Source of the DNA: Flavobacterium lacustre
GTDB taxonomy: Bacteria > Bacteroidota > Bacteroidia > Flavobacteriales > Flavobacteriaceae
Length of the DNA: 64,000 nt
Assembly: GCF_027474525.2 (NCBI RefSeq)
Contig: NZ_CP114882.2
Span: 2,356,001 to 2,420,000 of the forward strand
Direction: 5' to 3'
Shown here: in pieces, positions 1 to 64,000 of the stretch
Position numbering within the stretch: position 1 is the stretch's first letter
Layout: every line of letters starts with the position of its first letter
Notes under the pieces: generated by a model
Databases searched by the model: none
The model's input: only the letters and a program-made list of their open reading frames with translations
Told to the model about the DNA's origin: nothing
Program-made: the position numbers and the translations under genes

Positions 1-139
1 TAAAAGTATCAACATAAGGTTTCATATAATCCATCCATAGTTTTTGACCTTCAGCTTCAAAACCAGTTGGTGATGCATTATTAAGGTAGTTTTCTAAAAA
101 CGTAAGGGAAGTCTCTTTTAATATTGATGCTGTGCTCAT
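1..139 (-). CDS. M42 family metallopeptidase, N-terminal fragment
   Basis: This is the first 46 codons of a minus-strand gene that runs off the left edge. The ATG lies at 137-139. The translation begins MSTASILKETSLTFLENYLN and continues with ASPTGFE and a QKLWMDYMKPYVDTF stretch. This N-terminus, with the S-P-T/S-G-x-E motif, is typical of M42 (glutamyl aminopeptidase/endoglucanase-like) cytosolic di-metal aminopeptidases. The metal ligands lie outside the window, so only the family is claimed. It is divergent from the DUF4294 gene, with 82 bp between the two start codons. Confidence 0.75.
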   Translation of the reverse strand, partial: MSTASILKETSLTFLENYLNNASPTGFEAEGQKLWMDYMKPYVDTF

Positions 140-221
140 AAAATTATTTTTTTGCTAAATTATAAATTTGGCATTACAGTTGTATATATAATGTATAATT
201 TTGGCAATTAAATTTTTCAAT

Positions 222-899
222 ATGAAGATCATTAAACTTCTCTTATTCTTGTTTTTTATTTCTATATCGGTTAATGCACAAGTAACTCAAAAGGATACTA
301 TCAAAATGGGATATGTCCTGACCGAAAATGATACCATACTTAATGACACAATTTTATTGCCTGAAATTATAATTCACAAGGAGAAACTCGATCCTGAAGG
401 CAAAAAGCAATTTTTGATTCTTCAAAACAGAGTCTATAAAACCTATCCTTATGCAAAACTAGCTTCCGAAAGACTGGCATCCTTAAATAGAGGGATGTCA
501 AATCTTAAAACAAGCAAAGAGAAAAAGAAGTATTTCAAAATAGTAGAAGACTACCTTAGTAATGAATTTGAAGCTAAACTCAAAAAACTATCCCGCAAGC
601 AAGGACAAATACTGGTAAAGTTGATTCATCGTCAAACAGGAACTACAACTTATGAACTAGTAAGCACACTAAAAAGTGGATGGAAAGCCTTCTGGTCTAA
701 TGCCACAGCACGAATGTTTGATATCAATTTGAAAACTAAATACGCACCATACGAAGTAAACGAAGACTTTTTAATAGAAACAATCTTGGTTAGAGCATTT
801 GAATCGGGTCGTTTGCAAAATCAAAAACCGGCCACAGCAGTAGATTATGACGCATTAATGGATTCTTGGCAATCCAAGAGCGACGCATTAAAAAAATAA
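222..899 (+). CDS. DUF4294 domain-containing secreted protein
   Basis: A 225-residue protein of unknown function with a clear Sec signal peptide (MKIIKLLLFLFFISISVNAQ, cleavage after NAQ). The mature part is rich in Lys and Glu, with a conserved-looking core around NRVYKTYPYAKLASERL, LSRKQGQILVKLIHRQTG and GWKAFWSNATA. This fits DUF4294, a family found mostly in Bacteroidota and probably periplasmic. An in-frame TTG at 201 would add seven residues before the signal peptide. The ATG at 222 is chosen because it places the charged n-region directly before the hydrophobic core. It is followed by a 25-bp perfect inverted repeat. No function is assigned. Confidence 0.85.
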   Translation: MKIIKLLLFLFFISISVNAQVTQKDTIKMGYVLTENDTILNDTILLPEIIIHKEKLDPEGKKQFLILQNRVYKTYPYAKLASERLASLNRGMSNLKTSKEKKKYFKIVEDYLSNEFEAKLKKLSRKQGQILVKLIHRQTGTTTYELVSTLKSGWKAFWSNATARMFDINLKTKYAPYEVNEDFLIETILVRAFESGRLQNQKPATAVDYDALMDSWQSKSDALKK

Positions 900-916
900 A
901 TGCAATCATGGCGTTT

Positions 917-972
917 CCTTATATATAAATAGGAGTGTTTCAAAAAAGAAACACTCCTATTTATATATAAGG
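917..972. repeat. Perfect 25-bp inverted repeat (6-nt loop)
   Basis: Arms at 917-941 and 948-972 are perfect reverse complements, separated by six A residues. RNA from either strand would fold into a very long hairpin just after the DUF4294 stop codon. There is no uridine run after either arm, so it is not a classical intrinsic terminator, although it could act as one or as an mRNA 3' stabiliser. The right arm runs directly into the dispersed element at 971-1053. Confidence 0.8.
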
Positions 973-1053
973 TCGGGCTATTCGCTACAAGTCCTCGTCA
1001 AGTTGCGTTTCACTCCACTTGTCTGTGGGCTTTTCACTACTATCCCTAACGCA
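971..1053. repeat. Dispersed intergenic repeat, copy A
   Basis: It starts with GGTCGGGCTAT and ends with CACTACTATCCCTAACGCA. The same two end blocks occur, in the same order and at a similar spacing, at 57396-57475 (11/11 and 17/19 identical), with a different middle. Shared ends and a variable palindromic centre suggest a REP/MITE-like non-coding family; related elements are, from memory, common between Flavobacterium genes. It has no coding potential. Confidence 0.65.
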
Positions 1054-1058
1054 TATAG

Positions 1059-1100
1059 CAATAGCCATTATCTTTAAATAACCCAAGATAATGGTTATTG
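1059..1100. repeat. Inverted repeat, 16-bp stem
   Basis: Arms 1059-1074 and 1085-1100 pair over 16 positions with one G-U/T-G wobble, around a 10-nt loop. It lies between the dispersed repeat and the rRNA promoters. It could insulate the rRNA operon from upstream read-through; no T-run follows it. The rest of 1101-1248 shows only A-rich sequence, without genes. Confidence 0.6.
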
Positions 1101-1248
1101 TAACAGAAAGATTGAAGTTTTTAGCCTAACATTCATTTAAAGTAGGGTACTGTTTAAAAAAAGACAAAAAACTTTAGGTCTCAAAAAACTTCATATCAAG
1201 TAGTTAAACAAAAAGTTAAGAAAACATCAAAAAAAAGGATTAAAAATG

Positions 1249-1279
1249 TTTGTAAAAGCGGATAAAGGTGTTACTTTTG
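1249..1279 (+). promoter_or_regulatory. rRNA operon promoter P1
   Basis: A -33 TTTG (1249-1252), a 19-bp spacer and a -7 TACTTTTG (1272-1279) match the Bacteroidota sigma-A consensus TTTG/TAnnTTTG exactly. The region after the -7 box reads CACCCGC, repeated after P2 and P3. Confidence 0.8.
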
Positions 1280-1370
1280 CACCCGCAACAGCGCATAGGT
1301 TCATTAATAAGTTGACAAGTAAAAGGAATAAAACTAGAAGATTTATTTTCTAAAAAAGATTCAAAAAAGC

Positions 1371-1401
1371 TTGTAGAATTAGAAAAGAGGTTGTAGTTTT
1401 G
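1371..1401 (+). promoter_or_regulatory. rRNA operon promoter P2
   Basis: TTG (1371-1373), a 20-bp spacer and TAGTTTTG (1394-1401), followed by CACCCCG. It is the second of three tandem copies about 122 bp apart. Confidence 0.8.
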
Positions 1402-1494
1402 CACCCCGTAAACGGGCTAAGTTCATTGAGAGACTGATAAGGGAAAGAGGAGAAAAGGGGATTAAAATAATCTCAAAAAAACTTCAAAATTTTC

Positions 1495-1525
1495 TTGCCA
1501 GTTAAAAAGATAATTTATACTTTTG
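1495..1525 (+). promoter_or_regulatory. rRNA operon promoter P3
   Basis: TTG (1495-1497), a 20-bp spacer and TACTTTTG (1518-1525), followed by CACCCGC. It is the promoter closest to 16S, about 205 bp upstream of the mature 5' end. Confidence 0.8.
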
Positions 1526-1582
1526 CACCCGCTTCGAGAAACACGCTAAGTGAATTGAGAAGGGAAAAATAAGATAAGACAC

Positions 1583-1599
1583 GTTCCTAGACATATTGA
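1583..1599 (+). promoter_or_regulatory. boxA-like element before 16S
   Basis: GTTCCTAGACATATTGA lies in the 16S leader and recurs as GTTCATTGACATATTGA (15 of 17 identical) just before 23S at 3665. Placement before both large rRNAs is where NusB/NusE boxA antitermination sites sit in other bacteria. The identification as boxA is inference. Confidence 0.5.
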
Positions 1600-1730
1600 A
1601 TTGACAGCCGTTTTGAAAGAGATTTCAAAACAAATAAAATAAGAGTAATAGAATCGATAGATTTGAAAAAACCACTAGAATTTGAGTCGAATAAATAAAG
1701 AGAGAAGATTTATCTAATCTCAAACAATAT

Positions 1731-3246
<1,516 letters not shown>

Positions 3247-3396
3247 AGAGCTTTAGTGTTAGCTTAATGCACGCTAAAGAAAGAAGACGAAAAGACTATT
3301 GGAAACAAAAAAGGACATTATATTACTCTTGCTGTTAGTTCAAATAATACACGTTAGAGACGTTGCAAAGCAGCGGCTTTATTTTTAAGAAAAGAG

Positions 3397-3470
3397 TGTC
3401 TCGTAGCTCAGCTGGTTAGAGTACTACACTGATAATGTAGGGGTCGACAGTTCGAGTCTGTCCGAGACAA
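3397..3470 (+). tRNA. tRNA-Ile (GAT)
   Basis: Acceptor TGTCTCG pairs with CGAGACA and the discriminator is A. The anticodon loop CTGATAA on the stem CTACA/TGTAG gives GAT, and the T-arm is GACAG-TTCGAGT-CTGTC. CCA is not encoded. It lies in the 16S-23S spacer, as is usual for this phylum. Confidence 0.95.
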
Positions 3471-3561
3471 CTATTTTAGACTTAAAAAAAGGAAATTTTA
3501 GAAGTATGAGTATGAATTACTGTAATTCAAAATTCAACATTCATAATTTAAAATTAGAAAT

Positions 3562-3635
3562 GGGGGATTAGCTCAGCTGGCTAGAGCGCCTGCCTTGCAC
3601 GCAGGAGGTCAACGGTTCGACTCCGTTATTCTCCA
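3562..3635 (+). tRNA. tRNA-Ala (TGC)
   Basis: Acceptor GGGGGAT pairs with ATTCTCC (with G-T wobbles). The anticodon loop in CCTGCCTTGCACGCAGG gives TGC, and the T-arm is AACGG-TTCGACT-CCGTT. CCA is not encoded. It is the second tRNA in the 16S-23S spacer. Confidence 0.95.
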
Positions 3636-3664
3636 CAATATGCTGAAATAAATTCAGCATAAAA

Positions 3665-3681
3665 GTTCATTGACATATTGA
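3665..3681 (+). promoter_or_regulatory. boxA-like element before 23S
   Basis: GTTCATTGACATATTGA, the near-copy of the element at 1583, lies about 90 bp before the 23S 5' end. The interpretation is as given for the first copy. Confidence 0.5.
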
Positions 3682-3771
3682 GATAAGAAATAATAAAAAG
3701 TAGAAAGCATTTTTTGCTTGTTTATCATTAGACAAGTAAAAGAAACGGCACATTTTAATTAATGTGTTGGT

Positions 3772-6653
<2,882 letters not shown>

Positions 6654-6771
6654 ACGCTTTTCCTGCCGAGCAATCGGCAGGAAGAAACTTTCTTAGGTCC
6701 TGAATCAAGTTCAGGATAAACTTTTTATTTTCTTTATCTCAGTATGTTAAGATATTTGCTCGACGCAAGAG

Positions 6772-6839
6772 CAGTCCAAAGACGAAAGTCAACAGTCCAA
6801 AAGGCAACTTTAGACTTTAAGACCTTCGACTTTAGACTA
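6772..6839. repeat. AGTC(C/T)AAAG-type inverted repeat in the 23S-5S spacer
   Basis: Left-hand motifs AGTCCAAAGACGAAAGTC and AGTCCAAAAGG face the right-hand motifs GACTTTAAGACC and TTCGACTTTAGACT, giving an imperfect hairpin over about 68 bp. The same word family occurs between thrB and thrA (16220-16326). It probably forms a processing stem around pre-5S or is an intergenic repeat. Confidence 0.5.
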
Positions 6840-6849
6840 ACAACCTTAA

Positions 6850-6957
6850 GGTGGTTATTGCGGCGGGGCTCACCTCTTCCCATCCCGAACAGAGTAGTTA
6901 AGCCCGCCTGCGCAGATGGTACTGCAGTTATGTGGGAGAGTATGTCGTCGCCTTTCT
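6850..6957 (+). rRNA. rrf: 5S ribosomal RNA
   Basis: About 108 nt. It begins GGTGGTTATTGCGGCGGGG, contains CACCTCTTCCCATCCCGAAC (loop B/C region) and GTTAAGCCCGCC, and ends GGGAGAGTATGTCGTCGCC, which pairs with the 5' end. It is third in the operon, directly followed by terminator 1. Confidence 0.93.
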
Positions 6958-6961
6958 TTTG

Positions 6962-6996
6962 AAAGCCTATCTGAAAAGATAGGCTTTTTTGTTTTA
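6962..6996 (+). terminator. rRNA operon terminator 1
   Basis: The 11-bp stem AAAGCCTATCT/AGATAGGCTTT with loop GAAA is followed by a T-rich tract. Confidence 0.9.
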
Positions 6997-7027
6997 TAGG
7001 AACGACGTGTTCGGCTAAAGCCTCGGT

Positions 7028-7078
7028 TCGTCGCCTTTCTTTTGAAAGCCTATCTGAAAAGATAGGCTTTTTTGTTTT
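7028..7078 (+). terminator. Duplicate 5S tail plus terminator 2
   Basis: TTCGTCGCCTTTCTTTTG, a near-copy of the 5S 3' end (6944-6961), is followed by exactly the same 11-bp stem-loop (7045-7070) and T-tract. It is a second terminator created by duplication. Confidence 0.85.
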
Positions 7079-7130
7079 TAATAAGTTTTAAAATACCTGA
7101 AGCCCACTGGGCTTCCTCCTCTTACTATCA

Positions 7131-7188
7131 AATGTCGCCTTTCTTTTGAAAACCCTATTCCTATCGGAATAGGGTTTTTTGTTTTATA
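7131..7188 (+). terminator. Third 5S tail plus terminator 3
   Basis: TGTCGCCTTTCTTTTGAAAA is followed by a different stem, AAACCCTATTCC/GGAATAGGGTTT (7150-7161 with 7166-7177, loop TATC), and a T-tract. The flank is duplicated from the 5S tail, but the hairpin has diverged. Confidence 0.85.
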
Positions 7189-7213
7189 ACTGTATTTTAT
7201 CTCATTGCGTTTT

Positions 7214-7266
7214 TTGTAGATAAAATAAGGGATGTAACTTTATGAAATAACAATTTTGTAAGTTTG
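7214..7266 (+). promoter_or_regulatory. Candidate promoter(s) of the HipA-like/DUF3037 pair
   Basis: Two overlapping possibilities: TTG (7214-7216), an 18-bp spacer and TAACTTTA (7235-7242); or a perfect -7 box TAAGTTTG at 7259-7266 without a good -33. Either puts the transcription start upstream of the ATG at 7300. The second rules out the in-frame TTG at 7264 as a start. Confidence 0.5.
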
Positions 7267-7299
7267 TATCTAAGCATTATAGCTTTATTCAATTTGATT

Positions 7300-8094
7300 A
7301 TGGGAGAAACACTTCGTCTTAGAACTGTAAATGTTACGAGATACATCACTCCGCTGCGGGAAGGAGGCTCTTTGCCTGCGCTCGCTGAAGCTGATGATGA
7401 TTTTAAATATGTATTGAAATTTAAAGGTGCCGGTCATGGCGTTAAAGCTTTGATTGCCGAATTGATAGGTGGCGAAATTGCCCGTGCTTTACATTTAAAA
7501 ATGCCTGAGCTTGTTTTTGCTCATCTCGATGAAGCTTTTGGACGTTCGGAAGGGGATGAAGAAATTCAAGATTTGCTTCAAGGGAGTCAGGGGCTTAATC
7601 TGGCTTTGCATTTTTTATCCGGTGCTATTACTTTTGATCCCGTTGTAACGGTTGTTGATCCTGAATTGGCTTCTCAAATTGTTTGGTTAGATGCTTATAT
7701 TACTAATGTAGATCGTACTTTCAGGAATACGAATATGTTGATTTGGCATAAAGAATTATGGTTGATTGATCATGGTGCTTCGCTTTATTTTCATCATTCG
7801 TGGAGTAATTGGAAGAATCATGCACAAAGTCCTTTTGCATTGATAAAAGATCATGTGTTGTTCCCTCAGGCTTCTTTATTATCTGAAACGGATGTCTTAT
7901 TTAAAAAAATATTGACTGCCGAAGTATTGCACTCTATTGTGGATTTGATTCCAGAGGAGTGGTTACTTTGGGAAGATACTGATGAAACTCCAGAAGCTAT
8001 TCGGGAGGTGTATTTTCAGTTTTTGATTACGCGTTTGAATCATTCCGAAATTTTTATAAACGAAGCACAAAATGCAAGAGAAACACTTATATGA
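7300..8094 (+). CDS. HipA-like kinase-fold protein
   Basis: A 264-residue protein resembling the compact HipA-family kinases, about 60% of the length of classical HipA toxins and lacking the N-terminal HipA subdomain. Visible kinase features are YVLKFKG (Lys40, likely nucleotide-binding), a catalytic-loop-like DAYITNVDRTFRNTN (Asp138, Asn143/Asn145) and LIDHG (Asp157) in the place of the metal-binding Asp. No HTH or HipB-like antitoxin gene is adjacent. Instead its last 23 bp overlap the DUF3037 gene, so the two are probably translationally coupled. ATG 7300 is preferred over the TTG at 7264, which lies in a likely -7 box. The family is fairly clear; the substrate and biological role are unknown. 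Confidence 0.75.
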   Translation: MGETLRLRTVNVTRYITPLREGGSLPALAEADDDFKYVLKFKGAGHGVKALIAELIGGEIARALHLKMPELVFAHLDEAFGRSEGDEEIQDLLQGSQGLNLALHFLSGAITFDPVVTVVDPELASQIVWLDAYITNVDRTFRNTNMLIWHKELWLIDHGASLYFHHSWSNWKNHAQSPFALIKDHVLFPQASLLSETDVLFKKILTAEVLHSIVDLIPEEWLLWEDTDETPEAIREVYFQFLITRLNHSEIFINEAQNARETLI

Positions 8095-8455
8095 GTATGC
8101 CGTAATCCGTGTTGTGCCAAAGGTAGAACGCGAAGAATTCCTCAATGTGGGTATTATTCTTTTTTGTAAGAAAGCGAAGTTTATACAAGTACTTTGTTCT
8201 ATTAACGAAGCTAAACTCCAATTGTTTTCGGGGGATTTAGATTTGGAACAACTGCATTTTAATTTACTGGCATTTGAGAAAGTGGCACATGGTGATAAAA
8301 CGGGAGGACCAATTGGTCAGTTTGATATTCCTTCCCGGTTTCGTTGGTTGACTGCTATTCGTAGTTCTGCGATACAAACGTCTCGACCCCATTCTGGTTT
8401 GTGTGATGATTTGGAACAAACGGCGCAACGATTGTTTGCAGAACTGGTTTTGTAA
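8072..8455 (+). CDS. DUF3037 domain-containing protein
   Basis: A 127-residue cytosolic protein starting MQEKHLYEYAVIRVVPKVER, with the DUF3037 hallmarks Y-A-V-I-R-V-V-P and REEFLNVGIIL near the N-terminus and SGLCDDLEQTAQRLF at the C-terminus. The start overlaps the HipA-like gene by 23 bp in another frame, which implies coupled translation. DUF3037 next to a HipA-like kinase is, as far as I recall, a recurrent pair across bacteria, so it may be the partner, substrate or antidote of the kinase. That role is inference; no activity is known to me. Confidence 0.75.
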   Translation: MQEKHLYEYAVIRVVPKVEREEFLNVGIILFCKKAKFIQVLCSINEAKLQLFSGDLDLEQLHFNLLAFEKVAHGDKTGGPIGQFDIPSRFRWLTAIRSSAIQTSRPHSGLCDDLEQTAQRLFAELVL

Positions 8456-8471
8456 TTGGTTGTCTCTTTTC

Positions 8472-8996
8472 TTATGATTGTATATGCGATTCTATTTTTT
8501 TCTCTAATACGATAAATTCTAAAGGTTCTTTTGCAATTGCACTATGTGCGTGGCTTGCCGGAAAGGGTTCTCTTGCTCCGGTATCTTGATAGCCGTTGCG
8601 TTTGTACCATGCTATTAATTCTTCCCGAACGGATATTACGGTCATTACTATTTTTGGTAAACCTAGTGCCAAAGCCTGTGTTTCGGCTTGGTGTAAGAGT
8701 TGTTTTCCTATGCCGCTGTTTTGTAAATCGGGGGAGACGGTCAGCATTCCTAAGTATAATTGTTGCTCTTTTTCAATGAGTAGCACACATCCTATAATTT
8801 GTTCGTTCTGTGTGAACTTGAGGATGGTATTTTTCTTGTCTTGTATGGTTTCTGTAAGTTCTTGTTCGGTGGTTCGGAGTCCTTCGAGCAGGTTGGCTTC
8901 GGTGGTCCATCCTTTCTTGGATGTTTCTCCCCGGTAGGCTGAATTGATTAATTGATTTAGGGCTGAAACGTCTTTGAGTGTTGCTTTTGTAATCAT
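8472..8996 (-). CDS. GNAT family N-acetyltransferase
   Basis: A 174-residue acyl-CoA-dependent acetyltransferase. The fold signature runs from MITKATLKDVSALNQLINSAYRG (beta1-alpha1), through YLGMLTVSPDLQNSGIGKQLLHQAE (motif A: V-x-P-x-x-Q-x-x-G-I-G, residues about 83-107, binding the CoA pyrophosphate), to IAWYKRNGYQDTG (motif B). Both the ATG and the GNAT core are intact. It converges on the DUF3037 gene with 16 bp between. The substrate cannot be deduced. It lies alone on the minus strand. Confidence 0.85.
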   Translation of the reverse strand: MITKATLKDVSALNQLINSAYRGETSKKGWTTEANLLEGLRTTEQELTETIQDKKNTILKFTQNEQIIGCVLLIEKEQQLYLGMLTVSPDLQNSGIGKQLLHQAETQALALGLPKIVMTVISVREELIAWYKRNGYQDTGAREPFPASHAHSAIAKEPLEFIVLEKKIESHIQS

Positions 8997-9235
8997 GATT
9001 CTTCTTTGTGTTCCGATTTTTTTTGTGTTTTCAAAGATAAAGAAAAGGATAACATGATTGTGTTTTGAACTTGCGCTTCTGTGTGAGGATGAGTGCTTCT
9101 TTTGCGGCTGTAATTTGGTTGTTTATTCTTATATTTAAAAGTTAAAGTATTGATAATCAAAGTATTTTATCGATTGGTACTGAATTTTTTTTAACTTTGG
9201 ATAAAGAAAATTATAACAATTTAATCCGTATCATT

Positions 9236-9775
9236 ATGAGAAATTTAAATATTATTTGGGTGATAGTGATGGCTTGTGTATTGAACATGACGCCTGTATT
9301 TGGACAATCGGAAGCTAAAAAGAATAAGATTATTGCTGACAGTCAAACGGCGAAAAAGGAGTTTATTAAGAGTGATCCTTTGATGAAAGCCCTTTTTGAT
9401 CAGGCTTATGGTTATGTTATTTTTCCTAATGTGGGGAAAGGTGGGCTTGCGATAGGCGGGGCAGCCGGAAACGGTGTTGTTTACGAGCATAATAAAAGGA
9501 TTGGTATGGCGAAGTTGTCGCAATTGAGTATTGGGTTTCAAGCTGGCGGACAAGCGTATCGGGAGGTTATATTCTTTGAAACAAAAAATGAGATGGAACG
9601 TTTTAAAGAGAGTCGGTTTGAGTTTTCTGCACAAGCTTCGGCAGTGGCGGTCACGGAAGGGGCTTCTGCAAATGTAAAATATACCAATGGTGTCATGGTG
9701 TTTACCATGCAAAAAGGCGGACTTATGTATGAAGCATCGATTGGTGGACAAAAATTTAAGTTTAGTTCTTTATAA
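9236..9775 (+). CDS. SYLF (YSC84-like) lipid-binding domain protein
   Basis: A 179-residue exported protein. Its signal peptide MRNLNIIWVIVMACVLNMTP ends ...VFGQ. The mature part has the SYLF pattern: AYGYVIFPNVGKGGLAIGGAAGNGVVYE, then SIGFQAGGQAYREVIFFE, then a glycine-rich ending with GLMYEASIGGQKFKF. SYLF domains bind phosphoinositides in eukaryotes; bacterial versions are periplasmic with unknown ligands. A -7 box TAACTTTG lies at 9192-9199, so ATG 9236 is chosen over an in-frame TTG at 9197 that overlaps that box. The downstream region is a 21-bp tandem array, probably part of its 3' UTR. Confidence 0.85.
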   Translation: MRNLNIIWVIVMACVLNMTPVFGQSEAKKNKIIADSQTAKKEFIKSDPLMKALFDQAYGYVIFPNVGKGGLAIGGAAGNGVVYEHNKRIGMAKLSQLSIGFQAGGQAYREVIFFETKNEMERFKESRFEFSAQASAVAVTEGASANVKYTNGVMVFTMQKGGLMYEASIGGQKFKFSSL

Positions 9776-9815
9776 AACTCTTTTGCGGATAGGAAAATTA
9801 CAAATGTGCATGAGA

Positions 9816-10051
9816 GAATCGCAACTGCAGGCACAAGAATCACAACTGCAGCCCCGAGAATCGCAACTGCAGGCACAAGAATCGTAACTGCAGCCCCGAG
9901 AATCGCAACTGCAGGCAGGAGTATCGCAACTGCAGCCCCGAGAATCGCAACTGCAGGCAGGAGTATCGCAACTGCAGGCAGGAGTATCGCAACTGCAGCC
10001 CCGAGAATCGCAACTGCAGGTAGGAGAATCGTAACTGCAGGCACAAGAATC
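9816..10051. repeat. Minisatellite: 11 x 21-bp tandem repeats
   Basis: Eleven complete units run over 9816-10046, followed by a GAATC remnant. Each unit is GAATCGCAACTGCAG (minor changes: GTATC, CACAA, CGTAA) plus a variable hexamer. The hexamer order is GCACAA, CCCCGA, GCACAA, CCCCGA, GCAGGA, CCCCGA, GCAGGA, GCAGGA, CCCCGA, GTAGGA, GCACAA. Every unit carries the palindrome CTGCAG once, so palindromes recur every 21 bp (two helical turns). Because 21 is divisible by 3, several frames stay open and would encode 7-residue repeats (for example IATAGTR). No convincing gene start or homologous protein is apparent, so I treat it as non-coding. Confidence 0.9.
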
Positions 10052-10060
10052 TTTTAAATA

Positions 10061-10096
10061 AAAAAGGAGTTTACTGTTAGTAACTCCTTTTTTGTT
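10061..10096 (+). terminator. Terminator after the SYLF gene and array
   Basis: AAAAAGGAGTT and AACTCCTTTTTT flank a short loop and are followed by more T residues, so a transcript from the SYLF gene would include the whole tandem array. It can also work for the minus-strand direction. Confidence 0.75.
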
Positions 10097-10152
10097 TGTT
10101 TATAATTTATGTTTTAATTGGATGTCTGGAATTGTGATATCCCGTGTTGTGT

Positions 10153-10878
10153 TTATTTTATGAATGTAAATTTTATACCACTGATTTGTTTGTACTCCGG
10201 ACTTGTGGAACCGTAGAGGGATTTTATGTAGTTCTTGACATCTTTGGCGGTGTCTACAAGCCCTGTGATTGGGGTGTAAAGTGATTTGTTTCTGGCAATC
10301 ATGGCGTTGCTGTATGGCGTGTATGTGGCGGTTACGGAGGCGTTTGCTGTTTCGAGTTGGGTTATGTATGTAGTGAGGGTCACTACTTTGATTGGGGTTT
10401 CGTTTGGGATGTATTTGGGTTCTGTTTTTACGAGTTCTACTAAGTTTTTGAAATGATCGATTCTCATATCATAACTTTGTTGGGAGGTCGAGATTGTTTT
10501 GGCGGCTGCTTCTCCCTCTGCTGTTGCTGTGCCGGTAGCGGCGCTTTTGCCTTGTATTTTTTTGTTGATGGTCTCGGCGTCTTTGAGCAGGGTTACTGGG
10601 GCATTGACTGCTTTTAAGGCTCCCAAAACTTTGGTTGCTAATGGTTTTAGGGGTTTGAACGCCAGCATTCTCACTCCCTCGGCATTGTCTGCGGGAACTT
10701 TGGTTGTTTTTACGGTTTGAATGGTTGCTTTTGCACTTGTTTTCATTGTATTGAGTGCTGCCAGTGCTATGCTGGTGTTTGAGGGGTTGTAAGTTGCGCC
10801 GTAGCCTGTGCAAAAAGAGATGAGTGTCTCGAAGTTTGCCACGTTTTTTGTGTGTCCTGTTTCTGATGTAGAAGCCAT
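10153..10878 (-). CDS. Hypothetical Ala/Thr/Lys-rich protein
   Basis: A 241-residue protein with no signal peptide or membrane segment. It starts MASTSETGHTKNVANFETLI. It has low-complexity Ala/Thr stretches (SAATGTATAEGEAAAKTIST, about 113-132), an FCTGYGATYNPSN motif near the N-terminus and a predicted-helical C-terminal half ending SGIKFTFIK. I recognise similar uncharacterised Flavobacteriaceae proteins but no domain. Its GC content looks higher than that of the genes to its right. The gene stands alone, separated from the convergent SYLF unit by a terminator. No function is proposed. Confidence 0.7.
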   Translation of the reverse strand: MASTSETGHTKNVANFETLISFCTGYGATYNPSNTSIALAALNTMKTSAKATIQTVKTTKVPADNAEGVRMLAFKPLKPLATKVLGALKAVNAPVTLLKDAETINKKIQGKSAATGTATAEGEAAAKTISTSQQSYDMRIDHFKNLVELVKTEPKYIPNETPIKVVTLTTYITQLETANASVTATYTPYSNAMIARNKSLYTPITGLVDTAKDVKNYIKSLYGSTSPEYKQISGIKFTFIK

Positions 10879-11067
10879 AATTTTGAGGGTTTTAAATGTT
10901 TAATTATATACTCAAAATAATACTATTCCTACTTATTGTGCAATACCCACTTTTAGTGATATTTCATTTATTTTTTGGGGAGGGTTTGGGGATGAAACGG
11001 ATTTAAAACGATTTTCGCGGATTTGTTTTGGTGTTTAAGAGCGGGATGCTCGCGCTAGCGTTACTAT

Positions 11068-11319
11068 TTAGCTATTTGTATTCTTTTTTGACTGTAACAT
11101 TTGTAGGTTTTTTTGGGAATCAAAATCTTTTGCTATTCCGCTGTCGATTCCTTCTTGAATTGCAATTCTTAGAGCAATAACTTTATTTTCTTCTTCTTCA
11201 AGCATTCTGAGTCCGGCACGAATGACTTCGCTAGCATTTTGAAAACGACCTTTTGAAACACTTTTTTCGATAAATGTTTCGAAATGATTACCTAACGATA
11301 TGGATATGTTCTTTCCCAT
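11068..11319 (-). CDS. ParD-family antitoxin (ribbon-helix-helix), apparently orphan
   Basis: An 83-residue protein. MGKNISISLGNHFETFIEKSV followed by GRFQNASEVIRAGLRMLEEEE is the ParD/CopG ribbon-helix-helix signature: the DNA-contacting beta-strand NISISL, then the alphaA-alphaB helices with S-E-V-I-R-A-G-L-R-x-L-E. The C-terminal third would normally wrap the ParE toxin. In most loci parE starts within or just after parD, but the 189 bp downstream (10879-11067) contain no ParE-like frame. The toxin is therefore absent, and the gene is either a solitary regulator or a leftover antitoxin. It abuts an attC-like dyad, in an AT-rich accessory stretch. Confidence 0.8.
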   Translation of the reverse strand: MGKNISISLGNHFETFIEKSVSKGRFQNASEVIRAGLRMLEEEENKVIALRIAIQEGIDSGIAKDFDSQKNLQMLQSKKNTNS

Positions 11320-11370
11320 GATAATTGTATCAAAATTTTGTAATTGTTGTAGGTTACTCTCGAAAATTTG

Positions 11371-11506
11371 AGATAACGTTCAGGTCCTACAGCGGGTTTG
11401 GGACTAAATTAAACCTATTCTTCGGATTTGCCAAAATTCCCAAATACAAAACAAACTTTTGATTAAGTCAATTGCCTAAATCCGTTGTAGATGTTGGAAG
11501 TAGTTA
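11371..11506. repeat. attC-like imperfect dyad element
   Basis: Arms CTACAGCGGGTTTGGG (11387-11402) and CCTAAATCCGTTGTAG (11475-11490) pair over 16 positions when G-T wobbles are allowed (three wobbles). Outer blocks TAACGTTCAGG and GGAAGTAGTTAC extend the symmetry. The right side touches the stop codon of the next gene, as cassette recombination sites do. No integrase is in the window and the core triplets do not fit the integron attC consensus well, so it is only attC-like; a Bacteroidota intergenic repeat is the alternative. Confidence 0.45.
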
Positions 11507-12184
11507 CGATAAGGCTTTAATTTTTCTCCATTGAATTTCAATAATAGTACGTGATGACTTAATTATATTTTCTCGTATCTGTCTGAATTTCCCAATATTA
11601 AAATCTTTATCTGTAAGCAATAAAATATCTAACATGTCTTGTAAATAGTCATGAAAAATAGCATATTCTTTTTTGTTTGGATTGATTAACATTTCAAGCT
11701 TGGCTTTAGTGTATAAAAATTTTTCATATATCGGATGAGTTATGTCATCTTTAACTGGACTTGAATCATCCGGCATAAGGATAGTTGAATATGAAATGAA
11801 ATCACTCACAGAATGGCGGAATTCGTTGATCCAATCTTGACGATTTTTTGTTGCTATTGTTGACTTGAATTGGGTTAGAGTAATTTCTTTAGCGTTTTCT
11901 ATTTGCTTATTCATATTTATTTCGTTTGACTTACGTAAACAATGTGCAATTATTAAATTGATAACGGCAGAAGCCACTCCGATTAACAAAGCAGCTATCC
12001 AAGGCATATTATTATGATAAAAACTTTCAGATTCTTTACGAACAGTCACGTCTTTAATTTCAATTGGATTTTTAGAATCAATAATGAAATTAGTTAAAGT
12101 TATTTCTTTCTCCTTCAAATTTTCTTTTGAATAAATATTGAAAAAAGATAAAAATATTATATGAACGAGGAGAATTTTTCTCAT
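11504..12184 (-). CDS. Hypothetical membrane protein with single TM and cytosolic helical domain
   Basis: A 226-residue protein. An N-terminal signal-like segment (MRKILLVHIIFLSFFNIYS) is followed by about 40 extracytoplasmic residues, one transmembrane helix (WIAALLIGVASAVINLIIAH, about 62-81), and a charged cytosolic helical part with NRQDWINEFRHSVSDFIS (114-131). The W-I-x-x-F/L-R motif after a TM occurs in many uncharacterised accessory membrane proteins, some near defence genes. I recognise no named family. It lies 33 bp downstream of the GIY-YIG gene on the same strand, so the two could be co-transcribed. Both are more AT-rich than the flanking thr genes, which suggests recent acquisition. 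Confidence 0.65.
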   Translation of the reverse strand: MRKILLVHIIFLSFFNIYSKENLKEKEITLTNFIIDSKNPIEIKDVTVRKESESFYHNNMPWIAALLIGVASAVINLIIAHCLRKSNEINMNKQIENAKEITLTQFKSTIATKNRQDWINEFRHSVSDFISYSTILMPDDSSPVKDDITHPIYEKFLYTKAKLEMLINPNKKEYAIFHDYLQDMLDILLLTDKDFNIGKFRQIRENIIKSSRTIIEIQWRKIKALS

Positions 12185-12217
12185 AAATGTTGGCGTTTTA
12201 GCTGTTGTTCGTAATTT

Positions 12218-13693
12218 TTATTTTAATGTCTCTATTATATGTTCAATATCCTTTAGGTCTAATTCAAACCATTCTCCTCTTAATCTTTTTTCCGAATATG
12301 TTTCATGTAATGCCTTTTCAATACTTTCTGCTATTTTTCTAATTGGAAATTTCTTGGATACAATTATTTCGATTGTTGGTTTTTCACTTTGTAAAGTTCT
12401 TTCTCTATATTCTGGTTTGTTAGAAATTCCTATTTTGTAATAGTTGTTACTTGTATCGTGCATTAAATAAACAGAACAAAAATCTGTTGTTATTTCTTTA
12501 ACCATTACTGCTTGTTTTAATTCAGTTGGTTTGTAATCGGGTATGTTTTTCTTTACGAATTCGACATATTCTCTTGTAAATTTTTTAATTACTATTTGAA
12601 TATTGTTTTTCGTTGAATAAAAGTCATCTCCACCAATTTCTCCACCTAAAATATCTCTTTTATCGCTAACTAGTGAGATTTTCCATTTAATGAAAATAGA
12701 ATTTGAAAATATTTCAAGTTCAGTTTTTGTAATTAATCCTTTGTATTCTAAAATTTTTTCGTTTAGGCTGTTTTTCGATGATATTGGGTTTTCATGTAAT
12801 TCAAATTGAATTTGTTTTCCATTTTCAAATAAAAATAAGACTTTATCAGATTGCCTTGGTCTTATTTGTTTTGGGTTAAAATGAAATATGATGTAGTCAT
12901 TGTTATCAATGTAATTTAAAGTAAAAAGAAAATCTGTTATAGAGTCATCAGATTTTGTTTTAATACCTGTATTTCTTCCAAATCTTGAGCTGACTGTATG
13001 CCAATTAATTATTCTTGAGTTAGTAAATTCGTCAACAATAAGATTAGGTATGTTAATGAATCGCTCACTAATTCTTTGCTCATCACTATTTCTAATTATA
13101 TATATTAACTCATAGTCTTTTAAAAGAACAACCTTGCAAGGGTCAATTTGAAAAATGAAGCCATCTTTTTTTGAATAGTTTGTCTGCTTTTGACGGTTTG
13201 AATCATTGTATGTAAAAATTGGTTCACCAATTTTTACATATGCACCATCTTTGACTAACCATTTGTCAAACGAATAGTTATAACTAGGACTTTTAAAATA
13301 TTCTTTAAACTCTGAATTTTCTATCGAATTTTCATTTTGGAATTCTCCTTTTGGATGAAGTTTGTAAAAAAAAATTCCATTAGAAAGGATGTCGTCTTTT
13401 TTTAAAGTATGTTCTAAAATTCCAGATCTTGAAGCAATTATACTCGCTGATGTGAAGTTAAATCCGCTTTTTTCTCCAATACGAATTATACAAATTGGCT
13501 GGCCAATTTCAATCCATTCTCCATTCGGTTTATTGTATTCGTAAAAGTAAAAGGATTTATTTCTATCATTTTCTGGAAAGTCATTTATTTCAAATTCACC
13601 AAGACCAAATTCAGACGATTTATCTGTTTCGTTTTCAGAAACATTTTCAATTTTTTTCTGGTCAGATTTAAATATGTTTCTAAAAAAAGTCAT
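12218..13693 (-). CDS. GIY-YIG (T5orf172/Mug113-like) protein with N-terminal barrel domains
   Basis: A 491-residue protein. The C-terminus (about 400-491) is a GIY-YIG nuclease fold of the T5orf172/MUG113 type: CSVYLMHD (408-410 for VYL), YYKIGIS (YKIG 419-422), Arg430 in the helix, Glu456/Glu459 and His463 in AESIEKALHE, and GEWFEL (473-478). The N-terminal half contains two stretches resembling biotinyl/lipoyl-type barrel-sandwich domains: NGEWIEIGQPICIIRIG..ASRSGILE (about 55-95) and KWLVKDGAYVKIGEPIF (about 143-160). Neither has an obvious modifiable Lys. About 230-390 is beta-rich and unassigned. It may be a nuclease or a DNA-binding effector. The architecture is unfamiliar to me, and the AT-rich setting suggests horizontal transfer. 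Confidence 0.7.
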   Translation of the reverse strand: MTFFRNIFKSDQKKIENVSENETDKSSEFGLGEFEINDFPENDRNKSFYFYEYNKPNGEWIEIGQPICIIRIGEKSGFNFTSASIIASRSGILEHTLKKDDILSNGIFFYKLHPKGEFQNENSIENSEFKEYFKSPSYNYSFDKWLVKDGAYVKIGEPIFTYNDSNRQKQTNYSKKDGFIFQIDPCKVVLLKDYELIYIIRNSDEQRISERFINIPNLIVDEFTNSRIINWHTVSSRFGRNTGIKTKSDDSITDFLFTLNYIDNNDYIIFHFNPKQIRPRQSDKVLFLFENGKQIQFELHENPISSKNSLNEKILEYKGLITKTELEIFSNSIFIKWKISLVSDKRDILGGEIGGDDFYSTKNNIQIVIKKFTREYVEFVKKNIPDYKPTELKQAVMVKEITTDFCSVYLMHDTSNNYYKIGISNKPEYRERTLQSEKPTIEIIVSKKFPIRKIAESIEKALHETYSEKRLRGEWFELDLKDIEHIIETLK

Positions 13694-13849
13694 TTTTGGT
13701 TAGGTTTAAGTTTCTTAAAATTACTCACAACTAATATATTGTGTATTAGAGTTGCAACTGGAAACACTAATTAGTTAGCTTGTCGCTATTACTCCTTTGC
13801 TTAACAAACGTAATGATTTTACTTACATATAACTAATTTTCGTAAAAAA

Positions 13850-13879
13850 AAACCGACTGAAATAGTTCTCAGTCGGTTT
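13850..13879 (-). terminator. Terminator of the thr operon
   Basis: AAACCGACTGA (13850-13860) pairs with TCAGTCGGTTT (13869-13879). On the minus strand it is followed by a run of T (plus-strand A run at 13844-13852). It lies 25 bp beyond the thrC stop. Confidence 0.9.
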
Positions 13880-13903
13880 ATATGGTGTTTAGTAGTTTTG
13901 CTG

Positions 13904-15193
13904 TTAGGCTAAGAAGGCTTTGAGTTCTTCGTAGGTTTTGATTTTTACGCTTACTTTCTCTTTGTTAAGCACACTTTCGATTTGTGCCGGGATAGGTAGT
14001 TTTACGTTTAATGTAGGTTCTACGGTATCGAGAAACTTGATAGGGTGGGCAGTTTCTAAGAAAATACCAAGTGCATCAGGATGGTTTTGTAATTCTTTTT
14101 TCAATCCCAAATAGCCTACTGCTCCGTGAGGTTCTGCAATGTAGCCATCGGTATTGTAAATGGTTTTCATGGCTGCAAGGGTTTCTTCATCGGAGAAAGT
14201 GAAAGAAGAGAAGTCTTGTTTGAACTGCTCTAAATCGTTTTGGTACATTTCCTGAATGCGGATGAAATTACTTGGATTCCCTACATCCATTGCATTTGAA
14301 ATGGTGGCAATAGATGGTTTTGGATCGTATAATCCGTTTGCCAAAAAGCGTGGTACAGTATCATTTGCATTGGTAGCGGCTACGAAATGTTCGATAGGTA
14401 ATCCCATTTTTTTGGCGATGATTCCGGCGCATATGTTTCCGAAATTCCCACTTGGGCAAGAGAAAACTAATGGTTTGTTTTGTTTCTTTAAGGCTTTGTA
14501 AGCAAAGAAGAAGTAAAACATTTGTGGTAACCAACGGGCTATATTGATGGAGTTTGCCGAGGTTAGTTTCTGGTGTTTTAAGCTGTCGTCTAAAAATGCT
14601 TTTTTGACCATGTCCTGGCAGTCATCAAAAACGCCATCGACTTCGAGTGCTTTGATGTTTTGTCCTAAAGTGGTTAATTGACGTTCTTGTATGTCACTTA
14701 CTTTTCCTGAAGGGTATAAAATTACGACTTCGACACCGGTAACGCCAAGGAATCCGCTGGCTACGGCGCCTCCTGTATCACCAGAAGTGGCTACGAGAAC
14801 GGTATTTTTATTGTCTTTTTTATCTTTGTTGAAGTAGCCTAAACAACGGGACATGAAGCGGGCGCCTACGTCCTTGAAGGCCATGGTTGGACCATGAAAA
14901 AGCTCTAAGGAATAGATTCCTTTTTCGACTTCGACCACCGGAAAATCGAAACACAGGGTTTCGGCAATGATTTGTTTTAGGGTTTCTGCCGGAATTTCGT
15001 CGCCTACAAATTGTTGGATGGCTTCAAAAGCGATTTCTTCGTTGCTCTTATTTTCGATATCTTCAAAAAAAGAAGGGGCTAACGGGGTTATTGATTCCGG
15101 GAAATACAATCCTTTATCGGTTGCTAATCCTTGTATTACGGCTTCTTGGAAAGAAACTTTCGGTGCGTTATGGTTTAAACTGTAATATTTCAT
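13904..15193 (-). CDS. thrC: Threonine synthase
   Basis: A 429-residue PLP enzyme converting O-phospho-L-homoserine to L-threonine. Visible: FHGPTMAFKDVGARFM with the Schiff-base Lys in A-F-K-D (about residue 105), ATSGDTGGAVASGFLG (phosphate-binding loop), and the N-terminal YYSLNHNAPKVSFQEAVIQGLA and KGLYFPESI of the bacterial/fungal long form. I use ATG 15193 (MKYYSLNH), which matches the usual N-terminus; an in-frame start at 15211 adds six residues. It is the last gene of the thrA-thrB-thrC operon, 100 bp after thrB, and is followed by the operon terminator. Confidence 0.95.
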   Translation of the reverse strand: MKYYSLNHNAPKVSFQEAVIQGLATDKGLYFPESITPLAPSFFEDIENKSNEEIAFEAIQQFVGDEIPAETLKQIIAETLCFDFPVVEVEKGIYSLELFHGPTMAFKDVGARFMSRCLGYFNKDKKDNKNTVLVATSGDTGGAVASGFLGVTGVEVVILYPSGKVSDIQERQLTTLGQNIKALEVDGVFDDCQDMVKKAFLDDSLKHQKLTSANSINIARWLPQMFYFFFAYKALKKQNKPLVFSCPSGNFGNICAGIIAKKMGLPIEHFVAATNANDTVPRFLANGLYDPKPSIATISNAMDVGNPSNFIRIQEMYQNDLEQFKQDFSSFTFSDEETLAAMKTIYNTDGYIAEPHGAVGYLGLKKELQNHPDALGIFLETAHPIKFLDTVEPTLNVKLPIPAQIESVLNKEKVSVKIKTYEELKAFLA

Positions 15194-15293
15194 TTTTACT
15201 AATTTTAGCATCCTAAACGCTCCCTAAAGGGAAGGGAGGCGAAAGGGATTCATCCTGTGTTATTGTGTGTTATCTTCCTTTAATGCGTGGGAA

Positions 15294-16214
15294 TTAGATG
15301 ATTTTCATTCCTTCGTCATTTACTTTAGAAACGTGAATTTCATACGGTAAATTCATTTCTTCGTAGACAGCGCTCATGGCTTCGGCTATTTTTTGTGCGG
15401 TTGCTTCCCCTTTGCTTAAAGCGAAAATAGAAGGACCTGAGCCTGATATTCCTGAACCTAATGCGCCGTGTTCGTAGGCTGTTTTTTTGATTAAATCGAA
15501 ACCCGGAATCAAGACACTGCGTAAAGGTTCTACGATTTCGTCATGAAGGGAACGGCCTATTAAGTCGTAATCCTGAGTGTATAATCCGGCTACTAATCCG
15601 CCTACATTTCCCCATTGCGTGATGGCACTTTTGAGGGAAACGGTTTGTTTTAAAACCGAGCGGGCATCCGAAGTTTTTAACTCAATCTGAGGATGTACTA
15701 CGGTTGCGTATAGTTCCGGTGGGCTTTGAATTTTGATAATGTCTAAAGGATTAGAACTGCGCACCAATGTAAATCCGCCTAAAAGGGCAGGAGCGACGTT
15801 ATCGGCATGGGCGTTTCCGCTGGCCAGTTTTTCGCCTTGCATGGCAAAAAGCACTAATTCTTTTCGGGTGAATGGTTGTCCCAATAATTCATTGATACCA
15901 AAAACGGCACCTGCAGCACTTGCAGCACTACTCCCAATTCCGCTACCGGCTTTGATGTGTTTGTAGATTTCGATATCAAAACCAAATTCGGTATCTATTG
16001 CTTCTAACATTGCCAAAGCGGCTACACCAGCTACGTTTTTTTCGGTTTCTAAAGGCAAGTCGGCACCTACTATTTTAGTGATGCGAACGCCTTTTGTAGC
16101 TGATTTTCGAATAATCATTTCGTCACCTGCCGTTTCTAAACACAGTCCGAGGACATCAAATCCGCAGGATAGGTTGGCGATTGTGGCGGGGCAAAATATT
16201 TTTATTTCATTCAT
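15294..16214 (-). CDS. thrB: Homoserine kinase
   Basis: A 306-residue GHMP-family kinase that phosphorylates L-homoserine with ATP for threonine synthase. Motif 1 is PATIANLSCGFDVLGLCLE (residues 9-27), motif 2 is the GHMP ATP loop GSGIGSSAASAAGAVFG (about 91-107), and motif 3 is GALGSGISGSGPSIFAL (about 251-267). Full family length, intact ATG and C-terminus. It is the middle gene of the thr operon. The 114 bp separating it from thrA contain the AGTCTAAAG-type inverted repeat. Confidence 0.96.
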   Translation of the reverse strand: MNEIKIFCPATIANLSCGFDVLGLCLETAGDEMIIRKSATKGVRITKIVGADLPLETEKNVAGVAALAMLEAIDTEFGFDIEIYKHIKAGSGIGSSAASAAGAVFGINELLGQPFTRKELVLFAMQGEKLASGNAHADNVAPALLGGFTLVRSSNPLDIIKIQSPPELYATVVHPQIELKTSDARSVLKQTVSLKSAITQWGNVGGLVAGLYTQDYDLIGRSLHDEIVEPLRSVLIPGFDLIKKTAYEHGALGSGISGSGPSIFALSKGEATAQKIAEAMSAVYEEMNLPYEIHVSKVNDEGMKII

Positions 16215-16219
16215 AATAG

Positions 16220-16326
16220 TAGTCTTAAAGTCTAAAGTCTAAAGTCATAAAGAGGTAAAGTCTTAGGAATGAATATAAAATCAAGTGGTTAACTTTTAGA
16301 CTTTATGACATTCGACTTTACGACTT
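16220..16326. repeat. AGTCTAAAG-type inverted repeat between thrA and thrB
   Basis: Left part: AAAGTCTAAAGTCTAAAGTC and AAAGTCTTAGG. Right part: CTTTTAGACTTTATGAC and TTCGACTTTACGACTT. The two sides are largely reverse complements, so the thrA-thrB mRNA spacer could form a long hairpin. The same word family occurs before 5S at 6772-6839. Confidence 0.6.
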
Positions 16327-16328
16327 AT

Positions 16329-18776
16329 TTATACGTTTCCAATTCTGATTACATCAGCAAATATTCCTGAGGCTGTAACTGCTGCTCCGGCACCTGCACC
16401 TTTTATCAATAACGGTTGGTCTACATAACGGTCTGTGAAGAATAAAACAATGTTGTCTTTTCCTTCCAGATTGTAGAACGGATGCTCTTTTGGAATGAAT
16501 CTTAAACCAACGCTTGCTTTTCCGTTTTCGAATTGTGCTACATATTTCAAACGGGAATCTTTGCTTAAGGCTTCTTTGTAAATGGCATCAAAATGCGCGG
16601 CATGTTCGATTAACGATTCAAAGAACGCTTCGTTTGAAGTGGTTTGTAAGCAGGCAGCAGGCATAAACGATTCATTGGCAATGGCATCGATTTCCATTTT
16701 ATATCCACTTTCACGGATTAGAATCAGAATTTTTCTGGCTACGTCAATTCCGCTTAAGTCAATTTTAGGATCCGGTTCCGTAAATCCTTGCACACCCGCT
16801 TCTTTTACCACATCATGGAAAGAGTTATTTTCGTCGAAATTGTTGAAAATAAAGTTTAAACTTCCAGATAAAACGGCTTGTATTTTATGGACTTTATCGC
16901 CAGAAGCGATTAGGTTTTTTACGGTATCAATGATAGGTAATCCTGCACCAACATTAGTTTCAAACAAGAAAGGCGCGTTGTACTGACGGGATAAGTTTTT
17001 CAGGTTTTTGTAGTTGTCATATTCCGAAGCACATGCAATTTTGTTACAAGTTACTACGGCAATGTTTTGTTTTAAATACTGCTCGTAAGTTTTAGAAACG
17101 CTTTCGTTAGCAGTGATGTCTACAAAAATACTGTTGCGTAAATTGAGTGATTTTACTCTTGAAATGAATTCCTCTTTATCTGCAGGTTCTCCAGTTTCTA
17201 AAGCAAACTGCCATTCTTTCAACGGAATTCCGTCTTCGTCAAAATACATTTTTCTTGAATTTGACAATGCAATAACGCGCAGGTTTATTTTTAGATTCTC
17301 TTTTAAGAATTTCTTTTGTTGGTGAATTTGCTCGATGAATTTTTCGCCTACATTTCCAACCCCCATTACAAACAGGTTCAACTGTTTTGTGTTTTCTTCA
17401 AAAAAGTTCTCGTGTAATGTATTCAGTGCTTTTTTTACATCTCTTTCGTTGATAACTGCAGAGATGTTTCTTTCGGAAGCTCCTTGTGCAATGGCGCGAA
17501 TGTTGACGTTGTTTTTACCCAAAGTGCTAAACATTCGACCGCTAAGCCCTTGATGATTCTTCATGTTTTCGCCTACCAAAGCAATAATGCACAGGTTTTT
17601 CTCTACAATACAAGGATCGATTTTGTTTTGCAGGATTTCATTTCCAAAGGCTTTATTGATGGCGTTTTCTGCTGTTTCAGCATCGGAATTTTGAATACCG
17701 ATACAAATAGAATGCTCAGAAGAAGCCTGAGTAATAAAGATTACGTTGATGTTTTCCTGAGATAATACCTCGAAAAGTCTTTTGGAAGAACCTGAAACAC
17801 CAATCATTCCCGGACCTTCAAGAGTTAGTAATGAGATGTTATCGATATGACTGATTCCTTTGACCGGATTGGTTTGAGAAGAAATAGTATTGGATATTAA
17901 AGTTCCTTCTGCTCCCGGTTCAAACGTGTTTTTGATCAGGATAGGAATATTTTTTCTCAATACCGGTTGAATGGTTGGCGGATACAATACTTTGGCTCCA
18001 AAATGAGATAATTCCATTGCTTCCTGATAGGAAATAGTGGCTATAGGTTGTGCTTGTTTTACAATTTTTGGATTGGCAGTAAACATTCCGTTTACGTCTG
18101 TCCAGATTTCTAAATCGGTTGCCTCTACCGCAGCAGCAATAATAGCCGCAGTGTAATCTGAACCGCCACGACCTAAAGTAGTGTTGATTCCGTCAAGTGA
18201 GGAAGCGATAAACCCAGGCATGATTACAACTTGGCTTTCATTTGTGGCAACGAAATTTGAAATCAATTGATTTGATACTTCAAAATTTACGGCTGCTTTT
18301 CCGAAATTATTGTTGGTTTTTATCAATTCGCGACTGTCTTTGTAGGCGCTGTTTTTGAGGTGTTGTTTTAATGCTTCGGCAATGATGTAAGACGACAATA
18401 ATTCTCCGAAACTTAAAATAGTATCTGATGTTCTAGGGGATAATTCTCCTAAAAGGAAACAACCGTCTAAAAGGGTTTCCAGGTGATTGACGATTCTTTT
18501 GATGTGGCTTAAAAGGCTGCTTTGTTCGCTTACGGGAATAAGTTCTTTTAAGGCGTCTAAATGTTTTTTCTCGATTAAGGCTACGATTTCTTTGAAGCTT
18601 TCGTCGTTTGCGGCAGCTTTTGCGGCAGCGAGTTGCAGTAAATCAGTCACTTTACTTAAAGCAGAAACTACTACGATTACTTTTTCTTCTTTTGCTTTAT
18701 GTAGAACAATATCTAAAACCAGTTTTATATTTTGTGCATTGGCTACCGAAGTTCCGCCAAATTTTAATACTTTCAT
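16329..18776 (-). CDS. thrA: Bifunctional aspartokinase / homoserine dehydrogenase
   Basis: An 815-residue fusion carrying the first and third steps from aspartate to homoserine. The N-terminal aspartokinase has MKVLKFGGTSVANAQNI and TTLGRGGSDYTA. The regulatory ACT domains (about 310-460) include LLTLEGPGMIGVSG and a second region at SGRMFSTLGKNNVNIRAIAQG. The C-terminal homoserine dehydrogenase begins about 466 with the NAD(P) motif LFVMGVGNVGEKF and includes SGSLNFIFN and GFTEPDPKIDLSG. ACT domains in this arrangement normally mediate feedback inhibition by threonine. It is the first structural gene of the thr operon, preceded by the threonine-rich leader peptide. Confidence 0.97.
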   Translation of the reverse strand: MKVLKFGGTSVANAQNIKLVLDIVLHKAKEEKVIVVVSALSKVTDLLQLAAAKAAANDESFKEIVALIEKKHLDALKELIPVSEQSSLLSHIKRIVNHLETLLDGCFLLGELSPRTSDTILSFGELLSSYIIAEALKQHLKNSAYKDSRELIKTNNNFGKAAVNFEVSNQLISNFVATNESQVVIMPGFIASSLDGINTTLGRGGSDYTAAIIAAAVEATDLEIWTDVNGMFTANPKIVKQAQPIATISYQEAMELSHFGAKVLYPPTIQPVLRKNIPILIKNTFEPGAEGTLISNTISSQTNPVKGISHIDNISLLTLEGPGMIGVSGSSKRLFEVLSQENINVIFITQASSEHSICIGIQNSDAETAENAINKAFGNEILQNKIDPCIVEKNLCIIALVGENMKNHQGLSGRMFSTLGKNNVNIRAIAQGASERNISAVINERDVKKALNTLHENFFEENTKQLNLFVMGVGNVGEKFIEQIHQQKKFLKENLKINLRVIALSNSRKMYFDEDGIPLKEWQFALETGEPADKEEFISRVKSLNLRNSIFVDITANESVSKTYEQYLKQNIAVVTCNKIACASEYDNYKNLKNLSRQYNAPFLFETNVGAGLPIIDTVKNLIASGDKVHKIQAVLSGSLNFIFNNFDENNSFHDVVKEAGVQGFTEPDPKIDLSGIDVARKILILIRESGYKMEIDAIANESFMPAACLQTTSNEAFFESLIEHAAHFDAIYKEALSKDSRLKYVAQFENGKASVGLRFIPKEHPFYNLEGKDNIVLFFTDRYVDQPLLIKGAGAGAAVTASGIFADVIRIGNV

Positions 18777-18873
18777 TTTGTTTGTTTTATTTTAAAAATG
18801 CAAATGTTATTTATATATCCAAGACCTTTCTTCCGTTAGGAAAAGTATAAAATAGGATTATATGTAAAATGTA

Positions 18874-18888
18874 TACCCCTAAGGGGTA
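18874..18888 (-). promoter_or_regulatory. Hairpin overlapping the leader stop codon
   Basis: Minus-strand TACCCC-TTA-GGGGTA gives a 6-bp stem that includes the last Thr and Pro codons and the TAG. A ribosome stalled in the Thr run would cover or free it, so it is a plausible part of the attenuator switch. No strong U-tract follows, so the termination step itself is not obvious. Confidence 0.5.
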
Positions 18889-18977
18889 GTTGTAGTTGTT
18901 GTAGTAAATGTAACAGCAGAAGCAACTCTTTTTGGAGTTGTTATCGAAGATTGATATGATGTGCTGTTGTTTTTCAT
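18879..18977 (-). CDS. thrL: Threonine operon leader peptide (attenuator)
   Basis: A 32-codon open frame 102 bp upstream of thrA. It starts MKNNSTSYQSSITTPKRV and ends with Phe, seven consecutive Thr codons (ACT ACA ACA ACT ACA ACT ACC), Pro and TAG; eleven of its 32 residues are Thr. A run of codons for the end product next to the biosynthetic operon is the hallmark of ribosome-mediated attenuation. The stop codon lies inside the self-complementary TACCCCTTAGGGGTA. It was found by reading the gap; it is far too short for ordinary gene calling. The gene symbol is by analogy with E. coli thrL; there is no sequence homology. Confidence 0.85.
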   Translation of the reverse strand: MKNNSTSYQSSITTPKRVASAVTFTTTTTTTP

Positions 18978-18986
18978 TTGATTCCC

Positions 18987-19014
18987 CAAAAGTACAGTTT
19001 TTTATAAAAAACAA
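18987..19014 (-). promoter_or_regulatory. Promoter of the thr operon
   Basis: On the minus strand, TTG (19014-19012), a 17-bp spacer and a perfect -7 box TACTTTTG (18994-18987). Only nine bases (GGGAATCAA) separate the -7 box from the leader ATG at 18977, so the transcript should have a 5' UTR of just a few nucleotides. Confidence 0.7.
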
Positions 19015-19408
19015 AAACCATAATTCGGTTTTTGCGAATATTTTAAAAATATAGCGCTAATTAATTGAATATTGGTTATTTGGTAACAGATGTGTAGGAT
19101 GGTTGTTAGATTCTTATTTTTAGACGAAATTAAACGGAATGAAAAAGGGATTTGCTAACTGTTTTATTTAATGAAATTTCCTGTTTTGACGGGTTTGGAT
19201 TTGGTTGCAGTGCAATTAGCGCTGTTTGCAGGAAAGAAATCGTTTGGATTATTAGTACTTTACCATCACTTAAAGTGTGTGGTGTAAACGGTTTAGGATG
19301 GAATTGTTAATCTTTGAGTCTGTTTAATCGTTGATTTTAAATTATTATCAACAAATGTTGCTTTTTAATATTGATTTATTGAATTTTGGGTATTCAAATA
19401 CGATACAA

Positions 19409-20923
19409 ATGGATAATACACATTACATAAGCACACAAGTACTTTCGTTGGAAAACGTACAGGAAATTATTGCGCATGATAAAACATTGGCATTATCAGA
19501 AGAAGCTAAGGTAAATATCCAGAAATGCAGGGATTATTTGGATAAAAAAATGGCGGCCCAATCTACTCCTATATATGGTATCAATACTGGTTTTGGTTCG
19601 CTTTGTAATGTGAAAATTTCAAATGAAAACTTATCAAAATTACAAGAGAATTTAGTGAAATCGCACTCTTGCGGTACAGGTGATGAAGTGCCAAGCGAGA
19701 TTGTTAAGCTGATGTTGTTGCTCAAAATCCAATCGCTGAGTTACGGGCATTCGGGTATTCAATTGCAAACGGTTGACCGATTGATCGCTTTTTATAACAA
19801 CGGTATTCTTCCTGTTATTTATACGCAAGGTTCTCTTGGTGCTTCGGGTGATTTGGCTCCATTAGCGCATTTGTCTTTGCCTTTATTAGGCGAAGGCGAA
19901 GTTTATTTTGAAGGTAAAAAAGTGCATTCGAGTGTGGTTTTAAAACAGTTTAACTGGGAACCTATTGTTTTGCAATCTAAAGAAGGATTGGCGTTGTTGA
20001 ACGGAACGCAGTTTATGAGTGCTTATGGTGCGCATATTTTGATTAAAACCAATAAGTTTTCCTATTTGGCAGATTTAATTGCAACGATTTCTCTAGAAGG
20101 ATTTGACGGACGTATTGAGCCTTTTCATGAATTGATTCATTTTATCAGGCCTCACAAAGGACAAATTGTAACGGCTAATCGTGTGAAAGGTTTTCTGGAA
20201 GGAAGTGAAATCATCGAACAATCAAAAACACATGTTCAGGATCCGTACTCTTTTCGATGTATTCCGCAAGTGCATGGCGCTTCAAAAGATGCGATTGATT
20301 ATGTGAAAAAAGTATTTAAAACCGAAATCAATTCGGTAACAGATAATCCTAATATATTTATAGAAAGCGACCAGATTATTTCCGGAGGGAATTTTCATGG
20401 ACAACCTTTGGCTTTAGCCTTAGATTTTATGGCAATTGCATTGGCAGAACTGGGAAGTATATCCGAGCGCAGAACGTATCAGTTGATTTCGGGCTTGCGC
20501 AATCTTCCTGCTTTTTTAGTAGACAATCCGGGACTGAATTCCGGTTTGATGATTCCGCAATATACAGCCGCCAGTATTGCGAGTCAAAATAAACAATTGG
20601 CTACGCCATCAAGTGTAGACAGTATTGTATCGAGCAACGGTCAGGAAGATCACGTAAGTATGGGTGCTAATGGCGCCACCAAAGCGTTGCGAATTATGGA
20701 TAATTTAGAACGGATTTTGGCTATTGAATTGATGAATGCTTCACAGGCAATTGCTTACAGGCGTCCGTTACAATCCAGTGATTTTATAGAGCTGTTTTTG
20801 AGCGCTTACCGAGAAGAGGTCCCTTTGGTAGCAGAAGATCGCATCTTGCATTATGACATAGAAAAAACAGTATCTTTTTTGAATAGTTTTCAAATTGAAG
20901 ACGATTTGTTAACAATGGCTTAA
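19409..20923 (+). CDS. hutH: Histidine ammonia-lyase-type MIO enzyme
   Basis: A 504-residue aromatic amino acid ammonia-lyase. The MIO cofactor triad Ala145-Ser146-Gly147 lies in TQGSLGASGDLAPLAHLSLP, the catalytic Tyr56 in PIYGINTGFGS, and later QDPYSFRCIPQVHGAS. The selectivity position reads NLVKSHSCGTG with Ser85-His86, as in histidine lyases rather than the His-Leu of tyrosine lyases. I start at ATG 19409 (MDNTHYIST); the upstream in-frame ATT at 19331 would add 26 residues overlapping the likely promoter. No other hut gene is adjacent, so degradation versus specialised metabolism is open. Confidence 0.85.
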   Translation: MDNTHYISTQVLSLENVQEIIAHDKTLALSEEAKVNIQKCRDYLDKKMAAQSTPIYGINTGFGSLCNVKISNENLSKLQENLVKSHSCGTGDEVPSEIVKLMLLLKIQSLSYGHSGIQLQTVDRLIAFYNNGILPVIYTQGSLGASGDLAPLAHLSLPLLGEGEVYFEGKKVHSSVVLKQFNWEPIVLQSKEGLALLNGTQFMSAYGAHILIKTNKFSYLADLIATISLEGFDGRIEPFHELIHFIRPHKGQIVTANRVKGFLEGSEIIEQSKTHVQDPYSFRCIPQVHGASKDAIDYVKKVFKTEINSVTDNPNIFIESDQIISGGNFHGQPLALALDFMAIALAELGSISERRTYQLISGLRNLPAFLVDNPGLNSGLMIPQYTAASIASQNKQLATPSSVDSIVSSNGQEDHVSMGANGATKALRIMDNLERILAIELMNASQAIAYRRPLQSSDFIELFLSAYREEVPLVAEDRILHYDIEKTVSFLNSFQIEDDLLTMA

Positions 20924-20925
20924 CA

Positions 20926-20952
20926 TTGGCTTAAAATAATGAACTAATTTTG
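20926..20952 (+). promoter_or_regulatory. Promoter of the DUF47-pit pair
   Basis: TTG (20926-20928), a 16-bp spacer and a perfect -7 box TAATTTTG (20945-20952), 19 bp before the ATG at 20972. It starts immediately after the hutH stop codon. Confidence 0.6.
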
Positions 20953-20971
20953 TAACTCTAAATTTAATAAA

Positions 20972-21616
20972 ATGTCGATAAATAGTATTTTCCAATTTTT
21001 AGTTCCAAAAGACAAAAAATTCTTTCCTCTTTTTGAAGAAGCGTCTAGTAATTTAATTGAATTAGCTTCTAATTTGCATGAAGCTGTAAACCTTCCTTTG
21101 AAAGAAAGAGAAGTTCTTTTTCAGAAGATAGATGCATTAGAGCAAAAAGGAGAAGACATTACGCGTCAAACCAATCTGGAATTGAGCAGAAATTTCATTA
21201 CACCATTTGACAGAGAAGATATTCACTCTTTGATTACTTCGATAGATAATGTTGCGGATAATCTTCATGGTGCGGCCAGCAGAATGCGTTTGTATCAAGT
21301 AGATAAGATTACAAAATCAATACGAAAATTGACAGAAATCAATCTTGAAGCATGTCAAAATATTGATGTTGCCGTAAAAGAATTGAAAAACCTTAAAAAG
21401 ATTAAGAATATTACAGATGCTTGTGCAAGAATCAGTAAGCTGGAAAATAAATCGGATACGGTTTACAATAAAGCGGTATTTGAAATTTTTGAAAATGAAA
21501 CGGATGCCAAAAACATTATTAAATATAAAGAAGTGTTGTCCGTTTTAGAAACAGCAACTGATAAATGTAAAAGTGTTGCCAGTGTTTTAGAATCAATTTC
21601 GGTAAAACATTCTTAA
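20972..21616 (+). CDS. DUF47 (PhoU-like) phosphate transport regulator
   Basis: A 214-residue all-helical cytosolic protein of the DUF47/PhoU-like family. It starts MSINSIFQFLVPKDKKFFPLFEE and contains EQKGEDITRQTNLELSRNFITPFDREDIHSLITSIDNVADNLHGA (about 53-97), where Glu/Asp-rich E-x-x-x-D and D-x-x-x-D motifs bind metals in PhoU folds. It lies 28 bp upstream of a Pit-type transporter. This pairing is a standard arrangement in which the DUF47 protein modulates Pit-mediated phosphate uptake. The signature sequence and the neighbour support each other. Confidence 0.92.
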   Translation: MSINSIFQFLVPKDKKFFPLFEEASSNLIELASNLHEAVNLPLKEREVLFQKIDALEQKGEDITRQTNLELSRNFITPFDREDIHSLITSIDNVADNLHGAASRMRLYQVDKITKSIRKLTEINLEACQNIDVAVKELKNLKKIKNITDACARISKLENKSDTVYNKAVFEIFENETDAKNIIKYKEVLSVLETATDKCKSVASVLESISVKHS

Positions 21617-21644
21617 TTCAATCAGTTTATACTGAACTATATTT

Positions 21645-22973
21645 ATGGATTTCACACTACTTATTATAATCATAGTTTTAGCATTAATTTTTGATTACAT
21701 CAATGGTTTTCATGATGCAGCTAATTCTATAGCGACGATTGTGGCCACTAAAGTATTGACACCTTTTCAAGCGGTACTTTGGGCAGCATTTTTTAACTTT
21801 TTGGCCTATTGGGTTTTTGGTTTTGGAGTGGCTGATACCGTTGCAAAAACAGCTCATACCAGCAGTATTAATTTAACCGTAATATTAGCGGGTATTATTG
21901 CAGCAATTATTTGGAACTTATTCACTTGGTGGAAAGGGATTCCTTCTTCTTCCTCGCATACATTAATTGGCGGATTTGCAGGTGCAGCTATTGCACACGG
22001 ATTTTCTGGAGTAGTTCAGGATCCGGAACATTATGGACTTAAAATAGTTAGTTGGTTAAAAGCCGCAAAAGAAGGAGAATTGTTGCCTTCAGGTGTTTTA
22101 ATTGTAATTTTATTTATTGTTTTTGCACCATTGTTGGGAATGATTATATCGTATTTCATTTCGTTATGGATGATGTATTCATCAAAGAAAAACATATATC
22201 CGAAATTACTGACTGTAGCATTGATGCTTTTAGTTGTTTGGTTTTTATCATCGGTGTTAATTCCTTACGCAGAGATAAAAAAGCCTCGATTTGAAAGTCA
22301 TTTTTGGAGTGTTATTACTGAACCCCACAATATAAAATGGTTTTTGGTTGCTTTCATCTTTTTTAGTTTAGCGATATTTAATTTGTTTTTTAGTTCTTTT
22401 TCTACCTCACAATCAGAGGCTGTATTGAAAAAGATGCAATTATTATCTTCAGCAGCTTTCAGTTTGGGACATGGAGGAAATGATTCACAAAAAGTAATGG
22501 GTATCATTGCAGCAGCAGTAGCTGTTTATATCAGAATGAATCCGCATGTTGACTTATCAGGAGGATGGTTAGATTTAAATGTAATTTTACCAGATGAAGA
22601 TAAAGGTATTGCGGCTAATATGCCAAGTTGGATTCCGTTAACTTGTTATTCTGTTATTGCTTTAGGAACATTGAGCGGTGGTTGGAAAATTGTAAAAACA
22701 ATGGGTTCAAAAATAACAAAAGTGAATGCTTTTGAAGGCGTTGTAGCAGAATCTGCCGGAGCATTGACTTTATTTATGACCGAACATTTTAAAATTCCGG
22801 TTTCAACTACACATACTATAACAGGATCTATTATTGGTGTTGGTGTAACCAAAAGAGTTTCAGCAGTACGCTGGGGTGTTACTGTAAGATTGATTTGGGC
22901 TTGGATTTTAACCATTCCAGTTTCGGCAGTTTTGGCAGCCATGGTTTACTCGTTACTTAATATGATTTTATAA
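21645..22973 (+). CDS. pit: Inorganic phosphate transporter, PiT family
   Basis: A 442-residue inner-membrane protein with about ten hydrophobic helices. Family signatures: the duplicated GFHDAANSIATIVATKVLTP (about 21-40) and SLGHGGNDSQKVMG (about 273-286), and the tripartite SSSHTLIGG (about 102-110) and STTHTITGS (about 387-395) repeats. It transports metal-phosphate or phosphate with a cation symport mechanism. It is co-transcribed with the DUF47 gene. It ends just before a strong bidirectional terminator. The symbol is by family, not by orthology to E. coli pitA. Confidence 0.93.
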   Translation: MDFTLLIIIIVLALIFDYINGFHDAANSIATIVATKVLTPFQAVLWAAFFNFLAYWVFGFGVADTVAKTAHTSSINLTVILAGIIAAIIWNLFTWWKGIPSSSSHTLIGGFAGAAIAHGFSGVVQDPEHYGLKIVSWLKAAKEGELLPSGVLIVILFIVFAPLLGMIISYFISLWMMYSSKKNIYPKLLTVALMLLVVWFLSSVLIPYAEIKKPRFESHFWSVITEPHNIKWFLVAFIFFSLAIFNLFFSSFSTSQSEAVLKKMQLLSSAAFSLGHGGNDSQKVMGIIAAAVAVYIRMNPHVDLSGGWLDLNVILPDEDKGIAANMPSWIPLTCYSVIALGTLSGGWKIVKTMGSKITKVNAFEGVVAESAGALTLFMTEHFKIPVSTTHTITGSIIGVGVTKRVSAVRWGVTVRLIWAWILTIPVSAVLAAMVYSLLNMIL

Positions 22974-22980
22974 AATATAA

Positions 22981-23033
22981 TTAGACTTCATAAAAAAACC
23001 ACTCAAATTGAGTGGTTTTTTTATGAAGTCTAA
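22981..23033. terminator. Bidirectional terminator, 26-bp arms
   Basis: Arms 22981-23006 and 23008-23033 are exact reverse complements around a single base, with A7 and T7 tracts inside. It serves the pit gene (plus) and the DUF421 gene (minus), whose last codons lie within the right arm. Confidence 0.9.
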
Positions 23034-23545
23034 TTTTGAATCAAATTTTTATGAATGCGTCTTCGTTTATAATGCGTTTGCCTAAGATTATTTTCACCTG
23101 AAATGATACTAATATTACCGTCAATTTCTAACATAGCTAGTTTTACATCTTTGAAATATTCGACACCATGTTCTCTCATGGCTTCTTTTAATTCGTCGGA
23201 AGTAATATTTAATTTACTTAATATTTCAAAATCCAGATTGCCGTTATGAATTAGAATTTCGGGTTTTTCCTGCATGAAATCACTAAACTTTCGGTATTTG
23301 TACATTAATTTCTTTAGTATAAAATTAATGGCAAAAAGTACGGTTGCAGCTGCTAAACCGCCCCAAAGACTGGTGTTATTGCCAACCATGGCATTTTGAA
23401 CTGAATTACTGATCAGTAATATTAAAATGACATCTGCAGTATTGAGTTGGGATAGTTCTTTTTTACCAAAAATGCGTAAAGCGATTACCATAAAAAGATA
23501 AACGGCCGCACTGCGAATGATGATTTCAAGATAGGTGTTTATCAT
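23030..23545 (-). CDS. DUF421 (YetF-like) membrane protein
   Basis: A 171-residue protein. Three hydrophobic helices in the first half (IIIRSAAVYLFMVIALRIFG, ADVILILLISNSVQNAMV, GLAAATVLFAINFIL) are followed by a soluble C-terminal DUF421 domain with KPEILIHNGNLDFEILSKLNITSDELKEAMREHGV. The RIFGKKELSQLN motif after the first helix is a family hallmark. Function is unknown; relatives include Bacillus YetF/YdfS. Full length with an intact start. The stop codon is embedded in the shared terminator with pit. Confidence 0.88.
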   Translation of the reverse strand: MINTYLEIIIRSAAVYLFMVIALRIFGKKELSQLNTADVILILLISNSVQNAMVGNNTSLWGGLAAATVLFAINFILKKLMYKYRKFSDFMQEKPEILIHNGNLDFEILSKLNITSDELKEAMREHGVEYFKDVKLAMLEIDGNISIISGENNLRQTHYKRRRIHKNLIQN

Positions 23546-23620
23546 TTTGTTTGGTATTTAGAAGATGGCTTTACACTTTTTTGTTATTTCTAATTTAAGA
23601 TTCTAAAACTGAAATACAGA

Positions 23621-24988
23621 TTATAGCTTAAAGTTTTTTTCAATGGCTTTTATCATTTCGCCTGCAATATCTTTATTCGTAGCGCCTTCAATTCCTTCGA
23701 GTCCCGGTGAAGAGTTTACCTCGAGTAGTAAAGGCCCTTTTGAAGAACGAATAATGTCAACTCCGGCTACTTTTAAATCCATGGCTTTTGCGGCTTTAAT
23801 CGCAATCTTTTTTTCTTCTGGTGTAACTTTTATGATAGAAGCCGTTCCTCCTAAATGGATGTTTGCTCTAAATTCTCCGGGCATTGCTTCACGCTGAATT
23901 GCCGCAACTACTTTCCCGTCTATTACAAAACAGCGAATATCTTTTCCATTGGCTTCTTTGATGAATTCTTGGACTAAGATATTAGCATTTAAACTTTTGA
24001 AAGCATTGATTACACTTTCTGCTGCTTTTTTAGTTTCGGCTAATACAACTCCTTTTCCTTGGGTTCCTTCCAGTAATTTTACAATCAAAGGAGGTCCGCC
24101 GACCATTTTTATTAAATCATTGGTGTCCAAAGGGGAATTAGCAAAACCAGTGGTAGGAATTTCTACACCATGATTCAGTAATAATTGCAATGAAAATAAT
24201 TTGTCCCGAGATTGTGTAATTGCTGTTGATGAATTCAAACAAAACACTTTCAGGGCTTCAAATTGTCGGGTCAGGGCACAGCCATAAAAGGTGATGCTAG
24301 GACGGATTCTTGGTATGACAGCATCAAATTCATTTAATATTCGGCCACCGCGATAATGAATTTCGGGATTTTTTGCATCCAGTTTCATGTAGCATTCTTT
24401 TATATTCAAAAAATGCATTTCATGTCCTCTCATTTCGCCAGCTTCCATGATTCGTTTGTTGCTGTACAATTCCGGATTACTGGCCAATAAGCCAATGCGT
24501 AAACCAGAACTTGCTTTTTCGGAGTTTTTATAAAGTTCTTTTAGACTTTCTGGAGTTGGTTGTCCTAAAAGGTATTTTTGTTCCGGATCAACCAGAACTC
24601 TTCCGCTCATGGCTTCTCTTCCTAAAAGCATTCGAAAACCCATAGAATCTCGATTGGTCAATGTCATTTCTATTGGCCATTTAGAGTCGCCAATTTTTAA
24701 ATGTGTCTGAATTACATAGCGTTGTTCTCTGAATCCACTAGAACTTTTTACGATGCGTTTGTCTATTAATGGGGCTTCACAATGAATAACTGTTTTGAGA
24801 TTATTCTGAATTGGGTTAATGTCAAATTTTACCCAATTGGATTCGTTTTTTATGAAAGGGGCGATATTTATAGCGTGTAACGCTGATGTTTTGGCGCCTG
24901 AATCTACTCGTGCTTTTATGGTTGGAATTCCTAATTCAGGGAAAGAACACCATTCTTCGCTACCTAAAATAACTTTATTATCGGACAT
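23621..24988 (-). CDS. rimK: RimB-RimK fusion: aspartic-type peptidase plus ATP-grasp glutamate ligase
   Basis: A 455-residue two-domain protein. Residues 1-150 form a retropepsin-like RimB/RLAN domain with the D-S-G-A motif ([18 protein letters not shown]) and [13 protein letters not shown]. Residues about 160-455 form a RimK ATP-grasp ligase ([72 protein letters not shown]) that in E. coli adds glutamates to the C-terminus of ribosomal protein S6. Elsewhere RimB, which trims or stimulates this modification, is a separate gene. A perfect -7 box TACATTTG lies on the minus strand at 25030-25023, but I see no good -33. Confidence 0.9.
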
Positions 24989-25069
24989 AGATTAATTGTA
25001 TTGGATCTGTTTTTATGAGGGTCAAATGTAAATATTTGTTTTTAAAATAATATGGGATTTACTATAAAG

Positions 25070-25108
25070 AATATACCCGCTATGTTATGAAAACGTAACG
25101 GGTATATT
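25070..25108 (-). terminator. Terminator of clpC
   Basis: AATATACCCG (25070-25079) pairs with CGGGTATATT (25099-25108). It lies 23 bp after the clpC stop codon. The loop is long, about 19 nt, and partly self-complementary. Confidence 0.65.
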
Positions 25109-25131
25109 TTATAATAGTTAAACTAAAGAAT

Positions 25132-27678
25132 TTATTGGTTTGTTGGTTCTTCCGCTTTATGAACTTCAACGGTTAATTCTTGTGAACCCTCTTCAATATC
25201 CATGAAAATTTCGTCTCCGGATCCAATTTTTGAAGTGATAATTTCTTCGGCGAGTGAATCTTCCACATATTTCTGAATGGCTCTTTTTAATGGTCTTGCG
25301 CCAAATTGTTTGTCAAAACCTTTCTCGGCAATAAATGCTTTTGCTTTGTCTGAAAGGCTTAATTTATAACCCAATTCAGAAACACGGGCATACAATTTTT
25401 TTAATTCGATTTCGATAATCAAATCGATGTGTTTTTTTTCTAAAGCATTAAAAACAATTACATCATCAATTCTGTTAAGGAATTCCGGAGCAAAAGTTTT
25501 CTTTAAAGCGTTTTCAATAATACTTTTCGAATTATCATCGGCTTGAGCTACTTTGGCAGCAGTTCCAAATCCAACTCCTTGTCCAAAATCTTTTAATTGT
25601 CTGGCTCCAACATTAGAAGTCATGATAATTATAGTGTTTTTGAAATCAATTTTTCGTCCTAAACTATCGGTTAGATAACCATCATCAAGAACTTGTAGCA
25701 ACATATTGAAAACATCAGGATGGGCTTTTTCAATTTCATCCAATAGTACAACACAATATGGTTTTCTTCGAACTTTCTCCGTTAATTGACCACCTTCTTC
25801 ATAACCCACGTATCCCGGAGGCGCTCCTACTAAACGGGAGATTGCAAATTTTTCCATGTATTCGCTCATGTCAATGCGGATTAACGCATCCTCAGAGTCG
25901 AATAATTCTTTTGCTAATACTTTTGCCAATTGGGTTTTACCAACTCCTGTTTGACCTAAGAAAATAAATGAACCAATTGGTCGGTTTGGATCTTTTAATC
26001 CAGCACGATTTCGTTGTATAGAACGGGCGATTTTCATTACCGCTTCTTTTTGTCCAATAACTTTACCTTCAATAAGTTCAGGAAGTTTAGCTAGTTTATT
26101 GCTTTCCGTTTGAGCGATACGATTCACGGGAATTCCTGTCATCATAGAAACCACATCGGCTACATTATCTTCGGTAACTTCAATTCGGTTGTTTTTAGCG
26201 TCTTCTTCCCATTGTTCTTGGGCAACAGCTAACTCTTTTTCAATGCGTTTTTCATCATCACGAAGTCTTGCCGCTTCTTCATATTTCTGTTTTTTAACGA
26301 CTGCATTTTTCAATTCTCGAACATCTTCTAATTGACGTTCTAAATCTAAAATTTGTTTCGGTACTTCAATATTAGTTATATGAACACGAGAACCGGCTTC
26401 GTCTAAAGCATCAATAGCTTTGTCCGGCAAGAAACGTTCAGACATATATCTGTCAGTTAATTTTACACAAGCTTCAATTGCTTCCGCTGAATAAGTCACG
26501 TTGTGGTGATCTTCGTATTTGTTTTTAATGTTATTCAAAATGGTAATTGTTTCCGCAACAGAAGTTGGTTCTACAATTATCTTTTGAAAACGTCTTTCAA
26601 GAGCGCCATCTTTTTCTATATATTGTCTGTATTCATCCAGCGTGGTTGCGCCAATACATTGTATTTCGCCTCTTGCTAATGCAGGCTTAAACATATTTGA
26701 AGCGTCTAATGAACCCGTAGCGCCGCCAGCACCAACGATAGTGTGAATTTCATCAATAAAAAGAATAATATCATCATTCTTTTCTAATTCGTTCATCACG
26801 GCTTTCATGCGCTCTTCAAATTGTCCACGGTATTTTGTGCCGGCAACAAGACTCGCTAAATCTAAGGTCACGACTCTTTTATTGAATAAAATTCTGGACA
26901 CTTTCTTTTGAATAATACGCAGCGCTAAACCCTCGGCGATTGCTGATTTCCCCACACCTGGTTCTCCTATCAAAAGTGGATTGTTCTTTTTTCGACGGCT
27001 CAAAATTTGTGAAACACGTTCGATTTCTTTTTCACGTCCAACCACAGGATCTAATTTTCCCTCTTCGGCCATTTCTGTTAAATCTCTCCCAAAATTATCA
27101 AGAACGGGTGTTTTTGATTTTTTGTTTGATTTGTTGGCGGGATTATTAAAATTTCCTTCTTTAAGACTGTCATCTTGTCCTGAATCGTCATTGTATGATT
27201 CATTTCTTGGCAAGTTTTCTAAAAATTCTTCTTCGCTTGGAGTCATATTTAAATATTGTTCTTTAACTACATCATAATCAATTTTTAATTTATTGAGTAG
27301 TTTGGTTGTTGGATCGTTTTCATTTCTTAAAATACACAACAATAAATGTGCGGTGCTAATCGAGGAACTTTGAAATACTTTTGCTTCGAGAAAAGTTGTT
27401 TTTAGTGCTCGTTCTGCCTGACGGGTCAGGTGTAAGTTCTTTTTTTCAACGCTTATTTCAACGCTGGGGCTTGCGGGGCTTAGAATTTCTACTTTTCTGC
27501 GCAGATGATCTAAATCCACCGATAAGTTATTCAATATTTGAATTGCTTTCCCGTTACCGTCTCTTAATATGCCTAACATCAAGTGTTCGGTCCCAATGAA
27601 GTCATGTCCCAATCGCAAAGCTTCTTCTTTGCTGTAGGTAATAACATCTTTTACTCTTGGTGAAAAATTATCATCCAT
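25132..27678 (-). CDS. clpC: ATP-dependent Clp protease ATP-binding subunit ClpC
   Basis: An 848-residue HSP100 unfoldase that feeds ClpP. Order: Clp_N double repeat (1-145; [21 protein letters not shown]), AAA1 with Walker [10 protein letters not shown] (238-246) and Walker [16 protein letters not shown], a middle domain with a UVR-like motif [22 protein letters not shown]2 with Walker A GQTGVGKT, and the C-terminal ClpB_D2-small domain ([22 protein letters not shown]). The short M-domain makes it ClpC rather than ClpB. A promoter candidate TTTG-N20-TAAATTTA (-7 at 27697-27704) lies just upstream. It is divergent from gyrA. Confidence 0.96.
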
Positions 27679-27937
27679 AATATATATTTGATACTGTAAA
27701 TTTAGTCAATTAGTGATTGAAAAACAAAAATCGTTCCCTTAAGAACTTATGTCAGCTAATTGACAAAAAAATCGTTTAAATCAAAGTTAAATATTCTTTA
27801 ATTTATTAACTAAAAAGCGGAGTTGATTTGTTAATAAATCAAGTAAATTTATATCAATATATGTCCTAAAAATGCTCAGGAAAGGTTATATTAGCGAGAT
27901 TTTTTAAAACAAAATAATTTTAATTTAAGTATATATT

Positions 27938-30562
27938 ATGTCTGACGGAGAAAAGTTAATTCCTATTAACATAGAGGACGAAATGAAATCAGCTTACATC
28001 GATTATTCGATGTCTGTAATTGTATCAAGAGCACTTCCTGATGTGAGAGATGGATTGAAACCAGTACATCGAAGAGTATTGTACGGGATGTATGATTTAG
28101 GAGTTTTTTCTAATAAAGCCCACAAAAAATCCGCCAGAATTGTTGGGGAAGTTTTAGGTAAATATCACCCTCATGGTGATACTTCTGTCTATGACGCGAT
28201 GGTTCGTATGGCTCAGGAGTGGAGTATGCGTTATTTATTAGTGGATGGTCAGGGTAACTTTGGTTCTGTTGATGGAGATAGTCCGGCAGCGATGCGTTAT
28301 ACCGAAGCCAGAATGCGTAAGATTTCGGAAGAAATAATGGCAGATATCGAAAAAGAAACTGTTGATTTTCAATTGAATTTTGATGATACTTTATACGAGC
28401 CAAAAGTGATGCCTACCAGAGTTCCTACTTTATTAATAAATGGAGCAACCGGTATTGCAGTAGGTATGGCGACTAATATGCCTCCTCATAATCTTACAGA
28501 GGTTATCAATGGTACATTAGCTTATATTGATAATAATGACATTGAAATTGATGAATTAATTACTTATATCAAAGCACCTGATTTTCCTACCGGTGGAATC
28601 ATATATGGTTATGAAGGCGTTCGTGAAGCTTTTAAAACCGGAAGAGGAAGAGTCGTAATTCGTGCTAAAGTTGGTTTTGAAGAAGTAGACGGCAGAGATT
28701 GTATTATTGTTACCGAAATTCCATATCAAGTTAATAAAGCGGATATGATTAAGCGTACAGCTGATTTGGTTAATGATAAAAAAATTGAAGGTATAGCCAA
28801 CATTCGTGATGAATCAGATAGAAACGGTATGCGTATCGTTTATATCCTGAAACGTGATGCAACTCCAAATGTGGTTTTAAACACCCTTTATAAATTTACA
28901 CAATTACAATCTTCTTTTAGTGTAAACAATATTGCATTAGTAAAAGGTCGTCCACAAATGTTGAATCTGAAAGATATGATTCACTATTTTGTAGAGCACC
29001 GTCATGATGTGGTGATTCGAAGAACCCGATTCGAATTAAGAAAAGCCGAAGAAAGAGCGCATATTCTGGAAGGATTAATTATTGCTTCGGATAATATTGA
29101 TGAGGTGATTGCTTTGATCAAAGCTTCTAAAAATACTGAGGAAGCCAGAGAAAAATTAATCGAAAGATTTAAATTATCAGATATTCAGTCACGCGCAATT
29201 GTTGAAATGCGTTTGCGTCAATTGACAGGTCTTGAACAAGACAAATTGAGAGCTGAGTATGAAGAAATCATGAAATTAATTGAGCATTTAAGAGCTTTAT
29301 TAGAAGATGTAAATTTAAGAACTGCTTTGATTAAAGAAGAACTTACTGAAATTCGTGAAAAATACGGAGATGCCCGTCGTTCATTAATTGAATATTCTGG
29401 TGGAGATGTAAGTATCGAAGATTTAATTGCAGACGAGAATGTAGTAATTACGATTTCGCATGCAGGATACATCAAGCGTACTAATTTATCAGAATACAAA
29501 ACGCAAAATAGAGGCGGAGTTGGTCAAAAAAGTGCCGGAACAAGAGATCAAGATTTCTTAGAGCATATGTTTGTGGCCACTAATCACCAATATATGATGT
29601 TCTTTACTCAAAAAGGAAAATGTTTCTGGATGCGTGTTTATGAAATCCCAGAAGGTAGTAAAACCGCCAAAGGAAGAGCAATTCAGAACTTAGTTAATAT
29701 AGAAAGTGATGATAAAGTTAAAGCTTTCATTTGTACTCAAGATCTAAAAGATAAGGATTACATCAATAGTCATAACCTTATCATGGTTACCAAAAAAGGT
29801 CAGGTTAAGAAAACATCTTTAGAGAAATATTCTAAACCCAGAGTAAATGGAGTTGCTGCAATTACCATTAAAGAAGGTGATGAATTATTAGAAGCAAAAT
29901 TAACTAATGGTGAAAGTCAAATTATATTGGCTGTAAAATCCGGTAAATTAGTTCGTTTTGAAGAAACTAAAACTCGTCCGATGGGAAGAACTGCTTCCGG
30001 AGTTCGTGGAATCACGCTTAAAGATGATACGGATGAAGTAATTGGTATGGTTACTGTTAATGATATGAATAGTGAAATTCTTGTTGTTGCCGAAAACGGA
30101 TATGGAAAACGTTCAAGTCTTGACGAATACAGAATCACAAATCGTGGTGGTAAAGGAGTGAAGACTTTGAATATTACTGAAAAAACCGGAAAACTAATTT
30201 CTATCAATGCCGTTACCGATGCAGATGATTTAATGATTATCAACAAATCTGGATTAACGATTAGAATGGCAGTTGAAGATTTGAGAGTTATGGGACGTGC
30301 TACTCAAGGTGTGAAATTAATCAATATAAAAGGAAACGATTCGATTGCGGCTGTTACAAAAGTAATGAAAGATGATGTTGCAGAAGTGGTTGTTGATGAA
30401 GATGGAAATGTTATAGAATCGGAAGCTATCGAAAGAGTAAAACCTGTTCTTGAAGTTCTTGAAGATGAGGGTGCAGCTGATGACGATGACGATGATGATA
30501 CGGAGGTTGAAGACGAGGACGAAGATGCTGAAGACGAAGATGATTCGGATGACGAAGCATAA
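27938..30562 (+). CDS. gyrA: DNA gyrase subunit A
   Basis: An 874-residue type IIA topoisomerase subunit. The N-terminus has [20 protein letters not shown], the quinolone-resistance region [12 protein letters not shown] (Thr82 and Asp86 at the E. coli Ser83/Asp87 positions) and the catalytic Tyr121 in [10 protein letters not shown]. The C-terminal beta-pinwheel has a GyrA-box-like NRGGKGVKT, which favours gyrase over Topo IV ParC. The last 35 residues are almost entirely Asp/Glu, an acidic tail known in several gyrases to modulate DNA wrapping. It is 41 bp upstream of the TPR gene on the same strand, so the two are probably co-transcribed. Confidence 0.97.
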
Positions 30563-30603
30563 TTAGAATACAATTAATCAATAATAAATTTAAATTAAAT
30601 ACC

Positions 30604-31872
30604 ATGAAAAGTAAATATGTAATACTTGCGTCAGCCATGCTGATATCAGTAGCTACTTTTGCGCAAAAAGATCAAATTAAAGCAGCTGAAAAAGCATTAA
30701 AAGGAGGTAATTCTCAAGAGGCATTGACTATTTTACAAGGGGCAGAATCTCTATCAGCAACTGCACCGGATGCTGAAAAAGCACAATTTTTCTTTGTAAA
30801 AGGAAATGCTCTTTTGGACTTAGCCAATAAAAATGTTGAAACGGGAAAAAATCTTTCTTTAGCTGCAAAAGCTTACCAAGATTTAATAGCTACTGAGAAA
30901 GTGTCCGGTAAAATGAAATATTCGACTCAGGCAGCAACTTCAATTACAGAAATAAAATATAAATTAATTAATAGTGCGATAGCAGATTCTAAGGCAGACA
31001 AGAATTCTGACGGTGCAATGAAGTTATACGACGCTTATTTGTTGGATAAAAAAGACACTATCAATTTATATTATGCAGCTTCTACTTATATTAATGCAAA
31101 AGATTATGATATGGCTTACAAGCTTTATGATGAGCTTAAAACATTAAATTATTCAGGAAAAGGAACTAGTTATTTAGCTGTAAATAAATTAACAGGAGAA
31201 GAAGATTTTTATGCAACTGCTCAAGAAAGAGATAAGTTTGTAAAATTAGGAACTCATGAAAAGCCAAGAACAGAAGTAATTCCATCAAAAAAAGGAGAGA
31301 TTTACAAAAACATGGCGTTGATTTTAGTTCAAAACGGAAAAACGGAGCAAGCTAAAAAAGCAATTTCAGATGCCAGAATAGCAGATCCTGCAGATACTTC
31401 ATTGATTTTGACAGAAGCTAATTTGTATTTGGAAACGAAAGATTTTGATACTTACAAAAAATTAATTGCTGAGGTTTTAGAAAAAAATCCTAATGATGCC
31501 GATTTGATATTCAATTTAGGAGTTCTTAGCGCTAATGCTAAAAATCCGGTTGAAGCTGAAAAATACTATGCTAAAGTAATCGAAATCAATCCGAAATACA
31601 TCAATGCTTATATTAACTCTGCGGCTTTAAAGCTTGAGAACGAAAAGGTGATAATTGACGAAATGAATAAATTAGGCACTTCTACTAAAGACATGAAGCG
31701 TTACGATGAATTGAAAATTAAACGTCAAAATTTATTTAAAAGTGCAATTCCTGCGTTACAAAAAGCAGTTGAATTAGATCCTAAAAATCTAGATGTTGCA
31801 AAAACTCTTTTGAATGTTTACAGTGCATTAGAAATGACAGCAGAATACAAAGCTTTGAAAGCTAAAATGTAA
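30604..31872 (+). CDS. Secreted tetratricopeptide repeat protein
   Basis: A 422-residue protein. The signal peptide MKSKYVILASAMLISVATFA is cleaved near AQK. Several TPR units are visible: KAAEKALKGGNSQEALTILQ, MALILVQNGKTEQAKKAISDARIADP, and ADLIFNLGVLSANAKNPVEAEKYYAKVIEINP (residues about 300-331), with a last one at LQKAVELDPKNLDVAKTLL. It is likely a periplasmic scaffold. It follows gyrA by 41 bp, without a terminator between. Partners are unknown; similar proteins are annotated only as TPR proteins. Confidence 0.9.
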   Translation: MKSKYVILASAMLISVATFAQKDQIKAAEKALKGGNSQEALTILQGAESLSATAPDAEKAQFFFVKGNALLDLANKNVETGKNLSLAAKAYQDLIATEKVSGKMKYSTQAATSITEIKYKLINSAIADSKADKNSDGAMKLYDAYLLDKKDTINLYYAASTYINAKDYDMAYKLYDELKTLNYSGKGTSYLAVNKLTGEEDFYATAQERDKFVKLGTHEKPRTEVIPSKKGEIYKNMALILVQNGKTEQAKKAISDARIADPADTSLILTEANLYLETKDFDTYKKLIAEVLEKNPNDADLIFNLGVLSANAKNPVEAEKYYAKVIEINPKYINAYINSAALKLENEKVIIDEMNKLGTSTKDMKRYDELKIKRQNLFKSAIPALQKAVELDPKNLDVAKTLLNVYSALEMTAEYKALKAKM

Positions 31873-31891
31873 TAGCTTGTTTTTTAGAATT

Positions 31892-31926
31892 AAAAAAACC
31901 TGTCTGGATTCAGACAGGTTTTTTTT
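31892..31926. terminator. Bidirectional terminator
   Basis: AAAAAAACCTGTCTG and CAGACAGGTTTTTT around GATT form a 14-bp stem between two convergent genes. Confidence 0.93.
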
Positions 31927-32686
31927 ATATAATTTTTTTGATTACTCGCAGTTTGTGAGTATGCTTGTTAATTTCGGCATTGTAAATTCCAAGATGGTCT
32001 AATCGATCTATTCTGACCTTTCCGCTGGCATGAATGATGTAATTATTTTCCATAATAATTCCAACATGAATTATATTTCCTTCGTCATTATCAAAAAAAG
32101 CTAAATCTCCAGGTTCACTTTCTTCAATAAAGCTTAAGGGTTCTCCTTGTGTAGCTTGTTGGGAAGCATCCCGGAGTAATTTGTACCCATTGAGCTTGTA
32201 AACCATTTGTGTAAAACCGGAACAGTCAATCCCAAAAGGTGTTTTTCCTCCCCATAGATAAGGAGCGTTTAAATACATAAAAGCCGTATTTATGAGCTCT
32301 TTTTTTGGTTTTATACCGCTAATTTTAGTTCCTTCAAAATCAAAATTCACAGTGTTTATTTCACTATGATTCAAAAAAGATAAAGAAGAAGCAAGTGGTA
32401 TTGGAATTAATAGGTTATTTGGAGCAGTAATGTATTCAATCAAATCTGCATTCAAAATGATAGCATCTTCGGATAATTGATTGAAATTAGATTCTGAAAT
32501 TGGTTGAAATTGTTTTGAATCTACCCATCCTTCATAGTCGTCATATTGCATTTTAATTCGGGCCCATTGTTTGAATTGTTCTAAAATTTCAAAATGTTCC
32601 CCAAATAAAACTTGAGAAACAATTTCACTTTTGTCACTGGGTTCAAATCGTAAAGGGATAATAGCTAGATTGCAAATTCCGAACAT
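31925..32686 (-). CDS. C40 family (NlpC/P60) peptidase with SH3-like domain
   Basis: A 253-residue protein. Residues 1-55 form a bacterial SH3-like domain (AIIPLRFEPSDKSEIVSQVLFGE, FKQWARIKM, YEGWVDSKQF). The C-terminal NlpC/P60 papain-like domain has the catalytic Cys in FGIDCSGFTQMVYK (about 152-165), His in GNIIHVGIIMEN (about 204-215) and a following polar residue in YIIHASG. Such enzymes cleave D-gamma-Glu-diaminopimelate bonds in peptidoglycan stems. No signal peptide is visible, so a recycling role in the cytosol, as for YkfC-type enzymes, is possible. The thiolase gene upstream is separated by a hairpin. Confidence 0.88.
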   Translation of the reverse strand: MFGICNLAIIPLRFEPSDKSEIVSQVLFGEHFEILEQFKQWARIKMQYDDYEGWVDSKQFQPISESNFNQLSEDAIILNADLIEYITAPNNLLIPIPLASSLSFLNHSEINTVNFDFEGTKISGIKPKKELINTAFMYLNAPYLWGGKTPFGIDCSGFTQMVYKLNGYKLLRDASQQATQGEPLSFIEESEPGDLAFFDNDEGNIIHVGIIMENNYIIHASGKVRIDRLDHLGIYNAEINKHTHKLRVIKKII

Positions 32687-32710
32687 TTAGGCTGATTTAT
32701 TGAGTTAAGA

Positions 32711-32750
32711 GTTAAGAATTATAGGTTAAAAAAAACATATAATTCTTAAC
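32711..32750. repeat. 13-bp inverted repeat
   Basis: GTTAAGAATTATA (32711-32723) and TATAATTCTTAAC (32738-32750) form a perfect AT-rich hairpin between the thiolase stop and the NlpC/P60 start. It may end the thiolase transcript, but has no T-run. Confidence 0.6.
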
Positions 32751-32760
32751 TTATAATTAT

Positions 32761-33939
32761 TTATGCTTTTTCGATGATAATAGCTGAAGCGCCACCTCCA
32801 CCATTGCAAATTGCTGCAGCACCAATTTTACCATTGTTTTGTTCTAAAACATTTATTAGAGTAACGATGATTCTAACGCCAGAACAACCTAAAGGATGTC
32901 CTAGTGATACTGCACCTCCATTTACATTAATTGTATCGTTATTTAGGTCTAAAATTTTAGCATTTGCTAAACCAACAACGGCAAAAGCTTCGTTAAATTC
33001 AAAATAGTCAACATCGCTAACTTTTAATCCCGCTTTTTCTAATGCTTTTGGAATTGCTTTAGCCGGACTTGTGGTAAACCATTTTGGTTCTTGCGCCGCA
33101 TCAGCATATCCTCTGATGTAAGCTAAGGGTTTTAATCCTAATGCTATTGCTTTTTTTTCAGTCATTAATACAACTGCAGCAGCTCCGTCATTTATGGTTG
33201 ATGCATTAGCTGCGGTAACGGTACCTTCTTTTGTGAAAACAGGGCTTAATGAAGGAATTCTGTCTAATTTTACATTCGTAAATTCTTCATCTTTTGATAT
33301 TATAATGGGATCTCCCTTTCTTTGGGGAACCGCAACAGGAATAATTTCATTATCAAATTTACCGGATTCCCAAGCTTTAGCACTTCGTTCGTACGACTGA
33401 ATTGCAAAGTTATCTTGATCTTCTCGAGTGAAGTTGTATTCAGAGGCGCACAAATCGGCACAAACCCCCATTGCATTATTATCATAAGCATCTGTAAGGC
33501 CATCTTTCTGCATTCCGTCTACCATTGTGCTTGGGCCAAATTTAGTTCCGTTTCTCAAATGCATATAATGAGGAATCAAACTCATATTTTCCATTCCGCC
33601 AGCCACAACAATTTCTGCATCGCCACACAAAATAGCTTGCGCTCCAAGCATCACTGATTTCATGCCGGAGGCACATACTTTATTGACGGTTGTGCAAGCT
33701 ACTGAATTTGATAAACCGGCAAATATTGCTGCTTGTCTGGCGGGAGCTTGTCCTACACCAGCCTGAACTACATTACCCATAAATACTTCGTCAATTAAAT
33801 TTGGATCTAAATTTATTTTATCTAAAGCTCCTTTTATAGCAACCGCACCTAATCTTGGTGCAGAAACAGTAGATAATCCACCCATAAAACTTCCGATGGG
33901 AGTTCTAACGGCAGAAACGATAACAATTCTTCTGTTCAT
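32761..33939 (-). CDS. Acetyl-CoA C-acyltransferase (thiolase)
   Basis: A 392-residue thiolase. The N-terminus MNRRIVIVSAVRTPIGSFMG is typical. The acyl-accepting Cys89 lies in NKVCASGMKSV, the substrate-shaping motif is NINDGAAA-like (NASTINDGAAAVVL), His in FEFNEAFAVV/NGGAVSLGHPLGCSG, and the second active-site Cys in AICNGGGGASA near the C-terminus. Length and the M-S-L-I-P region favour a biosynthetic-type acetoacetyl-CoA thiolase, but beta-oxidation cannot be excluded without context. It is a single gene with its own promoter region upstream (33940-34178 contains no gene). Confidence 0.93.
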   Translation of the reverse strand: MNRRIVIVSAVRTPIGSFMGGLSTVSAPRLGAVAIKGALDKINLDPNLIDEVFMGNVVQAGVGQAPARQAAIFAGLSNSVACTTVNKVCASGMKSVMLGAQAILCGDAEIVVAGGMENMSLIPHYMHLRNGTKFGPSTMVDGMQKDGLTDAYDNNAMGVCADLCASEYNFTREDQDNFAIQSYERSAKAWESGKFDNEIIPVAVPQRKGDPIIISKDEEFTNVKLDRIPSLSPVFTKEGTVTAANASTINDGAAAVVLMTEKKAIALGLKPLAYIRGYADAAQEPKWFTTSPAKAIPKALEKAGLKVSDVDYFEFNEAFAVVGLANAKILDLNNDTINVNGGAVSLGHPLGCSGVRIIVTLINVLEQNNGKIGAAAICNGGGGASAIIIEKA

Positions 33940-34178
33940 GATATTATTTATGTTGATTTATTAAGCAAATTTAATCTTTTTTAAGCAATTTCAAATTTTG
34001 ATTCGACTATTCTATTTTTTAAAGATTATGTAATTTTTATTTTTCTGTATATGTTTGATAGTGAAGTGTTTTTAGATAAACATAAAAAAAAACATAAAAA
34101 AAGGCGCTAAATAGTTGTGAGTAATGTAAAGTTATCTTAAATTTGCAACCGCAAAACAAGACACGTTTCTTTGAGCTT

Positions 34179-34262
34179 GGAGGGGTGCCAGAGTGGTAAT
34201 GGAGCAGTTTGCTAAACTGTCATCGAGCAATCGATGCCAGGGTTCGAGTCCCTGTCCCTCCG
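34179..34262 (+). tRNA. tRNA-Ser (GCT)
   Basis: Acceptor GGAGGGG/TCCCTCC, discriminator G, anticodon loop TTGCTAA (GCT), a long variable arm (CATCGAGCAATCGATG) typical of class II tRNAs, and T-arm CAGGG-TTCGAGT-CCCTG. CCA is not encoded. Confidence 0.95.
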
Positions 34263-34280
34263 CTTATTGTTTTTGTTTTA

Positions 34281-34355
34281 CGGGGTGTAGCGTAGCTCGG
34301 TTATCGCGCCTGCTTTGGGAGCAGGAGGCCGCAGGTTCGAATCCTGCCACCCCGA
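34281..34355 (+). tRNA. tRNA-Pro (TGG)
   Basis: Acceptor CGGGGTG/CACCCCG (C1-G72, typical of bacterial tRNA-Pro), anticodon loop TTTGGGA (TGG), T-arm GCAGG-TTCGAAT-CCTGC and discriminator A. Confidence 0.95.
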
Positions 34356-34405
34356 CTAGATTTTTTGATTACTGACTTAATAAGTTAGTGTTTAAATTAA
34401 CTAAT

Positions 34406-34479
<74 letters not shown>

Positions 34480-34480
34480 C

Positions 34481-34516
34481 AAAAACCTTCTCTTAATTGG
34501 GAAGGTTTTTTTGTTT
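34481..34516 (+). terminator. Terminator of the tRNA cluster
   Basis: AAAAACCTTCTC pairs with GGGAAGGTTTTT around TTAATT and is followed by a T-rich tract, directly after tRNA-Arg. Confidence 0.85.
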
Positions 34517-34571
34517 TTACTTATTCCATATAATTATCCAAATTATACTATTTTTATAAAAAATAGTAGTT

Positions 34572-35225
34572 ATGAATTTTCAACCGAAACCATTTATTCT
34601 TCTGTGTTCTCTTTTTTGTTTTATTTCCTGTAAATCTCAAGTTGCTTTTTCTGAAACAGAGTCCTTAAAAGCAGTCAGTGATACCACATTTGTTAATTTG
34701 AAAGAGTACAGCACTGATTTTGTCTATGATATGAAATATGCTACAGAAGATAATTTTTTAAAGGCAAAAGTCTATGATTGTGCTGAATGTTTCTTGCGAT
34801 TAAAAACAGTAGAAGCATTAATTGAGGCCAATAAAAAATTCATGAAAAAAGGCTTTAGAATAAAACTGTTTGATTGTTACCGCCCTTTAGATATTCAGAA
34901 AAAAATGTGGGAAATTGTGTCTAATCCTGAATATGTTGCTAATCCAGCCAAAGGCTCCATTCATAATAGAGGAGCAGCAGTGGATATTACTTTGGTTGAT
35001 AGTGAAGGAAAAGAATTGGACATGGGAACCTCTTTTGATTTTTTTGGTAAAGAAGCTAGTCATAATTATCTCAGTTTTTCAGATGAAATAATGAGCAATA
35101 GAAAATTATTAAAAAAAATAATGATCAAAAAAGGGTTTAATTCCTTTGATTCTGAATGGTGGCATTACAATTTTAAATCAGGCTTAAAAGACAATGTTTC
35201 TAATGTGAAATGGGATTGTAATTAG
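34572..35225 (+). CDS. VanX-like D-Ala-D-Ala dipeptidase (M15D) lipoprotein
   Basis: A 217-residue protein. Lipobox L-F-C-F-I-S-C at residues 14-20 (acylated Cys20) predicts a lipoprotein. The zinc dipeptidase signature is complete: FVYDMKYATEDNF, FDCYRP (Arg stabilising the transition state), GSIHNRGAAVDITLV (His and Asp ligands) and EWWHYNF (catalytic Glu and third His ligand). Family members hydrolyse D-Ala-D-Ala. With no van genes nearby, envelope recycling (as for DdpX) is more likely than vancomycin resistance. It converges with the next gene, with a single base between the two stop codons. Confidence 0.9.
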   Translation: MNFQPKPFILLCSLFCFISCKSQVAFSETESLKAVSDTTFVNLKEYSTDFVYDMKYATEDNFLKAKVYDCAECFLRLKTVEALIEANKKFMKKGFRIKLFDCYRPLDIQKKMWEIVSNPEYVANPAKGSIHNRGAAVDITLVDSEGKELDMGTSFDFFGKEASHNYLSFSDEIMSNRKLLKKIMIKKGFNSFDSEWWHYNFKSGLKDNVSNVKWDCN

Positions 35226-35226
35226 C

Positions 35227-35793
35227 TTATTCAATACATTTTATAGTATTGATAAAATAAGTTTCCGGTTGATAAATTTCATTGTTTAATTCAGATGTAA
35301 ATTCTTTTTTTAGTACATAATCTTCAGTATCTGTTAAGTATTTGATTCGCATCATTGAAATTGGAGAGCTTTTTAGTTGCTCAAAACTATCTTTCATAAA
35401 CATGAATTCTCCGGTAATGACCCTGTTGTCATATCCTTTATCATCTCGTATCATGGTGCCACAATTTTCTTGATCCACATGCAAAAGTGTGATGATTTTA
35501 CCGTTGTTTAACTGTAAAAATAATTTAGAATTTTTGTCAAAACAATTTGCTTTAAGGAAAGATTTGCTTTTTTGAATCAATTGTACATTCAAGGTAGGCA
35601 TCCCGTCAGTTGATAGTAATGAAAAAAAGATATAGCTAGAAGTTCCTGCAAAATTCTTTTCACAAATCATGTATTCTCTAGTAGATTTATAAGTTCCTAA
35701 CGAATCGGTCACGTTTGTGCTATAGTCACATGGTTTTTGAGCAAATACAGTACTGCATATGACGAATAAAGCGATTGTAATTATGTGTTTCAT
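35227..35793 (-). CDS. Hypothetical secreted protein
   Basis: A 188-residue protein with a signal peptide (MKHIITIALFVICSTVFAQ, cleavage after FAQ). The mature protein has five or more Cys residues (KPCDYS, MICEKNF, KANCFDKN, ENCGTM, IKCIE), suggesting disulfides in the periplasm. The pattern LFLQLNNGKIITLLHVDQENCG is reminiscent of small uncharacterised Flavobacteriaceae families, but I recognise no domain. It ends one base from the dipeptidase stop codon. No function is proposed. Confidence 0.75.
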   Translation of the reverse strand: MKHIITIALFVICSTVFAQKPCDYSTNVTDSLGTYKSTREYMICEKNFAGTSSYIFFSLLSTDGMPTLNVQLIQKSKSFLKANCFDKNSKLFLQLNNGKIITLLHVDQENCGTMIRDDKGYDNRVITGEFMFMKDSFEQLKSSPISMMRIKYLTDTEDYVLKKEFTSELNNEIYQPETYFINTIKCIE

Positions 35794-35796
35794 TAT

Positions 35797-36978
35797 TTAT
35801 TTTATTTTGGTGCAAATTAAAACTATTTTATGATTATTTTCATCAGTTGTAAAAAAAGTATACTTATTTCCGCCGTCTTTTATTTTCCATTTTTTTCGAA
35901 TGTTTTCTACTGTATCAGGAAAATTTCGAGTCGTAATATTAGCCTGTTTGTTTTCAAAATGTATTTTCATCTCTGACTTGCTGTATGGAATTGAATTTTC
36001 AATTTTAAAAACTCTTCCAGGAAATAAAATCAAATCTTTTGATGTATATAAATGGGAGTGTTTATGAAGTTTATTTAAATGATAAAAAGAACCAACGGCA
36101 TCAAATCCTCCTGATTTCATAATAGCGCTATTGGGTTCATATAGGTATTTTTCGGGCTGACTATAGTTTGTAATTTCAGATTTTTGATTTAAAATGTAAT
36201 CAAAAATCTCAAAGTTTTCTTTTAAAATATTAACGGTTTTTAGTGTAACAGGACCTGAATAATCCTTGTGTAATTCCCATAAGAGTTCTTTAACTTCGTT
36301 TTCTAAAGCTACTATATGTATGTTTTTTACATTTTTAAGTTCTAATAATCCCGCAGAAATATCGAGTAAGGGCGCTGTTTTTATTAAAATAGAATCTGTT
36401 TTTTTGAAATAAAAATCAAGATTTTCAGGAACGTTGGGCAAGCAATCCTTAAGCATAAATACTTTGCCTTTAGCATCGTTTCGTCTTGAAGGATCAATGT
36501 AAATCCAATCCCATTTTTGATTTAAAAATTCTAATGTTTTTTGGCTGTCTCCAGCATAACAAATGCAGTTTTTTACGTTCAACTGTTCAAAATTATGCTT
36601 TACAATATTTGATAATTCCGGATTGATTTCACAATGGGCAACTTCTTTTATTCTTTTTGAAAAATAGTAATCATCCACACCAAAACCACCTGTTAAATCA
36701 ATTAAACTGTCACCTGAAATTATGGTAGCTTTATATGAGGCTGTTTTTTCAGACGAGGTTTGTTCAATCGAAATTTTACTTGGATAGACAATAGATTTAG
36801 TGTTAAACCAAGTCGGTAATTTGTCTTTAGCTTTTGATTTGGCTTCAATTTGGTTTAAAATAGAAATCCATTCTACAGCAGGAAAAGGATTTTTTTGAAA
36901 GGCTAATTGCGCTATTTTTTTGTCAACGTTTGCATCGATGAATGCTTGAATTTCAGCACTTAGAATAGTAAAAACCAA
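35797..36978 (-). CDS. Class I SAM-dependent methyltransferase with THUMP-like domain
   Basis: A 393-residue protein. SAM-binding motif I is DLTGGFGVDDYYFS (about 91-104), motif IV is WIYIDPSRRNDAKGKVF (about 160-176), and the C-terminal region (about 310-393) matches the THUMP-like domain. Relatives are annotated as RNA-directed methyltransferases; the D-P-S-R motif resembles N6-adenine or guanine enzymes. The only start in frame with the full N-terminus is TTG 36978, two bases after the upstream gene's stop; a -7-like TAATTTTG overlaps it. It is co-directional with the AI-2E permease. Confidence 0.85.
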   Translation of the reverse strand: MVFTILSAEIQAFIDANVDKKIAQLAFQKNPFPAVEWISILNQIEAKSKAKDKLPTWFNTKSIVYPSKISIEQTSSEKTASYKATIISGDSLIDLTGGFGVDDYYFSKRIKEVAHCEINPELSNIVKHNFEQLNVKNCICYAGDSQKTLEFLNQKWDWIYIDPSRRNDAKGKVFMLKDCLPNVPENLDFYFKKTDSILIKTAPLLDISAGLLELKNVKNIHIVALENEVKELLWELHKDYSGPVTLKTVNILKENFEIFDYILNQKSEITNYSQPEKYLYEPNSAIMKSGGFDAVGSFYHLNKLHKHSHLYTSKDLILFPGRVFKIENSIPYSKSEMKIHFENKQANITTRNFPDTVENIRKKWKIKDGGNKYTFFTTDENNHKIVLICTKIK

Positions 36979-36980
36979 AA

Positions 36981-38072
36981 TTAAATATCTTTAGTTAGTA
37001 ATTGTATCACTTTATTTTCTGGGAAAAATTCTTTACCAATTACTTTTATTATGGTATACAAAGGAACGGCTATGACCATGCCTAAAATTCCAAAAAGAAA
37101 ACCGGCTATTAATATGACCAGAAAAATTTCCAGTGGGTGAGAACTAACGCTTTTTGAAAAAATGATGGGTTGGGAAAGATTGTTATCGATAACTTGTACA
37201 ATCCAAAATCCAATTAGAACATAGATAGTGGTAGGTAGAATTTCAGTCTGAAAATCACTTCCTAAGTTACTTATCATAGTTAAAATGGCGGCTAATACAG
37301 AAGCAATCAGCGGACCAATGTAAGGGATGATATTTAAAACAGCACATAAAAAAGCAATCACAAGAGCATTTGGAACTCCAAAAATGATTAAAACAATGAT
37401 GTATAATAGGAAAACAATGAATAACTGAATCAGCAATCCAATAAAATAGCGGGATAACAAATGATTTATTTTTTCTAATGAATTTAAAATTTGATCTTCG
37501 TAAGTGTCCGGTATTAATTTTTTTGCACTTTTAATAAAAAGTAATCGGTCTTTTAAAAAGAAAAAAGTAATAAATAACACGGAACCTAATCCTACCCCAA
37601 AACTGCTGATGGTTGACAGAATAGAGTTTAAAAAATTTGGAATAAAATTGAAATTTATTTTAGAGGTAATATTAGCTTCTTTTAGCATTTTAGAAGAATC
37701 AATATTATGACTTTCTAAAAACGCCGCTATTTGATTGATTAATTGAAGGGTGTTTTTTTCTATTTCGGCAGTATTTAAAAGCGATAAGTTTTCTCCTTGT
37801 GATAAAATTAAAGGAATAAACATCATTATAAATCCAGCAATGAGTAAAATAAAAATGAGGAGTGTTGCTATAGTTGCAAATATATGGTTGAATTTTAAGC
37901 GTCTTTTGAAAAAATCTAAAATGGGATTTCCGATTAAGGTAAGTACAAAAGCTACCAAAAGATAAATAAGTACCGACTGAATTTGGTATAAAAAATAAAG
38001 AAATAAACTGACTATTACTAAGAATCCTATGGCTTTCAGAATACCGTTTGTTATAATTTTTGATGTAATCAT
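36981..38072 (-). CDS. AI-2E family (TqsA/PerM-like) membrane permease
   Basis: A 363-residue protein with about eight transmembrane helices: two at the N-terminus (IGFLVIVSLFLYFLYQIQSVLIYLLVAFVLTLIGNPILDFF), one at 68-90 (TIATLLIFILLIAGFIMMFIPLI), one at about 160 (FGVGLGSVLFITFFFLKDRL), and a C-terminal cluster with GVPNALVIAFLCAVLNIIPYIGPLIASVLA, the most conserved stretch (P-Y-I-G-P). The name AI-2E covers many transporters of unknown substrate, including Na+/H+ antiporters; autoinducer export is not implied. Confidence 0.9.
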   Translation of the reverse strand: MITSKIITNGILKAIGFLVIVSLFLYFLYQIQSVLIYLLVAFVLTLIGNPILDFFKRRLKFNHIFATIATLLIFILLIAGFIMMFIPLILSQGENLSLLNTAEIEKNTLQLINQIAAFLESHNIDSSKMLKEANITSKINFNFIPNFLNSILSTISSFGVGLGSVLFITFFFLKDRLLFIKSAKKLIPDTYEDQILNSLEKINHLLSRYFIGLLIQLFIVFLLYIIVLIIFGVPNALVIAFLCAVLNIIPYIGPLIASVLAAILTMISNLGSDFQTEILPTTIYVLIGFWIVQVIDNNLSQPIIFSKSVSSHPLEIFLVILIAGFLFGILGMVIAVPLYTIIKVIGKEFFPENKVIQLLTKDI

Positions 38073-38101
38073 TTATTTATTTTTTGGATATAAAGATAAA
38101 A

Positions 38102-38128
38102 AAAACTCGCTAACAAGTAGCGAGTTTT
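38102..38128 (-). terminator. Terminator of the M43 protease gene
   Basis: AAAACTCGCTA pairs with TAGCGAGTTTT (5-nt loop). On the minus strand a T8 tract follows. Confidence 0.88.
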
Positions 38129-38155
38129 AAAATCTAAAAAAAACTAAAAAAAAAA

Positions 38156-39106
38156 TTATATTCCGAATGCTGCTCTTGCACCACCAGTAACAAATATGGC
38201 AGCCATTCTTGTTTTTTGACCATTAGAGAACATATACATTCCTCTATCATCAGTATAATCCATGTAATTCATAGTCATTTCTACTGGAGTTCCAGTACAT
38301 GTGCTAAGATGCGGATAAGTAGGAACACCGTAATTTGCTGTATTGTGTGTAGGTGTATCAGTAACTAAATCACTTCCACAAGTCGCATCTCCCCATATGT
38401 GACGTAAGTTCATCCAGTGACCCACTTCGTGAGTTGCAGTTCTTCCTAAATTGTAAGGGTAGCTTGCTGTTCCTGATAATCCAAAATATTTAGAATCAAT
38501 TACAACACCATCCGTAGCTGAACTTCCTCCAGGAAACTGTGCATAACCTAGAATTCCACCACCGATTGTACAAGCCCAAAGATTAAGTTTTGTAGTTGGA
38601 GAAGTTGGGTCTAAACCACCTTGTTTTGTTTTTTTCATTGTATCTCTGGTTCCCCAAGATGTTTTTGTTGTCGCTTTTCTATTGATTTTTTCTAAAACGA
38701 AGGTGATTCCAATATTTGCAGCAACCCCTGAAAATAAAGTAGGAACACTGCTAAAATCTGAATTTGCAGCATTAAAATCTTGATTCAGAACGTCAATTTG
38801 AGTTTGGATTTGTGCGTCAGATATATTTTCTGCAGCAGTTCTGTAGAGAACATTTACTATAACTGGAATTTCAACTTTTCCATTTACTAAACGACCATTT
38901 GTCATTGATTTTTGTGTAAAAGCTTCTATTTGATTCATGCGGATTGCTAAGGTCGGGTCTGCTTTTAATTGAGCTTCCAATACTTCTTGAGAGGCGCAAC
39001 TACGTTGAGTAATAGCATTTGTTACTAAATCGGTTGCTTGTGTTTCTTCGTTTTGACAAGAAAAAAGCAACATAACTGCTAATGTGCTTAAAATAATTTT
39101 TTTCAT
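38156..39106 (-). CDS. M43 (pappalysin-like) zinc metalloprotease, lipoprotein
   Basis: A 316-residue protein. Its lipobox L-L-F-S-C (Cys17) predicts a lipoprotein or surface-exposed enzyme. The metzincin motif HEVGHWMNLRHIWGD (about 235-249) provides three zinc His ligands and the catalytic Glu. The Met-turn is MNYMDYTDDRGM. Relatives are secreted proteases such as ulilysin-type gelatinases. The domain before the catalytic motif (IPVIVNVLYRTAAENISDAQIQTQIDVLNQDFNAANSDF) is typical of M43B. No C-terminal sorting (Por) domain is present. Single gene; 39107-39256 upstream contains no gene. Confidence 0.9.
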   Translation of the reverse strand: MKKIILSTLAVMLLFSCQNEETQATDLVTNAITQRSCASQEVLEAQLKADPTLAIRMNQIEAFTQKSMTNGRLVNGKVEIPVIVNVLYRTAAENISDAQIQTQIDVLNQDFNAANSDFSSVPTLFSGVAANIGITFVLEKINRKATTKTSWGTRDTMKKTKQGGLDPTSPTTKLNLWACTIGGGILGYAQFPGGSSATDGVVIDSKYFGLSGTASYPYNLGRTATHEVGHWMNLRHIWGDATCGSDLVTDTPTHNTANYGVPTYPHLSTCTGTPVEMTMNYMDYTDDRGMYMFSNGQKTRMAAIFVTGGARAAFGI

Positions 39107-39256
39107 AATAATGCCGGGGGTTTGTTATAAATAATGGTTTTAGGTTAATTGTTTAACAATTTTATAACAAATTATTGAATTAAAAAAATAATTTTAAAAA
39201 AAATAGCGATTTTTATACCTTTAGTGTTAATCTCTTAATTTTTTGTGGGATTATGA

Positions 39257-39766
39257 TTATTTGTTGTTGATAATTTCATAAAGTGCTATGCTGGTAGCTT
39301 GAACAACATTCATACTGCTATTTTTTCCATACATATTGATATGTACAATTTGGTTCGAAATGTTTAAAATCTCATCACTTACACCATTGATTTCACTACC
39401 TACAACTAAAGCCATTTTTTTTGATATAGGAATTTTTAACTCCTTCATCGGTTTGCTGGTGTCTGTGATTTCTAATGAAATAATTTCATAATTATTCGAT
39501 ACTAAATATTCAATACAAGCATTGGTTTCTTCAATTGCAATATGCGGAACATGTAAATGTGTGCTTCGAGATGTTTTGTTTATTTTTCTGGGATTTAAAG
39601 GAATATCCGCTCCTATGAAAATGATTTTTTCAACACCAAAAGCTTCACTGATTCTAAAGAGCGAACCAATATTTTGTTGAAAATAGATGTGATCACAAAC
39701 TAATATGACAGGAAATGATTTTTGCTCAAATTCAATATCCTCATGTTGGAGTTGTATCGTTTTCAA
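39257..39766 (-). CDS. TrmH-type (SpoU) RNA methyltransferase
   Basis: A 169-residue SPOUT methyltransferase, the compact catalytic core without an N-terminal RNA-binding domain. Motif 1 is NIGSLFRISEAFGVEKIIFIG (about 33-53), motif 2 is ALVVGSEINGVSDEIL (about 125-140), and motif 3 is NMYGKNSSMNVVQATSIALYE (about 149-164), which forms the knotted SAM site. It probably 2'-O-methylates a tRNA or rRNA ribose; the target is not deducible. It is one base downstream of the DUF4159 gene, on the same strand. Confidence 0.9.
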   Translation of the reverse strand: MKTIQLQHEDIEFEQKSFPVILVCDHIYFQQNIGSLFRISEAFGVEKIIFIGADIPLNPRKINKTSRSTHLHVPHIAIEETNACIEYLVSNNYEIISLEITDTSKPMKELKIPISKKMALVVGSEINGVSDEILNISNQIVHINMYGKNSSMNVVQATSIALYEIINNK

Positions 39767-40405
39767 TTAATTAGAAAAAATATAGTTTATAATATTTGCG
39801 CCCATTTTTAAAGCTTTTTCGCGTACTTCTAGAGGATCATTATTTACCTCTGCATCTTCCCAACCATCCCCTAAATCGCATTCATACGTATAAAGCAGCA
39901 CTAATCTGTTGTTTATAAAGATTCCGAATGCTTGAGGACGTTTCCCGTCATGCTCATGAATTTTGGGTAAACCATTTGGGAAAAGGTTAGGTTTTTGAAA
40001 AATGGCATGATTTGCAGGAATTTCAACCAAATCATTGGCTGGAAATATTTTTTTTATCTCTTTTCTAACATATTGATTCATTCCGTAATTATCATCGATA
40101 TGAAGAAAACCTCCGGCAAGCATGTACTTTTTGAGATTACTTATGTCAGTATCATTAAAAACGACATTTCCATGACCTGTTATGTGAATATATGGATAAG
40201 AAAATAAATCAGGACTTCCAGGTTCTACGGTAGCTGGTTTTGATTTTATTTTTGTATTGATAGTTGCATTGCAATATTGTATCAAATTGGGCAATGATGT
40301 AGGATTAGCATACCAATCTCCGCCACCACTATATTTCACAAGGGCAATTTCTTGCGAAAAGCAATTAAGAGATAGAAACAGAAATGTTAATACTATTTTT
40401 TGCAT
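39767..40405 (-). CDS. DUF4159 domain-containing secreted protein
   Basis: A 212-residue protein. The signal peptide MQKIVLTFLFLSLNCFSQ is followed by a DUF4159 domain (about 20-210) with YIHITGHGNVVFNDTDISNLKKYMLAGGFLHIDDNYGMN and HDGKRPQAFGIFINNRLVLLYTYECDLGDGW. DUF4159 resembles ThuA-like class I glutamine amidotransferase folds, but the catalytic Cys is not evident. I use ATG 40405, because longer starts (40438, 40468) overlap rsmE. It lies between rsmE and the TrmH gene in a minus-strand run. Confidence 0.85.
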   Translation of the reverse strand: MQKIVLTFLFLSLNCFSQEIALVKYSGGGDWYANPTSLPNLIQYCNATINTKIKSKPATVEPGSPDLFSYPYIHITGHGNVVFNDTDISNLKKYMLAGGFLHIDDNYGMNQYVRKEIKKIFPANDLVEIPANHAIFQKPNLFPNGLPKIHEHDGKRPQAFGIFINNRLVLLYTYECDLGDGWEDAEVNNDPLEVREKALKMGANIINYIFSN

Positions 40406-40427
40406 AGATTTGCCAATTAAAAAAAGT

Positions 40428-41135
40428 TTAATTTTCATTAAAAAAAACAACGCTGTGGCAAGCGACAACTGCCGCCGTTTCTGTTCGCAATCTGGTATTT
40501 CCTAATGAAACCGGAATGTAATTGTTTTTGAGAGCCAATGCGATTTCTTTTTCAGAAAAATCACCTTCAGGTCCTATTAATAAGGTTACATTTTCGTTTG
40601 GTTTCAAAACAGATTTTAGAGTTTTCTTGTCCGTTTCTTCGCAATGGGCAATCAGTTGTAATCCTTTATTTTGTTGTTTTATGAATTCTTTGAAAGTAAC
40701 AGCATTGTTCAACTTTGGAAGAAATAATTCATTAGACTGTTTCATTGCCGACAAAATAATTTTATCAAATCGTTCTGCATTGATCACTTTTCGTTCCGAA
40801 CGATCACAGATAATAGGTGTTATTTCGTGAATTCCAATTTCAGTTGCTTTTTCCAGAAACCATTCAAAGCGATCATTCATTTTAGTAGGCGCAACGGCTA
40901 AATGCAATTTGAATTTTGACTCTTCTTTTTTCTCAAAAGAAATAATTTGGACCGTACATTTACTATCAGAAGCCAAAGTAATTTCGGTTTTAAACAGAAA
41001 TCCCAAACCATTTGTCACAAATAAAATATCGGTATCTTTTTTACGTAATACTTTAATAATGTGTTTGCTTTCTTCTTTATCAAAAGAAAAATATTCGGTC
41101 GTTTCGTTTATGTTCGGATTGTAAAATAATTGCAT
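40428..41135 (-). CDS. rsmE: 16S rRNA (uracil-1498-N3)-methyltransferase
   Basis: A 235-residue SPOUT enzyme that methylates U1498 of 16S rRNA. The N-terminal PUA-like domain has SFDKEESKHIIKVLRKK. The knotted C-terminal domain has MKQSNELFLPKL (about 139-150), NVTLLIGPEGDFSEKEIALAL (about 188-208) and LGNTRLRTETAAVVA (about 213-227). Motif order and length fit RsmE. It follows tsaD on the same strand after three bases, so the two are probably co-transcribed. Confidence 0.95.
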   Translation of the reverse strand: MQLFYNPNINETTEYFSFDKEESKHIIKVLRKKDTDILFVTNGLGFLFKTEITLASDSKCTVQIISFEKKEESKFKLHLAVAPTKMNDRFEWFLEKATEIGIHEITPIICDRSERKVINAERFDKIILSAMKQSNELFLPKLNNAVTFKEFIKQQNKGLQLIAHCEETDKKTLKSVLKPNENVTLLIGPEGDFSEKEIALALKNNYIPVSLGNTRLRTETAAVVACHSVVFFNEN

Positions 41136-41138
41136 AGT

Positions 41139-42161
41139 TTAGAATTGAATTCGTGCTTTGGAAACAACAGATGAAGTTTCGAATTTTTGTGATAAAAACT
41201 TTTGATAACCTACAATTCCAATCATTGCAGCATTATCGGTGGTGTATTCAAATTTTGGAATAAAGGTTTTCCAACCGTATTTATTTTCGGTTTCTTTTAA
41301 TGTATTTCTAATACCGGAATTAGCAGAAACTCCTCCGCCAATAGCGATTTGCTTGATTCCGGTTTCTTTTACGGCTAATTTCAGTTTGTCCATCAAAATT
41401 TCGATAATGGTATGCTGAATAGAGGCACAAATATCATTCAGGTTTTCTTCTATAAAAGCAGGATTTTCTATTTTTTTCTTTTGGATAAAATATAAAATAG
41501 CGGTTTTTAATCCTGAGAAACTAAAATCCAAACCGGGAACTTTTGGTTTTGTAAAAGTAAAAGCTTTTGGATTACCCAATTGCGCATATTTATCTACTAA
41601 TGGTCCGCCAGGATAAGGAAGTCCCAGTATTTTTGCACTTTTATCAAATGCTTCTCCTACAGCATCATCTGTAGTTTCGCCAATAATGGTCATGTCAAAA
41701 AAACCATCCACTCGCACAATCTGCGTGTGTCCGCCACTTATGGTCAATGCCAAAAAAGGAAAATTAGGTTTGTCAAATCCTTCTTCATCGATAAAATGTG
41801 CTAAAATATGGGCATGCATATGATTGACAGAAATCAAAGGAATTTGTAATGCCAAAGCCAATGATTTTGCAAAAGAACTCCCTACAAGAAGCGAGCCCAT
41901 TAATCCTGGACCTTGTGTAAAGGCAATTGCGGACAACTGTTCTTTTTGTATATTTGCTTTGCGAAGCGCGGCATCAATAACGGGAACAATGTTTTGTTGA
42001 TGTGCTCTTGAGGCAAGTTCAGGAACAACTCCTCCGTATTGATTATGGATAAGTTGATTGGCAACAACATTTGACAAGACTTTGTCGTTATGTAAAACGG
42101 CTGCTGCGGTATCATCACAAGAACTTTCGATAGCAAGAATAAAAACCTCGGGATTTTGCAT
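41139..42161 (-). CDS. tsaD: tRNA N6-threonylcarbamoyladenosine synthase subunit TsaD
   Basis: A 340-residue ASKHA-fold protein of the t6A complex. It begins MQNPEVFILAIESSCDDTAAAV. The metal-binding HMHAHILAHF supplies the H-x-x-x-H pair (about 112-116). The kinase-fold motifs ALTISGGHTQIV and IAIGGGVSANSGIR follow. I use ATG 42161, since the family starts directly before the I-L-A-I-E-S-S-C motif; an in-frame start at 42194 would add 11 residues. It is divergent from the TamB gene. Confidence 0.96.
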   Translation of the reverse strand: MQNPEVFILAIESSCDDTAAAVLHNDKVLSNVVANQLIHNQYGGVVPELASRAHQQNIVPVIDAALRKANIQKEQLSAIAFTQGPGLMGSLLVGSSFAKSLALALQIPLISVNHMHAHILAHFIDEEGFDKPNFPFLALTISGGHTQIVRVDGFFDMTIIGETTDDAVGEAFDKSAKILGLPYPGGPLVDKYAQLGNPKAFTFTKPKVPGLDFSFSGLKTAILYFIQKKKIENPAFIEENLNDICASIQHTIIEILMDKLKLAVKETGIKQIAIGGGVSANSGIRNTLKETENKYGWKTFIPKFEYTTDNAAMIGIVGYQKFLSQKFETSSVVSKARIQF

Positions 42162-42357
42162 ATAAAGGCACAAATTTTGAATTATATTTGACAATCTGTT
42201 TCAACAAACAGAGAAGGGACCAAAATTAAAGAATTTTTATCAAAGGTCTTGCCGTTTCTTTGGGCAAATTAGAATTTCAAAAAATTAAAATAATATTTCA
42301 AGTATCAAAAAAATTAAAAAAATAGTATTTCGCTCTCTGCTCGTACTGATCCTGCTT

Positions 42358-45300
42358 TTGTTGGTTCTTGGGATTACATTAACATTGCCTTTTGTTCAAA
42401 CTAAGATTGCGCACTATTTCATGCGAAGTATCAACAAGGATTTTGGAACTCATATTACTATAGATGAAGTTGCAATATCTGTTTTTGGAGGGGTAAAATT
42501 CAAGAAAGTCTTAATTCTTGATCATCATAATGATACTTTAATTTATTCAAACAGGATTAAAACCAGTATTATAGATGGAACAAAATTGCTGGATGGCGAT
42601 TTGATTTTTAGTGAGTTGCGTTTAAATGGAATGTTGTTTAATTTAAAGACTTACAAGAACGAAAAACTAACCAATTTAGATGTTTTTATTAATGCGTTTG
42701 GAACCAGTAAAAAACCGTCACAGAAGCATTTTCTGTTAACGGCTAAAGATGCATACATTACAAACGGTCATTTTATTTTAACAGATGAAAATCGGGCAGT
42801 TCCTAAAGATGTTGATTTCACAAAGCTTAATGCCTATATATCTGACTTTAAATTATATGGTCCTGATGTAAATACAATCATTCATAAAATGTCGTTTCTC
42901 GATCACCGAGGTTTGTATGTGAAAAATTTAAGCTCCATATTTAGTTATACCAAAAAGCAAATAAAACTCGATAAATTAGATTTAGTTACCAAAGAATCTA
43001 AAATAAAAGGGACAGTTGCTCTAAATTATAAGATTGAAGATTTTGCTGATTTTAATAATAAAGTCAAATTTGATGTAAAGTTAGAGCCGTCAATATTGGC
43101 GTCTAATGATATTCGTTGTTTTTATAAAGAATTGGGTAAAAACCAGCTTTTTTATGCCAGAGCAACGATCAAAGGTACTTTGAATAATTTAAATTTGACA
43201 AAATTGCGTTTGACCGATTCGAGAAAATCTCAAATAATAGGAGCAATACGGTTCAAAAATCTTTTTCCAAAGAAGGAACAAAAATTCTATATGAATGGAA
43301 AATTTGACAAGCTTTCTTCCAGTTATGACAATTTGGTTGTTTTGTTGCCAAATGTTTTGGGTAAAAGACTCCCCGTAGAATTAAAAAAATTAGGCAATTT
43401 TAATCTTGTTGGAAATTCTCAAATTACGACAACAGCTATCAATGCGAGTTTTATGATGACGACAGCTTTGGGAAAAGTAGAATCGGATTTAGTCATGGAA
43501 AACATTGATTTTATTGATAAAGCTTCTTATGTAGGAAATGTTATTTTGGATGATTTTGATATTGGAACTTTTTTAGACAACAAAGATTTAGGTAAAGTGA
43601 CTTTAAATCTGGATGTTGACGGAAAAGGATTCACGAAAAAATATTTGAATACCGCCATAAAAGGCGATGTATCAAAGATTGATTATAACAAATATACCTA
43701 TCATAATGTAGTGCTAAATGGGAATTTTAAATTACCATTATATAAAGGACAAGTTTCTGTAAATGATCCTAATTTAAGTATGACATTTGATGGTTTAGTG
43801 GATTTGAGCAAAAAGGATAGTAGATTTGATTTTCATATTAATATAGAAAATGCCGACTTACATCAATTGCGATTTGTAAAAGATACAACTTCACTTTTTA
43901 GAGGAGATGTTACGGTTCAAGTATCCGGAAATACGATTGAAAATCTTCAAGGAGATATTTTTATCAATAAAACGACTTATCAAAATACAAAATCTACCTA
44001 TGTTTTTGATGATTTTGCGATTAATTCAAGTTTTGATAAAAATTGGGTTAGAACTATTACAGTAAATTCACCTGATATCGTTGAGGGGAAAATTGTTGGT
44101 AAATTTCAATTTAATCAACTGAATAATTTAATAAAAAACTCATTAGGAAGTCTTTACACTAATTTTAAACCGCATAAAGTTAAAAAAGGACAATTTTTGA
44201 AGTTTGATTTTACGATTTACAGCAAAATTGTCGAAATCATGTATCCCGAAATTTCGATTGGTACGAATACAGTTGTAAAAGGAAATTTGAATTCGGACAG
44301 CAGTGAATTTAAACTCAATTTTAATTCACCGCAAATTATTGCATCCAAAAATACATTTGACAATATCAGAATTTCTATTGATAATAAAAATCCGCTGTAT
44401 AATGCATATATAGAATTAGACAGTATAAAAACAAAGTATTATAAAATTCGCGATTTTAGTTTGATTAATGTGACGATGAAAGACACTTTATTCTTTCGTT
44501 CAGAATTTAAAGGTGGACAAAAAGGAGAAGATTATTATAATTTAAACTTATACCACACCATAAATGCTGCCAATAATAATGTGGTAGGAATTAGTAAATC
44601 TGAAGTGAAATTTAAGGATTATTTGTGGTTTTTGAATGAAAAAGAAGCACCTAATAACCAAATTGTTTTTGATAAAGCATTCAAGAATTTTAAGATTGAC
44701 GATATTATTCTATCCCATGAAAACCAGCAAATTGAGCTCATGGGAGCCATAAAAGACAGTACGTATAAAGATCTGAAATTAAGTTTTAAAGATGTTGATT
44801 TGAATAAAATTACTCCCGAAAACAATAAATTTATCTTCAATGGAAATATTAATGGAGATGTTAATTTTAAACAGAACAAAGCCGTTTTTCAGCCAACAGC
44901 CGCTATAGTTATTGATCATTTGAACTTAAATAAAACCGATTTAGGTACTTTGGATTTTCAGATTGAAGGAAATGAAAGTTTGAAGAAATTCACGATTAAC
45001 TCTTCATTAGATAATGAAAATTTTGAATCTTTTAATGCTGATGGAAGTTTTGAAATCATCAATAAAGAGACTTTTTTGGACTTAAGACTGAAGTTTGATA
45101 AATTTAATTTGGCAGTATTAAGCCCGTTGGGAGGAGAAGTACTCTCAAACATCAGAGGTTCTGTTTCCGGGAATTCAACCATTGAAGGAAATCTTAAAAA
45201 ACCGGATATTAATGGGCGACTTTATGTTGATAATGCAGGAATGAAAATCCCATATCTCAATGTTGATTATGAGTTGAGTGATAAAACCGTTATAGATTTG

Positions 45301-46800
45301 ACAGACGAAAAGTTTCTGTTTAGAAACAATATGCTTACAGATACAAAATACAAGACTAAAGGGATTTTAAACGGAAGTGTTGAGCACAATAATTTTTCAG
45401 ATTGGAAATTAGATTTAGCAATAACTTCTAAAAGATTTTTGGCATTGGATACAAAAGACAGCGAAGATTCGGCCTATTTTGGTACAGCATTTATTGACGG
45501 TATAGCAACTATAAAAGGTCCGACAAATAGCTTATTTATTAAAGTTGCAGCTAAATCAGAGAAAGGTACAGCGGTAAAAATTCCAATTAATAATGCCGAA
45601 AGTGTGAGTGATAATAGTTTCATTCATTTTCTTACGGCTAAAGAAAAATATAATTTTAAAAATGGTATTGTAGAGAATACACGAAATTATAACGGACTAG
45701 AATTAGAATTTGATTTTGACATTACGCCAGATGCCGAAGTTGAAGTTATTCTGGATCGAAATACGGGTCATGGGATGAAAGGAAAAGGTTTTGGATCTCT
45801 TTTATTTAAGATAAATACATTGGGTAAATTTAATATGTGGGGCGATTTCCAGGCATATGAAGGAACATATAATTTTAAATATGGCGGACTTATAGATAAG
45901 AAGTTTGCGGTTAAAAAAGGAGGTTCAATTTCATGGGAAGGGAATCCTATGAGAGCGCAATTAAACTTAGAAGCGGTATATAAAACGACGGCAAATCCAG
46001 CGGTTCTCTTGGAAAATTCATCATTTAATTCCAAAGTTCCGGTAGAAGTTGTGATTGGTCTTCGTGGGGATTTAACAAGTCCGGAACCTGATTTTAATAT
46101 TAATTTTCCAACGGTGAGTAATGTATTAAAATCTGAAATTGAATATAAATTGAATGATAAGGATGTAAGGCAAACTCAAGCCTTGTATTTACTTTCTTCT
46201 GGCGGTTTTTTGAGTCCGGAAGGAGTGAGCCAATCTGATTTTTCCAGTAATTTATTGTTTGAGACTGCGACGGGTTTATTAGATGATATTATACAATCTG
46301 AAGATGATAAATTCAGGGTTGGGATTAATGTTATTGGAGCTGATAAACGATTGGGAAGAGAAACTGATGGTAGATTTGTAGCTACAATTTCATCAAAAAT
46401 AAATGAAAGGATTACTATAAATGGTAAAGTTGGGGTTCCTTTTGGAGGAATTAATGAGTCTGCGATTGTTGGCGATGTTGAGGTTTTATATAGAGTTAAC
46501 GAAGACGGGACATTAAATCTGCGTATTTTTAACAAAGAAAATGATATTAATTATATTGGACAGGGAATTGGATATACTCAAGGATTAGGGGTTTCTTATG
46601 AAGTAGATTTTGATACTTTCAAAGAATTTGTCAATAAAATATTTAAAAATCATAAATTAGAGAGAGCCACAAAAACGGAAGATAATATCGATCAGGATTC
46701 TAATTTATCACCTGATTATATTAATTTCTCCAATTCAAATAAACCAACAAAACAAGCTCCAAAAATAAATCAGGAAGCAGTTATGCCGGAAGAAGATTAG
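42358..46800 (+). CDS. tamB: TamB (translocation and assembly module) protein
   Basis: About 1480 residues. After an N-terminal hydrophobic anchor comes a long run of repeating beta-strand segments, forming the lipid-carrying groove of AsmA/TamB proteins. The C-terminal DUF490/TamB domain (about 1130-1430) includes LYLLSSGGFLSPEG and YRVNEDGTLNLRIFNKEND. It links inner and outer membranes and transports phospholipids or assists barrel insertion. The first canonical start is TTG 42358. The frame is open back to 42289, and upstream codons (KKIVFRSLLVLILLLLVLG) complete the anchor, but no ATG/GTG/TTG exists there; the real start may be ATT 42295. No tamA gene is adjacent. Confidence 0.88.
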   Translation: MLVLGITLTLPFVQTKIAHYFMRSINKDFGTHITIDEVAISVFGGVKFKKVLILDHHNDTLIYSNRIKTSIIDGTKLLDGDLIFSELRLNGMLFNLKTYKNEKLTNLDVFINAFGTSKKPSQKHFLLTAKDAYITNGHFILTDENRAVPKDVDFTKLNAYISDFKLYGPDVNTIIHKMSFLDHRGLYVKNLSSIFSYTKKQIKLDKLDLVTKESKIKGTVALNYKIEDFADFNNKVKFDVKLEPSILASNDIRCFYKELGKNQLFYARATIKGTLNNLNLTKLRLTDSRKSQIIGAIRFKNLFPKKEQKFYMNGKFDKLSSSYDNLVVLLPNVLGKRLPVELKKLGNFNLVGNSQITTTAINASFMMTTALGKVESDLVMENIDFIDKASYVGNVILDDFDIGTFLDNKDLGKVTLNLDVDGKGFTKKYLNTAIKGDVSKIDYNKYTYHNVVLNGNFKLPLYKGQVSVNDPNLSMTFDGLVDLSKKDSRFDFHINIENADLHQLRFVKDTTSLFRGDVTVQVSGNTIENLQGDIFINKTTYQNTKSTYVFDDFAINSSFDKNWVRTITVNSPDIVEGKIVGKFQFNQLNNLIKNSLGSLYTNFKPHKVKKGQFLKFDFTIYSKIVEIMYPEISIGTNTVVKGNLNSDSSEFKLNFNSPQIIASKNTFDNIRISIDNKNPLYNAYIELDSIKTKYYKIRDFSLINVTMKDTLFFRSEFKGGQKGEDYYNLNLYHTINAANNNVVGISKSEVKFKDYLWFLNEKEAPNNQIVFDKAFKNFKIDDIILSHENQQIELMGAIKDSTYKDLKLSFKDVDLNKITPENNKFIFNGNINGDVNFKQNKAVFQPTAAIVIDHLNLNKTDLGTLDFQIEGNESLKKFTINSSLDNENFESFNADGSFEIINKETFLDLRLKFDKFNLAVLSPLGGEVLSNIRGSVSGNSTIEGNLKKPDINGRLYVDNAGMKIPYLNVDYELSDKTVIDLTDEKFLFRNNMLTDTKYKTKGILNGSVEHNNFSDWKLDLAITSKRFLALDTKDSEDSAYFGTAFIDGIATIKGPTNSLFIKVAAKSEKGTAVKIPINNAESVSDNSFIHFLTAKEKYNFKNGIVENTRNYNGLELEFDFDITPDAEVEVILDRNTGHGMKGKGFGSLLFKINTLGKFNMWGDFQAYEGTYNFKYGGLIDKKFAVKKGGSISWEGNPMRAQLNLEAVYKTTANPAVLLENSSFNSKVPVEVVIGLRGDLTSPEPDFNINFPTVSNVLKSEIEYKLNDKDVRQTQALYLLSSGGFLSPEGVSQSDFSSNLLFETATGLLDDIIQSEDDKFRVGINVIGADKRLGRETDGRFVATISSKINERITINGKVGVPFGGINESAIVGDVEVLYRVNEDGTLNLRIFNKENDINYIGQGIGYTQGLGVSYEVDFDTFKEFVNKIFKNHKLERATKTEDNIDQDSNLSPDYINFSNSNKPTKQAPKINQEAVMPEED

Positions 46801-47178
46801 TTTTTTACAGTGGATAATATGTTTTGTTTATTTTGGATAATGATTTGATTTTTAGATTTTTAAATTCAAAAATAGAGGGGTGTTGTTTTCATGTATTAGG
46901 TTGTGAAAAAGAGTTCAATCATGACTAATTTCGGCCTTAATTTCGGTCTTTTTTTGAAGAGTTTCAAATCGTTAATTGTCAATTTTTATAGCTTATAAAT
47001 CATTAATTGTTAAATAATAACCGATTAATTAAATTTTATGGAATAAAACGTGATTTTTTTGGTTTTTTGAAAACTTATTAACGAAAACGTTTGAATTTCA
47101 GTAGGCTTACTAATTTATTAAAAACATAGCCTTATAAGTGCTGAATGTTTGTTAAATTTACACTTTAATACTTAAATA

Positions 47179-48165
47179 ATGTCAAAAACAATAAAAAAAA
47201 TAGGGGTTCTGACATCAGGAGGAGATTCACCTGGGATGAATGCCGCTATACGATCAGTTGTTCGAACATGTGCTTTTCATAATATAGGATGTGTTGGAAT
47301 TTACAGAGGATACCAAGGAATGATAGAAGGCGACTTCAAAGAAATGGGACCTCGTAGTGTAAACAATATCATAAATAAAGGTGGTACAATTTTAAAGTCA
47401 GCTCGTTCTGTAGACTTTAGAACGCCAGAAGGAAGAAAAACAGCACACAAAAATTTAGTTGAGGCAGGAATTGACGGATTAGTAGTAATTGGAGGTGATG
47501 GTAGTTTTACCGGAGCTTTATTATTCAATTCAGAGTTTGATTTTCCAGTAATTGGAATTCCAGGAACTATCGATAATGATATTTACGGAACAAGTCATAC
47601 CTTAGGATACGATACGGCTCTTAATACCGTTGTTGATGTGATTGATAAAATTAGAGATACTGCAAGTTCTCACAATAGATTATTTCTCATTGAAGTAATG
47701 GGACGTGATGCAGGACATATTGCATTGAATGCAGGAATAGGTGCCGGAGCTGAAGAAATCTTGATTCCTGAAGAAGATTTAGGATTAGACAGATTATTAG
47801 ACTCTCTTAAGAAAAGTAAAGCGGCAGGAAAATCATCTAGTATTGTTGTTATTGCAGAAGGAGATAAAATAGGCAAAAGCGTTTTTGAACTTAAAGATTA
47901 CGTTGAGTCTAATTTTCCTGAATATGACGTGAGAGTTTCTGTTTTAGGCCATATGCAACGTGGAGGTTCACCATCATGTTTTGATAGAGTTTTAGCCAGT
48001 AGATTAGGGGTAAAAGCCGTAGAATCTTTGTTAGATGGGAAATCAAATTACATGGTCGGTTTATTATCTGATAAAATCACATTGACACCATTGGAACAAG
48101 CTATTAAAGGTCACACTGAAATAGATCAAGAATTATTAAGAGTTTCTGATATCATGTCAATATAA
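47179..48165 (+). CDS. pfkA: ATP-dependent 6-phosphofructokinase
   Basis: A 328-residue tetramer-forming glycolytic enzyme converting fructose-6-phosphate to fructose-1,6-bisphosphate. ATP loop GGDSPGMNAAIR (14-25). GGDGSFTGA (105-113) carries Gly where PPi-dependent enzymes have Asp. The catalytic base Asp132 lies in GIPGTIDNDI, with Gly129 in place of the Lys of PPi enzymes. ADP/PEP effector-site residues appear in the RLFLIEVMGRDAGHIALNAG region. It heads a glycolysis group with gap and mgsA. The 378 bp upstream contain no gene, only AT-rich sequence. Confidence 0.97.
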   Translation: MSKTIKKIGVLTSGGDSPGMNAAIRSVVRTCAFHNIGCVGIYRGYQGMIEGDFKEMGPRSVNNIINKGGTILKSARSVDFRTPEGRKTAHKNLVEAGIDGLVVIGGDGSFTGALLFNSEFDFPVIGIPGTIDNDIYGTSHTLGYDTALNTVVDVIDKIRDTASSHNRLFLIEVMGRDAGHIALNAGIGAGAEEILIPEEDLGLDRLLDSLKKSKAAGKSSSIVVIAEGDKIGKSVFELKDYVESNFPEYDVRVSVLGHMQRGGSPSCFDRVLASRLGVKAVESLLDGKSNYMVGLLSDKITLTPLEQAIKGHTEIDQELLRVSDIMSI

Positions 48166-48250
48166 AATAATGTTTTAGTGTTTAAGGTTTGATGTTGTGA
48201 AAACCATAAACGATAAACATCCAACTTTAAATAAATTAAATAAAAATTAA

Positions 48251-49267
<1,017 letters not shown>

Positions 49268-49282
49268 TCCATATACATTCTT

Positions 49283-49315
49283 AAAATCCCGTTATTAAAT
49301 AAATAACGGGATTTT
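49283..49315 (+). terminator. Terminator of gap
   Basis: AAAATCCCGTTATT and AATAACGGGATTTT form a 14-bp stem around AAATA, followed by GTTATTTT. Confidence 0.9.
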
Positions 49316-49402
49316 GTTATTTTAATTATTTTATAAATGTAAAAAACACACTTTTAAAATAAAAGGTTGAGATAACAAGCCTAAACCAAAAAACCGAAAA
49401 AA

Positions 49403-50254
49403 ATGAAATTAATAGTTGATAGTGGTTCTACCAAAGCCGATTGGATTGCGATAGATGAAAGTGGAAAAGTTTTATTTACAACTCAAACCTTAGGATTAAA
49501 TCCGGAGATACTTGAAGGAGATGAGATTATTGATCGACTTAACGATCGTTTTGATATCTTACAAAATAAAAAAAATGCGACTCATTTATTCTTCTATGGT
49601 GCTGGTTGTGGAACAGACAGAATGAAAATAGAATTATCTCAAATTTTCCAAACCTATTTTCCTAATGCAATTATTGCAGTGCATGAGGATACTTATGCTG
49701 CAGTATACGCAACAACTCCAAAAGGGGAACAAGCAATTGTAAGTATTTTAGGGACGGGATCAAATTGTAGTTTCTTTGATGGTAAAGAATTGCATCAAAA
49801 AGTTCAATCTCTAGGATATATCGTTATGGATGATTGTAGCGGAAATGTTTTTGGAAAAGAATTAATCAGAAAGTATTATTTCAACAAAATGCCAAAACAT
49901 TTGGCTGTTGAATTTGAAAAAGAATACGATTTAGATCCAGACTTTATCAAAAGTAAATTATACAAAGAACCAAACCCTAATGCTTATTTAGCCACTTTTG
50001 CTAAGTTTTTAATTCAGCATAAAGAAGATGAATTTTGTAAAAAAATTATTTTCAAAGGCATGAAATCTTTTGTGAAAAACTATATTCGTCAATATGATAA
50101 TTACAAAGAAGTTCCTGTGCATTTTGTAGGTTCAATCGCTTTTTATTTAAAAGAAGAATTGCAAATTACATTTGATAAATATGAGATGCAATTAGGTAAT
50201 GTATTAAGAAGACCAATTGACGGACTTATTGCTTATCACGTTGCAAATAAATAA
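49403..50254 (+). CDS. N-acetylglucosamine kinase-type BadF/BadG ATPase
   Basis: A 283-residue ASKHA ATPase. Phosphate-1 motif LIVDSGSTKADWI (3-15), phosphate-2 ISILGTGSNCSFFDG (about 114-128) and the linking HFVGSIAFYL motif (about 244-253). This short form resembles bacterial glucosamine/N-acetylglucosamine kinases that phosphorylate amino sugars for peptidoglycan recycling. It lies 6 bp before mgsA and downstream of gap after a terminator, giving a two-gene unit with mgsA. Substrate is by family only. Confidence 0.85.
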   Translation: MKLIVDSGSTKADWIAIDESGKVLFTTQTLGLNPEILEGDEIIDRLNDRFDILQNKKNATHLFFYGAGCGTDRMKIELSQIFQTYFPNAIIAVHEDTYAAVYATTPKGEQAIVSILGTGSNCSFFDGKELHQKVQSLGYIVMDDCSGNVFGKELIRKYYFNKMPKHLAVEFEKEYDLDPDFIKSKLYKEPNPNAYLATFAKFLIQHKEDEFCKKIIFKGMKSFVKNYIRQYDNYKEVPVHFVGSIAFYLKEELQITFDKYEMQLGNVLRRPIDGLIAYHVANK

Positions 50255-50260
50255 TAATTT

Positions 50261-50635
50261 ATGGAAATAGCTATTATTGCTCATGATGGTAAAAAAGTTG
50301 ATTTAGTCAATTTTTTGATTAAAAATAAAACGCTTTTACAGCAGGAAAAAATAAAGCTTATTGCTACCGGAACTACTGGAGGAAAAGCCGAAGATGCAGG
50401 TTTTAAAACAAAAAGAATGCTTTCAGGACCATTAGGAGGCGATGCTCAAATTGCGGGCAGAGTCGCTGAAGGAAAAACTCAGATGGTTTTCTTTTTTAAA
50501 GACCCGTTATCAAGTCATCCTCATGAAGCGGATATCAATATGCTAATTCGTGTTTGCGATGTTCATAATGTGCCATTGGCTACTAATGAGGCAACAGCAC
50601 AATTATTATTGAATGCTATAGCACTGCAATCATAG
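50261..50635 (+). CDS. mgsA: Methylglyoxal synthase
   Basis: A 124-residue enzyme making methylglyoxal and phosphate from dihydroxyacetone phosphate. MEIAIIAHDGKKVDLVNFL, the phosphate loop LIATGTTGGKAEDAG, SGPLGGDAQIAGRVAEGK with the catalytic Asp, and FFKDPLSSHPHEADINMLIRV with conserved His residues are all visible. It provides a bypass of lower glycolysis when phosphate is scarce, so its closeness to pfkA and gap makes sense. It overlaps the convergent ridA gene by 20 bp. Confidence 0.96.
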   Translation: MEIAIIAHDGKKVDLVNFLIKNKTLLQQEKIKLIATGTTGGKAEDAGFKTKRMLSGPLGGDAQIAGRVAEGKTQMVFFFKDPLSSHPHEADINMLIRVCDVHNVPLATNEATAQLLLNAIALQS

Positions 50636-50996
50636 AGATTTCTATATTTACATTTTTTGGCAAACATGCCACTTGAACCGTTTCACGAGCTGGAGCGGTT
50701 TTTTCGTTAAAATAAGTTCCGTAAATTGTATTTATTTTTCCAAAATCAGCCATGTCCATAATAAAAATAGTTGTTTTAACTACATTTTCAAAGGTCATCC
50801 CGGCAGCTTCTAGCACTGCTTTCATATTTTGCATAACTTGTTGGGTTTCGGCTTCAATACTGTCTAAAACTAATACTCCTGTAGCTGGATGTATTGCAAT
50901 CTGACCGGAAGTATACAGTGTATTTCCTTTTAGCACTGCCTGATTGTAAGGACCTATTGGTGCTGGGGCATTTTCGGTAAAAATGATCTTTTTCAT
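50616..50996 (-). CDS. ridA: RidA family enamine/imine deaminase
   Basis: A 126-residue protein with the RidA/YjgF fold: APAPIGPYNQAVLKGNTLYTSGQIAI near the N-terminus and the active-site Arg in FNEKTAPARETVQVACLPKNVNIEISMIAVL near the end. It hydrolyses reactive 2-aminoacrylate and similar imines formed by PLP enzymes. It follows lptD by only seven bases on the minus strand and overlaps mgsA tail-to-tail. The symbol is by family; some members have other substrates. Confidence 0.92.
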   Translation of the reverse strand: MKKIIFTENAPAPIGPYNQAVLKGNTLYTSGQIAIHPATGVLVLDSIEAETQQVMQNMKAVLEAAGMTFENVVKTTIFIMDMADFGKINTIYGTYFNEKTAPARETVQVACLPKNVNIEISMIAVL

Positions 50997-51003
50997 GTGT
51001 AAA

Positions 51004-53757
51004 TTATCGGTTAGTTGTACTTCGTTTATCCCATTTTATATCGCTTAATACACCGGATTTTATTCCGATGAAAAACCCCCAATTCGCATTGTCTCCAAAT
51101 GGAGTCCAATTGAAATCCATTCTCCAACTTAACAAATCTCTTTCAAAACGCAATTGGGTAAATGTTACTCCTTTTTGTACAAAATCATAACCGGTGGATA
51201 CTCCGGCTTTCCATTTTGGTGTTATATCAGCATTGGCAGAAATCATTACCGAGTTACCGATAATTTTCTTTTCTCTATTGTTATTTCCGTAAGTTAGGGA
51301 ATAGGCAAATGTCATATCCCATGGTAATTTAGAACTGAAAAATTCTGAAATAACATCTTCGCCATCATCTTCAGAATCTCCAAATTGACTTTTACGATTA
51401 TCACTTAAATCAGTATTTGTTCCAAATAAATCATCCTCACGACCACCATTTCTTTCGCTTTGTGTGTTTTTATCCTCCTTTTTGTCTTTCTCGCTATCTT
51501 TGCTTGAAAGAGAATAATTTAATGTCATATTAGCACTAGTCATACGGAACAAACTTCCGCCGTTGTCAATGTTAAACATATTGATTCTTTTTCCAGAATT
51601 GTCAATAGCATAAGGGTCTAATGTCGCTCCAAAATTAACATTCATCTTATTATTGAATAATTGGGTTCCACCACTAACTCTCACAGGTGACCAAGCCAGA
51701 GCGGTTACTCCATCTGCATCAAGATTATAACCTGTTGAAAGGTTTAAGTTATTCAATAACATTATTTTTTTAGGTTCAACTTTAGTACTGTCTTTATCAG
51801 TAACTTTTGCTTCAAAAGTATTGCTTAAATCAAAGCCTAAAGTATTTGAATTTGATATTCCGGGAGCACCAAAAATACCTCCTTCAAATCGAGAATATTG
51901 TTTAATCATCGTACCGCTTGCATCGGCAGCGTAAGTGTCATAATATTTCTCAAAACTAGGAGTGTAGCCATAGGAAACTGATGGACGCATGACGTGGCGG
52001 ATAGATTTTATTTTTTTATCTTCTCCAAAATTAAATGTTCCATAAATAGTTGTTCCTACGCTAGAAGAAAAGGAATAAGTTCTATAAGCATCAAATCCTT
52101 TTACATTAGTATCAACCACTTTGCTTAAATCTGAATCATAACTTCTTTTGATTGTTTTGGTATACCAAACTTCTTTATAATTAAAAGAAGAAGAAGCGCT
52201 GAAGTATTTAAATATCTTAAAATTAGTACTTAACGGAATTGTATGTTGAAGTCCTATTTTTGCATCATCAAACATTTGAGGCTTAAAGAATAAGGAATCG
52301 TTTGTGGTGATGCTGTTTTTTCCGCTTAAATCGTATTGTAAATTTATATTCTTAAAGAAACCTTTTTTAACACCATCTTTCCCTACAAACGGATACACAC
52401 GGTCAACACTAAATTGTAGCGTTGGCAACGTCATATTAATCTCTTCAGTCTGCGTGTTTTGAGAATGTGTGGCCGTCAATGAAAGTCTTGCCTGAGGAAC
52501 AATTCTATTAAAAGTTTTGCTGTATGAGACCGAAGAACTTAAGGTATTATTTAAATTGGAACCAATATTATTCTGATTGATGGATTGTTTAAAGTATTTA
52601 CTGCTTCCAAGATTCACCGATGCTGAAAAACTGGAATTAGGATTTGCTTTTGAATCTTTTTGGTGTGACCATTGAATGTTATAGATTCTTTGTTTCGAAT
52701 AATCAGGATATCCTCTTTCACTGGAAATTAAGTTTTCAAATCGAATATTAACGTTTCCCCGATAATTATATCTTTTGGCATAATTAGATTCAAAACGCAT
52801 TCCATAACTTCCGTTGGTGTAATAATCCCCCAAAACCGTTAAATCATAATTATCGCTTAAAGCAAAATAATAACCACCATTTTGCAATGAGAATCCTCTG
52901 GTATTAGAGTCATTATAACTTGGTAAAAGAATCCCGGAAACACTGGTTTCTTTACTCATTGGAAAAAATGCAAACGGCAGAGCAATAGGGGTTGGTACAT
53001 CAGCGATAACCATATTGGTTAAACCAGTAACTACTTTTTTTCCAGGAATGAATTTTACTTTATTGGTTTGAAAATAATATTCGGGATTATCAATGTCTTT
53101 TGAAGTTGTAAATCTGGCGCCTTTCAGGAAATAAACAGAATCATTTTCTTTCTTGGTAACAGATGCTTTTATTTTAAATTCCCCTTGTTCTGATCTTGAA
53201 TTCCAAATTAATGCTTTTTTAGTTTTGAAATTAAATCGGATAGAATCCGGTTCTACCACATTTGTGCCTTGTTTGAAATTTGGAAATTGAGTATATGCTC
53301 CTGTCGAATCTTTAATTCTGCCGGCATACACCTCATTTTTTTCATAATCCATAACTATAATACCTGATTTCAGTTCGATATCCTGATAGTACAATTCGGC
53401 TTTGTCATATAAAGTAATAAGTTTTTTCTTTTGGTCGATTTTAGCATAGTTTTCGGCTTTGTATTTTACTTTACCATCAAGAAATGCTTTTTTGGGTTTT
53501 ATGCTGTCTTTTTTTATGGAATCAGCTTCCTTTTTGATAAGATCAGGAGTTTTTTGAATGGAATCAACTACAGTTTTACTGCTATCTATTTGTTTTCTAG
53601 CGGGTATAGTAGTTGTTTTTTTTGTTATATCTTGTGAATATAAATTACCGCATCCTAATGTTAGGAAAATTGATAATAAAACGATATTAAATAAGTTTGT
53701 ACGCAAAGGTTTAAATACTATTTTTGTAAAATTATGGCTTGTTTTTTGACGTGTCAA
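51004..53757 (-). CDS. lptD: LPS-assembly outer-membrane protein LptD
   Basis: About 917 residues. After the signal sequence (TNLFNIVLLSIFLTLGCGNLYSQ) comes an OstA/LptA-like jellyroll with KAENYAKIDQKKKLITLYDKAELYYQDIELKSG (about 105-140), then a beta-barrel domain ending TFAYSLTYG and DMAFNWTPFG-like strands. It inserts lipopolysaccharide in the outer leaflet. The frame is open to ATG 53790, but a perfect -7 box TATTTTTG (minus strand, 53785-53778) lies just after that ATG. The next in-frame start is TTG 53757 (L-TRQKTSHNF), which I prefer; 53790 remains possible. Confidence 0.88.
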   Translation of the reverse strand: MTRQKTSHNFTKIVFKPLRTNLFNIVLLSIFLTLGCGNLYSQDITKKTTTIPARKQIDSSKTVVDSIQKTPDLIKKEADSIKKDSIKPKKAFLDGKVKYKAENYAKIDQKKKLITLYDKAELYYQDIELKSGIIVMDYEKNEVYAGRIKDSTGAYTQFPNFKQGTNVVEPDSIRFNFKTKKALIWNSRSEQGEFKIKASVTKKENDSVYFLKGARFTTSKDIDNPEYYFQTNKVKFIPGKKVVTGLTNMVIADVPTPIALPFAFFPMSKETSVSGILLPSYNDSNTRGFSLQNGGYYFALSDNYDLTVLGDYYTNGSYGMRFESNYAKRYNYRGNVNIRFENLISSERGYPDYSKQRIYNIQWSHQKDSKANPNSSFSASVNLGSSKYFKQSINQNNIGSNLNNTLSSSVSYSKTFNRIVPQARLSLTATHSQNTQTEEINMTLPTLQFSVDRVYPFVGKDGVKKGFFKNINLQYDLSGKNSITTNDSLFFKPQMFDDAKIGLQHTIPLSTNFKIFKYFSASSSFNYKEVWYTKTIKRSYDSDLSKVVDTNVKGFDAYRTYSFSSSVGTTIYGTFNFGEDKKIKSIRHVMRPSVSYGYTPSFEKYYDTYAADASGTMIKQYSRFEGGIFGAPGISNSNTLGFDLSNTFEAKVTDKDSTKVEPKKIMLLNNLNLSTGYNLDADGVTALAWSPVRVSGGTQLFNNKMNVNFGATLDPYAIDNSGKRINMFNIDNGGSLFRMTSANMTLNYSLSSKDSEKDKKEDKNTQSERNGGREDDLFGTNTDLSDNRKSQFGDSEDDGEDVISEFFSSKLPWDMTFAYSLTYGNNNREKKIIGNSVMISANADITPKWKAGVSTGYDFVQKGVTFTQLRFERDLLSWRMDFNWTPFGDNANWGFFIGIKSGVLSDIKWDKRSTTNR

Positions 53758-53840
53758 ACTTACATATAATTTTTTGTCAAAAATAGGCATTTATAAAATT
53801 TATAGCCCCAGTGTTTTAATTAAAATTAACTTTTAGATTT

Positions 53841-55007
53841 ATGCATATTACAAACAAAATTAAAGTATACCTTACTTTATTTCTTACTATAGTCACTTTA
53901 GGCATCAACGCACAATCTAATGTATTCAAAGTCACTTTGGATGCCGGTCATGGAGCACATGATTTTGGAGCAGTCTATAGTGGACGTGTTGAAAAAAATA
54001 TAGCATTAGCTGTTGTTTTAAAAGTGGGGAAGCTTTTAGAAGCAAATCCTAAAATTGATGTGATTTACACCCGAAAAACAGATGTATTTATTGATTTAAT
54101 CGAAAGAGCGAATATTGCCAACAGAGCAGATGCTAATATTTTTGTCTCAATTCATTGTAATGCAAATAAAAATACGGTTGCCGATGGGACTGAAACCTAT
54201 GTAATGGGTATGAATAAAATTGCTTCAAATTTAGAAGCGGCCAAAAAAGAGAACTCCGTTATTACATTGGAAAAAGACTACAAACAAAAATATGAAGGTT
54301 TCGACCCTAATTCTCCCGAAACCATGATCGGGATGACTTTGATGCAAGAGGAATATTTAGACAATAGTATTTCATTAGCCAGTAAAGTGGAAGAATCTTT
54401 CGGTGCTTTAGGAAAAAAATTAAGACACGGAGGGGTAAAACAGGCGCCTTTTATGGTGTTGCATAAAGCATATATGCCAAGAGTATTGGTTGAAATGGGA
54501 TTTATATCGAATCCGGTTGAAGGAGATAAATTGAATTCAGAAGAAGGACAAAACGAAATAGCCAGAGCCATTGCAGATGCTATTATTAGTTATAAAAACG
54601 AGTATTTTGGTAGTGGAGAAGCGGAAACACCCGATGTCAGACCTTCACAAAAAATTATTGAGAAACCAATCAAAGATACTTCAACTCCTGTAAAACCTAA
54701 AGTAATTATAAATTCTTCGGAACTTAAAAAAACAGAACTCAAAAAAAATGCTTCCGATGTTATTTATAAAGTACAACTTTCTGCAAGTGTAAAAAAGTTG
54801 GCTTTAGAACCTAAAAATTTTAAAGGATTAAATTCGATATCTATGTCTTATGACAATAAGGTTTACAAGTATATGTATGGTGAAACATCCGATTATGATG
54901 AAGCTCAAAAACAAATGCAGGAAGCCAGAAATAAAGGATTTAATTCCGCTTTTTTAATTGCATTCAGAAACGGTGAAAAAATCAGTATCCAAGAAGCAAT
55001 TAAATAA
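53841..55007 (+). CDS. N-acetylmuramoyl-L-alanine amidase with C-terminal SPOR-like domain
   Basis: A 388-residue exported enzyme. The signal peptide (MHITNKIKVYLTLFLTIVTLGINAQ) is followed by an Amidase_3 domain with VTLDAGHGAHDFGAVYSG (zinc His and following Glu), IFVSIHCNAN (second His) and RVLVEMGFISNPVEGDKL (catalytic Glu). After a Pro/Lys-rich linker (about 265-310), the C-terminus YKVQLSASVKKLALEPKNFKGL to GFNSAFLIAFRNGEKI fits a SPOR domain that targets denuded peptidoglycan at the septum. It is divergent from lptD and upstream of the MCE gene. Confidence 0.93.
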   Translation: MHITNKIKVYLTLFLTIVTLGINAQSNVFKVTLDAGHGAHDFGAVYSGRVEKNIALAVVLKVGKLLEANPKIDVIYTRKTDVFIDLIERANIANRADANIFVSIHCNANKNTVADGTETYVMGMNKIASNLEAAKKENSVITLEKDYKQKYEGFDPNSPETMIGMTLMQEEYLDNSISLASKVEESFGALGKKLRHGGVKQAPFMVLHKAYMPRVLVEMGFISNPVEGDKLNSEEGQNEIARAIADAIISYKNEYFGSGEAETPDVRPSQKIIEKPIKDTSTPVKPKVIINSSELKKTELKKNASDVIYKVQLSASVKKLALEPKNFKGLNSISMSYDNKVYKYMYGETSDYDEAQKQMQEARNKGFNSAFLIAFRNGEKISIQEAIK

Positions 55008-55058
55008 TACCCCCAAGTTCAATTATTTTATATTAATTTTGTAAAAAATACTCACATT

Positions 55059-56024
55059 TTGAAAATATCAAGAGAAATCAAAACCGCCATATTAGTCATT
55101 GCTTCTATTTTATTGTTTATTTGGGGCTATAGTTTTTTAAAAGGAAAAGACCTTTTTACAGATTACAAAACATTTTATGTAGAATATGATAACGTAGAAG
55201 GACTGGCTACTTCAGCGTCTGTTACTTTAAACGGACTGGTTATTGGTAAAGTAAACAGTATTACCATAAATGAAACTACAGGAAAATTATTAGTGGAGTT
55301 ACAGTTAAAAACTGATTTTCCAATTTCTAAAACCAGCGTAGCGGCTATTTACGAGCCTGGTTTTATCGGAGGGAAACAAATTGCGATTCACCCTGATTTC
55401 AATAATAAAGTTTTGGCAGTTGATGGCCAGAAATTACAAGGAAACGTAAAGTTAGGATTAACTTCTTCTTTAAGTGAAAAGTTGGTTCCTATTCAGGAAA
55501 AGTTAGAAAAAGTAATGAGTAATGCTGATAGTTTATTGTCAGGATTAAATAATATTTTGGATAAAAAAGCGCAAGAAGACTTGAAACTGACTTTGTCTGA
55601 ATTGAGTAAAACAATGGTTCAATTTAATAAAGCTTCTGTTAGTGCAAATTCAATTTTAGATGACAATAAAGCGCAAATAAAAGGAGTTGTAACCAACTTT
55701 AATAAAGTGTCAAGTGATTTTTCTAAAATTTCCGATTCATTGAACAAGGCCGATTTAGGAAAAACAGTTAAAAATCTCAATAAAACATTAGCCAAAGTAG
55801 ATGGTATGATGGGGGATTTAGAATCCGGTAAAGGCACAGCAGGTAAATTATTGAAAGATGAAGCTTTGTATGCCAATTTGAAATCAACTACTAAAGAATT
55901 AGAATTATTGTTACAAGACGTAAGACTTTATCCAACACGATATGTAAATGTTTCTCTTTTTGGAAAGAAAAATAAACCTTATGTTGGTCCGATAAACGAT
56001 TCTATTTCTAAAGCTAAAAATTAG
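55059..56024 (+). CDS. MlaD/MCE family lipid-transport protein
   Basis: A 321-residue protein with an N-terminal anchor (TAILVIASILLFIWGYSFLKG, about 9-29) followed by the MCE domain (FYVEYDNVEGLATSASVTLNGLVIGKVNSI to GFIGGKQIAI), and a long coiled-coil-rich C-terminus (about 140-290). MlaD binds phospholipids between the membranes as the periplasmic subunit of an ABC importer. The start is TTG 55059, only 18 bp after a perfect -7 box TAATTTTG (55034-55041). No MlaE/MlaF genes lie nearby. Confidence 0.9.
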   Translation: MKISREIKTAILVIASILLFIWGYSFLKGKDLFTDYKTFYVEYDNVEGLATSASVTLNGLVIGKVNSITINETTGKLLVELQLKTDFPISKTSVAAIYEPGFIGGKQIAIHPDFNNKVLAVDGQKLQGNVKLGLTSSLSEKLVPIQEKLEKVMSNADSLLSGLNNILDKKAQEDLKLTLSELSKTMVQFNKASVSANSILDDNKAQIKGVVTNFNKVSSDFSKISDSLNKADLGKTVKNLNKTLAKVDGMMGDLESGKGTAGKLLKDEALYANLKSTTKELELLLQDVRLYPTRYVNVSLFGKKNKPYVGPINDSISKAKN

Positions 56025-56029
56025 CAATC

Positions 56030-57361
56030 ATGAGCTATTTAGACAACATTTTATTTGCAATCCTACTAATTATTGGTTTTGGTTATTTTTATAACAGCGT
56101 CAAAAAGATTATTAGAAACATAAATCTGGGTACAGCAATAAATCGCAAAGACAATCCTAATGCCCGTTGGAAAAACATGGCAATGATCGCTTTGGGACAA
56201 TCTAAAATGGTCAAAAGGCCCATAGCAGGAGTACTACACATTATAGTTTATGTGGGTTTTGTAATCATCAATATTGAATTACTGGAAATAATAATTGATG
56301 GACTCTTTGGTACGCACCGAGTTTTTTCTTTTTTAGGAATTACATATGATGTTTTGATTGCTTCTTTCGAAATATTGGCGCTGTTGGTTTTAGTGGCAGT
56401 AACTATTTTTTGGATTAGAAGAAATAGTATAAAACTCAAACGATTCATAAGTTCAGATTTGAACGGATATCCAAAAAAAGATGCCAATTATATCTTATAT
56501 TTTGAAGTTGTTTTAATGACCTTGTTTTTGTTGATGAATGCTTCCGACTTGCATTTGCAAAATGTTCCTGGAGGTTTTTCTCATTTTGTAAAAGCAGGAG
56601 CTTTTCCGGTAAGTCAGTTTATAGAACCTATTTTTAATGGTGTTTCAAATGAGTTGGTTATGCTTCTTTCAGAAATATTCTGGTGGTTGCATATTGTTGG
56701 GATATTGCTTTTTATGAACTATTTGTATTTTTCAAAACACTTACACATATTGTTGGCTTTCCCCAATACTTATTTTGCAAATCTAAATCCTCAAGGACAA
56801 TTTGATAATTTAGAATCAGTGACAAACGAAGTCAAAATGATGATGGATCCTAATGCTGATCCTTTTGCGGCAGCACCGGCAACAGAAACCGAAGTGCCAG
56901 CTAAATTTGGCGCCAGTGATGTTCAGGATTTAAATTGGGTACAATTATTAAACGCTTATACCTGTACCGAATGTGGCCGTTGTACTTCCTCATGTCCCGC
57001 TAATTTAACAGGCAAAAAACTGTCTCCTCGAAAAATCATGATGGATACCAGAGACAGACTCGAAGAAGTAGGTAAAAACATAGACGCTAATAAAGGTGTT
57101 TTTGTTCCCGATAACAAATCATTATTAAACGATTATATCACCGCCGAAGAGCTTTGGGCTTGTACATCCTGCAATGCTTGCGTAGAGGAATGTCCGGTAA
57201 GTATCAGTCCGCTTTCCATAATTATGGATATGAGACGCTATTTGGTAATGGAACAAAGTGCCGCACCAATGCCTATAAATGCTATGATGACCAATATTGA
57301 AAACAATGGAGCACCATGGCAATACAATCAGCAAGACCGATTAAATTGGAAAAACGAATAA
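56030..57361 (+). CDS. Membrane-bound HdrC/DsrM-like [4Fe-4S] protein
   Basis: A 443-residue protein. The N-terminal half has five or six transmembrane helices (SYLDNILFAILLIIGFGYFYN; GVLHIIVYVGFVIINIELLEII; SFEILALLVLVAVTIFWI; and more). The C-terminus has two Cys clusters, CTECGRCTSSCP (about 312-323) and CTSCNACVEECP (about 378-389), binding two [4Fe-4S] clusters. It resembles HdrC-like or respiratory Fe-S subunits that pass electrons between quinone and a soluble Fe-S partner. It is 5 bp after mlaD, and the gene 180 bp downstream encodes an HdrB-like CCG-domain protein. Confidence 0.9.
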   Translation: MSYLDNILFAILLIIGFGYFYNSVKKIIRNINLGTAINRKDNPNARWKNMAMIALGQSKMVKRPIAGVLHIIVYVGFVIINIELLEIIIDGLFGTHRVFSFLGITYDVLIASFEILALLVLVAVTIFWIRRNSIKLKRFISSDLNGYPKKDANYILYFEVVLMTLFLLMNASDLHLQNVPGGFSHFVKAGAFPVSQFIEPIFNGVSNELVMLLSEIFWWLHIVGILLFMNYLYFSKHLHILLAFPNTYFANLNPQGQFDNLESVTNEVKMMMDPNADPFAAAPATETEVPAKFGASDVQDLNWVQLLNAYTCTECGRCTSSCPANLTGKKLSPRKIMMDTRDRLEEVGKNIDANKGVFVPDNKSLLNDYITAEELWACTSCNACVEECPVSISPLSIIMDMRRYLVMEQSAAPMPINAMMTNIENNGAPWQYNQQDRLNWKNE

Positions 57362-57369
57362 AATAATTT

Positions 57370-57475
57370 GGGCGTGACCCTCCGTAAAAACTACGGGTCG
57401 GGCTATCCGTTCCCGCTTTTTTTGTAAGGCGAAAAAAGCCTCACAAAAAAGAGCTCCACTTCTATCCCTCACGCA
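57370..57475. repeat. Dispersed intergenic repeat, copy B
   Basis: GCGTGA (57372-57377) and TCACGC (57469-57474) form inverted ends. GGTCGGGCTAT (57396-57406) and CACTTCTATCCCTCACGCA (57457-57475) match copy A at 971-1053. The centre TTTTTTTGTAAGGC/GCCTCACAAAAAA is a hairpin. It lies inside a likely operon, between the two Fe-S genes, so it is transcribed. Confidence 0.7.
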
Positions 57476-57540
57476 CACCGCAAATAAGAGCAAAGAAGGA
57501 GCATATAAAACTAAATCGAATAACAGATAAAAAGGATACA

Positions 57541-58332
57541 ATGTCAGAAGTTTTAGTAGTACCAACAATGGCCGAAATGCTGGCCCAAGGAAAACAACCA
57601 GAAGTCTTGTTTTGGGTAGGTTGTGCAGGAAGTTTTGATGATAGAGCAAAGAAAATTACAAAGGCATTTGTACGCATATTAAATCGCACAAACGTTTCTT
57701 TTGCAGTACTTGGTACAGAGGAAAGTTGTACAGGTGATCCCGCTAAAAGAGCAGGAAATGAATTTTTATTTCAAATGCAGGCTATGACTAATATTGAAGT
57801 CATGAATGCCTATGAAATAAAAAAAATTGTTACAGCTTGCCCACATTGTTTTAATACATTAAAAAATGAATATCCTGAATTAGGCGGTAAATATGAAGTT
57901 GTTCACCATACTGAATTTCTAAAATCATTATTAGATGATGGAAGATTAACCATTGAAGGTGGTCAATTCAAAGGAAAACGAATCACTTTTCATGATCCAT
58001 GTTATTTAGGCAGAGCCAATAATGTCTATGAAGCACCCAGAGATTTAATCCAAAAATTAGATGCTGAACTTGTAGAAATGAAACGTTCCCGTGCTAATGG
58101 ATTGTGTTGTGGTGCCGGTGGAGCTCAGATGTTTAAAGATTCTGAACCAGGAAACAAAGAAATCAACATCGAAAGAACAGAAGATGCATTAGAAACCAAA
58201 CCACATATTATTGCGGCAGGTTGTCCTTTTTGTAACACTATGATGACCGATGGAATTAAAAATAAAGAAAAAGAAGGCGAAGTAAAAGTGATGGATATAG
58301 CCGAACTTATCTCTAATGCACAAGATTTGTAA
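57541..58332 (+). CDS. (Fe-S)-binding protein with two CCG domains (HdrB/LutA-like)
   Basis: A 263-residue soluble protein. Two cysteine-rich (CCG) domains: ESCTGDPAKRAGNE with TACPHCFNTLKNEYP (about 60-120), and FHDPCYLGRANN, GLCCGAGGAQMF and AAGCPFCNTMM (about 150-240). CCG domains bind unusual [4Fe-4S] clusters in heterodisulfide reductase HdrB, glycolate oxidase GlcF and lactate utilisation LutA. With the membrane HdrC-like neighbour it likely forms a quinone-linked thiol/disulfide or hydroxyacid redox complex. The substrate is unknown, and no flavoprotein partner is seen nearby. Confidence 0.9.
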   Translation: MSEVLVVPTMAEMLAQGKQPEVLFWVGCAGSFDDRAKKITKAFVRILNRTNVSFAVLGTEESCTGDPAKRAGNEFLFQMQAMTNIEVMNAYEIKKIVTACPHCFNTLKNEYPELGGKYEVVHHTEFLKSLLDDGRLTIEGGQFKGKRITFHDPCYLGRANNVYEAPRDLIQKLDAELVEMKRSRANGLCCGAGGAQMFKDSEPGNKEINIERTEDALETKPHIIAAGCPFCNTMMTDGIKNKEKEGEVKVMDIAELISNAQDL

Positions 58333-58386
58333 GTGTTAAACAGTACAAATCAAAAATAGTTAATTAGAATTCTAAAATATAAAATC

Positions 58387-58869
58387 ATGTACGTTCCATT
58401 TGAAAATTTACCAGAAGAATCCAAAATTTGGATTTATCAATCAAACAGAAAATTTTCTGATGAAGAATTTGCTGAAATAGAGACCGCTTTGCAATCCTTC
58501 CTTGAAAGTTGGGCAGCACACGGTACCAGTTTAGAATCTTCCTATCAGCTAAAATACAATAGATTTATTATATTGGCTGTTAATCAGGATGTTCAGGCTG
58601 CAACAGGTTGTTCCATTGATTCCTCAGTAGAATTCATACAAAGCTTAGAAAAAAAATACAGCGTTGATTTGTTGGATAAAATGAATGTAACGTTCAAGTT
58701 GGGCGAACATATCGCTCACAAACCATTGATTGATTTCAAAAAAATGGTAAAAGATAAAGCGGTTACAGAAAACACAATCGTCTTTAATAATTTGGTTAAC
58801 AACATCGAAGAATTTAACGAATCATGGGAAGTCCCGGCTGCAGACAGCTGGCATAGTCGTTTTTTCTAA
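58387..58869 (+). CDS. Conserved hypothetical protein (often named ABC transporter ATPase)
   Basis: A 160-residue cytosolic protein of a Bacteroidota-restricted family. It starts MYVPFENLPEESKIWIYQSN and contains SWAAHGTSLESSYQLKYNRF and the motif ATGCSIDSSVEFIQSLEKKY. There is no Walker A/B motif, so the ABC transporter ATPase label that, from memory, is attached to such proteins is not supported by the sequence. It lies after the Fe-S pair and 14 bp before the GH3 gene, on the same strand. Function is unknown. Confidence 0.85.
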   Translation: MYVPFENLPEESKIWIYQSNRKFSDEEFAEIETALQSFLESWAAHGTSLESSYQLKYNRFIILAVNQDVQAATGCSIDSSVEFIQSLEKKYSVDLLDKMNVTFKLGEHIAHKPLIDFKKMVKDKAVTENTIVFNNLVNNIEEFNESWEVPAADSWHSRFF

Positions 58870-58882
58870 AATATAAAATTGA

Positions 58883-61882
58883 ATGAAAATTTTCTGTATC
58901 AGAATTGGTTTTTTCTTTGCCTTATTGTTTTTGGTTACTAATTGCGGAAGTGCTAAGAAAAGTATTGTAACACTCCCTTTTGAAAGACCCGCTATTTCTT
59001 TAGACGAAGAAATCTATGTTCCACACCTTAAATCGGAAAGAAAGAATTTTTTCAAAGATTCTGATGCCGAAATAAAGTGGGTTGACAGCATTTATAGTCA
59101 ATTGACTTTAGAAGAAAAAATTGGCCAACTTTTTATGGTTGCCGCTTATTCTAATAAAGATACTACACATGTTAATGCAATCGATAAATTAGTTCGAGAG
59201 AATAAAATTGGTGGCGTTATATTTTTTCAAGGCGGGCCATTACGTCAAGCCCGTTTAACCAATCGCTACCAATCCCAATCAAAAATCCCTTTATTTGTAG
59301 GTATTGATGCAGAATGGGGACTAAGTATGAGACTCGATTCTACCTATCGGTATCCTTGGAACATGACTCTTGGCGCTATTCAGGATTTAAAACTGATAGA
59401 AAAAGTAGGCGAAAAAATGGGGAAAGAAAGTAAACGTATGGGAATACAGTTCAATTTTGCACCTGTTTTAGATATCAATACCAATCCTAAAAACCCAATT
59501 ATAGGGAATCGTTCCTTTGGAGAAAACAAAGTGAATGTGACTGAAAAAGCGATTGCTTTGATGACTGGAATTCAGAATCAAGGTATTTTTGCTACCGGAA
59601 AACATTTTCCCGGACATGGTGATACTGCAACAGATTCACATACGAGTTTGCCAACAGTTAGCTTTTCTCGTGAACGCCTTGATATGGTTGAGTTGTATCC
59701 CTACAAAAGAATGTTCGATGAAGGATTAGTTTCGGTAATGGTCGCACATTTGAATGTTCCGAGTTTAGAATTACGTCAAAATTATCCAACATCAGTTTCG
59801 TTCAATGTAGTCACTAATTTGCTTCAAAGAGATTTAGAATTTGACGGTTTAATTTTTACCGATGCTCTAAATATGAAAGGTGTAAGTAGTTTCAAAAAGC
59901 CCGGAGATATAGATTTAGAAGCTTTCTTGGCAGGAAATGATATTTTACTTTTTGCAGAGAATGTTCCTTTGGCGATTGAAAAAATTTCTAAAGCGTATCA
60001 AGACAGCCTTATTTCGGAGGAACGAATTGCTTTTTCTGTAAAGAAGATTTTGCGTTATAAATTTAAAGCGGGTTTAAATAATTACAAGCCAATAGTAATT
60101 CCCAATTTATATACCGATATCAATCCTGTCGAAAATGATGCATTGCAATACCAATTGTTTGAAAATGCAACCACGGTTTTAAAAAATAAAAATGAAATCT
60201 TACCAATAAAAGAGTTAGCAAATAACAAAATTGCCTATGTGAAATTAGGCGATGATACAAATAGTTCTTTTGTTACAACCTTAAAAAAATATACAGAAGT
60301 CACTGAAGTATCAGACACCAATATTGACAGTCTCAATGTTAAATTAAAAGAATTTAATACAGTAATTATTGGATTTCATAAATCAGATAAGGCTTGGAAA
60401 AGTCATGATTTTACCGAAAACGAATTACTTTGGTTACAAGAAATAGCTAAAAAGAACAATGTCATTCTCGATGTTTTTGCAAAACCATATTCGCTATTGC
60501 CTATTACCAATTTTGAGGAAATAGAAAGTGTAATCGTTTCGTACCAAAATAATGCGATTGCTCAAGAAGTTGCTGCGGAGCTGATTTTTGGAGCTATTGA
60601 TGCGAAAGGTAAATTGCCGGTTTCAATCAATCAGAATTTTAAAGTAAATGAAGGATTGACTACCGAAAAAATAAATCGGTTAGGATTTACAGCTCCTGAA
60701 AATGTGGGGATGAGTACGGCAAAACTAGCCCAAATTGATGTTTTAGCCCAAAAAGCAATATCAGGCAAAATGGCGCCCGGAATTCAGGTTTTGGTCGCGA
60801 GGAAAGGAAAAGTAATTTACCAGAAATCTTTTGGATACCAAACCTATGAACCTATCATGAAAATAGATAATTCAACTATTTATGACGTGGCTTCATTGAC
60901 AAAAATTCTGTCTACTTTGCCTAATGTCATGCAACAATACGATCAGAAAAAAATCAATATGGAAACTACATTGGGAACCATGTTGCCTATTTTTAATAAT
61001 ACAGACAAACAAAATATCCATTTCAAGGAACTGTTATCGCATTATGCAGGACTTGTGGCTTGGATTCCTTTTTATAAAGGAACGCTAAATAGTGCTTCAA
61101 GACCTTTAGAAAAATATTATAGAAAAATACCAAGTGAGCAGTTTTCTAAACAAGTAGCCGATAGTCTTTTTATCAGAAACGATTATCATGACACTATTAT
61201 GAAAATGATTGTTGACAGTAAATTATCGCTTAAAAAAGAATACAAATACAGTGATTTTACCTTTATGATTCTTAAGGATTATTTAGAAAAAACAACAGGT
61301 AAAAAGATAGATTTATTGAGTTTTGAAAACTTTTTTAAGCCTCTGGGAGCCAATAAAACCATGTATAATCCATTGCAAAAGACCAATAAAACTGACATTC
61401 CTCCAACAGAAATTGATACGTATTTTCGTCATCAGACGATTCAGGGGTATGTTCATGATATGGCAGCAGCTATGGAAGGCGGAATTGCAGGACATGCCGG
61501 TATTTTTTCGAATGCTATGGATGTGGCTAAAATAATGCAGATGTATCTTCAAAAAGGAAATTATGGAAATCATACCTATTTTTCAGAGCAAACATTTAAT
61601 GATTTTAATACCTGCTATTTTTGTCCTGAAGGAAATAGGAGGGGAATTGGGTTTGATAAACCACAATTAGGAATTGAAGGTCCAACATGTGGTTGTGCTT
61701 CAATGACTAGTTTTGGACACACTGGTTTCACAGGGACGATGGCTTGGGCTGATCCGGATAACGAGATTGTTTATGTGTTTTTATCCAATAGAACTTTTCC
61801 AAACGACGCTAAGAACACATTATCTAAAGAGAATATCCGAGAAGATATCCAGAAAGTGATTTATGAAGCAATTGTCAAATAA
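58883..61882 (+). CDS. GH3 beta-N-acetylglucosaminidase / serine beta-lactamase-like hydrolase fusion, lipoprotein
   Basis: 999 residues. Lipobox L-V-T-N-C (Cys21). The GH3 domain (about 60-400) has the NagZ-type dyad loop KHFPGHGDTATDSH (240-253) and the nucleophile Asp327 in LIFTDALNMKG. A GH3-C-like region (about 410-590) follows. The C-terminal class C/penicillin-binding-like domain (about 610-999) has S671-x-x-K674 in DVASLTKIL, Y-S-D near 790 and GHTGFTGTMAW as the K/H-T-G equivalent. It would cleave muropeptide sugars and, in the second module, a stem peptide or ester. Both catalytic sets look intact. It lies upstream of bshA. Confidence 0.9.
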   Translation: MKIFCIRIGFFFALLFLVTNCGSAKKSIVTLPFERPAISLDEEIYVPHLKSERKNFFKDSDAEIKWVDSIYSQLTLEEKIGQLFMVAAYSNKDTTHVNAIDKLVRENKIGGVIFFQGGPLRQARLTNRYQSQSKIPLFVGIDAEWGLSMRLDSTYRYPWNMTLGAIQDLKLIEKVGEKMGKESKRMGIQFNFAPVLDINTNPKNPIIGNRSFGENKVNVTEKAIALMTGIQNQGIFATGKHFPGHGDTATDSHTSLPTVSFSRERLDMVELYPYKRMFDEGLVSVMVAHLNVPSLELRQNYPTSVSFNVVTNLLQRDLEFDGLIFTDALNMKGVSSFKKPGDIDLEAFLAGNDILLFAENVPLAIEKISKAYQDSLISEERIAFSVKKILRYKFKAGLNNYKPIVIPNLYTDINPVENDALQYQLFENATTVLKNKNEILPIKELANNKIAYVKLGDDTNSSFVTTLKKYTEVTEVSDTNIDSLNVKLKEFNTVIIGFHKSDKAWKSHDFTENELLWLQEIAKKNNVILDVFAKPYSLLPITNFEEIESVIVSYQNNAIAQEVAAELIFGAIDAKGKLPVSINQNFKVNEGLTTEKINRLGFTAPENVGMSTAKLAQIDVLAQKAISGKMAPGIQVLVARKGKVIYQKSFGYQTYEPIMKIDNSTIYDVASLTKILSTLPNVMQQYDQKKINMETTLGTMLPIFNNTDKQNIHFKELLSHYAGLVAWIPFYKGTLNSASRPLEKYYRKIPSEQFSKQVADSLFIRNDYHDTIMKMIVDSKLSLKKEYKYSDFTFMILKDYLEKTTGKKIDLLSFENFFKPLGANKTMYNPLQKTNKTDIPPTEIDTYFRHQTIQGYVHDMAAAMEGGIAGHAGIFSNAMDVAKIMQMYLQKGNYGNHTYFSEQTFNDFNTCYFCPEGNRRGIGFDKPQLGIEGPTCGCASMTSFGHTGFTGTMAWADPDNEIVYVFLSNRTFPNDAKNTLSKENIREDIQKVIYEAIVK

Positions 61883-61989
61883 AACCTCAAATTATTACTG
61901 TTAAATCGGAATTCAATCATAAGATTTAACGTAATTTTTCTAAAAATGCATTTCTATTTTCAGTAAATTCGTATCCTTAAAATATTTAA

Positions 61990-63123
61990 ATGAAAATAGC
62001 AATAGTTTGTTATCCTACCTTTGGCGGAAGTGGCGTTGTAGCTACAGAGTTAGGTCTTGAATTGGCTCGACGCGGACATGAAATTCACTTTATAACCTAT
62101 AGTCAGCCCGTACGTTTAGCATTATTAAATCCAAATGTACATTACCACGAGGTGAATGTTCCTGAATATCCTTTATTTCATTATCAGCCCTATGAATTGG
62201 CGTTATCCAGCAAATTGGTTGATATGGTTAAACTATATAAAATCGAATTGCTTCATGTGCATTATGCTATTCCACATGCATATGCAGGATATATGGCAAA
62301 GCAAATGCTGAAAGATGAAGGAATCAATATTCCGATGGTAACGACGCTTCACGGAACCGATATCACCCTGGTTGGGAATCATCCTTTTTACAAACCTGCG
62401 GTAACATTCAGCATCAACAAGTCTGACTTTGTGACTTCGGTTTCCCAAAGTTTAAAAGAAGATACTCTTAAATTGTTCAATATTAAAAATGAAATTCAGG
62501 TTATTCCTAATTTTATTGAATTAGAAAAAGAGGAAAAAGATCTTCATAAGCCTTGTCAGCGTTCGGTTATGGCAAATGAAAATGAACGTATTATAACACA
62601 CATCAGTAATTTTAGAAAAGTAAAACGAATTCCGGATGTTATCAAAATATTTTATAACATTCAAAAAGAAATTCCAGCTAAATTAATGATGGTGGGTGAT
62701 GGTCCTGAAAAAGAAAAAGCAGAATATTTATGTCAGGAATTAGGGATATTAGACAAAGTGATTTTCTTTGGTAACAGTAATGAAATTGATAAAATATTAG
62801 GATTAACAGATTTATTTCTGTTACCATCTGAAACAGAAAGTTTTGGTTTGGCTGCTCTTGAAGCTATGGCTTGTGGCGTTCCTGTGATTTCGAGTAATTC
62901 AGGAGGTTTACCGGAAGTGAATTTTGATGGAATTTCAGGATATTTAAGTGATGTAGGAAATACGGATGAAATGGCTCAGAATGCACTAAAGATTCTAAAA
63001 GAAGATGCTGTTCTTTCAAAATTTAAATCGAATGCCTTAGTTGTTGCTCAAAAATTTGATATAAAAAACATTCTGCCTTTGTATGAAGAATTATATCATA
63101 AAGCAATAAACAAATTTGTATAA
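61990..63123 (+). CDS. bshA: N-acetyl-alpha-D-glucosaminyl L-malate synthase
   Basis: A 377-residue GT4 glycosyltransferase, the first step of bacillithiol synthesis (UDP-GlcNAc plus L-malate). It begins MKIAIVCYPTFGGSGVVATELG and has the BshA-typical VHYAIPHAYAGYMAKQML and TTLHGTDITLVG. The C-terminal GT-B motif SETESFGLAALEAMACGVPVISSNSGGLPE supplies the nucleotide-sugar site (E-x-x-x-F-G-L-x-x-x-E). Bacteroidota commonly make bacillithiol; the deacetylase and cysteine ligase (BshB, BshC) are not in this window. Confidence 0.93.
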   Translation: MKIAIVCYPTFGGSGVVATELGLELARRGHEIHFITYSQPVRLALLNPNVHYHEVNVPEYPLFHYQPYELALSSKLVDMVKLYKIELLHVHYAIPHAYAGYMAKQMLKDEGINIPMVTTLHGTDITLVGNHPFYKPAVTFSINKSDFVTSVSQSLKEDTLKLFNIKNEIQVIPNFIELEKEEKDLHKPCQRSVMANENERIITHISNFRKVKRIPDVIKIFYNIQKEIPAKLMMVGDGPEKEKAEYLCQELGILDKVIFFGNSNEIDKILGLTDLFLLPSETESFGLAALEAMACGVPVISSNSGGLPEVNFDGISGYLSDVGNTDEMAQNALKILKEDAVLSKFKSNALVVAQKFDIKNILPLYEELYHKAINKFV

Positions 63124-63144
63124 TTACTCTTTAAATAATTAAAA

Positions 63145-63573
63145 ATGAAGAAAGGACTTTTATTCGGATTGAGTTTAATTTTGTTCTCATGTGGTGTTTC
63201 CTCTACCAAAAATTCGGAGAAATTACCTTTGTTTGAAGTTCTGACACAACAATCGGATGGTGGTGCCAGTATTCGTTTTTTTGAAATTCTGACAGAACCT
63301 AATGAAGTGAAAATGTTAGAAAATGATGCCAGTTTAAAGAATAAAATAAAGCCGACAGATATTGAGCATTCCAATTTTATTGTTTTAAATATGGGAGAAA
63401 AAACATCCGGCGGCTATACAATAGGAATTGAAAGTGCTTTAGAAACTGATAAAAATATCATTGTAACCATAAAAGAAACAATACCTGAATCCGGAAGTAT
63501 GGTAACTCAAGCTTTTACAAATCCTTTTTGTGTGGTCAGAATAAATTCTAAAAAAGAAATCATCATAAAATAA
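63145..63573 (+). CDS. PrcB-like C-terminal domain lipoprotein
   Basis: A 142-residue protein. Lipobox L-I-L-F-S-C (Cys16) predicts a lipoprotein. The mature part holds the PrcB C-terminal motif MGEKTSGGYTIGIESA (about 85-105) followed by KNIIVTIKETIPESGSMVTQAFTNPFCVVRI. This small beta domain is named after a Treponema protease-complex subunit. Its partners here are unknown. It follows bshA by 21 bp and is probably co-transcribed; a terminator lies at its stop. Confidence 0.85.
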   Translation: MKKGLLFGLSLILFSCGVSSTKNSEKLPLFEVLTQQSDGGASIRFFEILTEPNEVKMLENDASLKNKIKPTDIEHSNFIVLNMGEKTSGGYTIGIESALETDKNIIVTIKETIPESGSMVTQAFTNPFCVVRINSKKEIIIK

Positions 63574-63608
63574 AAAATCCCGTCATAATCAATATGACGG
63601 GATTTTTT
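63572..63608. terminator. Bidirectional terminator
   Basis: AAAAAATCCCGTCATA and TATGACGGGATTTTTT (16-bp arms, 5-nt loop) separate the PrcB-like gene from the convergent barrel gene. Confidence 0.93.
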
Positions 63609-63624
63609 ATTGTTTTCAATTTAA

Positions 63625-64000
63625 TTAGAACTGAAATTTAACTGCTAACGCAATATCTGATCCGTAGTGATTGTCGTAATAATCACTTCCGCCAATTTCT
63701 GGTCTGAAATCCAAAGAAATCAATAAAGGAATATCAAAATTGTACTCAATACCAATATCTCCGGCTGCAAAAGCAAAAGTTTCATTATTGTAGTTTGAAT
63801 TGTCATAATAATCTCTATTATAAGTACCTAAACCACCACCTATACCAGCGTACCAGTTGAATCCACCGTCAATATTCCAAACCCATTGGTATAAACCAGT
63901 TAATTTGATAGCATTGTCATCGAAATCATTATTGTTGTAGTTATTTCTATTTCTCCAACCTAAATCTAATTCAAGACGATTGTCATTAGATAGAGCTCTT
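63625..64000 (-). CDS. Outer-membrane beta-barrel protein, C-terminal fragment
   Basis: The last ~125 codons of a minus-strand gene whose start lies beyond the right edge. The translation alternates polar and aromatic/hydrophobic residues (LELDLGWRNRNNY, IKLTGLYQWVWNIDGGFNWYAGIGGGLG, FDIPLLISLDFRPEIGG) and ends AVKFQF, the aromatic C-terminus typical of barrels recognised by the BAM complex. It is Asn/Tyr/Asp-rich with hairpin-like turns. The class is clear; the specific function is not. Confidence 0.8.
   Translation of the reverse strand, partial: RALSNDNRLELDLGWRNRNNYNNNDFDDNAIKLTGLYQWVWNIDGGFNWYAGIGGGLGTYNRDYYDNSNYNNETFAFAAGDIGIEYNFDIPLLISLDFRPEIGGSDYYDNHYGSDIALAVKFQF

Follow-up and report, generated by a model that had tools for sequence, protein, structure and literature searches.

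The HipA-like kinase gene and the short DUF3037 gene of a Flavobacterium chromosome form a strict two-gene unit

The HipA-like kinase gene and the DUF3037 gene that follows it in the window (the whole stretch of 64,000 nucleotides that was analysed) are a true, strict two-gene unit. The pair is of the HipA-DUF3037 kind already known, and its longer relative has been published as an anti-phage toxin-antitoxin system. Judged from its sequences, the window's pair is a lineage distinct from HipAD. For this shorter, chromosomally settled lineage we found no test of toxicity or defence. The candidate functions listed in an earlier note on this DNA are partly supported: a toxin with its inhibitor is favoured, and a metabolic kinase is disfavoured by the repeated loss of the pair.

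The features of the locus are listed in Table 1. The ATG taken as the start of the kinase gene agrees with the residue numbering in the earlier note, whereas the start given there, 7214, is a position in the leader and coding starts at 7300. The overlap of 23 bp between the two genes was recovered exactly, at 8072-8094. A read-through fusion of kinase and DUF3037 is ruled out, because the frames differ; likewise P0121, which is longer than the query, turned out to be an internal kinase duplication and not a kinase-DUF3037 fusion. The reported absence of HipB also holds. The pair is flanked by 5S rRNA upstream and by a GNAT acetyltransferase gene on the opposite strand downstream, and no ORF of at least 80 aa lies between the end of the 5S rRNA (6956) and the kinase. 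Hence, no HipB adjoins the kinase. The GC content of the pair is 38-40%, versus 34% for positions 7000-64000 of the window.

Table 1. Features of the kinase-DUF3037 locus, in window coordinates.
Feature	Position	Strand	Remark
Putative -7 box of the operon promoter, TAAGTTTG	7259..7266	+	TAnnTTTG consensus
Kinase gene, alternative TTG start	ORF 7264-8094	+	276 aa
HipA-like kinase gene	7300..8094	+	ATG at 7300; 264 aa
Lys40	7417..7419	+	invariant, 50/50
Catalytic loop D131..N136..D138-R139..N143..N145	7690..7734	+	D131, N136, D138, R139 and N145 50/50; N143 at least 90%
Asp157	7768..7770	+	invariant, 50/50
DUF3037 gene	8072..8455	+	127 aa; short form, lacking HipD's C-terminal half
Two-gene overlap	8072..8094	+	23 bp, different frames
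E22-x2-N25-x-G27 motif	8135..8152	+	E22 and G27 also in long-form DUF3037
Short-form signature RFxWLxAxRSxxxQxSxxHxG	8336..8398	+	DUF3037 residues 89-109

The candidate promoter box matches TAnnTTTG, which we take to be the Bacteroidota-type -7 consensus. This motif was found within 100 nt upstream of 45 of the 46 Flavobacterium loci, the window among them, compared with 2.8 on average and 9 at most after shuffling. It was likewise found at 23 of the 35 non-Flavobacterium loci, compared with 2.3 on average and 9 at most after shuffling. The signal of the -7 box alone was strong, but a scan of the 46 loci with a TTG -33 box gave a weak result: 12 loci matched at five of six letters (shuffled mean 5.7, maximum 12) and five at all six (shuffled mean 0.46, maximum 3). 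The leader also contains inverted repeats of 8 and 9 nt. Both genes are under purifying selection: the median dN/dS is 0.057 in the kinase and 0.106 in DUF3037, from the 55 and 93 pairs, respectively, that fell within the usable range out of 276.

The earlier note had proposed a survey of the pair's neighbourhoods as a check, and the survey came out in favour of a coupled unit. In total, 116 of the 199 genomes of the genus contained a short DUF3037 gene, with exactly one copy each, and the kinase was adjacent in all 116. Among genus genomes of good quality, the short pair was present in 113 of 167 (114 carried DUF3037, one of them, G285, in the long type only). The six other DUF3037 matches in the genus were long-type or a fragment, each adjoined by a kinase. 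Another 12 kinase matches in the genus had no adjacent DUF3037 match. None of these was short-type: seven have a long DUF3037 (277-293 aa) that was missed by the Pfam search, four fit neither profile, and one is a partnerless long-type kinase of 207 aa. Thus, the genus sample contains no lone short-type kinase. The partnerless kinase lies in G308 (L327, 1967-2590, + strand), with no DUF3037 in the 4.5 kb read.

The same association was observed more widely. In the family sample, DUF3037 occurred in 33 of 199 genomes, with the kinase adjacent in 33 of 33. In the phylum sample it occurred in 87 of 395 genomes, and the 90 phylum matches listed comprised 67 short ones (open frame of at most 200 aa) and 23 long ones (at least 278 aa). 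Among the named loci, which are the best 80 of 578 confirmed stretches, the kinase was directly upstream of DUF3037 in all 80; 41 of them overlapped by 23 bp and 28 by 11 bp. The ORF starts chosen gave other lengths for the remaining 11, in part as a matter of start-codon choice. DUF3037 was 126-131 aa long in 77 of these best 80. These pairing counts across genomes exclude a chance association.

The kinase matched the Pfam family PF20613 (HipA_2; E 1.2e-19) and the PADLOC profile PDC-M66A (E 9.4e-22). Neither protein of the pair matched NCBIfam, and in PHROGs the pair matched two families of unknown function. The catalytic residues named in the earlier note are in place: in an alignment of 50 hand-picked kinases, five of them long-type, K40, D138, N145 and D157 were present in all 50, and the N143 column was at least 90% conserved. 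Presumably, Lys40 is the ATP lysine, the segment D131-N145 is the catalytic loop and Asp157 is the metal-binding aspartate. The kinase fold that had been claimed was supported by an AF2 model (pLDDT 91.7), in which the predicted structure is HipA/CtkA/PI4K-like. The window's kinase shares 14% identity with CtkA-type kinases, for which we know of no DUF3037 partner. Sequence searches against solved structures gave no convincing match, the best being a glycosyltransferase (E 0.008), with PI4K type 2 at E 0.23.

The DUF3037 protein matched PF11236 over residues 9-126 (E 8.5e-44), and matched PDC-M66B over profile positions 3-128 of 281 only (E 7.9e-12); its PHROGs match was again confined to the first half. 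Two of its conserved elements differ in their distribution. In the N-terminal motif, E22 was present in 46 of 49 short and 18 of 18 long proteins, and G27 in all 49 short and all 18 long ones. By contrast, R89, F90, W92, A95, S98, Q102 and G109 of the short-form signature were present in all 49 short proteins, a set that takes in Streptomyces and Leptolyngbya sequences, and each in at most half of the 18 long ones. The partner is short throughout the group, which rules out a local truncation of a long DUF3037. Among 43 members compared with other Pfam families, no significant similarity was found; the weak matches included the H-NS N-terminal domain (4 of 43, best E 0.014) and a winged helix-turn-helix family (one member, E 0.38), among others. 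Hence, no DNA-binding family was significantly matched by the short DUF3037, nor did HipS show a significant sequence match to it. Autoregulation by DUF3037 in the manner of HipB is argued against by the absence of the C-terminal half.

A tree of 38 kinases, built from the kinase sequences only, separated 21 short-partner kinases from 17 long-partner ones by a branch with support of 100/98. The short side consists of rows from the window's phylum and Streptomyces, and the long side includes the phage HipA; the tree is unrooted and has several long branches, the phage HipA among them. Three of the 17 long-partner rows have a long open frame instead of a DUF3037 profile match. In the row for L285, the N-terminal 186 residues resemble an extension of the ORF as found in GC-rich DNA, and they were trimmed before the tree was made. 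Nine genus genomes carry both types (G203, G206, G358, G383, G214, G255, G274, G319 and G371), the long partner in G383 being a fragment match only. In genus genomes carrying the short pair as well, long-type HipA/DUF3037 pairs were recorded at L111, L113, L114 and L329-L334. The one label PDC-M66 thus spans two lineages with unlike partner architecture.

The best-described relatives of the pair are long. According to PMC12548924, the HipA/DUF3037 pair of Retron-Sda1 is a standalone defence system against Bas51 in E. coli, in which deletion of the kinase abolishes defence and deletion of DUF3037 is toxic. This pair (PDC-M66) consists of the same two domains as the window's. In that paper, the C-terminal part of its DUF3037 is described as like a retron DNA-binding protein, which the window's DUF3037 lacks.

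HipAD is the prophage-encoded E. coli system DS-6 under a new name, and in the phage PV340545 it has a PF20613 kinase followed by an overlapping DUF3037 gene, as in the window. Brenes and Laub 2025 is reportedly the original HipAD paper. The catalytic residues of the HipAD kinase are the same as those of the window's kinase, and neither system has HipB. The phage record annotates a HipA toxin and a HipD antitoxin. HipD has 280 aa and covers positions 6-271 of the 281 in PDC-M66B, whereas the window's DUF3037 has 127 aa and covers positions 3-128. In PMC13092281, a catalytic mutation abolishes the defence by DS-6, the two HipAD proteins are predicted by AlphaFold3 to touch each other and to make a slightly weaker contact with DNA, and DS-6B is reported to carry DUF1829 as well. 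A Pfam scan of the HipD of phage PV340545 found no DUF1829. The HipAD kinases belong to another group than the window's kinase, and the window's pair is chromosomal. What the window's pair shares with HipAD is the intact PF20613 kinase and the overlapping downstream DUF3037 gene; a partner of about 280-300 aa that covers PDC-M66B with a DUF1829 or DNA-binding C-terminal half, and a kinase that groups with the HipAD kinases, are features it does not have.

Two other kinase systems resemble the pair in part. In HipBST, as described in PMC10627512, HipS touches HipT beside the Gly-rich loop and thereby blocks it, so that a short HipA-like kinase core is held by a small contacting partner, like the proposed pair. 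HipBST has three genes, including a helix-turn-helix HipB, and the window's system has two genes only. HipBA has the kinase fold and the catalytic residues in common with the window's kinase; it differs in its adjacent HipB, and the window's kinase has only 264 aa. The earlier note had stated that no function was described for the pair. This does not apply to the long relatives, since PDC-M66 and HipAD are published, but it stands for the short lineage, on which no paper was found in a literature search that did not extend to the supplementary DUF3037 neighbourhoods of PMC12548924.

The trees of kinase and DUF3037 agreed throughout (r 0.93-0.96). In 16 Flavobacterium genomes, taken from among the best-scoring ones, the distances of the pair followed those of rpoB (r 0.92; 0 of 2000 permutations). 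Across 14 other genera there was no agreement with rpoB (r 0.07; 411 of 2000 permutations). We mapped the presence of the pair on an rpoB tree built from 33 genomes that have it and 10 that lack it (43 in all), the latter remaining from 13 absent genomes among those listed after three had dropped out at rpoB (two without a match, one with a fragment). This required nine changes, compared to 9.2 with shuffled labels. Repeated loss is the simplest reading, because the deepest lineages of the rpoB tree carry the pair, and some regain alongside these losses is possible. The scattered absence rules out a strictly core gene. That the unit as a whole was lost again and again is in keeping with a module that is dispensable and of use under certain conditions.

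The genomic position of the pair varies as well. The rRNA operon next to which the earlier note had placed the pair is indeed its neighbour in the window, but it is no general context, as it was found at none of 40 other loci. A second neighbour set, with 102 other loci and an overlap of 22 with the 40, contained one rRNA edge, a 16S gene in Dysgonomonas. We therefore rejected the rRNA operon as a functional context; it is peculiar to the window's genome. Among the 45 Flavobacterium-named loci most similar to the window, 40 lie near NnrD-like, GcvT, GNAT or ThrC genes and three near FabD/YceI. The neighbour names NnrD-like, GcvT, ThrC, FabD and YceI are our own presumptive assignments from sequence. 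A genus set of 22 loci, chosen mainly for long contigs, comprised 11 in the first of these contexts, five near FabD/YceI and six elsewhere. Five genomes without the pair were compared: in three, the NnrD-like gene and ThrC lie close together with nothing of the pair between them (gaps of 15 bp, 0.9 kb and 1.8 kb between BLAST ends), and in the other two ThrC is absent from the stretch read. G248 and G210 carry the pair at another site and have none at the NnrD-like locus, so that its position is not fixed. The window has retained the GNAT and ThrC side, with the rRNA operon on the opposite side, and the only NnrD-like match in its genome, with 44% identity, lies at a distance of 0.54 Mb.

Neither the short nor the long surroundings are clearly a defence island. 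The 130 neighbours of 35 short loci, drawn at random from 191 non-redundant ORFs of at least 100 aa after a length cap, matched eight PADLOC families with one protein each (E 1e-10; raw counts). The 71 proteins of five long loci matched ten PADLOC families besides M66A/B, also with one protein each (raw counts). The kinase was found in five of 72,556 plasmid records, two of them Bacteroidales. One that was examined, L159 (NZ_OY725790.1), labelled as a Parabacteroides plasmid, has a chromosome-like gene content, with ribD, pyrE, argH and gltA surrounding the pair, and the record resembles a piece of chromosome. Of the 50,697 phage records one had the kinase, of the long type, and two single-protein queries of viral_contigs, which reach close relatives only, found no short form.

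We consider it about an even bet that the window's pair is a kinase toxin held off by a directly bound DUF3037 protein. Translation of DUF3037 would be coupled to that of the kinase, such that both are made together, and DUF3037 would bind the kinase directly and keep it inactive. Inhibition within a complex is proposed rather than HipB-like repression, because the short DUF3037 lacks the proposed DNA-binding C-terminal part. Phage infection or some other stress may then act as the trigger that frees the kinase, which would phosphorylate a host protein and halt growth; the cell would become dormant or be lost, and the phage or stress would be contained. Several observations speak against a toxin and its inhibitor. 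The characterised systems belong to the other kinase group, their partner measures about 280 aa, and the window's DUF3037 aligns with the first half of PDC-M66B only. Housekeeping genes adjoin many of the short loci, few neighbours match PADLOC families, the two viral_contigs queries found no short form, and a long-type kinase can exist without a partner (G308, 207 aa). Moreover, the dense invariant polar motif of DUF3037 seems to exceed what a simple inhibitor needs. In the tested systems that we found, the partner carries a second domain, so that inhibition of the kinase may come from DUF3037 itself or from the tail. The short lineage, which is widespread, offers a minimal version made by nature with which the two can be told apart directly.

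That motif points to a second reading, which is possible and to which we give a smaller share of belief: a regulatory kinase with a sensor or activating subunit, in which a ligand site of DUF3037 (RFxWLxAxRS/QxS/HxG) would switch the kinase on or off, and which is not a toxin-antitoxin system. The signature, invariant in 49 of 49 short proteins and not in the 18 long forms, is consistent with such a site, as are the rpoB-like inheritance in the 16 Flavobacterium genomes (r 0.92), the housekeeping neighbours and the occurrence of the short form as exactly one copy per genome (116 genomes). However, a core regulator would not usually show such scattered losses or fail to follow rpoB across genera (r 0.07), and the homologous long-type pair acts as a toxin and antitoxin according to PMC12548924. 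Mainly this homology to tested long pairs led us to rank the toxin with its inhibitor above the sensor. In a more speculative variant, which we rather doubt, the short pair would be a separate, ancient kinase-sensor module, its DUF3037 a contact-only gate, ligand-sensing or catalytic, and HipAD a derived or sister form. As part of this same doubtful variant, the gate would use RFxWLxAxRSxxxQxSxxHxG, and HipAD would have a second, DNA-binding domain and have gone onto phages.

A metabolic or housekeeping kinase for a small molecule or protein, with DUF3037 as structural partner, is unlikely: no more than 116 of the 199 genus genomes and 33 of the 199 family genomes carry the pair, its neighbours differ between clades, and its loss is repeated. 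Least probable is an ordinary HipAD/PDC-M66 member with the same phage defence and a truncated partner but otherwise no difference, since the matches to the PDC-M66A/B profiles and the like gene order and domain pair are outweighed by the separate kinase group (support 100/98), the nine genus genomes with both types, and a partner too consistently short to be a local truncation.

Returning to the preferred toxin with its inhibitor, a plasmid of Leptolyngbya boryana (L158, 3628-4411) carries an intact DUF3037 beside a kinase remnant of residues 191-260 only, as would be expected if only the kinase were harmful.

Several other features were observed in the window. A ParD-family antitoxin gene lies at 11068-11319 on the - strand (PF03693, E 5.4e-25); the ORFs of at least 25 aa at 10850-11510 include no obvious ParE by eye, which makes this ParD a candidate orphan antitoxin. 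At 9814-10051 a 21-bp tandem repeat occurs in 11.3 copies (82% matches), with open frames on both strands. A 491-aa protein, encoded at 12218-13693 on the - strand, has a C-terminal T5orf172/MUG113 domain and a weak PADLOC match to PDC-S57 (E 0.0024). Finally, a Flavo-1 RNA (RF01705) was found at 57392-57489 on the - strand, scoring 50.3 bits where the cut-off is 42.
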